Origin: Betaproteobacteria bacterium
GTDB lineage: Bacteria > Pseudomonadota > Gammaproteobacteria > Burkholderiales > JAHFQX01
Assembly (NCBI GenBank): GCA_023259135.1
Contig: JAHFQX010000028.1
Location: 1 to 37,350, forward strand
DNA length: 37,350 nt
Direction of reading: 5' to 3'
Below, one piece after another: positions 1-37,350 of the stretch (position 1 is the first letter of the stretch; each line of letters begins with the position of its first letter). Under the pieces are notes generated by a model. That model was not told where the DNA came from. It searched no databases and worked only from the letters and a program-made list of their open reading frames with translations. A program made the translations under genes and the position numbers.

Positions 1-185
1 GGCTTTTCGACTTGATCATCAGGCTCTTCGCGCTTGTTCTTCCACTTCTCATAGCACTCGAGGCCGCAAAAGTGCACAACGTAGTCCGTCGCTTCAGGAA
101 TTGTGGCTTCGGTTATGGGCACTTCCTTCAGGCATATCTCGCATGTGACGCGCTCCACTTTGATCGGCTTGTCACTTGTAGTCAT
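1..185 (-). CDS. DUF3330-type small zinc-ribbon-like protein, 3' end cut by window edge
   Basis: The gene starts with ATG at 185, preceded by a strong AAGGAGGG ribosome site about 6 nt upstream, and runs off the left edge after about 61 codons. The visible protein carries a CxxC (CEIC, residues 15-18) and a later FCGLEC, which together could form a four-cysteine metal site, followed by a charged tail. This pattern matches DUF3330, a family of roughly 70-residue proteins of unknown function that I recall also being found near mercury-resistance transposons. No transposon end is visible here. Its base composition is clearly less GC-rich than the core genes, so recent acquisition is possible. 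The family call rests on the cysteine spacing and recalled sequence; no function is implied. Confidence 0.6.
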   Translation of the reverse strand, partial: MTTSDKPIKVERVTCEICLKEVPITEATIPEATDYVVHFCGLECYEKWKNKREEPDDQVEK

Positions 186-279
186 AGCGCCCTCCTTTTA
201 TTGAAGATCGGAAATCGCGGGGTCAGGTCTATATCCGTAGCGCATTACACCAGATGGTTCGACCGCGTCCGAGGCGGGC

Positions 280-915
280 TTAGATGGCAGGCTTGTCCCG
301 CAACAGGGCTACGACCTCACCGTCCTCCACCTGGTCGAAGTCGAGGTAAAACTGCCCGACGGCGTAGAAGTCGGCGGGGGTTTCCAGGCAGACCATTTCA
401 TCGGCGTAGGCCGCTACCCGCTGGACCGTTTCTGGCGGCGCCACCGGCACGGCGCATACTAGTTTCTCCGGCTCCTTGGCCCGCAGCGCGTGGAGCGCGG
501 CGATCATGGTGGAGCCGGTGGCCAGCCCGTCGTCCACCACGATGACGATGCGCCCCGCCGGATCGATGGGCGGGCGCACCGGGGTGTACTGGGCGCGGCG
601 CTTGGCCAGGGTGGCGAGCTGTTCGCGTTTTTCCCGTTCCAGGTATTCGGCGCCGGCTCCCGCCAGGGCGGCGTGCTCGGAGAGCGTGCACCAGCCCGAT
701 TCGTCCATGGCCCCCAGAGCGTATTCCGGATTGCCGGGAGCCCGCAGCTTGCGCACCAGCACGACGTCCAGTTGACCTTGCAGCTCGTGGGCGATGATCT
801 TGCCCATGGGCACCGCTCCGCGGGGAATTGCCAGCACCAGCGGGTTGCGGCCCCGGTAGCGGGCCAGCGCCTGGGCGAGCTGCCGGGCGGCGTCGGCCCG
901 GTCGCGAAACACCAC
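280..915 (-). CDS. phosphoribosyltransferase family protein (type I PRTase fold)
   Basis: A 211-residue protein with a type I phosphoribosyltransferase fold. The PRPP-binding loop is visible as VIVVDDGLATGST in the middle of the protein: two acidic residues followed by the small-residue loop that grips the PRPP phosphate. The N-terminal part, with AIPRGAVPMG and VVLVRKLRAPGNPEYALGA, is typical of the stand-alone PRTases found beside stress genes, whose natural base substrate is unknown. I chose the GTG at 915 because it lies 6 bp after the stop of the upstream universal stress gene; the ribosome site is weak, which suggests translational coupling. The pairing of PRTase and UspA is common in hypoxia-response clusters. 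Substrate and reaction cannot be told from sequence. Confidence 0.85.
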   Translation of the reverse strand: MVFRDRADAARQLAQALARYRGRNPLVLAIPRGAVPMGKIIAHELQGQLDVVLVRKLRAPGNPEYALGAMDESGWCTLSEHAALAGAGAEYLEREKREQLATLAKRRAQYTPVRPPIDPAGRIVIVVDDGLATGSTMIAALHALRAKEPEKLVCAVPVAPPETVQRVAAYADEMVCLETPADFYAVGQFYLDFDQVEDGEVVALLRDKPAI

Positions 916-921
916 GACGGG

Positions 922-1365
922 TCAGCGGTAAACCAGCACCGGCACCTTGGAGTGGGTCAGCACCTTGCGGGTCTCGCTGCCCAACAGCAGGCTTTCCAAG
1001 CCGCGGCGGCCGTGGGAGGCCATGAGGATCAGGTCGCAACCCCGCTCCTCGGCGGTGCGGATAATGCCTTCATAGGTGTGGTAGCTGGTGAGGTAGACGG
1101 TTGCGCAGGCCACCCCAGCCGCTTGGGCGGCCTGGGTTGCCTTGCCGAGAATGCCCTCGGCGCGTTTCTTGGATTCTTCCTTGAACTGCTGTTCCAAGGA
1201 GGGGTCCAGCGGCGCCCAATCGGAGTAGTAAACGATGGGGAACTCCGGTTCCACGTGGACCGCCGTAACCTTGGCGCCCAACATCTTGGCCAGTTCCAGG
1301 CCTTTTGTCAGCGCCTTGTCCGACTGGGCGGTGCCGTCGGTGGGCAATAAGATGTGCTTGAACAT
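922..1365 (-). CDS. universal stress protein, UspA family
   Basis: A 147-residue single-domain Usp. It begins with the family hallmark MFKHILLPTDG and ends in the nucleotide-binding pattern ASHGRRGLESLLLGS followed by VLTHSKVPVLVYR. This fits the ATP-binding G-2X-G-9X-G(S/T) motif, with the first Gly replaced by Ala, a common variant, so ATP binding is likely but not certain. I chose the ATG at 1365 over a start ten codons upstream because GGGAGA lies about 7 nt before it and because Usp proteins start there. It forms a two-gene unit with the downstream PRTase. Usp proteins act in the cytoplasm in stasis, oxygen limitation and envelope stress; the specific trigger here is unknown. Confidence 0.9.
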   Translation of the reverse strand: MFKHILLPTDGTAQSDKALTKGLELAKMLGAKVTAVHVEPEFPIVYYSDWAPLDPSLEQQFKEESKKRAEGILGKATQAAQAAGVACATVYLTSYHTYEGIIRTAEERGCDLILMASHGRRGLESLLLGSETRKVLTHSKVPVLVYR

Positions 1366-1393
1366 GACCGTCTCCCGGGCTGTTGGGGACCCC

Positions 1394-1423
1394 ATTCTAG
1401 TCCGGGGTGGGTCTTATTTCCAA
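1394..1423 (-). promoter_or_regulatory. putative sigma-70 promoter of the usp-PRTase pair
   Basis: Read on the minus strand, TTGGAA (-35, 1423-1418), an 18-bp spacer and TAGAAT (-10, 1399-1394, five of six consensus bases) predict a start near 1387, about 20 nt before the usp start codon. It sits directly after the DinB stop codon. I saw no FNR-type palindrome here, unlike at the DUF2934/hsp20 run. Confidence 0.4.
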
Positions 1424-1438
1424 TACCGCGAAAAGGGG

Positions 1439-1945
1439 CTAGGGGCTTTCCACCACGCCGGGGACCCAGGGGATGTCGGTGGCGCCCGGCTCGTAGCCGA
1501 GCTGCTTGACCAGGGTCGTCACTTGTCCGCGGTGATGGGTCTGGTGGTTGAAAAGTTGGGTCACGAAGACCCAGGCGGGCCCGCGCCGGACCTTGCCGTC
1601 GGTGCTTGTATATTCGAAGGGCTGAGCCAACCAGCTCTCTTGCAGATTTGCCGCCCAATCGAGCATGAACACATCGGTCTTTTCGCGTTCGGCGCGGAGT
1701 TCGCCGAAGTCCGCGTAGAGGTCTTGGCCAATGGGGCCGGCGGCGGACGGCTGGCCGGTGAAACGCCGCAGCCAAGTCCGGTCGCCCCAGAGAATGTGAT
1801 TGAGGGTGCCGTGGATCGACTTGAAGAACGCGCCGAGATCGGCTTGGCGCCGCTCGTCGGGAATCCCGGCGCAGACGGCGTAGAGCTTGCCGTTCATCCA
1901 GCGGTTGTATTCCGCCATCAGTCGGTAGTAGTTTCCTGAGTACAC
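1439..1945 (-). CDS. DinB/YfiT-family putative metal-dependent protein
   Basis: A 168-residue protein of the DinB four-helix-bundle superfamily. The expected three-histidine metal site is visible: His50 in LNHILWGDRTW, and His134 and His138 in LFNHQTHHRG. The amino end YYRLMAEYNRWMN, in which a cell of unknown function is often paired with a bacillithiol- or mycothiol-type transferase fold, is typical of the family. I chose the GTG at 1945 because AAGGAGG stands 7 nt before it. An in-frame start 72 codons upstream would add a basic tail with no family similarity. Reactions known in the superfamily include thiol-dependent transfers, but none can be assigned here. The gene appears to stand alone between the usp promoter and the toxin-antitoxin remnant. 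Confidence 0.8.
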   Translation of the reverse strand: MYSGNYYRLMAEYNRWMNGKLYAVCAGIPDERRQADLGAFFKSIHGTLNHILWGDRTWLRRFTGQPSAAGPIGQDLYADFGELRAEREKTDVFMLDWAANLQESWLAQPFEYTSTDGKVRRGPAWVFVTQLFNHQTHHRGQVTTLVKQLGYEPGATDIPWVPGVVESP

Positions 1946-2155
1946 GATTATTCCTCCTTGGACCGCACACAGGCGTTGGGCGTCGGCTACTTGCGCGGCC
2001 CGCCGGTGTTTCGGGCGAGGCCAAAAATATATCACACGCCGGCTGATAGAGCGGGCGCTATGCTTGGAGTCAAAACGAGACAGGCCATGAACGGTGCGGC
2101 CAAGCGCTCCAGCCGGCCGCTCAGTCGCCGCGCTGTTTCGCGCCGTGCTGCGCTT

Positions 2156-2181
2156 CGACATTGGGTATCGACGTTGGGTAT
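2156..2181 (+). repeat. 13-bp imperfect tandem duplication at the toxin start
   Basis: CGACATTGGGTAT (2156-2168) is followed immediately by CGACGTTGGGTAT (2169-2181), one mismatch between the copies. The duplication spans the only in-frame start candidate of the higB-like toxin and coincides with loss of the normal start codon, so it may mark a local rearrangement. A 6-bp inverted repeat, GTAACG (2185-2190) and CGTTAC (2203-2208), follows. Confidence 0.8.
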
Positions 2182-2469
2182 CCTGTAACGTGGGGCGTTC
2201 CGCGTTACGCTAAGGGCCTGGAACGATTTTTCCTCAGGGGCACCAAAGCAGGCATCCAAGCGCAACACACCGAAAAGCTTGCGCTTATCCTGGGCCGATT
2301 GAACGTATCAGTCGCTCCCGAAGATATGAGTCTTCCCGGCCTCGTGTTGCACCCGCTTACCGGAAATCGAAAGGGAACGTGGGCTGTAAAGGTAAGCAGT
2401 AATTGGCGCGTGACTTTCGCGTTTCTTGAGGGGCACGCCACAAACGTTGATTATGAAGACTATCACTGA
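2161..2469 (+). CDS. higB: HigB-like mRNA interferase toxin (RelE superfamily), start codon degraded
   Basis: The body of the protein is a clear HigB of the RelE superfamily, which cleaves translated mRNA on the ribosome. The family stretches KGLERFF, GIQAQHTEKLALILGRLN, LPGLVLHPLTGNRKGTWAV, NWRVTF and the terminal NVDYEDYH are all visible. Normal family members begin about six residues before KGLERFF with an ATG. Here no ATG or GTG exists in frame near that point. The only candidate is a TTG at 2161 inside a 13-bp tandem duplication, which would add a foreign leader of about 16 residues. Together with the frameshifted antitoxin directly downstream, this suggests a module that is no longer expressed. 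Lower GC than its surroundings indicates lateral origin. Confidence 0.75.
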   Translation: MGIDVGYPVTWGVPRYAKGLERFFLRGTKAGIQAQHTEKLALILGRLNVSVAPEDMSLPGLVLHPLTGNRKGTWAVKVSSNWRVTFAFLEGHATNVDYEDYH

Positions 2470-2480
2470 GGTAATGGATC

Positions 2481-2764
2481 ATGCGGATGCATAACCCTCC
2501 CCATCCTGGAAAAGTACTTAGGCAGTTGTGCCTTGAGCCGTTGGGGTTAACCGTTACGCAAATGGCCGCGGCGCTCGCGTTTCGCGCAAGACGCTTTCGG
2601 CTATTCTCAATGAGCGTGCCGGCATCAGTCCCGAAATGGCGGTACGCCTTTCCATTGCATTCGGCACCACATCGAAAAGTTGGTTGAACCAGCAAGTCCA
2701 ATACGATCTTTGGCAAGCTGAGCAGCGCCGCCGAGAGCTGCGGGTCAAGAAACTCGCGGCCTAA
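2481..2764 (+). pseudogene. higA: higA antitoxin, broken by a single-base frameshift
   Basis: The reading frame opens with the HigA amino end MRMHNPPHPGKVLRQLCLEP and continues through GLTVTQMAAALA. Near 2575-2582 the frame is lost: where GCGCTCGGCGTTTCGCGC would give ALGVSR, the sequence has GCGCTCGCGTTTCGCGC, one G fewer. In the -1 frame the family resumes perfectly with SRKTLSAILNERAGIS, then MAVRLSIAFGTT, SWLNQQVQYDLW and a basic end closing at TAA 2762-2764. The helix-turn-helix is therefore cut between its two helices. The gene lies 11 nt after the toxin stop. A sequencing error is the alternative. If the break is real, the antitoxin is dead, which is tolerable only because the toxin start is also damaged. 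Confidence 0.85.
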
Positions 2765-2798
2765 GCCCCCCAACATCATTAGCGCCGGGCGTCGTCAA

Positions 2799-2813
2799 GC
2801 TAGGATGCCTAGC
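2799..2813 (-). terminator. small hairpin at the rtcB stop codon (possible terminator)
   Basis: GCTAGG-ATG-CCTAGC is a perfect 6-bp inverted repeat with a 3-base loop. It contains the rtcB stop codon (TAG, 2811-2809) and lies where convergent higBA and rtcB transcripts would meet. There is no T tract on either side, so it is at best a weak or factor-assisted terminator. Confidence 0.3.
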
Positions 2814-4239
2814 CCTTGATGCAGGCCTTGGGCCGCAACAAGGCCACCCGGCGGGCCAGCCCCGCCCGCTCGGTGGCTTCCGCCACCAGGTCCACGTCCT
2901 TGTAGGCTCCCGGAGCTTCTTCGGCGGCTCCCCTGAAAGAGCGGGTGCGGATCAGGATGCCTTGCTTCGCCAAGGCGTCCACCAGTTCCCGGCCGTGCCA
3001 GCGCTTCAGGGCTTGATTGCGGCTCATGGCGCGGCCGGCGCCGTGGCTGGCGGAAGCGAAGGCCCGGTTCTGCGCTTCCGGATTGCCCGCCAGGATGTAG
3101 GAGCTGGTGCCCATGCTGCCGCCGATGATGACCGGCTGCCCCGTCTCCTGGTAGGGTTCGGGTAGGCTGGGGTGGCCGGGCCCGAAAGCCCGGGTGGCGC
3201 CCTTGCGGTGCACGTAGAGCCGCCGGCGGCGGCCTTCCACCGTGTGGGTCTCGGCCTTGCAGGTGTTGTGGGAGACGTCGAACAGGGTGTCGAGCCGGGC
3301 CTCGGGAAGCACCGCGGCGAAGGCCTGCCGCGTGAGGTGGGCGAGGATTTGGCGGTTGGCCAGGGCGCAGTTGATGGCGGCATTCATGGCCCCCAGGTAT
3401 TGCCGCCCTTCGGCGGAGCGGATCGGAGCGCAAGCCAGTTCCCGGTCGGGCAGCCGGATGCCGAGGCGGGACGCGGCCTTGGCGAGGGTGACCAAGTAGT
3501 CGGTGCCGACCTGATGGCCCAGTCCACGGGAACCGCAATGGATGGACACCACCACCTGTCCGACATGCAGGCCGAAAGCCTGGGCCGCGGACGGGTCGAA
3601 AATCCGCTCCACCGCCTGCACCTCCAGATAATGGTTGCCCGAGCCCAGGGTGCCCATCTCGCCACGCTGGCGTTTTTTGGCAAGCTCGGAAACCTGGCGC
3701 GGATCGGCGTCCGCCACCCGGCCGCCTTCCTCGACGTAGTCCAGGTCGGCGACGCTTCCATAGCCCTGGGCGACTGCCCAGCGGGCGCCTCCTTCGAGAA
3801 CCTTGTCCAATTCGGGAGGAGCCAGCTTGATTTCGCCTTCCTCCCCCACTCCGGCAGGAATGACGCGGAACAGGGTATCGGCCAGCCGCTCTAGCCGCGG
3901 CGCGAGGGAATCCTGCTGCAGGTTGGTCCGCAGGCAGCGGATGCCGCAGGAGATGTCGAAGCCCACCCCCCCGGCCGAGATGATGCCTCCCGCCTCCGGA
4001 TCGAAGGCCGCCACGCCGCCGATGGGGAAGCCATAGCCCCAGTGGGCGTCGGGCATGGTCATGGCGGCTCCCACCAGGCCGGGGAGCTTGGCCACGTTGC
4101 GGATCTGCTCCAACACCTTGTCGTCCATGGTTTGCAATAGCGGCGCGCTGCCGTAGAGCCGGATCTCCGGGACGCCGGGCTCGGGGTGGGCCAGGGTCCA
4201 GCAATAGGGGGTAAGGGATTGGAGTTTCGCAATGTCCAT
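2809..4239 (-). CDS. rtcB: RNA 3'-phosphate/5'-OH ligase RtcB
   Basis: RtcB joins RNA 2',3'-cyclic phosphate or 3'-phosphate ends to 5'-OH ends using GTP and Mn2+. At 476 residues it has the usual full length. The metal and guanylylation residues match the known archaeal enzyme: Asp95 and Cys98 in GGVGFDISCG, Asn202 and His203 in GSGNHYLEVQ, His234 in IHCGSRGLGHQ, His324 in DVSHNTCK and His399 in SHGAGRAMSR, the last being the histidine that accepts GMP. The start ATG at 4239 follows the archease stop by 13 bp. It is the last gene of a five-gene minus-strand run, and its partner archease is directly upstream, as in many genomes. I see no rtcR-type sigma-54 activator or -24/-12 promoter, so its control differs from the E. 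coli rtcBA system. Confidence 0.97.
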   Translation of the reverse strand: MDIAKLQSLTPYCWTLAHPEPGVPEIRLYGSAPLLQTMDDKVLEQIRNVAKLPGLVGAAMTMPDAHWGYGFPIGGVAAFDPEAGGIISAGGVGFDISCGIRCLRTNLQQDSLAPRLERLADTLFRVIPAGVGEEGEIKLAPPELDKVLEGGARWAVAQGYGSVADLDYVEEGGRVADADPRQVSELAKKRQRGEMGTLGSGNHYLEVQAVERIFDPSAAQAFGLHVGQVVVSIHCGSRGLGHQVGTDYLVTLAKAASRLGIRLPDRELACAPIRSAEGRQYLGAMNAAINCALANRQILAHLTRQAFAAVLPEARLDTLFDVSHNTCKAETHTVEGRRRRLYVHRKGATRAFGPGHPSLPEPYQETGQPVIIGGSMGTSSYILAGNPEAQNRAFASASHGAGRAMSRNQALKRWHGRELVDALAKQGILIRTRSFRGAAEEAPGAYKDVDLVAEATERAGLARRVALLRPKACIKG

Positions 4240-4252
4240 AATTCAAATCTGT

Positions 4253-4669
4253 TCAAACATCCACCACGCAACGGGCTTCCCAGCCATCTTTTCTCCGCTC
4301 TACCTTGAGCATGGTGAGGGTGGCGCCCTTGACTTCCACGCCCGGCGATAGATCGGCCCGCCAGGCTTCGCCGCCGGCCTCGCCTCGCCAGCGGTTCCGC
4401 TCCCGGCTCAAGCGGAAGCGGCTGAAGATCAAGCCCCGCTCCCGGGCGGTGGCCAGCAGTAGATTAAGCCAATTCACCAAGGCGAATTCCAAATCCGCCT
4501 CTTCGAACTCTATCTTCGCCTCGGTCAGGGGACGGACCTCGGCGGGGTCGGCCATGATGGCGAAGGTGGCCACAGCCGCGGCTTCAAAGGCATGTTCCAC
4601 AGTGTCGCCGTGGCCGATGATGCCGATGTCGGCGTCGTGGTCGAAGTAGTCATAGCCCGACGGGATCAA
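4253..4669 (-). CDS. archease, RtcB activator
   Basis: Archease speeds RtcB guanylylation and turnover. The 138-residue protein starts with the family signature YDYFDHDADIGIIGHG, carries the conserved LVNWLNLLL helix, and ends RCVVDV, where the terminal Asp belongs to the metal site. The start is TTG at 4669, inside a 4-nt TTGA overlap with the nrdJ stop. GGGAGG 4 nt upstream supports this start and implies coupled translation. With rtcB 13 bp downstream the pair forms a complete RNA ligation unit. What is unusual is its translational coupling to a ribonucleotide reductase gene. Confidence 0.93.
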   Translation of the reverse strand: MIPSGYDYFDHDADIGIIGHGDTVEHAFEAAAVATFAIMADPAEVRPLTEAKIEFEEADLEFALVNWLNLLLATARERGLIFSRFRLSRERNRWRGEAGGEAWRADLSPGVEVKGATLTMLKVERRKDGWEARCVVDV

Positions 4670-6480
4670 TCGGCCTCCCGGGCGAGGGAACAGCAGTGGC
4701 TTTCGGGGGGCGTGGGTTCTTCCATCAGCACCGCTCCGGTTACCGGGTTGGAGCGGAAGGTGGTGCAGCCCTTGAGGTCCAGGCGGTAGGCTTCCCAGTA
4801 GAGCGAGACGAAATCCTCGAAAGGATAATCGGCCGGCACCGTGACCGTCTTTGATACGGCGTTGTCCACGTGCCGCTGCAATACCGCTTGCATGGCGAGC
4901 TGGGCGTGGGGAGAGACGTCGGCCACGGTGACGAAGGCGGCCGGCAGCGCGTCGCCAGGGGTCCGCTGTTGGAACAGACGATAGGCATAGTCCATCACCG
5001 GCAGCGTCTCCAGGGCTCCGTCGGCGCGGTGCATGCGACGCTGGTATTCAAAGCGAAACACCGGCTCCAGGCCGCTGGAGACGTTGTCGGCCAGCAGGCT
5101 CACGGTGCCGGTGGGAGCAATGGCGGTGAGATGGCTGTTGCGGATGCCGCGGTGCCAGATGCCGTCTACGATGTCTTCCGGCAGGCGGGCGATGAATTCT
5201 CCCTGGGTGTGTTCGGAGGCGACGAACTGAGGGAACGGGCCTTTCTCCTTGGCGAGCTGGATCGAGGCCCGGTAGGCCGAGTGACACACGGTTTTCATCA
5301 CCGTATCGGCGGCGGCCCGGGCTGCTTCGGAATCGTAGCGGAGGCCCAGCATGATCAAAGCATCCGCCAGCCCGGTGACGCCCAGCCCCAGCCGGCGGGA
5401 GGCTTGCGCCGCTTCCCGCTGCCGGGGCAACGGGAAGCGGGACAGGTCGTAGACATTGTCCAGCATGCGAGTAGCTACTTCCACGGTGGCGGCGATGGCT
5501 TGCAGATCGAGGCGGGCTTCCGGCGTGAAAGGCGCCTCGACGAAGCGAGGCAGGTTCACCGAGCCCAGGTCGCAGGCGCCGTAGGCGGGCAACGGTACCT
5601 CGCCGCAGGGATTGGTGGAGATGAGTTTCTCGGCGTACCACAGGTTGTTGGCGCGGCGTACCCGGTCGATGAAGATCACCCCCGGCTCGGCGGCTTCGTA
5701 GGTGGCGCCCATGATGCGTTCCCACAGGGCGCGGGCCGGAACCCGCCGCAGCACCCGGCAGGGTTCGGGGGGATGGCCGCCCCAGGCGCGCATCGCGATT
5801 TCCTCGTCCGGAGCGGCGGGTTCGCTGCCCAAGGGGAAGACCAGAGGCCAGTCGCCGTCCGCTTGCAAGGCCGCCATGAAAGCGTCGCTGACCAGCACCG
5901 ACAGGTTGAAGTGGCGCAGCGCTTCTCCATGGCGCTTGGCGTCGATGAAGGCTTCGATGTCCGGATGGTCGCAGCGCAGCGTGGCCATCATGGCGCCGCG
6001 GCGCGCCCCGGTGGACAAGATGGTGGCGCACATGGCGTCCCAGATGCCCATGAAGGATACCGGCCCGGAGGCGATGGCGCCGGCCCCCCGGGCCTGCATG
6101 CCGAAGGGCCGCAGCGTCGAGAAGTCGTAGCCCACTCCGCCTCCCTGCTGCATGGTCAGGGCGCCTTCCTTGAGACCGTCGAAGATGCCGTCCAGGGAAT
6201 CCTCGATGACTCCCATGACGAAGCAGTTGAACAGCGTGACCTTGCGGGGATTGCCCGCCCCGGCCAGGATGCGGCCGCCGGGCAGAAAGCGGAAATCCGC
6301 CAGGATGCCATGGAAGCGGGTCTCCCAAAGATCCTGGTGGGCGGGCTCGACGCTGGCCAGGGCCTTTGCCACCCGGCGCCAGGATTCGTGAATGGATTGC
6401 TCTCCGGCTTCCCGCAACCGGTACTTGGCGTCCCACAAGCGGGCCGAGACATCGCTCAGGAAGGGAGACGGTGGGTTCAC
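4666..6480 (-). CDS. nrdJ: adenosylcobalamin-dependent (class II) ribonucleotide reductase
   Basis: Class II reductases make deoxyribonucleotides with a B12-generated thiyl radical and need no oxygen. The 604-residue protein shows the redox Cys86 in LFNCFVMG, the radical-bearing Cys292 in NPCGEVPLP with Asn290 and Glu294, and the second redox Cys303 in GACDLGSVNL. The 11-residue spacing between the last two matches the Thermotoga NrdJ cysteines. A Cys-Cys pair near the end (596-597) is likely the shuttle that re-reduces the active site. No ATP-cone precedes the catalytic domain and no class I tyrosine-radical subunit lies nearby. The start is GTG at 6480, 16 bp after pncB, with a weak ribosome site. 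I found no cobalamin riboswitch upstream in the operon. Confidence 0.93.
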   Translation of the reverse strand: MNPPSPFLSDVSARLWDAKYRLREAGEQSIHESWRRVAKALASVEPAHQDLWETRFHGILADFRFLPGGRILAGAGNPRKVTLFNCFVMGVIEDSLDGIFDGLKEGALTMQQGGGVGYDFSTLRPFGMQARGAGAIASGPVSFMGIWDAMCATILSTGARRGAMMATLRCDHPDIEAFIDAKRHGEALRHFNLSVLVSDAFMAALQADGDWPLVFPLGSEPAAPDEEIAMRAWGGHPPEPCRVLRRVPARALWERIMGATYEAAEPGVIFIDRVRRANNLWYAEKLISTNPCGEVPLPAYGACDLGSVNLPRFVEAPFTPEARLDLQAIAATVEVATRMLDNVYDLSRFPLPRQREAAQASRRLGLGVTGLADALIMLGLRYDSEAARAAADTVMKTVCHSAYRASIQLAKEKGPFPQFVASEHTQGEFIARLPEDIVDGIWHRGIRNSHLTAIAPTGTVSLLADNVSSGLEPVFRFEYQRRMHRADGALETLPVMDYAYRLFQQRTPGDALPAAFVTVADVSPHAQLAMQAVLQRHVDNAVSKTVTVPADYPFEDFVSLYWEAYRLDLKGCTTFRSNPVTGAVLMEEPTPPESHCCSLAREAD

Positions 6481-6496
6481 GATGGCGACTCGCGGC

Positions 6497-7855
6497 TCAG
6501 TGGGGTTGCCGGTCCACCGCGGCGGCCAAGTCCCGCAGCGCCTGGGCGATGGTCACCGGATAGGGGGAGGGCCGGTGTTGCGGGCCGTGGAAGGTTTGCA
6601 ATTCCCTGAGGGGTTCCGGCAGCAGCGCCAACTGCTCGGCGCAGCGAGCCCGGGCGGCGGCCAGGTTGTCCCGTGGGATGAGCCGCCGGCCGCCTTGCAT
6701 CACCGGTTGCAGCAGGGGGGCGCCGGGTTGGGGATCGCTCTCCACGGTCACCGTGTCCCCGGCCATTTTTCCGTCATCGCCATAGCGCCGGTATACCACT
6801 TTTCGGCCAGGCCAAGTGGCCTTGCCTTCGGAGCGCTTGCGGCGGGCCAGTCCGGCGTATTCCTGAAGCTTGTAGGCGCAGTCCAGAAACGGCATGTCGC
6901 CGGAAGTGGTGAGATGGGTGCCGACGCCGAAGCCGTCGATGGGCGCCCCTTCCCCCAGCAGGCGCGCCATCTGGGTTTCGTCCAGGTTGCCGCTGGCGAA
7001 GGTGCCGATTTGGGGGAACCCCCCCGCGTCCAGAATGCCGCGCACGGCCTTGGCGTGCCGCGCCAAATCGCCGCTGTCCAGCCGCACCGATTTGACGGTG
7101 ATGCCTTCCCGGGCCAGTTGCGGCGCCAGTTCCACCACCTTGGCGACGGCGGCTTCGGTGTCGTAGGTGTCGATGAGCAGCACCACGTTGCCCGGATGGC
7201 AGCGGGCGAAGGCGGCGAAGGCTGCCATTTCGCTGGCGTGGGCCTCGATGTAGGAATGGGCCATGGTGCCGAATACCGGGATGCCGAAGCGGACTCCGGC
7301 CAGCACCGTGGCGGTGCCGGAAAATCCCGCGAGGCTGGCGGCGCGGGCCGCCAGCAAGCCGGCCTCGGCGCCGTGGGCGCGGCGCAGGCCGAAATCGACC
7401 AGCAGCTTGCCGGGAGCCGCCAACACGCAGCGGGCAGCCTTGGAGGCCACCAGGGTTTCGAAATGCAGCAGATTGATGAGCCGGCTTTCCGCCAGTTGCG
7501 CCTCGGGCATGGGCGCGGTGACCCGCAGGATGGGCTCATGGGGGAAGAATACCGTCCCCTCCGGCATGGCGTGGACGTCGCCGGTGAAGCGGAAGTCCCG
7601 CAAGGTATCCAAGAACCGGGCGGTGAAGCCGCCGTGGGCTTGCAGCCAGGCCAGGTCTTCCTCGGAGAACTTCAGATCTTCCAAATAGTCCAGCGCCTGG
7701 TCTAGGCCGGCGGCGACCAGAAAACGCCGGCCCGGAGGCAATTCCCGGGCGAAGAACTCGAATACCGCCGTGTCCTCCATGCCTTCGGCGTAATATGCCT
7801 GGAGCATGGTGAGCTGGTAGAGATCGGTGAGCAGCGGGCTGGCGGCATCACTCAT
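6497..7855 (-). CDS. pncB: nicotinate phosphoribosyltransferase
   Basis: It converts nicotinate, PRPP and ATP to nicotinate mononucleotide in the Preiss-Handler branch of NAD synthesis. The 452-residue protein has the family start LLTDLYQLTMLQAYY, then FEFFARELPPGRRFLVAAGL, the central SYIEAHASEMAAFAAF containing the conserved His region, LIDTYDT, VRLDSGDLA and FASGNLDE. These match the bacterial PncB2-like subfamily rather than E. coli PncB. The ATG at 7855 overlaps the pncA stop by 4 nt (ATGA), so the two enzymes of nicotinamide salvage are made together. Confidence 0.94.
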   Translation of the reverse strand: MSDAASPLLTDLYQLTMLQAYYAEGMEDTAVFEFFARELPPGRRFLVAAGLDQALDYLEDLKFSEEDLAWLQAHGGFTARFLDTLRDFRFTGDVHAMPEGTVFFPHEPILRVTAPMPEAQLAESRLINLLHFETLVASKAARCVLAAPGKLLVDFGLRRAHGAEAGLLAARAASLAGFSGTATVLAGVRFGIPVFGTMAHSYIEAHASEMAAFAAFARCHPGNVVLLIDTYDTEAAVAKVVELAPQLAREGITVKSVRLDSGDLARHAKAVRGILDAGGFPQIGTFASGNLDETQMARLLGEGAPIDGFGVGTHLTTSGDMPFLDCAYKLQEYAGLARRKRSEGKATWPGRKVVYRRYGDDGKMAGDTVTVESDPQPGAPLLQPVMQGGRRLIPRDNLAAARARCAEQLALLPEPLRELQTFHGPQHRPSPYPVTIAQALRDLAAAVDRQPH

Positions 7856-8439
7856 GGCGCAAGATCCTCCGCATGGATCAGCCGGGCGCCGAGGCGCTGC
7901 ATTTCCGCCACGGCCCGCTCGCCGTCGCCGGGCCGGACGTTGACGGCGCGAATAGCGTCCTCCAGCAGCCATACCTGGAAACCGGCCGCCAAGGCATCCT
8001 TCACGGTGTTGAGCACGCAGTAGTCGGTGGCCAGGCCGCCCACGACGAAGCGCGTCACGCCGCGGGCCCGGGCCAGCGCGGCCAATTCGGTGCCGGCGAA
8101 TGCCGAATAGGCGTCTTGTTCGGCGGCGGTGGCCTTGGAGAGGATGAGCGCCTCGCAGGGCAGGTTCAGTTTCGACGCGAATGCCGCGCCTGGAGTGCCG
8201 GCCACGCAATGGGGGGGCCAGGGCCCGCCCTGTTGCCGGAACGAGCAATGGCCGGGAGGATGCCAGTCCCGGCTGGCGAAGACGGGAAGCCGGTGGCGGA
8301 GGAAGACGGCGAGGGCATGGTTGAGGGGCGCGATAACGGCATCGCCTTCCGGCACCGCCAAGGCGCCCCCCGGCAGAAAGTCGTTTTGCACGTCCACCAG
8401 CAGCAGGGCGTCGCCGGGGTGAATGTTGGTATGGCTCAT
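7852..8439 (-). CDS. pncA: nicotinamidase / pyrazinamidase
   Basis: It hydrolyses nicotinamide to nicotinate, the substrate of the next gene. The 195-residue isochorismatase-fold protein has the Asp-Lys-Cys catalytic triad at Asp16 (LLVDVQNDF), Lys102 (LSKATA) and Cys141 (GLATDYCVLNT). Metal ligands Asp58, His60 and His64 are visible in SRDWHPPGHCSF. I chose the ATG at 8439 because GAGG lies 6 nt upstream and the family start fits; an in-frame start 12 codons earlier has no support. It is the first gene of the run pncA-pncB-nrdJ-archease-rtcB. No convincing promoter of its own was found in the divergent gap with the DUF2934 gene. Confidence 0.95.
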   Translation of the reverse strand: MSHTNIHPGDALLLVDVQNDFLPGGALAVPEGDAVIAPLNHALAVFLRHRLPVFASRDWHPPGHCSFRQQGGPWPPHCVAGTPGAAFASKLNLPCEALILSKATAAEQDAYSAFAGTELAALARARGVTRFVVGGLATDYCVLNTVKDALAAGFQVWLLEDAIRAVNVRPGDGERAVAEMQRLGARLIHAEDLAP

Positions 8440-8514
8440 GGCAAGCCTCGATTTCCCGATACGAGTCGGTGACATCTTAACGCATTGCTCCAGACCCGCC
8501 TCCCCGTCTCTGTC

Positions 8515-8534
8515 ATCCGCCGGTCATGGCGGAT
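8515..8534. repeat. 7-bp inverted repeat in the pncA/DUF2934 divergent gap
   Basis: ATCCGCC (8515-8521), a 6-base spacer and GGCGGAT (8528-8534) form a perfect inverted repeat. It lies upstream of the FNR-type site and could be an operator for either divergent gene or a hairpin in a pncA leader. There is no further evidence for a role. Confidence 0.5.
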
Positions 8535-8569
8535 TGCTAAAATTAAACTTTCTTTGGCGAATCTCTTGT

Positions 8570-8611
8570 TTGACATAAGTCAACGTTCCTCGCCATGGGA
8601 AGAGTTATATT
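8570..8611 (+). promoter_or_regulatory. class II FNR/ANR-type promoter (TTGAC-N4-GTCAA box plus TATATT -10)
   Basis: TTGACATAAGTCAA (8570-8583) is a perfect 14-bp palindrome of the CRP/FNR type. A -10 hexamer TATATT lies at 8606-8611. If transcription starts at 8618, seven bases after the hexamer, the palindrome is centred at -41.5, the textbook position for an FNR-type activator at a class II promoter. An AT-rich stretch (8537-8556) lies upstream. The leader to the DUF2934 start would be 65 nt. The GTCAA arms, rather than ATCAA, leave open whether the regulator is FNR/ANR or a DNR/NnrR-like NO sensor. Confidence 0.65.
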
Positions 8612-8682
8612 ACTTTTTAATAATCCTCAATAAGAGCCCAGGGGAGGGCCGGCCGATTAGCTTTTTATGCAGGAGTCAGGCA

Positions 8683-8976
8683 ATGAACAACACCTCCGCC
8701 ACCGCAAACCCCACCACTCGGCGCCGCAAGGCGCCGGTCACGGCGATGAAGGCCGCCAAGGCCCCGGTCGCGAAATCCACGGCCGCGCCGAAACGGAGTT
8801 CCAAGCCGAAGGCGAAAAAAACCGGAGCCGATCTCCCCGCTTCTCCGGAAGAGCGCTGGCGGATGATCGCCGTTGCCGCCTATTACCGGGCGGAGGCTCG
8901 CGGTTTTGCTTGCGGGCACGAGGATGAAGACTGGCGGGCGGCGGAAGCGGAAATCGATCGGCTGCTGGGAGCGTAA
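8683..8976 (+). CDS. DUF2934 protein with basic, low-complexity amino end
   Basis: The 97-residue protein has two parts. Residues 1-47 are rich in Lys, Ala, Pro, Ser and Thr and strongly basic, resembling histone-H1-like or nucleic-acid-binding tails. Residues 54-96, EERWRMIAVAAYYRAEARGF then HEDEDWRAAEAEIDRLL, match DUF2934, a short helical module of unknown function with the conserved G-x-DW-AE-EI pattern. I chose the ATG at 8683 because AGGAG stands 7 nt upstream. It is the first gene behind the FNR-type promoter and 94 bp ahead of hsp20. Binding to nucleic acid is an inference from charge only. Confidence 0.8.
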   Translation: MNNTSATANPTTRRRKAPVTAMKAAKAPVAKSTAAPKRSSKPKAKKTGADLPASPEERWRMIAVAAYYRAEARGFACGHEDEDWRAAEAEIDRLLGA

Positions 8977-9070
8977 CCGGCGGTTGCCTCGCCGCGGAAA
9001 TTGGGGGTTATCAAAAATGCCGGGTTGTTTGATTTGTTCCATAACTGCTTGCGATTAAGGAGATGACATC

Positions 9071-9508
9071 ATGGCCAACATTACCCGTTACGACCCTTTC
9101 GGCGATTTGGGTGATTTCTTCAAGGATGATTTCTTCAAGGGTTTCTTCTTCAAGCCGGTCCGCTTGCCGGAGGCTCAGTCCGTCGCGCAGATCCGCATGG
9201 ACGTGACCGAAGACGACAAGGCCTACACCGTCCGGGCCGAGCTTCCCGGAGTCAAGAAGGAAGACATCAAGATCTCCCTGGACGGCAATCAGGTCACCAT
9301 CAGCGCCGAAGTGAAGCAGGAGAAGGAGGAGAAAAAAGGCGAGAAGGTGATTTGCAAGGAGCGCTACCACGGTTCCGTCTACCGGAGTTTCAGTTTGGCG
9401 AGCGATGTGGACGAAGCCCAAGCCAGCGCCAAGCATGCGGATGGCGTGCTGGAGGTGGTGCTGCCCAAGAAGGCGGGCGGAGCCGTCAAGCAGATCGCGA
9501 TCCAGTAA
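9071..9508 (+). CDS. small heat shock protein, Hsp20 / alpha-crystallin family
   Basis: An ATP-independent holdase chaperone of 145 residues. The amino end (11-28) is unusually rich in Phe, Asp and Lys (FFKDDFFKGFFFKP), the variable substrate-binding arm. The alpha-crystallin domain spans about 40-134, with AELPGVKKEDIKISL and the conserved DGVLEVVLPKK near its end. The terminal IAI at 142-144 is the IxI motif that docks between subunits in the oligomer. AAGGAG lies 8 nt before the ATG. No sigma-32-type promoter or ROSE-like thermometer was recognised in the 94-bp gap. With a FNR-type promoter upstream, oxygen-linked rather than heat-linked control is plausible. A strong hairpin follows the gene. 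Confidence 0.95.
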   Translation: MANITRYDPFGDLGDFFKDDFFKGFFFKPVRLPEAQSVAQIRMDVTEDDKAYTVRAELPGVKKEDIKISLDGNQVTISAEVKQEKEEKKGEKVICKERYHGSVYRSFSLASDVDEAQASAKHADGVLEVVLPKKAGGAVKQIAIQ

Positions 9509-9515
9509 GCCACGG

Positions 9516-9543
9516 CTCGGGCCCGGCGGGCGCCGGGTCCGAG
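9516..9543 (+). terminator. 12-bp GC-rich intercistronic hairpin after hsp20
   Basis: CTCGGGCCCGGC (9516-9527), loop GGGC, GCCGGGTCCGAG (9532-9543) form a 12-bp stem with a single G-U pair. There is no T tract, so it is unlikely to be a complete intrinsic terminator. It more likely protects the 3' end of the hsp20 message or partly attenuates transcription into the next gene, giving more Hsp20 than downstream proteins. Confidence 0.65.
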
Positions 9544-9574
9544 GATGTCTTGCACTCCTGTCCGGGAGAGTCCC

Positions 9575-9913
9575 ATGGCAACTTTCGTCTTTCCTGCTTC
9601 CCGGCAAGAGGCTATCGTCCGGGTCGAGGGCCGCTTCGATCACCGGGTTGCCACCGAATGCTTCGCCACCCTGCGGCGTGCTCCCCATTTATGGTGGAAA
9701 AAACTCACGGTCATCATGGCGGGTGTGGAAACCCTGGATTTGCAAGGGATCGAATCCTTGCTCGCGCTCCGGGAATTCACCGGCGGCGAAGCCGAACTGT
9801 GGCTCTCCGGATGCGGTCCTGCGGTGGGCCGGATGCTGGAAGTGGCGGGCTTGCGCCGCTGTTTCGTGATCCGCGATGTTCCGCCCTTTGCCCATGAAGC
9901 CCCAGAAATCTAG
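9575..9913 (+). CDS. STAS-like domain protein without the phosphorylatable serine
   Basis: The 112-residue protein looks like a single STAS domain, the fold of anti-sigma-factor antagonists. Strand IVRVEGRFDHRV is followed by VIMAGVETLDLQGIESLLALRE and ELWLSGCGPAVGRMLEVAGL. In SpoIIAA-type proteins the Asp of the DSSGL motif is followed by the regulated Ser; here the equivalent stretch is LDLQG (54-58), with Leu in place of Ser. Classical phosphorylation switching is therefore not expected. The ATG at 9575 is preferred because GGGAGAG precedes it; an ATG ten codons earlier lies next to the hairpin. No anti-sigma kinase is nearby. The family call is moderate, and the partner is unknown. Confidence 0.6.
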   Translation: MATFVFPASRQEAIVRVEGRFDHRVATECFATLRRAPHLWWKKLTVIMAGVETLDLQGIESLLALREFTGGEAELWLSGCGPAVGRMLEVAGLRRCFVIRDVPPFAHEAPEI

Positions 9914-9975
9914 CCCGGGCCGGCCGGTAGCGGAACGAGTTGTCCGCGGCGGATGGCGGAGGCCGGGGCGCCGTT

Positions 9976-10001
9976 TCCGTGACACGGATTCGGTGACCGA
10001 A
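9976..10001 (+). promoter_or_regulatory. two abutting 13-bp palindromes upstream of the CBS gene
   Basis: TCCGTGACACGGA (9976-9988, arms of 6) is followed without a gap by TTCGGTGACCGAA (9989-10001, arms of 5). Both share a GTGAC core. They lie in the 120-bp gap between the STAS-like and CBS genes, 32 bp before the CBS start codon. They could be a tandem operator for a dimeric regulator or two small leader hairpins. No -10/-35 pair was recognised around them. Confidence 0.5.
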
Positions 10002-10033
10002 ATCGCCGTAGCGCTTGCCTGAAGGAGATTGAC

Positions 10034-10483
10034 ATGCGGATCGGGGAAATTTGCATTCGGGAAGTGGTGTGCGCGCCGGCCGAAACCAGCGTCCAGCAGG
10101 CCGCCCAGCTCATGCGACGGCACCATGTGGGAGCCTTGTTGATCACCGAGGAGCGGGCGGGAAAGCGTTACCCGATGGGGATCGTCACCGACCGGGACGT
10201 GGTGGTGGGGGTGGTCGCCGAAGGATTGGTTCCGGGGGTCATCACCGTGGGGGACATCATGGGGGGCGAGTTGGTGACGGTGGGGGAAAGCGAGGAGGTT
10301 TTCGAAGTTATTCAAAAAATGCGGTTCAAGGGAGTGCGCCGGGTTCCGGTGGTGGAGGAGACGGGTGTGCTAGTGGGTGTTCTGGCCGTCGACGACTTGG
10401 TCGATCTGCTGGCGGAGAGCCTGACCGATCTATCCAAGCTGATCGCCCGGGAGCAATTTCGCGAGCAGCAAACCAGGAAGTAG
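10034..10483 (+). CDS. CBS-domain pair protein
   Basis: The 149 residues consist of two tandem CBS motifs (about 1-60 and 68-130) forming one Bateman module that usually senses adenine nucleotides. Visible signatures are MRRHHVGALLITE, YPMGIVTDRDVV, IMGGELVTV, MRFKGVRRVPVVEE and GVLAVDDLVDLLA. The first motif's GIVTDRD is the usual ribose/phosphate contact. No enzyme domain is attached, so it is a stand-alone sensor, like the hypoxia-induced Hrp1 proteins of actinobacteria. The ribosome site GAAGGAG lies 7 nt before the ATG. The next gene starts 21 nt downstream, so CBS and hibernation factor are probably co-expressed. Confidence 0.9.
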   Translation: MRIGEICIREVVCAPAETSVQQAAQLMRRHHVGALLITEERAGKRYPMGIVTDRDVVVGVVAEGLVPGVITVGDIMGGELVTVGESEEVFEVIQKMRFKGVRRVPVVEETGVLVGVLAVDDLVDLLAESLTDLSKLIAREQFREQQTRK

Positions 10484-10504
10484 CGAAATTCACGGAGAGC
10501 GAGC

Positions 10505-11053
10505 ATGCAGCAGCCATTACAGATCACCGTCCGGGATTTTCCGCATTCGGAGGCCTTGGATGCCCACATTCGGGACAAGGCCGCCAAGCTGGAGTCGCTG
10601 TTTCCCGACATCGTGGGGTGCCGGGTGGTGGTGGAATTGCCGCATCGCCACAAGCATCAGGGCAAGCCATTCAACGTGCGGCTGGAAATCAAGGTGCCGG
10701 GTGACGAACTGGTGGTGAACCGGGACCGGCATGAGGATGTTTACGTCGCGCTGCGGGACGCTTTCGATGCGGCCAAGCGCCAGTTGGAGGACTATGCCCG
10801 CAAGCTGCGAGGCGCGGTGAAGGTCCACGAGCCCGTGGTTTTGGGCAAAGTGACCCGCATTTTCCCCGAGGAGGGATTCGGTTTCATCGAATCCCGCGAT
10901 GGCCGCGAATTGTATTTTCACCGGGAGAACGTGGTGAGCTCCGATTTCGACCGCCTGGACGTGGGGGCCGAAGTGCGGTTTATCGAGGAGATGGGCGGCG
11001 AAGGCTGGCAGGCCAAGCGAGTGACCGCCGGCAAGCACCGTTTGCCTCAGTGA
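10505..11053 (+). CDS. ribosome hibernation factor (HPF/RaiA) fused to a cold-shock domain
   Basis: A 182-residue two-domain protein. Residues 1-105 are an HPF/RaiA domain (LQITVRDFPHSEALDAHI, then VYVALRDAFDAAKRQLEDY) that binds the 30S decoding centre and silences ribosomes in stasis. Residues 111-175 are a cold-shock domain with the RNA-binding motifs GFGFI (124-128) and LYFHR (136-140), the same fold that HPF-like proteins could use to hold mRNA or rRNA. It lacks the dimerising tail of long HPF, so 100S formation by tail swapping is not expected. GGAGAG lies 7 nt before the ATG. It ends 13 bp from the convergent phospholipase gene. Such fusions are known in proteobacteria, but their action is little studied. 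Confidence 0.9.
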   Translation: MQQPLQITVRDFPHSEALDAHIRDKAAKLESLFPDIVGCRVVVELPHRHKHQGKPFNVRLEIKVPGDELVVNRDRHEDVYVALRDAFDAAKRQLEDYARKLRGAVKVHEPVVLGKVTRIFPEEGFGFIESRDGRELYFHRENVVSSDFDRLDVGAEVRFIEEMGGEGWQAKRVTAGKHRLPQ

Positions 11054-11066
11054 GGAAGGTCTTTAT

Positions 11067-12224
11067 TTAGCGGACGATGGAGAATCCGATCCGGAATTGG
11101 GAGGTTCTCCGCAAGTTGTAATCCAGCAGCGTCTCGCCGTAGCCGCTGAAGAACTGGAAATGAAGGAATCCCCCGGTATCGGCGAGAAACGGACGGCGCA
11201 ATGGGTATGATGCATCCAGTTGCAAGCTGCCGAATCCCGCGGCGCCGCGCCGTGCGTTGGCGGACCAGAGCCAGCCGTCGTCCCGCCCCAGCCGGATTCC
11301 CAGATCGGCATAGCCGCGGTATTGCCGGATGTCCGGGTTATCTTTTTTGTCAAGGTAGGCCCAGAGCTTGGGGGTGAGGGCGAGGGTCTGCCCGTCGCTC
11401 AACTGCCAGCGCCAGGACGGACGCAGGAACAGGGTATCCATGCTGCGGGAGTTGCCGCTGTCGCGGCCATTGGACTCGTGTTCGTAACCGGCCTGCATGG
11501 ACCCATCCGCGGCGGGACTGTCCCTCGTTGGCCTATCCTGCCCCCACTGATAAAACAGACTGGGCCGGAAACTGGTATCCCGGAACGGCTTGGAGTTGGA
11601 TTGCAGATCCCACAAGGAAGTCTGGGTGTACCCGAAGCGCAGCCCGGATAATACGGGCAGCCACTCGACCACCGGCCCCTGATCGTCGAACATCCGGTAT
11701 TTGAAGGAAATCTGAAAGCGGGCGGTGGTGGCTTCGCGGAATCCCAGCAGAAAATACATCGGCTCGTGGGCCGCCAGGGCGGGGGACGGAGCGGCCAGCA
11801 GGGCGTCGGCGGCGGGCGGTGCCGGCCGGCCCAGCATCCGTGGCAGCGGACCGTGGCGATCAGCGGCCTCCGCCACTTGCAGCAGCAGCCGGGAAGATGC
11901 CGGGCTCGCCAATTCCAAGGTCACCAGCCCCGTGATGTCTGCGGGCAAGACGGCGGAAAATTCCCGGCGGCGGGCGGTGGGCGGGGCCGAATCTTGGGCT
12001 TGGAGGGTGATGGCCCATTTCCGCTTGCCGGAGATGATCCGGGCCGGCAAGGTATCTGGCACGGGAGCGTCGTCGTCGAGGTTGGCGACGCTCACAGCGA
12101 CGCTTCCCCCCGGTCTGGTTGCGGTCTGATCGCTGGCCAGCAGCCAAGCGGCCTGGCCAGGCGGGGCGAAGGAGGCGATGATGGCAAGCACCATCAGGCG
12201 CCCGGTCGCTGCGGATAGGAGCAC
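11067..12224 (-). CDS. pldA: outer-membrane phospholipase A (OMPLA) with extended amino end
   Basis: It hydrolyses acyl chains from phospholipids that reach the outer leaflet of the outer membrane. A signal peptide (1-25, ending PPGQA) is followed by a 125-residue extension of beta-rich type, then the barrel, which begins at HEPMYFLLGF (153-162) and continues RFQISFKYRM. The catalytic stretch is YEHESNGRDSGNSRSMDTLF, with His249 and Ser251. The third residue, Asn156 in E. coli, aligns with Asp263. The protein ends in an aromatic/hydrophobic outer-membrane signal (FRIGFSIVR, final Arg unusual). The start is GTG at 12224, with a possible alternative at Met11. It is the last gene of the lipid block, 74 bp after the reductase gene. 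Confidence 0.88.
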   Translation of the reverse strand: MLLSAATGRLMVLAIIASFAPPGQAAWLLASDQTATRPGGSVAVSVANLDDDAPVPDTLPARIISGKRKWAITLQAQDSAPPTARRREFSAVLPADITGLVTLELASPASSRLLLQVAEAADRHGPLPRMLGRPAPPAADALLAAPSPALAAHEPMYFLLGFREATTARFQISFKYRMFDDQGPVVEWLPVLSGLRFGYTQTSLWDLQSNSKPFRDTSFRPSLFYQWGQDRPTRDSPAADGSMQAGYEHESNGRDSGNSRSMDTLFLRPSWRWQLSDGQTLALTPKLWAYLDKKDNPDIRQYRGYADLGIRLGRDDGWLWSANARRGAAGFGSLQLDASYPLRRPFLADTGGFLHFQFFSGYGETLLDYNLRRTSQFRIGFSIVR

Positions 12225-12298
12225 GGTGGGCTATGTTCCGAGAAAAATCCTTCGACCCCGCACACTCCAAGCGCCAGGGCCCGGCGGCAAGATTCGGG

Positions 12299-13429
12299 CT
12301 AGCGCAGCGGCGCCAGCGTCGGCACCTGACGATGCAGGAACCAGCGATCCAGCACCACGTGGCGGGTGAACCAGGAGTTGGCCAGCAGTTTCTTGCCGAG
12401 CAAAGAGCGCCAGGAATCGGGCAGCAAGGCGCCGGTTGCTTGCCGTTGCGGGCCGAAATGCTCGGTCAGGGCGGCGCGGTAGGGTTCCAGCTGCGGCCGG
12501 CGGTAATCGCCTTGGGTTTTTGCGATGACGCGGGCCGCCAGCAAGGCCGATTCCACGGCGGGCCGGATACCCTCGCCGCTTTGCGGATAGGCGAGTCCCA
12601 CGGCGTCTCCCACCAGCAGGACCCCATCTTCCAGCAGCGGCCGGCCGCCGCGGCCGTAGAGCAGATAGGCGTGGCCGTGGAAAGCGCGGGGCACGTCGTC
12701 GGGCACCTTGCCCCGGGCCACCAGGAAATCCCGGAATGCCGCCAAATGATCGGACAGCCGGTGGCTGTCCTCCCGCCCCAAGCCGATGTTGAGATAGTTA
12801 TCCTTGCGGAAGCACCAGCCGTAGCCTTTGAGGTCCTCGCAAAAAAACAATTCCGGGGTGTCGCCCCGCGCCCGGCAGAGTTCCGCTTGTTCTGGGGTCA
12901 GGAGGAATTCGATTTCCTTGGCGGCCACGATCGGCTCGCCGCTGCCCAGCTTGGCTCCGAGACGGCGGGCCACCGGGCAGAAATGTCCTCCGGCCCCCAC
13001 CAGCATGGGAGTTTTGAGGTGGCCATTGACGATCCAATGCGCGCCGTTCCGCTCCATGGATTGCAGCGGTTCTCCCAGCACCAGGCGGGCGCCGGAGCGG
13101 CGCAGCAGATATTCGTCGAACTGGCAGCGGCGGATCCCGTAGCTCACCGTCGCATCATAGCGGGTGGCCACTTCGGCGCCGCCGATGATGCCGGTGCGAA
13201 AGCCGGTGATGGGCTGGAATTCGCGTCCTTGGGAGTAAGCGCCGATGTCGAGTTCCAGCGCTTGAATCACGGCCGGAGTGATCCAGCCGGCGCAGACTTT
13301 ATCCCGGGGAAAGGATTGGGCATCCAGCACCACCACGTCTAGCCCGGCTCGGCGGAGCGCCCAGGCGCAAGTGGAACCGGCCGGACCGCCGCCGACGATC
13401 AGGACGTCACAGGTTTCCAAGGGGGGCAT
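12299..13429 (-). CDS. geranylgeranyl-reductase-family FAD-dependent oxidoreductase
   Basis: A 376-residue flavoprotein of the FixC/geranylgeranyl reductase family. The FAD loop is VLIVGGGPAGSTCAWALRRA at residues 8-27. It is followed by the family's FPRDKVCAGWITP, whose Cys is conserved in the group, then KGYGWCFRKDNYLNIGLG and the second FAD motif VLLVGDAVGLAYPQSGEGI. Members reduce isolated double bonds in isoprenoid or acyl chains. The ATG at 13429 lies inside the cfa gene (23-nt overlap), so the two are co-translated. Beside a SAM-dependent acyl-chain methyltransferase, a fatty-acyl or membrane-lipid substrate is more likely than chlorophyll or an archaeal lipid. That assignment is inference. 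No carotenoid or chlorophyll genes are present here. Confidence 0.82.
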   Translation of the reverse strand: MPPLETCDVLIVGGGPAGSTCAWALRRAGLDVVVLDAQSFPRDKVCAGWITPAVIQALELDIGAYSQGREFQPITGFRTGIIGGAEVATRYDATVSYGIRRCQFDEYLLRRSGARLVLGEPLQSMERNGAHWIVNGHLKTPMLVGAGGHFCPVARRLGAKLGSGEPIVAAKEIEFLLTPEQAELCRARGDTPELFFCEDLKGYGWCFRKDNYLNIGLGREDSHRLSDHLAAFRDFLVARGKVPDDVPRAFHGHAYLLYGRGGRPLLEDGVLLVGDAVGLAYPQSGEGIRPAVESALLAARVIAKTQGDYRRPQLEPYRAALTEHFGPQRQATGALLPDSWRSLLGKKLLANSWFTRHVVLDRWFLHRQVPTLAPLR

Positions 13430-14651
13430 CCCGATACAGGTATTGCCGATTCCAGGGAATGTCATTGCTTTGGCCCGGGGCGAAAGTGACTTGGAACAAT
13501 TGCAGGTCCCCGGTGGTGAAGGCGGCAGTGGAACCGGCGAGGTACAGTCGCCAAGCCCGCACGAAGTTTTCGCCGTACAGGCCGGCGATGGTGGACTCCG
13601 CGGCGTCGAAGCGGGCCAGCCAATGCTCCAGGGTTTTGGCGTAGTGCCGCCGCAGGTTTTCCACATCTAGCACCGAAAAGCCGGAGGGCTCGAAGATCTC
13701 CATCATTTGCCGGAGGCTGGGGGGACAGGCGCCGGGAAAAATGCGCTTTTCGATCCACACATGCATGGGCCGCGGCTGGTTGCGGCCGATGGTGTGGATG
13801 AGGCCGCGGCCTTCGGGTTTGAGGCAGCGGGCGATGATTTTACCGAGGGCGGGATAATTCTCCGGCCCCACGTGCTCCAGCATGCCCACCGAAACGAAGG
13901 CGTCGAATTCCCCGCGAATGTTGCGGTAGTCGTCCTCGATGAATTCGACGCGGTCTTGCAAGCCTTCCTGTTGGGCGGCTTGCCGGGCATAGGCCAGTTG
14001 TTCCTGGGAGATGTTGTAAGCCTTGACGGTGACCCCGTAGTGCCGTGCCATGTGCATGGCCAGGCCACCCCAGCCGCAGCCCGCTTCCACCACCCGCTCA
14101 CCGGGCTTGAGCCAGAGCTTGCGGCAGACATGCTCCATCTTGGCGATTTGGGCCGCCTCCAAGGTCTCGGAGCCGTCGGGAAAGTAGGCGCAGGTGTAGA
14201 GCATGCGCTGGTCCAGCCAGAGCCGGTAAAAATCGTTGCCCAGGTTGTAGTGGCGGTGGATGTTTTCCCGGGAGCCGGAGAGGGTGTTGAGCCGGCGACG
14301 GCGTATTCCCATGCGATCCAGCCAGCCTCCGGATCCGGGATTGGCCCGGTAGAGCGCTTCCAGGCAGGCCACCAGATCGCCTTCGATTTGCAGCCGGCCC
14401 GCGCTATACAGTTCGCCGAACTGGAATTGGTGATCCAGCAGCAGGCTGAACAAAGCCGCCCGGTCGTTGATGCGGATTCGAGCCACGGGAAGTCGGCCCG
14501 GCGAGGTGACCTCCACGCCGTTCCATAGAACGAGAGTGACGGGGGGATTGCCGGTGGCGGCCAGCAAGCGGTCCATTAGCCGGGCCAACGGTGAATCCGG
14601 CCGGCCGGCGGGGGGCGCTTCGGACCAAGACTCCATGGGCTGTTCGGTCAT
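13407..14651 (-). CDS. cfa: cyclopropane-fatty-acyl-phospholipid synthase family enzyme
   Basis: It transfers a methylene or methyl group from SAM to the double bond of an unsaturated acyl chain within a membrane phospholipid. The 414-residue protein has the lipid-binding amino domain, RENIHRHYNLGNDFYRLWLD, the active-site Cys154 in MLYTCAYF, the SAM loop VVEAGCGWGGLAMH (187-200) and GMLEHVGPENY, with the Glu and His that coordinate bicarbonate in E. coli Cfa. The conserved Tyr near the end is present in RLYLAGSTAAF. The start ATG at 14651 has GGAG 7 nt upstream and lies 13 bp after pmtA. Because the next gene is a flavin reductase, the product could be a methyl-branched rather than a cyclopropane chain; sequence alone cannot decide. 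Confidence 0.92.
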   Translation of the reverse strand: MTEQPMESWSEAPPAGRPDSPLARLMDRLLAATGNPPVTLVLWNGVEVTSPGRLPVARIRINDRAALFSLLLDHQFQFGELYSAGRLQIEGDLVACLEALYRANPGSGGWLDRMGIRRRRLNTLSGSRENIHRHYNLGNDFYRLWLDQRMLYTCAYFPDGSETLEAAQIAKMEHVCRKLWLKPGERVVEAGCGWGGLAMHMARHYGVTVKAYNISQEQLAYARQAAQQEGLQDRVEFIEDDYRNIRGEFDAFVSVGMLEHVGPENYPALGKIIARCLKPEGRGLIHTIGRNQPRPMHVWIEKRIFPGACPPSLRQMMEIFEPSGFSVLDVENLRRHYAKTLEHWLARFDAAESTIAGLYGENFVRAWRLYLAGSTAAFTTGDLQLFQVTFAPGQSNDIPWNRQYLYRDAPLGNL

Positions 14652-14664
14652 GGGAACGCTCCGG

Positions 14665-15318
14665 TTATCGCTGGGCCTGCCGGCGTTTCGGCAGCGTGTC
14701 CTCGTCGTTGGTGGTCCGCAGCAGGCTCCAGTAGCCGAACAGATTCACCCGGTGGCAGTCGGTTACTTTCAAGCCGGTGTCCCGCACGAAAGTGTCGAGA
14801 CAGAAATCGGGACGAAAGCCCAGCAGCCGGGACAGCGGGGCCAGCAGGGTTTCCACTTTGGCAATCACCGGGTTGGAGCTATGAAAGTGGTTGACGATGA
14901 AAATTTCCCCGCCTTTCTTGCATACCCGGCGCATTTCCCGCACCAGGCGCACCGGATGGGGCACGACGGAGGCGACGTACATGGCCACCACTTTATCGAA
15001 GCTGCCATCCGGAAAGCTCATCTGCTCGGCATCCATGACCTTGAGGTCCGTTACATGAGTCAGACCTTCGCGAAGGGCGCGTTCCTTGGCTTTCTCCAGC
15101 ATCTCCGGAGAAAGATCGATGCCGGTGATCCGCACGCAGGACGGATAGAGGGGCAGCGATAACCCGGTACCCACCCCAACCTCCAGGATACGGTCCCCCG
15201 GCCGGCAGCGCAGCTTATCGACGACGGCCTTGCGCCCCGGCTGGAACACGGCACCGAAATAAACGTCGTAAAGCTTGGCATAGCGGCGATAGGCCTTGCG
15301 AATGGCAACGGTATCCAA
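14665..15318 (-). CDS. pmtA: PmtA-type phosphatidylethanolamine N-methyltransferase (SAM-dependent)
   Basis: A 217-residue class I SAM methyltransferase of the Rhodobacter-type PmtA group. Evidence is KLYDVYFGAVFQPGRKAVVD near the start, the SAM motif ILEVGVGTGLSLPLYP, GIDLSPEMLEKA and IFIVNHFHSSNP. PmtA methylates phosphatidylethanolamine stepwise to phosphatidylcholine; partial methylation is possible. I chose the TTG at 15318 because GGGAGGG stands 7 nt before it and the length then fits the family. The ATG at 15414 would place a 14-bp hairpin inside the coding sequence and add 32 unconserved residues. It is the first gene of the block pmtA-cfa-reductase-pldA. A general lipid methyltransferase is the alternative call. 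Confidence 0.78.
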   Translation of the reverse strand: MDTVAIRKAYRRYAKLYDVYFGAVFQPGRKAVVDKLRCRPGDRILEVGVGTGLSLPLYPSCVRITGIDLSPEMLEKAKERALREGLTHVTDLKVMDAEQMSFPDGSFDKVVAMYVASVVPHPVRLVREMRRVCKKGGEIFIVNHFHSSNPVIAKVETLLAPLSRLLGFRPDFCLDTFVRDTGLKVTDCHRVNLFGYWSLLRTTNDEDTLPKRRQAQR

Positions 15319-15345
15319 GGATAGCCCTCCCTGACGCGGTGATCG

Positions 15346-15411
15346 GGCCGGAACCAGGGAACGGCTGTCGATGCCGACAGTCGTTCCCTTTCGCTCCGGC
15401 CGGTTTTTTTT
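15346..15411 (+). terminator. large two-part hairpin with T8 tract; plus-strand intrinsic terminator or pmtA leader structure
   Basis: An inner stem of 14 bp with one G-U pair (15357-15370 with 15375-15388, loop ATGC) sits inside an outer 7-bp stem, GGCCGGA (15346-15352) with TCCGGCC (15395-15401). Eight T bases follow at 15404-15411. Read on the plus strand this is a textbook intrinsic terminator, yet no plus-strand gene ends here. Read on the minus strand it fills the predicted pmtA leader, between a promoter at 15421-15450 and the ribosome site at about 15330. Confidence 0.75.
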
Positions 15412-15420
15412 CATGGGGGA

Positions 15421-15450
15421 AACATAGCCGATTCGTTAGAGGGATGCAAA
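15421..15450 (-). promoter_or_regulatory. putative sigma-70 promoter of the lipid block
   Basis: On the minus strand TTTGCA (15450-15445), an 18-bp spacer and TATGTT (15426-15421) match the consensus at four of six bases each. The predicted start near 15414 would give a 96-nt leader almost entirely occupied by the large hairpin. Weak on its own, but it agrees with the TTG start of pmtA. Confidence 0.35.
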
Positions 15451-15538
15451 CCCCGGCCCTGTCGGATGATATCCGGATCAAGGATCGCGGTTCGGTATGG
15501 AGAAAAGCGATCCACGATTCGCCGTAATCGCCCCCCGG

Positions 15539-16717
15539 CTATTTGCTGAGCAGCCGCATGCCCCGATCGAGCCCGTCCAAGGTGAGGGGAAACATCCGGT
15601 CCCCCATGAGCTGTTTGGTGAGCTTGATGGATTGGTGATTCTCCCAGCGGGATTCGGGCTGGGGGTTGAGCCAGATGGCGTCCTTGTAGACGTGCAGCAT
15701 GCGTTGCAGCCACATCGCCCCCGAATCGGTATTGTTGTGCTCGACGCTGCCCGAGGGGTGGGAGATTTCGTAGGTGCTCATGGTGGCGTCGCCCACCACG
15801 ACCAGTTTGTAATCGTGGGGAAAAGTATGCAGCACGTCCCAGGTGGGAAAGCGTTCCGCGTGGCGGCGTCGGTTGTCCTTCCACACCGCTTCGTAGATGA
15901 AGTTGTGGAAGTAGAAATATTTCAGATGCTTGAATTCAGTGTGGGCCGCGGAGAACAACTCCTCGCAGACCTTGATGTGGTCGTCCATGGAGCCGCCCAC
16001 GTCCAGGAACAGCAGCACCTTGACGGTATTGTGGCGCTCCGGGACCATCTTGAGGTCCAGGTAACCGGCATTATGGGCGGTAGACCGGATGGTGTCCTCG
16101 ATGTCGAGGATTTCCGGCGCTCCCTGGCGAGCGAACTTGCGCAGCCGCCGCAGGGCGATCTTGATGTTGCGGGTGCCCAACTCCACTGTTTCGTCGTAGT
16201 TGCGGTATTCGCGCTTATCCCAGACTTTTACCGCCCGTCGCTGGCGGGATTTGTCCTGGCCGATGCGCACGCCTTCCGGGTTGTAGCCGTAGGCGCCGAA
16301 AGGCGAGGTACCGGCGGTGCCGATCATCTTGGAGCCGCCCTGATGGCGCTCTTTCTGTTCCTCCAGGCGTTTCTTCAAGGTCTCCATGAGTTTTTCCCAG
16401 CCGCCCATGGCCTCGATCATGGCCTTTTCCTCGTCGCTCAGCAGCAATTCCGCCTGGCGGCGCAGCCACTCTTCGGGGATCTCGGCGATCATGCCGTCGG
16501 GCAGATCGGTAATGCCCTTGAAATAAGCCGAGAAGGCCCGGTCGAATTTGTCGAAGTGGCTCTCGTCCTTCACCATGCAGACGCGGGACAGGTAATAGAA
16601 TTCGTCCACGCTGCCGGTGATGACGCGCTTCTCCAGGGCCTCCAGCAGCGTCAGCAACTCCTTGATGGAGACCGGAACGTGGTGCTCCCGCACCTTCATG
16701 AAGAAGTCGATCAGCAT
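15539..16717 (-). CDS. VWA-domain protein, CoxE/COG3825-like partner of MoxR
   Basis: A 392-residue protein typical of the VWA partners encoded beside MoxR ATPases. The amino half is helical and charged (about 1-130, with a Glu/Lys-rich stretch at 94-128). The VWA domain begins near 230 (TVKVLLFLDVGGSMDD). The MIDAS motif DxSxS is degenerate: Asp239-Val-Gly-Gly-Ser243, with Gly where the first Ser belongs. A later Thr/Asp contribution may survive in VVVGDATMS. Such pairs insert metals or assemble multisubunit enzymes with ATP. No client operon such as CO dehydrogenase or Rubisco lies in the window. It starts 12 bp after the ATPase gene, so the two are co-transcribed. Confidence 0.85.
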   Translation of the reverse strand: MLIDFFMKVREHHVPVSIKELLTLLEALEKRVITGSVDEFYYLSRVCMVKDESHFDKFDRAFSAYFKGITDLPDGMIAEIPEEWLRRQAELLLSDEEKAMIEAMGGWEKLMETLKKRLEEQKERHQGGSKMIGTAGTSPFGAYGYNPEGVRIGQDKSRQRRAVKVWDKREYRNYDETVELGTRNIKIALRRLRKFARQGAPEILDIEDTIRSTAHNAGYLDLKMVPERHNTVKVLLFLDVGGSMDDHIKVCEELFSAAHTEFKHLKYFYFHNFIYEAVWKDNRRRHAERFPTWDVLHTFPHDYKLVVVGDATMSTYEISHPSGSVEHNNTDSGAMWLQRMLHVYKDAIWLNPQPESRWENHQSIKLTKQLMGDRMFPLTLDGLDRGMRLLSK

Positions 16718-16729
16718 GGCCGTCGCGGT

Positions 16730-17578
16730 TTACGGGTTGGACTTGCGGCGGGACATGAACACCAGCCGCTCGAACAAATGCACGTCCTGCTCGTTCTTCA
16801 GCAGCGCCCCGTGCAGCGGCGGAATGATCTTGCCGGCATCCTGGCCGTGCAGGGCTTCCGGCGGAATATCCTCGGCCATCAGCAGCTTGAGCCAATCCAG
16901 CAGTTCCGAGGTGGAGGGTTTTTTCTTGAGACCCGGCACTTCCCGCAGATCGAAGAACACCTCCATGGCTTCCTTGAGCAGATTCTTTTTTAAATCCGGG
17001 AAATGGACATTGACGATCCGCTCCATGGTTTCCTTGTCCGGGAAGCGGATGTAGTGGAAGAAGCAGCGCCGCAGGAAGGCGTCGGGCAATTCCTTTTCGT
17101 TGTTGCTGGTGATGATCACCGTGGGCCGTTGGGCGGCCTGCACCAGCTCTCTGGTCTCGTAGACGTAGAACTCCATGCGGTCCAGTTCCCGCAGCAAATC
17201 GTTGGGAAACTCGATGTCGGCCTTGTCCACCTCGTCGATGAGCAGCACCGCGGGAGTGTCCGAAGTGAACGCTTCCCACAGCTTGCCCTTGATGATGTAA
17301 TTGCGGATGTCGTGAACCCGCTCATCCCCCAACTGCGAATCCCGCAAGCGCGATACCGCGTCGTATTCGTACAGACCGTGCTGGGCCTTGGTGGTGGATT
17401 TGATGTGCCACTCGAACAACGGGCGGTCCAGGGCCTTGGCCACTTCCAGGGCCAGCATGGTCTTGCCGGTGCCCGGCTCGCCTTTCACCAGCAGGGGCCG
17501 CTCCAGGGTCACGGCGGCGTTAACCGCCATTTTCAGGTCTTCGGTAGCGACGTAGTTTTCGGTTCCGGTGAATCGCAT
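16730..17578 (-). CDS. MoxR-family AAA+ ATPase
   Basis: The 282-residue ATPase has Walker A GEPGTGKT (33-40), Walker B VLLIDEVDKAD, sensor 1 in VIITSNNEKELPDAFLRRC with its arginine finger, and a helical lid near the end. This arrangement is that of MoxR, a chaperone-like AAA+ that works with VWA proteins. I chose the ATG at 17578, preceded by GGAGACATC, rather than a start 97 codons upstream that would cross the promoter. The short 80-nt leader runs from a good sigma-70 promoter. The client enzyme is not visible nearby, so the exact job of the pair stays open. Confidence 0.93.
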   Translation of the reverse strand: MRFTGTENYVATEDLKMAVNAAVTLERPLLVKGEPGTGKTMLALEVAKALDRPLFEWHIKSTTKAQHGLYEYDAVSRLRDSQLGDERVHDIRNYIIKGKLWEAFTSDTPAVLLIDEVDKADIEFPNDLLRELDRMEFYVYETRELVQAAQRPTVIITSNNEKELPDAFLRRCFFHYIRFPDKETMERIVNVHFPDLKKNLLKEAMEVFFDLREVPGLKKKPSTSELLDWLKLLMAEDIPPEALHGQDAGKIIPPLHGALLKNEQDVHLFERLVFMSRRKSNP

Positions 17579-17665
17579 GATGTCTCCAACGCTTGTGTCG
17601 TATCGGCCGGTCTCGGCTGTTGGGCAGGTCTTGTTCGCCCTGAAATGTCCGGGCAAAGTGAATTC

Positions 17666-17694
17666 ATTATAACGTGAGGTTCCGGGCCGGTCTA
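17666..17694 (-). promoter_or_regulatory. sigma-70 promoter of the moxR-VWA operon
   Basis: On the minus strand TAGACC (17694-17689), a 17-bp spacer and a perfect TATAAT (17671-17666) predict a start near 17659. The spacing is optimal and the gene follows 80 nt downstream. No promoter of similar quality was found for the divergent glgA. Confidence 0.6.
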
Positions 17695-17807
17695 ATGGTC
17701 TGCGGCCGGGTTGCGGGGCGGGTCGATCGGGGGGGCGCTGGAGTCCGGTGGGCGCCGTGCTTTTGCAGGATTTTGGATGGCTTCCGGAGGCAAGTCCGGG
17801 CGAACTC

Positions 17808-19283
17808 ATGACGAAGAAAAACTCACTGCGGATATTGTTCGTTACTCCCGAATGCGCCCCCTGGGTCAAGACCGGCGGTCTCGGGGATGTGAGCGCCGCT
17901 CTGCCGAGGGCGCTCCGTGAATCGGGGATCGACGTGCGGGTGCTGCTGCCCGGCTATCCGGATGTGTTGCGGCATGTTCAGGGCGCCCCGGTGGCGGCCG
18001 AGCTGGCTTTGCCCGGATTTCCCCCGGCGCGGCTGTTGCGAGCCCGGCTGCCCGACGATGTGCCCCTCTGGGTGGTGGACTGCCCGGAGTGCTACGAGCG
18101 TGGCGGCGGACCCTATGGCGATGAGCAAGGGCGGGACTGGCCCGACAATCCGCTGCGTTTCGGCCTGCTCAGTCGGGCGGCGGCATTGCTGTGCGGCGCG
18201 GCCAGTCCCTTGGATTGGCGGCCCGCCGTGGTCCATTGCAACGACTGGCAGACCGGGCTGGTGCCCGCGTATCTGCATTTCGACCCCCAGGCCACGGCGG
18301 CCTCGGTGATGACCCTCCACAATCTGGCCTTCCAGGGTATTTTCCCTCCCGAGTGGGTGGGGCGGTTGGGGCTTCCCCAAGAGGCGTTTTCCATGAATGG
18401 GGTGGAGTATTATGGCCGGTTGTCGTTCCTCAAGGCTGGGCTGTATTATGCCGACCGGCTGACGACGGTGAGCCCCCGCTACGCCTTGGAAATCCAATCG
18501 GCCCCCTTGGGCTTCGGCTTGGAAGGGCTGCTGGCCGGCCGCCGGGAGGCATTGACCGGGATCGTCAACGGCATCGACACGGAATTGTGGGATTCCGCCC
18601 GCGATCCCTATTTGGCGGCTCGCTATGACGCCGCGACGCTGGACGCCAAGGCCGGGAACAAGCGGGTTTTGCAACAACGGCTGGGACTGCGGGTGGAGCC
18701 CGACATGCCTTTGCTGGGAGTGGTGAGCCGCCTGACCCCCCAGAAGGGTCTGGATTGGGTGGTGCAAGTGGCAGCCCGCATAATGGCCCTGCCGGCTCAA
18801 CTGGCGGTGCTGGGCAGCGGGGATGCGGAGTTGGAGGCGGCTTTCGGCGAGCTGGCCCGCCGTTACCCGGGCCAAGCGGCGGTTCGGATCGGTTTCGCGG
18901 AGCCTCTGGCTCATCTATTGGAGGCCGGCGCCGACATTTTTCTCATGCCGTCCCGCTTCGAGCCCTGCGGCCTCAACCAGATGTACAGCCAGCGCTATGG
19001 CACGCCGCCGGTGGTGCATGCCACCGGCGGTTTGTCGGATACGGTGAGCGATGCCACCGCCGATCCCGTGCGGGGTACTGGATTCGTGTTTCCGAAAACC
19101 ACTGCCGCCAGTTTTTTCGGAGCCGTAGGCCGGGCGGTACGGGCCTACCGGGACCCTGCGTTGTGGCGCCGCATTCAGCAAAACGGCATGGCCCGGGATT
19201 TCGGCTGGCCAGGCCCGGCGCGAAGCTACGCGGCCCTTTACGGAGAGTTGGTGCGGAGCCGCGGCGGCGCAACTCTTTCTTAA
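17808..19283 (+). CDS. glgA: glycogen synthase (ADP-glucose, GT5 family)
   Basis: It extends alpha-1,4-glucan from ADP-glucose. The 491-residue protein has the KTGGLGDV sugar-nucleotide motif at residues 21-28, NDWQTGLVPAYL, TLHNLAFQG, the phosphate-contact segment GVVSRLTPQKGLDW, and the second catalytic region SRFEPCGLNQMYSQRYGTPP followed by the STGGL-like ATGGLSDTV. Length matches bacterial GlgA. I chose the ATG at 17808 because it gives the family start LRILFVTPECAPW. The nearest ribosome-like GGAGG is 17 nt away, so initiation may be inefficient. No other glycogen genes are present, so it is a detached member of the pathway. It ends 127 bp before mraZ. Confidence 0.95.
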   Translation: MTKKNSLRILFVTPECAPWVKTGGLGDVSAALPRALRESGIDVRVLLPGYPDVLRHVQGAPVAAELALPGFPPARLLRARLPDDVPLWVVDCPECYERGGGPYGDEQGRDWPDNPLRFGLLSRAAALLCGAASPLDWRPAVVHCNDWQTGLVPAYLHFDPQATAASVMTLHNLAFQGIFPPEWVGRLGLPQEAFSMNGVEYYGRLSFLKAGLYYADRLTTVSPRYALEIQSAPLGFGLEGLLAGRREALTGIVNGIDTELWDSARDPYLAARYDAATLDAKAGNKRVLQQRLGLRVEPDMPLLGVVSRLTPQKGLDWVVQVAARIMALPAQLAVLGSGDAELEAAFGELARRYPGQAAVRIGFAEPLAHLLEAGADIFLMPSRFEPCGLNQMYSQRYGTPPVVHATGGLSDTVSDATADPVRGTGFVFPKTTAASFFGAVGRAVRAYRDPALWRRIQQNGMARDFGWPGPARSYAALYGELVRSRGGATLS

Positions 19284-19296
19284 CTAATTGTCTTGA

Positions 19297-19314
19297 AGGA
19301 AAAAACCTTTTCCT
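19297..19314 (+). terminator. AT-rich hairpin after glgA (weak terminator candidate)
   Basis: AGGAAAA, loop AACC, TTTTCCT form a 7-bp stem 14 nt after the glgA stop. The stem is mostly A-T and no T tract follows, so efficiency is doubtful. It is the only candidate separating glgA from the mraZ promoter. Confidence 0.3.
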
Positions 19315-19321
19315 ATCGCCC

Positions 19322-19350
19322 TTGACCCCTCCCCGTTTTTTACTTATAGT
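19322..19350 (+). promoter_or_regulatory. mraZ promoter (head of the division cluster)
   Basis: TTGACC (19322-19327), a 17-bp spacer and TATAGT (19345-19350), each five of six consensus bases for the first and strong for the second, predict a start near 19357. The last base of the -10 is the first base of the MraZ operator, so bound MraZ would block RNA polymerase directly. Confidence 0.75.
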
Positions 19351-19384
19351 GGGAAGAAGTGGTAAAAAGTGGGGAGAAATGGGA
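19350..19384 (+). promoter_or_regulatory. MraZ operator: four TGG(G/T)N repeats every 10 bp
   Basis: TGGGA (19350), TGGTA (19360), TGGGG (19370) and TGGGA (19380) repeat at exactly 10-bp spacing, i.e. on one face of the helix. This is the known MraZ target (TGGGN with 5-nt spacers, usually three copies). The four copies overlap the -10 and the initially transcribed region, as expected for autorepression of the cluster. Confidence 0.88.
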
Positions 19385-19410
19385 TCTCCTCGCTTCTCAA
19401 AGGGGGCGGC

Positions 19411-19857
19411 ATGTTCCGCGGGGTGACGCAGCTCAATCTGGACAACAAAGGTCGGGTAGTCATCCCCGCCCGTCATCGGGATGCGCTGCTGGCGGCTTGC
19501 AACGGCCGTCTGGTGATCACGGCCGACCCGAGCCGCTGTCTGCTTATTTACCCCCAGCCCGAGTGGGAGCCCATTCAACAAAAGCTGATGGGGTTGTCCA
19601 GCTTCAATAGCCGTATGCGCAGCTTGCAGCGCCTGTTGGTGGGCCATGCCGAGGACGTCGACATGGACGCCGCGGGGCGGCTGCTCATTTCTCCGGCGCT
19701 GCGGGAATTCGCGGAGTTGGATAAGCGGGTGATGCTGGTGGGTCAGGGTGGCAAATTCGAATTGTGGGGCGAGAGCCGGTGGGTGGCGGAGCGGGAACAG
19801 TCATTGAGCTTCCGGGATGCCGAAATGCCCGAGGAATTGGAAGGCTTCTCCTTGTGA
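19411..19857 (+). CDS. mraZ: transcriptional regulator MraZ
   Basis: A 148-residue AbrB-like regulator that forms a ring and represses its own operon. Two copies of the MraZ half are visible: [23 protein letters not shown] at the start (DNKGR contacts DNA) and [19 protein letters not shown] in the middle. The ATG at 19411 follows AGGGGG by a short gap. Its operator with four repeats lies 27 bp upstream. It ends in a GTGA overlap with rsmH, the start of an uninterrupted run of cell-wall and division genes. Confidence 0.96.
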
Positions 19858-20780
19858 GGGGAGCAGTCCATCGCCCGGTCCTGCTGGAAGAAGCGCTCGC
19901 CGCATTGAACATCCAGGCCGACGGCATTTACGTGGACGGCACTTTCGGGCGAGGCGGGCACAGCCGCGGGATTCTGCAACGTCTCGGGCCGCAGGGGCGG
20001 TTGCTGGCGCTGGATCGGGATCCCGCGGCGGTGGCCGTGGCCAGGGCATGGAACGACGCCCGGTTATCGGCGTTCCACAGCCGTTTCGGGCGCTTGGCGG
20101 AAATTCTGGAGGCCGCCGGGTTCCGGCAGGTGGAAGGGATTCTGCTGGATTTGGGGGTTTCCTCGCCGCAATTGGAGGAGGGAGAACGGGGGTTTAGCTT
20201 TCGTTTGGACGGGCCGCTGGATATGCGCATGGACCCCACTAGCGGGGAATCGGCGCGGGAATGGTTGGCCCACGCGTCGGAAATCCGCATCGGGGAGGTG
20301 CTTAAAACCTATGGCGAAGAACGGTTTGCTAAACAGATTGCAAGAGCGATTGTTAAGGCTCGAACGACAGGCGGTCTTGGCACTACCCAAGAACTCGCCG
20401 CGGTGGTCGCCGCAGCCGTCCCCACGCGGGAGCCAGGCCAGGACCCGGCGACGCGCACCTTTCAGGCTCTACGGATTTTCGTCAACCAGGAGCTTGAGGA
20501 GTTGTCGCTAGCGCTGCCTCAGTGCGTGGATGCACTGGCCCCCGGCGGCAGATTGGTGATTATCGCTTTCCATTCCCTGGAAGATCGCATCGTCAAGCGT
20601 TTCATGCGCAATATGGAACGGGGCACGGCGGTGCCGGACAAGCTGCCGTTGCGCAGCTGGGAAATGCCCAAGCCCAGGCTGCGGCGGCTGGGCCGGGCGG
20701 TGCGGCCCAGCCCCGCGGAAGTGGCTGATAATCCGCGGTCGCGCAGCGCCGTCATGCGGGTGGCGGAGCGCTTGGCATGA
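19854..20780 (+). CDS. rsmH: 16S rRNA (cytosine-1402-N4)-methyltransferase RsmH
   Basis: It methylates N4 of C1402 in 16S rRNA using SAM. The 308-residue protein has [13 protein letters not shown] at the start, the SAM motif [36 protein letters not shown], the MDPTSGESA segment and the ending [15 protein letters not shown] with the characteristic [17 protein letters not shown] chose the GTG at 19854 because it overlaps the mraZ stop by 4 nt (GTGA). It likewise ends in an ATGA overlap with ftsL. Confidence 0.96.
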
Positions 20781-21046
20781 CGGGATTCAATTTGTTGCTG
20801 GGCGCCTTGCTGGTGGTCTGCGCCCTGGGCTTGGTGACCGCCCAGCACCAGGCCCGCAAGTTATTCGTGGAATTGCAGCAGCAACAGACTCAGGAACGCA
20901 AGCTCGACGAAGAATGGGGGCAACTCCAGTTGGAGCAAAGCACCTGGGCGATGCATTCCCGAATCGAAAAAATTGCCACGACCCGCCTCGGGATGAAAGT
21001 CGCCCCGTCGTCCCGTGCTCAAGTGGTTCCCCCCGCCGGGCGTTGA
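20777..21046 (+). CDS. ftsL: cell division protein FtsL
   Basis: A short bitopic divisome protein of 89 residues. One membrane segment (about 5-21) is followed by a coiled-coil-prone Gln/Glu-rich stretch ([20 protein letters not shown]) and the conserved end [14 protein letters not shown]. It acts with FtsB and FtsQ to license FtsW-FtsI. The ATG overlaps the rsmH stop by 4 nt. The identification rests on architecture and position, as FtsL sequences diverge widely. Confidence 0.9.
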
Positions 21047-21052
21047 TTCGCC

Positions 21053-22786
21053 ATGCCCCGCTCGTTTCCTCCCCCGGTTCCCATGAAACTGCCTGCTTGG
21101 CGGGCTTGGCTGGTGTTGGCCGTGTTGTTGACGAGCTTTGCCGCGCTGATCGCGCGGGCCGGTTATCTGCAAGGCATTCACAACGACTTTCTCAAACAGA
21201 AAGGGGAGTCGCGCTACGGACGGCTGATCGAAATCAGTGCCCACCGGGGAATGGTCCGGGACCGCAACAACGAGCCCCTGGCCATCAGTACCCCGGTGGA
21301 AGCGGTGTGGGCTAATCCGACGGATATCGCGCTGAATCCGCGGCAGATGGGCCGCCTCGCCCAATTGTTGGGTATCAATCCGGCCGAGCTGCAAAAGCGT
21401 CTGACGGCCGATCCGCGCCGGGAGTTCGTGTACTTGAAACGGCAGTTGCCCCCCGACGAGGCGGCCAAGGTGGTGGAACTCGGTTTGCCCGGCATTTACC
21501 TGACTCGGGAGTACCGGCGTTACTACCCGGCCGGGGAGGTGATGGCCCACGTCATCGGCTTCACCGGGGTGGACGATAACGGCCAGGAAGGGATGGAGTT
21601 GGCCTACCAGGATTGGCTTGCCGGCAAGCCCGGCAGCCGCAAGGTGATCAAGGATCGGCTGGGACGCATTATCGAAGACGTGGAGAGTGTCCGGGTCCCG
21701 CAAGAAGGCCAGGATCTGGTGCTGAGCATCGACAGCAAAATTCAATATTCGGCTTATCGGGAGCTGAAAAGCGCCTTGGCCGCCACCCAAGCCAAGGCCG
21801 GGGGGGTGGTGGTATTGGATGCGAAGACCGGTGAAGTTCTCGCCCTGGTCAACCTCCCCGCCTACAACCCCAACAACCGAGAGCGGCTGGATCGGGAACG
21901 GAATCGCAATCGGGCCGTCACTGATTTATTCGAGCCCGGTTCTACCTTGAAACCGTTTACCGCCGCCGCTGCCCTGGAAATCGGCGCCTTCAAGCCGGAC
22001 ACCCTGATTCAGACGGCGCCGGGAACGATGACCATCGGCAGCGCCACGATTCACGATGCCCATCCCCACGGCCTGCTGTCGGTGGCTCAGGTGATCCAAA
22101 AATCTTCCAACGTGGGAGCCGCCAAGATCGCCTTGGGGATCCCCAAGGAGGCATTGTGGAAGGTGCTTACCCAAGCGGGTTTCGGTCATCCCCCGGAGTT
22201 GGGCTTTCCCGGCGAAGCGGCAGGGAAGCTGCGGCCGCCCCGGGATTGGCGGCCCATCGAGAACGCCACCCTTGCCTACGGGCACGGGATCTCGGTGAGT
22301 CTCGTGCAATTGGCTCGGGCCTACACCCTATTTACCGGAGACGGGGAATTGCGGCCGGTGTCGCTGGTCAAGCGGAGCGAACCGCCCCCCGGCACTCCGG
22401 TGGTGTCCCCCGGAACGGCTCGGGAGATACGCCGGATGCTGGAGATGGTGGTGGCCCCCGGCGGCACGGCCGGGCTGGCTCAGGTGCAAGGCTATCGGGT
22501 CGCCGGCAAGACCGGCACGGCCCATAAGCTGGAAGGCGGCCGGTATGCGAGTCATCGTTACGTGGCGTCCTTCGTGGGATTCGCGCCGGCCTCCGATCCC
22601 CGCCTGGTGATTGCGGTCATGATCGACGAGCCCAGCGCCGGCCAATATTACGGCGGCCTGGTGGCGGCCCCGGTATTCAGCGCCATCATGGGGAGCGCGT
22701 TGCGGTTGTTGGGCGTCGCTCCCGATAAGCCTGGAGACGTTGCGCTACCCGTGGCCCTGGAGGCCGGAGCAAAGGAAGAAGTGTGA
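21053..22786 (+). CDS. ftsI: peptidoglycan transpeptidase FtsI (PBP3)
   Basis: The division-specific D,D-transpeptidase. The 577-residue protein has an amino membrane anchor (about 17-35), a pedestal domain with RGMVRDRNNEPLAIS, and a penicillin-binding domain with catalytic Ser297 in GSTLKPF, the SxN motif at 351-353 (SSN) and KTG at 486-488. The start at 21053 is 6 nt after ftsL; an ATG ten codons later is an alternative. The stop overlaps the murE GTG. Confidence 0.97.
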   Translation: MPRSFPPPVPMKLPAWRAWLVLAVLLTSFAALIARAGYLQGIHNDFLKQKGESRYGRLIEISAHRGMVRDRNNEPLAISTPVEAVWANPTDIALNPRQMGRLAQLLGINPAELQKRLTADPRREFVYLKRQLPPDEAAKVVELGLPGIYLTREYRRYYPAGEVMAHVIGFTGVDDNGQEGMELAYQDWLAGKPGSRKVIKDRLGRIIEDVESVRVPQEGQDLVLSIDSKIQYSAYRELKSALAATQAKAGGVVVLDAKTGEVLALVNLPAYNPNNRERLDRERNRNRAVTDLFEPGSTLKPFTAAAALEIGAFKPDTLIQTAPGTMTIGSATIHDAHPHGLLSVAQVIQKSSNVGAAKIALGIPKEALWKVLTQAGFGHPPELGFPGEAAGKLRPPRDWRPIENATLAYGHGISVSLVQLARAYTLFTGDGELRPVSLVKRSEPPPGTPVVSPGTAREIRRMLEMVVAPGGTAGLAQVQGYRVAGKTGTAHKLEGGRYASHRYVASFVGFAPASDPRLVIAVMIDEPSAGQYYGGLVAAPVFSAIMGSALRLLGVAPDKPGDVALPVALEAGAKEEV

Positions 22787-24303
22787 GGGCGGCCCATTCC
22801 AACAGCGTAGCGGCCGACCCGGTGGGGGTGTTTATCCGCCAACAGGGCGGCGGCCGGCTGGTTAGCGACAGCCGCGCGGTCAAGCCCGGCGATATTTTTC
22901 TGGCCTATCCCGGCGAGCGCCAGGATGGCCGCCGTTTCATTCCCGATGCCATCGCGGCCGGCGCGGCGGCAGTGCTGTGGGAGCCTCGGGGCTACGGCTG
23001 GCATCCGGAATGGCGGGTCGCCCAGCTTCCGGTGGCCCGCTTGCGGCAACGGGCCGGGGTCATCGCTTCCCGGGCGCTGGGCAGGCCCTCCCACAAGCTG
23101 CGAATAGTGGGCGTGACCGGTACCAACGGCAAGACTTCGTGCAGCCATTGGATTGCCCAAAGCTTGAGCCTGATGGAGCACAAAGCGGCGGTCATCGGCA
23201 CCCTAGGCCACGGCGCGCCGGGCCGGCTGACCGCCGATGTCAACACCACTCCCGATCCGGTGGCCTTGCAGTATCGGCTGGCTGAATACCTGGCCCAAGG
23301 ATCGGCTTGGGTCGCGATGGAGGTGTCGTCCCACGGCTTGGAGCAGGGCCGGGTCAACGGGGTGTGCTTCGATATCGCGCTATTCACCAATCTGAGTCGC
23401 GATCATCTGGATTATCACCGCAGCATGGAGGATTACGGCGCTGCCAAGGCGCGCTTGTTCCGCTGGCCGGGGCTCCGGCATGCGGTCATCAATCTGGACG
23501 ACCGGTTCGGCGCCGAACTGGTGGGGCGCATCGATCATCGCAAGGTCAAGGTGTGGGGCTATGGCATGGGCAAGGGGGAGATTGCCGGACATGGCCTACG
23601 GCTGGGCTTGGCCGGCTTGCGCTTGCGGGTGGCCACGCCACTGGGGGAAGCCACCGTGGAAAGTCCCCTGCTCGGAGCTTTTAATGCAATGAATTTACTC
23701 GGCGTGCTGGGAGTATTGCTGGCAGCGGGAATGCCCCTTGCCCCCGCCGTGGAAGCGCTGCATTGGCTAACCCCAGTGCCGGGGCGGATGGAAACCCTGG
23801 GAGGCGGCGATCAGCCGCTGGTGGTGGTGGATTACGCCCACACGCCCGACGCCTTGGAAAAAGTGCTGGAGACCCTGCGGGATGTGACCGCGAGCGGTTC
23901 CGGGTTCCGCGCCACGGGTTCCGTGCCCGGCTCAAAAAACCCACAACTTATTTGCGTGTTCGGTTGCGGCGGCGAGCGAGATCGGGGCAAGCGCCCGCTC
24001 ATGGGGGAAGTGGCCACCCGGCTGGCCGATCGGGTGATTCTGACCAGCGACAATCCGCGGGGCGAAGACCCGCGTCGCATCATCGCGGACATCGAAGCCG
24101 GCGCTCACCCCGATTTTCGGATAGTGGAGGACCGTGCCTTGGCCATTGCCCAGGCGATTCACGGCGCCGAGGCCGGCGACGTGGTGCTGATCGCCGGCAA
24201 GGGGCATGAAAACTTTCAGGAAATCGCCGGAGTCCAGCTGCCTTTCAGCGACGTCGAAGTGGCGCGCCTGGCCCTGGAACGGCGGAGGATGAACGATGCT
24301 TGA
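22783..24303 (+). CDS. murE: UDP-MurNAc-tripeptide synthetase MurE (meso-DAP-adding)
   Basis: It adds meso-diaminopimelate to UDP-MurNAc-Ala-Glu. The 506-residue protein has the ATP loop GVTGTNGKTS (110-119), EVSSHGLEQGRV, FTNLSRDHLDYH and the amino-acid selectivity motif DNPR (LTSDNPRGEDP), which specifies meso-DAP rather than lysine. GTG at 22783 overlaps the ftsI stop. Two oddities: the FGCGGERDRGKRP motif has Glu where Asp is usual, and before it there is an extra Gly/Ser-rich segment of about 12 residues (TASGSGFRATGSVPGSKNP) coded by a GGTTCCG-repeating stretch. The latter is likely a tolerated surface-loop insertion. Confidence 0.96.
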   Translation: MRAAHSNSVAADPVGVFIRQQGGGRLVSDSRAVKPGDIFLAYPGERQDGRRFIPDAIAAGAAAVLWEPRGYGWHPEWRVAQLPVARLRQRAGVIASRALGRPSHKLRIVGVTGTNGKTSCSHWIAQSLSLMEHKAAVIGTLGHGAPGRLTADVNTTPDPVALQYRLAEYLAQGSAWVAMEVSSHGLEQGRVNGVCFDIALFTNLSRDHLDYHRSMEDYGAAKARLFRWPGLRHAVINLDDRFGAELVGRIDHRKVKVWGYGMGKGEIAGHGLRLGLAGLRLRVATPLGEATVESPLLGAFNAMNLLGVLGVLLAAGMPLAPAVEALHWLTPVPGRMETLGGGDQPLVVVDYAHTPDALEKVLETLRDVTASGSGFRATGSVPGSKNPQLICVFGCGGERDRGKRPLMGEVATRLADRVILTSDNPRGEDPRRIIADIEAGAHPDFRIVEDRALAIAQAIHGAEAGDVVLIAGKGHENFQEIAGVQLPFSDVEVARLALERRRMNDA

Positions 24304-25663
24304 TCTGGACTCGGCCGCCTCGGTGCTAGGCGGGCGTCGGCAAGGATCCAACCGGACATTTACGGCGGTGGGAACCGACAGTCGCAACGTGCAACCGGGC
24401 ATGCTGTTCGTGGCCTTGCGAGGAGACCGCCACGACGGTCATGGTTTCGTGGCGGAGGCCTTGCAACGGGGCGCCGCTGCCGCCTTGGTGGGAGAGGGTT
24501 TCGTCGCCGCGCCGGATATGCCGCTGTTGCGGGTGGGCGATACTCGGCGGGCACTGGGAGACCTCGCGGCCTATTGGCGCGGCCGATTTTCCCTGCCCTT
24601 GGCGGCGGTGACGGGCAGCAGCGGCAAGACTACGGTGAAGGAAATGCTGGCGGCGGTGCTGCGGGAGGCTGCGCCGGAGCCGCAAGTGCTGGTATCCCAA
24701 GGCAACCTCAACAACGACATCGGTCTGCCCCTGACCCTGCTCAAACTCAACGACCGCCATCGCTACGCGGTGGTGGAGTTGGGCATGAACCACCTGGGGG
24801 AAATCCGCGCCCTGTCCCGCATGGCCCAACCCACCGTGGCGCTGGTCAACAACGCCGGCACCGCCCACTTGGGCTATTTGGGCACGGTGGAGAACGTGGC
24901 TCGCGCCAAGGGAGAGATTTTCGAGGGTTTGGGTCCCGACGGCGTGGCGGTGATCAACGCCGACGACGCTTTCGCTGGGCTGTGGCGGGAACTGGCGGCG
25001 GGGCGCCAAGTCATGGATTTCGGCCTGGGTTCGGGCGCCGCGATACGGGCTCGCTATCAACTCACTTCGGCCGGCAGCGAGCTGGAATTGCTGACTCCGG
25101 TCGGAAATGCCACCACCCGGTTGGCGGTGCCGGGGCTGCACAACGTGAGGAATGCCTTGGCCGCCACCGCCGCGGCTCTGGCGCTGGGGGTGGGTTTGCC
25201 GGCCGTGACCGCCGGCCTGTGGAATTTCCGCGGGGTCAAGGGGCGGCTGCAATCCAAGCCCTGCCGGTTTGGCGGAGTGCTGTTGGACGATACCTACAAC
25301 GCCAATCCGGATTCGGTGGCGGCGGCCATCGACGTATTGGCGGCTACCCCCGGGAAAACTTTGCTGGTGTTGGGCGACATGGGGGAATTGGGGCCCGCCG
25401 GGATGGCCTTGCATGCCCAGCTTGGGGAGCGGGCCCGGCGTGCCGGGATTGCCAGGCTGTTCGGATTGGGCCCGTTGAGCGCCGCGGCCGTAAAGGAATT
25501 CGGATCGGATGGGCGGCATTTCAACGCTCTGCCGGATTTGCTCAACGCCATGGAAACCGCCCTGGGTTCGGAAGACGTGGTGCTGGTGAAAGGTTCGCGG
25601 TTCATGGGTATGGAGCGGGTGGTGGAAGCTCTGGAGAGCAAGGAGCCCACCCCATGCTGCTAG
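24296..25663 (+). CDS. murF: UDP-MurNAc-pentapeptide synthetase MurF
   Basis: It adds D-Ala-D-Ala to the UDP-MurNAc tripeptide. The 455-residue protein has the amino domain with [24 protein letters not shown], the ATP loop [47 protein letters not shown] and the C-terminal [15 protein letters not shown]. The ATG at 24296 lies 8 nt before the murE stop, and the stop is 10 nt inside mraY, so it is translated in a chain with its neighbours. Confidence 0.96.
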
Positions 25664-26739
25664 CTCTGGCCCAATGGCTGGCCGAGGATGTGCGAGCCTT
25701 CAACGTGTTCGGCTACATTACGCTGCGGGCGGTATTGGCCACTTTGACGGCGCTGCTGATTTCCTTCCTGGTGGGCCCGGCCATGATCCGCAAGCTGACC
25801 GCCTACAAGATCGGCCAGGCGGTGCGCGATGACGGACCGCAAAGCCATCTGGTCAAAGCCGGCACTCCCACCATGGGAGGGGCGCTGATTCTGGTGTCGG
25901 TGACCGTCAGCACCTTGCTTTGGGCGGATCTGCGCAACCGCTTCGTTTGGGTGGTGCTGGCGGTGACCTTGGGTTTCGGCCTGATCGGTTGGGTGGATGA
26001 TTATCGCAAGGTCGTGCACCGCAATCCCAAGGGGCTGTCGGCCAAGGCCAAGTTTTTCTGGCAGTCGGTGGTGGGGCTGGCGGCGGCGAGTTTTCTGGCG
26101 TTCAGCGCCACCTTGCCGGGGCATACCGAATTCATCGTGCCGTTCTTCAAGAACGTTGCTTATCCCCTGGGAGTCACGGGATTCCTGGTGATGAGCTACT
26201 TGGTGATCGTCGGCTCCAGCAATGCCGTGAACCTGACCGACGGGCTGGACGGACTGGCCATCATGCCCACCGTGATGGTGGGAGGGGCGCTGGGAGTGTT
26301 CGCCTACGTGGCGGGCCATGCGGTGTTCTCCAAGTATCTCGGGTTTCCCTACATTGCCGGCGCCGGGGAGTTGACGGTGTTTTGCAGCGCCATGGCGGGA
26401 GCGGGGTTGGCGTTCCTGTGGTTCAACGCGTATCCCGCCGAGGTGTTCATGGGCGACGTGGGCGCGCTGGCCTTGGGAGCGGCCCTGGGGGTGGTGGCGG
26501 TGATCGCGCGGCAAGAGATCGTGCTGTTCGTCATGGGCGGCGTATTCGTGGTGGAGACCTTGTCGGTGGTGTTGCAAGTGGCCTCCTTCAAGCTCACCGG
26601 CAAGCGGATTTTCCGCATGGCGCCGCTGCATCACCACTATGAACTGAAAGGCTGGAAAGAAAATCAAGTGGTGGTGCGGTTCTGGATCATCACCATGATG
26701 CTGGTGCTGGTGGGGCTGTCCACCTTGAAGCTGCGGTGA
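25654..26739 (+). CDS. mraY: phospho-MurNAc-pentapeptide translocase MraY
   Basis: It makes lipid I by moving phospho-MurNAc-pentapeptide to undecaprenyl phosphate. The 361-residue protein has about ten membrane helices, [10 protein letters not shown], the catalytic aspartates in WVDDYRKV and [10 protein letters not shown], and the cytoplasmic histidine motif [23 protein letters not shown] has Ala where Ser is common. The ATG at 25654 is within the end of murF. Confidence 0.97.
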
Positions 26740-28133
26740 TGCGCATGCAACTGGCCGGGAAGCGAATATTGGTGCTGGGCCTGGGGGTGAGCGGCCTGTC
26801 CATGGCCCGCTGGCTGCGGCGCTGCGGCGCCCAGGTACGGGCCGCCGACAGCCGGCCGGCTCCGCCCGGCGCGGAGAGCCTGCGGCGGGAATTGCCGGAA
26901 GTGCCCCTCATTACCGGGGACTTCCATCCTCGATTGCTGGAAGGAGTGGATTGGGTGGCCATCAGTCCAGGATTGCCGTCCGACTCCCCCCTAGTCGAGA
27001 CGGCTCGGCGGCGTGGCCTGGGAGTGGCGGGGGACGTGGAGCTGTTCGCCCAGGCCTTGGTCCGGGAGCCGGCCGCCGCGGTGCTGGCCATCACTGGCTC
27101 CAACGGGAAAAGCACCGTCACCGAGATGGTGGGGGCCATGGCCCGGCAAGCGGGCTTGCGCACCCAGGTGGCGGGCAATATCGGCTTGCCGGTGCTGGAT
27201 GCCCTGGCCGCCTGGCAAGACCGGGGCGCGGCGCGGCCCGAACTCTGGGTATTGGAGCTGTCCAGTTTCCAGTTGGAAACCACCGGCAGCCTGGCTTCCG
27301 ATGCGGCCACGGTGCTGAATGTGAGCGAGGACCACCTGGACCGCTATGCCGGGATGGCCGAGTATGCCGCCGCCAAGGCACGCATATTCCAGGGGTGCGG
27401 AGTCCAGGTGCTGAATCGGGACGATGCTTTCAGCCGCGCCATGGGCTTGCCGGGGCGGCGCGTTTTGACTTTCGGCGGCGACCCGCCGCGGGGCGAAGGA
27501 GCCTGGGGGCTGGCCCCCGGACCGGGCGGGGCATGGCTGGCGGAGGGAAGCCAGTTGTTGATGCCGGTCCGGGAGCTACCGCTGGTGGGCGCGCACAATG
27601 CCCTTAACGCCCTGGCGGCCCTGGCCCTGTGCCGAGCCGTGGATTTGCCCTATGCGCCGCTGTTGGCGGCGCTGCGCGGTTTTCGGGGTTTGCCGCACCG
27701 CTTGGAGCTTGTCGCCGAGATCGGCGGCGTGGCCTTCTACGACGATTCCAAGGGCACCAACGTGGGCGCCACGGCGGCGGCCTTGTCGGGGATGACCGTG
27801 CCGGTGGTGCTGATCGCCGGCGGCGACGGTAAGGGACAGGATTTCGCCCCCCTCAAAACGCCCATCGCCACCCACGCCCGGGCCGTGGTGTTGATCGGCC
27901 GCGACCGGGAGCACCTCGCCGCCGCTCTGGCCGAGTCCGGCGTGCCGCTGCACCGCGCCGACAGCCTGGAGACGGCGGTGCGGCAAGGGTTCCGGCTGGC
28001 CCGTCCCGGAGATGCGGTGGTGCTGTCGCCGGCCTGCGCCAGTTTCGACATGTTCCGGGATTATCGGCACCGGGCCGAGGTGTTCGTGGCGGCGGTGCGG
28101 GAGCTGCAAGGGGAGCAACGGCATGCTGTATAG
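26739..28133 (+). CDS. murD: UDP-MurNAc-Ala-D-Glu ligase MurD
   Basis: It adds D-glutamate to UDP-MurNAc-L-Ala. The protein of about 464 residues has an amino Rossmann part ([17 protein letters not shown]), the ATP loop [33 protein letters not shown] and [11 protein letters not shown] in the carboxyl domain. Three in-frame starts crowd together: GTG 26736, ATG 26739 and ATG 26745. I used 26739 because its A is the last base of the mraY stop (TGATG), typical for coupling. The stop lies 11 nt inside ftsW. Confidence 0.96.
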
Positions 28134-29283
28134 CCCCTTCAACCGTGCCGCCTCCCTGCCGGAATATGACCGGCCGTTCCTGTGGGTCAGCCTGGCGCTG
28201 CTCGGAATGGGACTGGTGATGGTGTATTCCGCCTCCATCGCCATCGCCGAGGCGGGGCGCTACACCGGCTATCAAGCTTCCTACTACCTGGTGCGCCAGA
28301 CGGCGTTCCTGCTGGTGGGGGGAATAGGCGGGCTCATCGCTTTCCAGGTGCCCTTGCGGGTCTGGCAGAAGGCAGCGCCTTACTTGTTTCTGGCCGGCGC
28401 CGCGCTGCTGGTGCTGGTGCTGATTCCCGGCATCGGCCGGGAGGTGAACGGCAGTCAGCGCTGGCTGCCGCTGTACGTGGCCAACTTGCAGCCTTCCGAA
28501 TTTATGAAGCTGTTTGTAATGATCTATGCCGCCGACTACACGGTGCGCAAGGCCGCCTACGTGGACAGTTTCCGCAAGGGTTTTCTGCCGATGCTGGCGG
28601 TGATGCTGTTCATCGGCGGATTGTTGCTGCTGGAGCCCGACATGGGGGCTTTCGTGGTCATCGCCGCCATCGCCATGGGGGTGTTGTTCCTGGGGGGCAT
28701 GAATGCCAAGCTGTTTGCCGGCCTCATCATCGCCTCCATGGCGGGCTTCCTGCTGATGATCCTGAGCTCGCCGTATCGCATGCAGCGGGTGGTGGGCTTC
28801 ATGGACCCCTGGGCGGATGCCTTCGGCAAAGGCTATCAATTAAGTCATGCCCTCATCGCCTTCGGCCGCGGCGAGTGGCTGGGAGTCGGCTTGGGGGCCA
28901 GCGTCGAAAAATTGTTCTATCTGCCGGAGGCCCATACCGATTTTCTGCTGGCGGTCATCGCCGAAGAGCTGGGCTTCGCCGGCGTGGCGGTGGTGGTGGG
29001 GTTGTTTGCCTGGCTGGTGGCGCGGGCTTTCGCCATCGGCCGGCGCGCCGCCAAATTGGAGCGCTATTTCGCCGCCCTCATCGCCCAGGGCGTGGGCCTC
29101 TGGTTGGGAGTCCAAGGGGTGGTGAACATGGGGGTGAACATGGGATTGCTCCCTACCAAGGGCTTGACCCTGCCCCTCATGAGTTTCGGCGGCAGCGGCA
29201 TCGTCGCCAATTGCTGTGCTCTGGCGATTTTGCTGCGAGTGGATTGGGAGAATAAAAAATTGCTGCAGGGATATGCCGTATGA
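28123..29283 (+). CDS. ftsW: SEDS peptidoglycan polymerase FtsW
   Basis: The SEDS glycosyltransferase that works with FtsI at the septum. The 386-residue protein has ten predicted membrane helices, [32 protein letters not shown], the periplasmic [16 protein letters not shown] with the catalytic Asp, and [21 protein letters not shown]. The last motif has Phe where Tyr is usual. The ATG at 28123 is preceded by GGGGAG. Its TGA stop forms an ATGA overlap with murG. Confidence 0.95.
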
Positions 29284-30416
29284 GGCCTGTCTTGAGCGCC
29301 GTCGAAGGGCCCGTCCCCGGCGCCGCCGAAGGGCTGACGTCCTCCCTTGCCGGGCTGCCGCGCACCCTGTTGGTGATGGCCGGCGGTACCGGCGGCCACG
29401 TGTTTCCCGGGCTTGCGGTGGCGGACTGCCTGCGGCGGCGCGGCTGGCGGGTGGTATGGCTGGGCACTCGCGACGGCATGGAGGCCGGCATCGTTCCCCG
29501 TCACGGTTATCCCATGGCCTGGGTGCGTTTCGCCGGGCTGCGGGGCAAGGGGCCGGGGGCGCTGCTATTGCTGCCCCTGCGCTTGGCGATAGCCTGCTGG
29601 CAGTGTGGGGCGGCGCTGTTTCGCCATCGGCCCGACGTCGCTTTGGGCATGGGGGGCTATGTGTCATTTCCCGGCGGCCTGATGGCCGCGCTGTTGCGCC
29701 GGCCCTTGGTGATCCACGAACAGAACGCCGTCTCCGGACTGACCAACAAATTACTGGCGCGTCTGGCCCGGCGGGTGTTGACCGGATTTCCCGGGGTCTT
29801 GCCCCGCGGCGAGTGGTGCGGCAATCCGGTGCGGCGGGAGATCGCGGCGCTGCCCGATCCGGCTACCCGCTATCGGCGGCGGAGCGGGCCGGTGCGGCTG
29901 CTGGTGGTGGGCGGCAGCCTGGGGGCGGCGGCCTTGAACCAGGTGGTGCCCCAAGCCTTGGCTCTGCTGCCTGAGCAAGAGCGGCCCCAAGTGCTCCACC
30001 AGTCCGGGGCGGCCCACCTGGAGACGTTGCGGCAAGCCTACGCCGCCGCCTTCGTGTCGGCCGAGACCGTGGCGTTCATCGAGGACATGGCGGCGGCCTA
30101 CGCCGAGGCCGATCTGGTGGTGTGCCGGGCGGGAGCCTTGACCGTCGCGGAGCTGGCGGCGGCGGGAGTGGCCAGCGTACTGGTCCCTTACCCCCATGCC
30201 GTGGACGATCACCAGACCGCCAATGCCCGGTTCCTGGCCGAAGGCGGAGCGGCTTGGCTGATCCCGCAAGCGGAACTCACTCCCCTGCGCCTGACCGCGT
30301 TGCTTCAAGAGGCGCGGCGCGAGAGCTTGCTGGCCATGGCCAGCAAGGCGCGGGCGCTGACTCGGCCCGATGCCGCCCTCAGAGTGGCGGAAGTCTGCGC
30401 GGCGGCGGCCGGATGA
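29280..30416 (+). CDS. murG: UDP-GlcNAc transferase MurG with repeat-derived amino extension
   Basis: It makes lipid II by adding GlcNAc to lipid I on the inner face of the membrane. The 378-residue protein has the glycine loop [17 protein letters not shown] (32-48), [30 protein letters not shown] and [15 protein letters not shown]. In the last, Ala replaces the usual Ser/Thr before LTVAEL; the UDP-GlcNAc-binding Glu-Asn-type pair is elsewhere. The gene starts with ATG at 29280, overlapping the ftsW stop. The first 27 residues are unusual: family members start only about 10 residues before the glycine loop. Part of the extension (LSAVEG) is translated from a dispersed-repeat-like sequence. 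Confidence 0.93.
29284..29311. repeat. dispersed-repeat-like sequence inside the murG start
   Basis: GGCCTGTCTTGAGC followed by GCCGTCGAAGGGCC begins and ends with GGCC and reads, on the other strand, GGCCCTTCGACGGCGCTCAA followed by GACAGGCC. It matches a short repeat type (CTTCGAC...GCTCA..ACAGG) that I recall as abundant in many bacterial genomes. A second, decayed copy (GCCGCCGAAGGGC) follows. Translated in the murG frame it yields LSAVEG. Confidence 0.55.
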
Positions 30417-30429
30417 GGGCGCAAGGGAC

Positions 30430-31833
30430 ATGAAACACAAAGTCAAACACGTGCATTTCGTCGGCATCGGCGGCGCCGGGATGAGCGGTATCGCCGAAGT
30501 GCTGCTTAACCTGGAATTCCGGGTGAGCGGCTCGGATCTGGCCGACAACGCCGTGATCCGCCGGCTCCGGACCCTGGGAGCGCAGGTATTCGCCGGTCAC
30601 GACGCCGGCCAAGTGGCGGGGGCCGACGTGGTGGTGACTTCCTCGGCGGTCAGGGCCGACAACCCGGAGCTCATCGAGGCCCGCCAGCGGAACATTCCGG
30701 TGGTCCCCCGGGCGCTGATGCTGGCGGAGCTGATGCGCTTGCGGCAGGGCATCGCGGTGGCCGGCACCCATGGCAAGACCACCACCACCAGCCTCATTGC
30801 CAGCGTGTTGGCGGAAGGCGGGATGGACCCGACCTTCGTCATCGGCGGTCGGCTGGAGGCGGCCGGCTCCCACGCCCGCTTGGGGAAGGGGGAGTTCATC
30901 GTGGCGGAAGCCGACGAATCCGATGCCTCGTTCCTCTACCTACAGCCGGTGATGGCGGTGGTGACCAACATCGATGCCGACCACATGGAGACTTACGGCC
31001 ATGACTTCGCCAAGCTGCGCCAAGCTTTCGTGGATTTCCTCCAGCGCTTGCCGTTCTACGGCGTGGCGGTGCTGTGCGGAGACGATCCCAACGTGCGCAG
31101 CATCATGCCTTTCATCGCCAAGCCCACGGTGAGCTACGGCATCGGCGAAGGGGTGCAGTTGCGGGCGGTGGATATTCGCCATGCCGCCGGCCGGATGAAT
31201 TTCCGGGTGGTGGGGGGCGTCCTGGGGAGCGAGCGGGGACTGGATCTGGCGGTCACCCTCAATTTGCCTGGGGTGCACAACGTGCAAAACGCTCTCGCCG
31301 CCATCGCGGTCGGGTTGGAATTGGGCGTGGGCGAGGCGGCCATCGCCCGCGCCTTGGCCGAATTCAAGGGCGTGGGCCGGCGGTTCCAGCGCTATGGGGA
31401 GATTCCTTTAGCCGAGGGCGGAAGCTATGCCCTGGTGGACGACTATGGCCATCATCCGGTGGAAATGGCCGCCACCTTAAACGCGGCCCGGGAAGCTTTC
31501 CCGGAGCGGCGGCTGGTACTGGCGTTCCAGCCCCATCGCTATACCCGGACCCGGGATGCCTTCGAGGATTTCGTCAGGGTGCTGTCCACCGTGGATGCGC
31601 TGCTGCTCACCGAGGTGTATCCCGCCGGGGAGGCGCCCATCGTCGCCGCCGACGGCCGTGCGCTGGCTCGGGCGGTGCGGGTCCACGGCAAGGTGGAACC
31701 CCTGTTCGTGGAAAACGCCGCCGATCTGCCCGCGGCGATTCGCGGCGTGGTCCGGGATGGGGATGTGGTGATCACCATGGGGGCCGGTTCCGTCAGCGCG
31801 GTGGCCGGGCGGTTGGCGGAGGCGCGAGGATGA
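30430..31833 (+). CDS. murC: UDP-MurNAc-L-alanine ligase MurC
   Basis: It adds the first amino acid, L-Ala, to UDP-MurNAc. The 467-residue protein has [19 protein letters not shown] at the start, the ATP loop [34 protein letters not shown], and [14 protein letters not shown] in the carboxyl domain. The ATG at 30430 lies 13 nt after the murG stop, one of the few gaps in the cluster. It ends in an ATGA overlap with murB. Confidence 0.97.
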
Positions 31834-32858
31834 TCGTGGAAGCTCGCGGCTCCGGAAGCTTGGATGATTTTGCCTCCGGTTGGACGACGTTGCGGGGGCA
31901 ATTGAGCCTGGGCGAGTCCATGAGCCGCCATACCAGTTGGCGAGTCGGCGGGCCGGCCCAGCGGGCTTATCGGCCGGCGGATTTGCAGGATCTGGCAGCG
32001 TTTCTGGCAGGCTTGCCGGCCGATGAGCCGGTGCTGTTCGTCGGCCTCGGCAGCAATTTGCTGGTACGGGACGGCGGAATTCAGGGAACGGTGATTTTTA
32101 CCCACGGTATCTTGAAAACCCTGGGCTTGGATCCCGACCGCAAGGGGGTGCTTTACGCCGAAGCCGGCGTGGCGAGCCCCAAGGTGGCGCGCTTTACCGC
32201 GATGTGTGGTCTGCAAGGAGCCGAGTTCCTTTCGGGCATTCCCGGAACCGTGGGGGGGGCGTTGGCCATGAATGCCGGGTGCTACGGCCAGCAGACCTGG
32301 GAGATCGTCGAAGAAGTGCTGACCGTGGATCGGGACGGGGAACTGCGCAAGCGCCCCGGCCGGCAATTCGCCGTCGGCTACCGCGAAGTGGCGCTCAAAC
32401 CGCGGTATTGGGAAACCTCGGTGGAGGGCCGGGAGCGGGATTCATTGGGGGGCGAGTGGTTTGTTGCCGCCTGGTTGCGGCTGAGATCGGGGGAGCGGGA
32501 AGCGGCAAGAGAAAGAATCCGCGCCTTGCTGACTCGCCGGGTGGCGACCCAGCCCCTTGATCGGCCCAACGCCGGTTCGGTGTTTCGCAATCCGCCGGGG
32601 GATTTCGCGGCGCGGTTGATCGAAGCCTGCGGACTGAAGGGGCAGCGGCTGGGAAATGCCCAAATCTCCGCCAAGCACGCCAACTTCATCGTCAATCTGG
32701 GCGGCGCCCGGGCGGCGGATATCGAGGCTCTCATGGATTGGGCGGAGCGCAGCGTGGCCGAGCGGTTCGGCATCCGGCTGGAGCGGGAAGTGCGGGTGGT
32801 GGGCGAGAGCGGAGCGCCGACCTCGCCGGAAACAGGGGGCGCGGCCGGTGAGCGATAG
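31830..32858 (+). CDS. murB: UDP-N-acetylenolpyruvoylglucosamine reductase MurB
   Basis: It reduces UDP-GlcNAc-enolpyruvate to UDP-MurNAc with NADPH and FAD. The 342-residue protein has [18 protein letters not shown], the FAD segment [32 protein letters not shown], and the proton-donor serine in [19 protein letters not shown]. The amino end has about 25 extra residues before the family start. Its place between murC and ddl differs from E. coli, where murB is outside the cluster, but is found in other gammaproteobacteria. The stop lies 11 nt inside ddl. Confidence 0.95.
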
Positions 32859-33774
32859 GTTCGGAAAAGTCGCGGTGTTGCTGGGCGGGCGTTCCGCCGA
32901 GCGGGAGATTTCCTTGAAAAGCGGTAATGCCGTGTTGGCAGGGCTAAGGAACGGGGGGATCGATGCGCATCCCTTCGACCCGGCTCAGCGGCATCTCGAA
33001 GCGCTGGCCCAAGCCGGGTTCGATCGGGTGTTCATCGCGCTGCATGGCCGCTTCGGCGAAGACGGCACGGTGCAAGGAGCGCTGGAGTGGCTGGGGCTGC
33101 CCTATACCGGCAGCGGCGTGCTGGCCAGCGCCCTGGCCTTGGATAAATGGCGGACCAAGCTGATCTGGCGAGCGGCCGGAATCCCCACGCCCCCTTTCCG
33201 GCTGCTCGGTGAGGCCACGGATTTTGCCGAAGCGGTCCGGGATCTGGGGCTGCCCATCATGGTGAAGCCGGCCCGGGAGGGTTCCAGCATCGGCATGACC
33301 AAGGTGGAGCGGGCCGAGGATCTGCCGGAGGCTTATCGGCAAGCGGCGCGGTGCGATCCCCTGGTGCTGGCGGAAGCTTTTGTCGCGGGCCCCGAACTGA
33401 CCTCCGCTATCGTTGGCGATACGGCGCTGCCGCTGATCCGATTGGAAACTCCGCGGGTGTTTTACGACTACGAAGCGAAGTATTTCTCCGATTCGACCCG
33501 CTATCTGTGCCCCTGCGGGCTGGATGCGGCCGCCGAGACGGCGATTCGGCAGCAGGCCCTGGCGGCTTACCGGGTGCTGGGATGCACGGGATGGGGCCGA
33601 GTGGATTTGATGCTGGACCCACAAGGGCAGCCCTATTTTCTGGAAGTGAATACCGTGCCGGGGATGACCGATCACAGTTTGGTGCCGATGGCGGCCAAGG
33701 CGGTCGGCTGGTCCTTCGAGGATCTGGTGGTGCGAATTTTGGAATCGGCCGCTACCGGCCGCGGCGCCGGATGA
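32848..33774 (+). CDS. ddlB: D-alanine-D-alanine ligase (DdlB type)
   Basis: An ATP-grasp ligase of 308 residues that supplies D-Ala-D-Ala for MurF. Visible motifs are [71 protein letters not shown] and [20 protein letters not shown]. The Tyr/Phe choice at the omega loop (YEAKY) fits a D-Ala-D-Ala rather than a D-Ala-D-lactate enzyme. GTG at 32848 overlaps murB by 11 nt. ftsQ starts 3 nt downstream. Confidence 0.95.
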
Positions 33775-33777
33775 CCG

Positions 33778-34518
33778 ATGGAAGCCAAGCCGCAAGCCAT
33801 GTTGCTGCTCGCCAATCTGCTTTATGCCTTGGCGGCGGTATTACTGCTTTACGGCCTGCTGTTCCTGGCCGTGCACCTGCCGCTGTTCCCGCTGCGGGAG
33901 GTGCAGGTAGTGGGCGCCTTGAATCATGTGACTCGGGAGCAGGTGGAAGCGATCGTCAAGCGCGAATTGAAAGGGGGCTTTTTCACGGTGCGATTGGACG
34001 GCGCCCGCCGCGTTTTCGAAAAGCTGCCGTGGGTGCGCAGCGTGGACCTGCGCCGCAAATGGCCGGACCGCTTGGTGGTCGGGCTGGAGGAGCACACGGC
34101 CCTGGCGCGCTGGGGGGACTCGGGCCTGGTGAATTATTTCGGAGAGGTGTTCGAGGCCGCTTCCGACCCAGCCCTGCCGCTGTTTTCCGGTCCGGCGGGA
34201 AGCGCGCAGGAAGTCATGCATCGTTATCGGACATTTGCCGCGGCGCTCGCGGCGATTCGGCGGCAGCCGGCCGAAGTGCGGCTGTCTTCCCGCCGGGCCT
34301 GGCAGCTGCGTTTGGATGATGGAACGGTATTGGAACTCGGGCGGGATCAAGTGGATGCCCGGCTGGAGAGATTCGTGGCGGCTTATCCCCGCACCGTCGG
34401 GCGCCTGGCCCGCGGCGCCGGTTATGTCGATCTGCGCTATCCAAACGGCTTTTCGGTTCGGGTGGCCGGCATGAAATGGCCGGAAGGCAAAGGGAGCGGA
34501 GGCGCCGCAAAAAGATGA
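33778..34518 (+). CDS. ftsQ: cell division protein FtsQ
   Basis: A 246-residue bitopic divisome protein. One membrane segment (about 8-32) is followed by a POTRA domain (LREVQVVGALNHVTREQVEAI through LPWVRSVDLRRKWPDRLVV) and the FtsQ carboxyl domain, including RAWQLRLDDGTVLELG and YVDLRYPNGFSVR. It scaffolds FtsL-FtsB. The start is ATG at 33778, 3 nt after ddl. It ends in an ATGA overlap with ftsA. Confidence 0.94.
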   Translation: MEAKPQAMLLLANLLYALAAVLLLYGLLFLAVHLPLFPLREVQVVGALNHVTREQVEAIVKRELKGGFFTVRLDGARRVFEKLPWVRSVDLRRKWPDRLVVGLEEHTALARWGDSGLVNYFGEVFEAASDPALPLFSGPAGSAQEVMHRYRTFAAALAAIRRQPAEVRLSSRRAWQLRLDDGTVLELGRDQVDARLERFVAAYPRTVGRLARGAGYVDLRYPNGFSVRVAGMKWPEGKGSGGAAKR

Positions 34519-35771
34519 GGACGACCAAGGGAATGGGAAGGCCGCGAGACAGCAGTCAGTTGATCGTCGGCCTGGATATCGGGACTTCCAAGATCGCCGC
34601 CATCGTGGCGGAGGTGAAGCCCGAAGGGCGGCTGGAGATCATCGGCATGGGGGGCCATCCTTCGCGGGGGCTGAAGAAAGGCGTAGTGGTGAATATCGAA
34701 TCCACCGTCAGCGCCATTCAGCGCGCCTTGGAGGAAGCCGAACTGATGGCCGATTGCCGGATCCGCGAGGTGTACACGGGGATCGCCGGCAGCCATATCA
34801 AGAGCTTCAATTCCCCCGGCATGGTGGCCATCAAGGACAAGGAGGTGTCCCAGTTCGATGTGGAGCGCGTGGTGGAGACCGCCAAGGCGGTGAATATTCC
34901 CACCGACCAGCAGATTCTCCACATCCTCAACCAGGAATTCATCATCGACGGGCAAGGGGATGTGCAGGAACCGGTGGGCATGAGCGGGGTCCGGCTCGAG
35001 GTCAAGGTGCATATCGTGACCGGAGCCGTGTCCGCTGCCCAGAACATCATGAAGTGCGTGCGCCGCGCCGGGGTGGAAGTGCGGGATTTGATTCTTCAGC
35101 CGCTGGCCTCGGCCATGGCGGTATTGTCGGAGGATGAAAAGGATCTGGGGGTGTGCCTGGTGGATATCGGCGGCGGGACGACCGATATCGCGGTGTTCAC
35201 CCAGGGCGCCATACGCCATACCGCGGTGATTCCCATCGCGGGTGATCAGGTGACCAACGACATCGCCATGGCGCTGCGCACTCCCACCAAGGAGGCGGAA
35301 GAAATCAAGCGTAAGTATGGCTGTGCCCTGCGGCAACTGGCCGACCCACGGGATATGGTGGAAGTGCCGGGGGTGGGGGATCGGCCGCCCCGCCAGCTTT
35401 CCCGCCAAACCTTGGCGGAAGTCATCGAGCCGCGGGCCGAGGAATTATTCTCCCTGGTACAGGGCGAATTGCGGCGCAGCGGATTCGAGGAGTTGCTGTC
35501 CTCGGGGATCGTGCTCACCGGCGGCAGCAGCGCCATGCAAGGGATGGTGGAATTGGGAGAGGAAATCTTCCATATGCCGGTGCGCCTGGGGCTACCTCAG
35601 TATTCGGGGGCGTTGGCCGAGGTGGTGCGGCACCCGCGTTATTCCACCGCCATGGGGCTGCTGTTATCCGGGCTGGAACAGCAACAACGCAGACAGTTGG
35701 GCAAGCTCAAGGGAGGCTCTTTCAAGCAGGTTTTGGAGCGCATGCGGGCATGGTTCCAGGGAAATTTTTAG
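34515..35771 (+). CDS. ftsA: cell division protein FtsA (actin-like)
   Basis: The actin-like protein that tethers FtsZ to the membrane. The 418-residue protein has the phosphate-1 motif VGLDIGTSKIAAIVAEV, the FtsA-specific 1C domain (STVSAIQRALEEAE and following), VDIGGGTTDIAVF, and GIVLTGGSSAMQGM. The end FKQVLERMRAWFQGNF is the amphipathic membrane-targeting helix. ATG at 34515 overlaps the ftsQ stop; ATG 34533 after AAGGGA is an alternative. Confidence 0.96.
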   Translation: MRTTKGMGRPRDSSQLIVGLDIGTSKIAAIVAEVKPEGRLEIIGMGGHPSRGLKKGVVVNIESTVSAIQRALEEAELMADCRIREVYTGIAGSHIKSFNSPGMVAIKDKEVSQFDVERVVETAKAVNIPTDQQILHILNQEFIIDGQGDVQEPVGMSGVRLEVKVHIVTGAVSAAQNIMKCVRRAGVEVRDLILQPLASAMAVLSEDEKDLGVCLVDIGGGTTDIAVFTQGAIRHTAVIPIAGDQVTNDIAMALRTPTKEAEEIKRKYGCALRQLADPRDMVEVPGVGDRPPRQLSRQTLAEVIEPRAEELFSLVQGELRRSGFEELLSSGIVLTGGSSAMQGMVELGEEIFHMPVRLGLPQYSGALAEVVRHPRYSTAMGLLLSGLEQQQRRQLGKLKGGSFKQVLERMRAWFQGNF

Positions 35772-35825
35772 CGTGGTTTGTCAGGGTTGAAGTTTTGCAA
35801 GGTGATGTTAAACCGAAGCTGTGGT

Positions 35826-35841
35826 TCGTGGCATGTCACGA
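35826..35841. repeat. small inverted repeat in the ftsA-ftsZ gap
   Basis: TCGTG, spacer GCATGT, CACGA. It lies in the 104-bp gap ahead of ftsZ, the largest gap in the division cluster, and could be part of an ftsZ leader or an operator. I found no good promoter around it. Confidence 0.35.
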
Positions 35842-35875
35842 GCCGCGGGTAACTTGAAACAGAAAGGAGATCGGC

Positions 35876-37033
35876 ATGTTCGAAATCATGGATGCTCAAT
35901 CCCAGGAAGCGGTCATCAAGGTAATCGGCGTGGGGGGCTGCGGAGGGAATGCGGTGGACCACATGATTGGCAAGGGGGTGCAAGGGGTGGAATTTGTCTG
36001 TGCCAACACCGACGTGCAGGCGCTCAAGCGCAGTCAAGCGAAGCTCCAGATCCAGTTGGGGAGCGGGATCACCAAGGGTCTGGGGGCGGGAGCCAACCCG
36101 GAGGTGGGCCGGGAATCGGCCCTCGAGGACCGGGAGCGGATCGCCGAAATGATCGAGGGCGCCGACATGTTGTTTTTGACCGCCGGCATGGGAGGCGGGA
36201 CCGGGACGGGTGCGGCGCCGGTGATCGCTCAAGTCGCCAAGGAGCTGGGCATCCTCACCGTGGCCGTGGTGACCAAGCCCTTTTCCTTCGAGGGCAAGCG
36301 GCTAAAAATCGCCGCCTCCGGCCTGGAGGCGCTGTCGCAGCATGTGGATTCCCTCATCGTGATTCCCAACGACAAGCTGATGCAAGTGCTAGGCGAGGAC
36401 ATCAGCCTGCTGGATGCCTATGCCGCGGCGAACGAAGTGCTGCATGGCGCCGTGGCGGGGATTGCCGAGGTGATCAATTGCCCCGGACTGGTGAACGTGG
36501 ACTTTGCCGACGTGCGTACCGTGATGTCGGAAATGGGCATGGCCATGATGGGCTCGGCCCGCGCCAACGGGGCTGATCGGGCCTGCATCGCCGCTCAGCA
36601 GGCGGTGGCCAGCCCGCTGCTGGAGCATGTGGATCTTTCCGGCGCCCGGGGCGTGTTGGTGAACATCACCGCCAGCACCGGCCTGAAAATGCGCGAGGTT
36701 CATGAAGTGATGCAGACCATCCGCGGCTTTACCGCCGAAGATGCCACCGTGATCGTCGGGACGGTGATCGACGAGAACTTGGAGGATGATCTGCGGGTGA
36801 CCATGGTGGCTACCGGACTGGGTGCTCCGGTGACCCGCCAGGAGATCAAACCCCTCAAGGTGGTGATCCGCAGCGGCACCGATGCCCTACCGATGGAAGT
36901 AGGCTACGCCGGAGAATCGGATACCCCGGCAGTGATGCGCAGCCGTCGCCGGGAAGTGACGGTCGAAGCTATGCGCCGGTCCGGGGTGGAGATGCTGGAT
37001 ATCCCGGCTTTCCTGAGAAAACAGGCTGACTGA
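35876..37033 (+). CDS. ftsZ: cell division GTPase FtsZ
   Basis: The tubulin-like protein that forms the Z ring. The 385-residue protein has IGVGGCGGNAVDHMI, the tubulin signature GGGTGTG (106-112) followed by AAPV, NTDVQAL, the T7-loop region with VNVDFADVRTVM, and the conserved peptide LDIPAFLRKQ at the end that docks FtsA and ZipA. AAAGGAG lies 7 nt before the ATG. It follows a 104-bp gap, so a separate internal promoter is possible. Confidence 0.98.
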   Translation: MFEIMDAQSQEAVIKVIGVGGCGGNAVDHMIGKGVQGVEFVCANTDVQALKRSQAKLQIQLGSGITKGLGAGANPEVGRESALEDRERIAEMIEGADMLFLTAGMGGGTGTGAAPVIAQVAKELGILTVAVVTKPFSFEGKRLKIAASGLEALSQHVDSLIVIPNDKLMQVLGEDISLLDAYAAANEVLHGAVAGIAEVINCPGLVNVDFADVRTVMSEMGMAMMGSARANGADRACIAAQQAVASPLLEHVDLSGARGVLVNITASTGLKMREVHEVMQTIRGFTAEDATVIVGTVIDENLEDDLRVTMVATGLGAPVTRQEIKPLKVVIRSGTDALPMEVGYAGESDTPAVMRSRRREVTVEAMRRSGVEMLDIPAFLRKQAD

Positions 37034-37043
37034 GGCCAGCCTG

Positions 37044-37060
37044 GAGGATCTGGGATCCTC
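37044..37060 (+). terminator. hairpin after ftsZ
   Basis: GAGGATC, loop TGG, GATCCTC form a perfect 7-bp stem 10 nt after the ftsZ stop, between convergent genes. No T tract follows, so it is a factor-assisted or bidirectional stop at best, but it is well placed to end the division transcript. Confidence 0.45.
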
Positions 37061-37103
37061 TGGGTAGCAAGATCCGCCGCCCTTTTCCTCGCTGGGGATA
37101 AGT

Positions 37104-37350
37104 TCACTTCTCGGCGGCTCGTCGGTATAGCCGATACCGCTCCACGTCGTCGCCGGGACGGGCGCCTTCCCAGATTTTCTTCCAGCCTGGGCCCGGGCCT
37201 CGTTCGATTTTCGCTTCCCCCTGAACCAGCAGCAGGTCACAGGATCGGCGCCGAGAGGGCACTTCTTCCCGGTAGGTGACGATTCCGCCGAAGTAATCCA
37301 GAGAGGCTCTTTGGGGTTCCCCCAAATGCAGGCTGGAGACGCATCGGGAG
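37104..37350 (-). CDS. unknown protein, 5' part outside the window
   Basis: An open frame without stops enters from the right edge and ends at TGA 37106-37104. The visible 81 residues include LDYFGGIVTYREEVPSRRR, then CDLLLVQGEAKIERGPGPGW and a basic end RYRLYRRAAEK. Codon use resembles the neighbouring core genes, which supports a real gene convergent to ftsZ. I do not recognise the family. In many gammaproteobacteria lpxC follows ftsZ in the same direction; it is not seen here. Confidence 0.55.
   Translation of the reverse strand, partial: SRCVSSLHLGEPQRASLDYFGGIVTYREEVPSRRRSCDLLLVQGEAKIERGPGPGWKKIWEGARPGDDVERYRLYRRAAEK

Follow-up and report, generated by a model that had tools for sequence, protein, structure and literature searches.

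The window analysed here is the whole of contig C86, 37,350 bases from the 2.58 Mb genome of a betaproteobacterial relative of the nitrifiers, which is 99% complete and is the sole member of its family in our genome sample. It carries a row of five plus-strand genes that ends against a convergent phospholipase A1 gene just past position 11053, and Pfam recovered all five product classes (DUF2934, Hsp20, STAS-like, CBS-pair and HPF-cold-shock) that the initial annotation had named. The first gene (8683-8976; Pfam 1.7e-14) encodes a DUF2934 protein of 97 residues in which a basic Lys/Ala/Pro-rich tail (residues 1-56, pI 11.6), modelled with low confidence by AlphaFold2 and probably disordered, precedes a confidently modelled two-helix hairpin at residues 55-96. 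Histone-H1-like tails of this composition are common in the order, and that the protein binds nucleic acid is our guess. A second DUF2934 architecture is also found in the order, with a long charged C-terminal region in place of the basic tail; it occurs in L054, L061, L062, L072, L271, L273 and L283, where this region ends in a recurrent motif, AW-DLK-G-EKAW-DMR-AL--IA-RFK.

The hsp20 gene (9071-9508; Pfam HSP20 7.5e-21) follows after 94 nt, and a gap of 120 nt separates the third and fourth genes, so that there is room for internal promoters within the row. No Rfam match to a ROSE element or other RNA thermometer was found upstream of hsp20; a single L31-leader match, which lies within the HPF gene on its minus strand, fell below the gathering score. 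The STAS-like gene has an ORF that opens at 9545, with a better ribosome-binding site at 9575, and we place it at 9575-9913 (Pfam STAS_2 2.2e-07; PDB TM1442, E=0.0036). A role for its product as a SpoIIAA-type anti-anti-sigma factor or partner-switching antagonist was rejected, because DLQG stands in place of DSxG and the phosphorylatable Ser/Thr is missing; the protein scores 29 bits against NCBIfam ant_ant_sig, for which the cut-off is 53, and has no detectable homologue in the loci of the order that we examined. The CBS-pair gene (10034-10483; Pfam 8.5e-24) lies directly upstream of the last gene, an arrangement also seen in 12 of 80 other loci (L131-L210) that form our neighbourhood sample for this last gene family.

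The product of the fifth gene (10505-11053) fuses an S30AE domain to a cold-shock domain (PF02482-PF00313; Ribosomal_S30AE 2.4e-18, CSD 1.4e-10) and matches the solved Coxiella HPFcold protein over its full length (PDB 9t0z chain 9, E=2.5e-49 over 176 residues); by homology it is an HPFcold hibernation factor. The earlier suggestion that this gene parks ribosomes agrees with the solved structure, the available text of which describes Coxiella HPFcold as binding the 70S ribosome and covering the anti-Shine-Dalgarno sequence of 16S rRNA (PMC13392368).

Upstream of the row lies the FNR/DNR-type box TTGACATAAGTCAA (8570-8583), the window's only match to TTGACN4GTCAA within one mismatch. Its two 5 bp arms pair as an inverted repeat without a mismatch; the ATAA between them lacks self-complementarity, and thus the description of the box as a perfect palindrome holds for the arms and not for the centre. 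The hexamer TATATT (8606-8611, plus strand) predicts a transcript start at 8618, which puts the box centre, 8576.5, exactly at -41.5, as had been proposed, with the -10 element ending at -7. Both the TTGAY-N4-RTCAA operator pattern of FNR/DNR class II promoters and its centring at -41.5 relative to a -10 hexamer are therefore found here. Reading TTGACA as a sigma-70 -35 element was rejected, as no promoter passes in the scan and TTGACA and TATATT are 30 nt apart. By chance, 42 of 100 shuffled sequences contain a box within one mismatch in 37 kb, and a lone box in a stretch of that size would carry no significance of its own; its significance comes from counts across the genome, from the geometry of the -10 element and from conservation. 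From sequence and placement we take the box to be an FNR/DNR-class operator at a class II activator position, of a type that does not on its own separate O2 from NO.

Pattern searches of the whole genome found TTGAY-N4-RTCAA at 21 sites, against two for the reversed control. The stricter TTGACN4GTCAA, a search for which had been recommended, occurs at three sites against one for the reversed pattern. Genes neighbouring the boxes include ccoN (cbb3 oxidase), hemN, nirS, nrdD, another usp gene and those for a tetrapyrrole methylase and a P-type ATPase, a set that is by its composition a predicted FNR/DNR regulon. Of the 21 boxes, 12 have TANNNT at precisely the class II -10 offset, in one orientation, whereas each of 60 other offsets has it in 0-2 boxes; all three double-C boxes, including that of the window, are among the 12. 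The window also contains the Usp gene (922-1365, minus strand) and the phosphoribosyltransferase gene (280-912, minus strand) that had been listed together with the row, and both are indeed present, but the pattern search placed no box within one mismatch near either, and their control by such a box is rejected. Elsewhere in the genome (contig C11, L037:15199-15212), an FNR-type box separates a second hsp20 gene from a nitronate monooxygenase gene; TAGTAT occupies the class II position on the monooxygenase side, and this contig also carries an FNR gene some 10 kb away.

Loci drawn from 200 genomes of the order served to assess conservation. In the 350 nt upstream of the gene, 9 of 53 DUF2934 and 10 of 74 hsp20 genes have a perfect box, compared with none for the reversed pattern and 0.06-0.12 for shuffles, and most of these boxes are followed 21-22 nt later by a -10-like TANNNT. 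Among 43 boxes in the relatives' loci, TANNNT stands at offset 0 in 12, at offset -1 in 14 and elsewhere in few. DUF2934-hsp20 pairs that overlap by ATGA have the box upstream in G022 and G152; G125 has the pair and the box with a poorer -10 element. Boxes also occur at CBS, usp, archease and HPF genes of the same islands, and HPFcold genes have a box of their own in three of 78 cases (L180, L191 and L192, all betaproteobacterial; control 0); in two of these TANNNT misses the class II position by a single base. The operator is thus kept at orthologous genes, and since it recurs at DUF2934 and hsp20 the reading does not fail on lack of conservation, one of the outcomes that had been named as refuting it. 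Given that 44 of the 53 DUF2934, 64 of the 74 hsp20 and 75 of the 78 HPFcold genes have no perfect box, FNR control appears to be a recurrent option rather than the rule, and among the loci examined the full order DUF2934-hsp20-STAS-CBS-HPFcold was seen only in the source genome. In two relatives (L235:10528-10541 in G122 and L236:7633-7646 in G080) a box in the hsp20 promoter stands between TATATT and TTTTAT; there hsp20 and a PAS-like sensor gene diverge, and nearby lies an fnr-like gene whose product has a cysteine-rich N terminus.

The genome also encodes candidate regulators of both kinds that had been sought. Six proteins exceed the HTH_Crp_2 cut-off, of which three are of the FNR type, with CX2CX5C, a further Cys near position 120 and ETVSR in the recognition helix; the one compared matches A. 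fischeri FNR at 8.8e-56. One other is DNR-like, being without these cysteines and having an EHFSR helix, and matches Pseudomonas aeruginosa DNR (3dkw) at 4e-34. These four are candidates for the box, whose sequence does not single one out.

Taken with the box, its geometry, the regulon and its conservation, these regulators lend good support from DNA and comparative genomics to the programme triggered by oxygen or NO that the initial annotation envisaged. We consider it very probable that an FNR/DNR class II promoter turns on proteostasis and ribosome hibernation in response to falling oxygen; binding, activation, co-transcription, the oxygen response and the physiological role are what we infer from the DNA. 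As oxygen falls FNR would regain its 4Fe-4S cluster, or a DNR-like protein would respond to NO, and the dimer would bind at -41.5 and recruit RNA polymerase to the TATATT promoter, from which DUF2934-hsp20-STAS-CBS-HPFcold would be transcribed as one unit. Hsp20 would then hold unfolding proteins, while HPFcold would block the decoding site and cover the 16S rRNA end that carries the anti-Shine-Dalgarno sequence, which would let idle ribosomes survive. We presume that the CBS and STAS proteins act as regulators and that DUF2934 is a basic companion protein that binds nucleic acid.

The intergenic region that holds the box is shared with a divergent minus-strand operon (2809-8439) that the initial annotation did not mention. 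Its five genes, all assigned by Pfam, overlap or are separated by at most 16 nt, and encode PncA nicotinamidase of the isochorismatase fold (7852-8439), PncB nicotinate phosphoribosyltransferase (6497-7855), which is the window's second phosphoribosyltransferase, an NrdJ-like ribonucleotide reductase large subunit (4666-6480), archease (4253-4669) and RtcB RNA ligase (2809-4239). No gene for a separate small subunit adjoins the NrdJ-like gene, whose product is presumably a class II ribonucleotide reductase. HPFcold has genes of this arm in its neighbourhood in 24 of the 80 other loci, and archease or rtcB in 13 of the 80, in beta- and gammaproteobacteria and Nitrospirae, several times adjacent to it; L191 has the order box-HPFcold-archease-rtcB, and Nitrosospira mixes the two arms as archease-rtcB-usp-HPFcold-pncA-pncB on one strand. 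Because the arm genes recur near HPFcold in these ways, both arms are likely to belong to a shared programme. It is a further step to propose that the one box drives both, adding NAD salvage, oxygen-independent dNTP supply and RNA repair to protection, a proposal that would extend the preferred explanation and does not exclude it. In its favour, besides these neighbourhoods, are the tightness of the operon, whose first gene starts 131 bp from the box, and the induction of nrdJ by Dnr in P. aeruginosa (PMC5645315). However, the candidate -10 element at the mirror-image class II position, TTTAAT (8542-8547, minus strand), is weak and has no A at -11, and the exact divergent arrangement was found in no other genome examined, so that box control of this arm is plausible but weak and we judge the proposal to fall a little short of an even chance.

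A more tentative suggestion, which we regard as possible but doubtful, is that one low-oxygen box governs a system to shield and mend the 3' end of 16S rRNA, in which HPFcold would cover the anti-Shine-Dalgarno tail in hypoxia, RtcB with archease would religate cut tails, and parked ribosomes would then restart. This reading comes from the 13 of 80 loci in which HPFcold neighbours archease or RtcB, in one case with an FNR-type box in front. Escherichia coli RtcB is described, in the text available, as religating the 16S rRNA end after its cleavage by MazF (PMC12186496, citing Temmel 2017).

Whether or not the box serves both arms, the signal could be NO instead of oxygen, with the DNR-like protein rather than FNR at the box. 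That protein has the E-x-x-S-R helix, and the genome has nirS and boxes at nir genes, yet the box is one that the three canonical FNR proteins would recognise as well, and the hsp20 islands of G080 and G122 adjoin fnr-like genes, and we consider this reading unlikely. Far less probable is a sigma-32 heat-shock promoter formed by TTGACA and a CGCCAT 14 nt downstream: TTGAMA-N11-16-CNCCAT does match the window at 8570 and nowhere else, but CGCCAT is absent from the aligned upstream regions of relatives, in which the box and the -10 element 21-22 nt later are kept, and no RNA thermometer was found. That the palindrome is a chance occurrence and the genes are constitutive or otherwise controlled would fit the absence of the box from most orthologues, but the control counts and the -10 geometry make this the least probable reading of all.

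The preferred reading, an FNR/DNR class II promoter acting on the DUF2934-HPFcold row, provides a directly testable link between FNR oxygen sensing and HPFcold ribosome hibernation in betaproteobacteria. The structure of HPFcold has been described only recently and its control is not covered in the literature that we found, in which there is also no report of HPFcold or DUF2934 under FNR. The locus places RtcB and archease beside a factor protecting the same rRNA end that RtcB is able to repair. For DUF2934, on which hardly anything has been published, it suggests a condition under which to search for a phenotype.

Among known systems, the lxa (low-oxygen-activated) locus of Burkholderia cenocepacia is likewise a betaproteobacterial cluster of Hsp20 and Usp genes; according to the text available it is required for anoxic persistence, the FNR/ANR-type regulator BCAM0049 is suspected of controlling it, and it includes a flavin/nitro-reducing protein that resembles the box-associated nitronate monooxygenase of the source genome (PMC6127331). 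As described in that text, lxa differs in having 50 genes, with six Usp and metabolic genes, against one box and two short operons here, and HPFcold, CBS, DUF2934, NrdJ, NAD salvage and RtcB are not named in it (PMC6127331). With one Usp gene and no large cluster in the window, the locus is, by analogy, one that would work like lxa without being a member. In Rhizobium leguminosarum, rlv_1399 is an Hsp20-family gene behind a TTGA-N6-TCAA anaerobox that is FnrN-dependent and induced at low oxygen, although it is a single gene, in an alphaproteobacterium, of another sHSP class (PMC11784457). The fifth gene has its full-length homologue, with the same S30AE and cold-shock domains, in CBU_0020 of Coxiella burnetii, for which the available text reports no oxygen or FNR control (PMC13392368).

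The pseudomonad ANR/DNR regulon has the same type of box and includes denitrification genes, nrdD, hemN, cbb3 oxidase and usp among its targets, whereas the literature searched does not report HPFcold or DUF2934 among the targets of ANR. The DosR regulon of Mycobacterium tuberculosis, which has a two-component regulator in place of FNR and an unrelated box, offers an analogy only. RafH is another dual-domain type of HPF, without a cold-shock domain. The likeness is that alpha-crystallin, Usp and the hibernation factor RafH are jointly induced by hypoxia in the DosR regulon (PMC10799931). Pseudomonas putida has three FNR paralogues, as does the source genome (PMC4505428), and in Accumulibacter an inferred FNR regulon that includes usp, hemN, cco and nirS was then followed by transcriptomics (PMC6446978).
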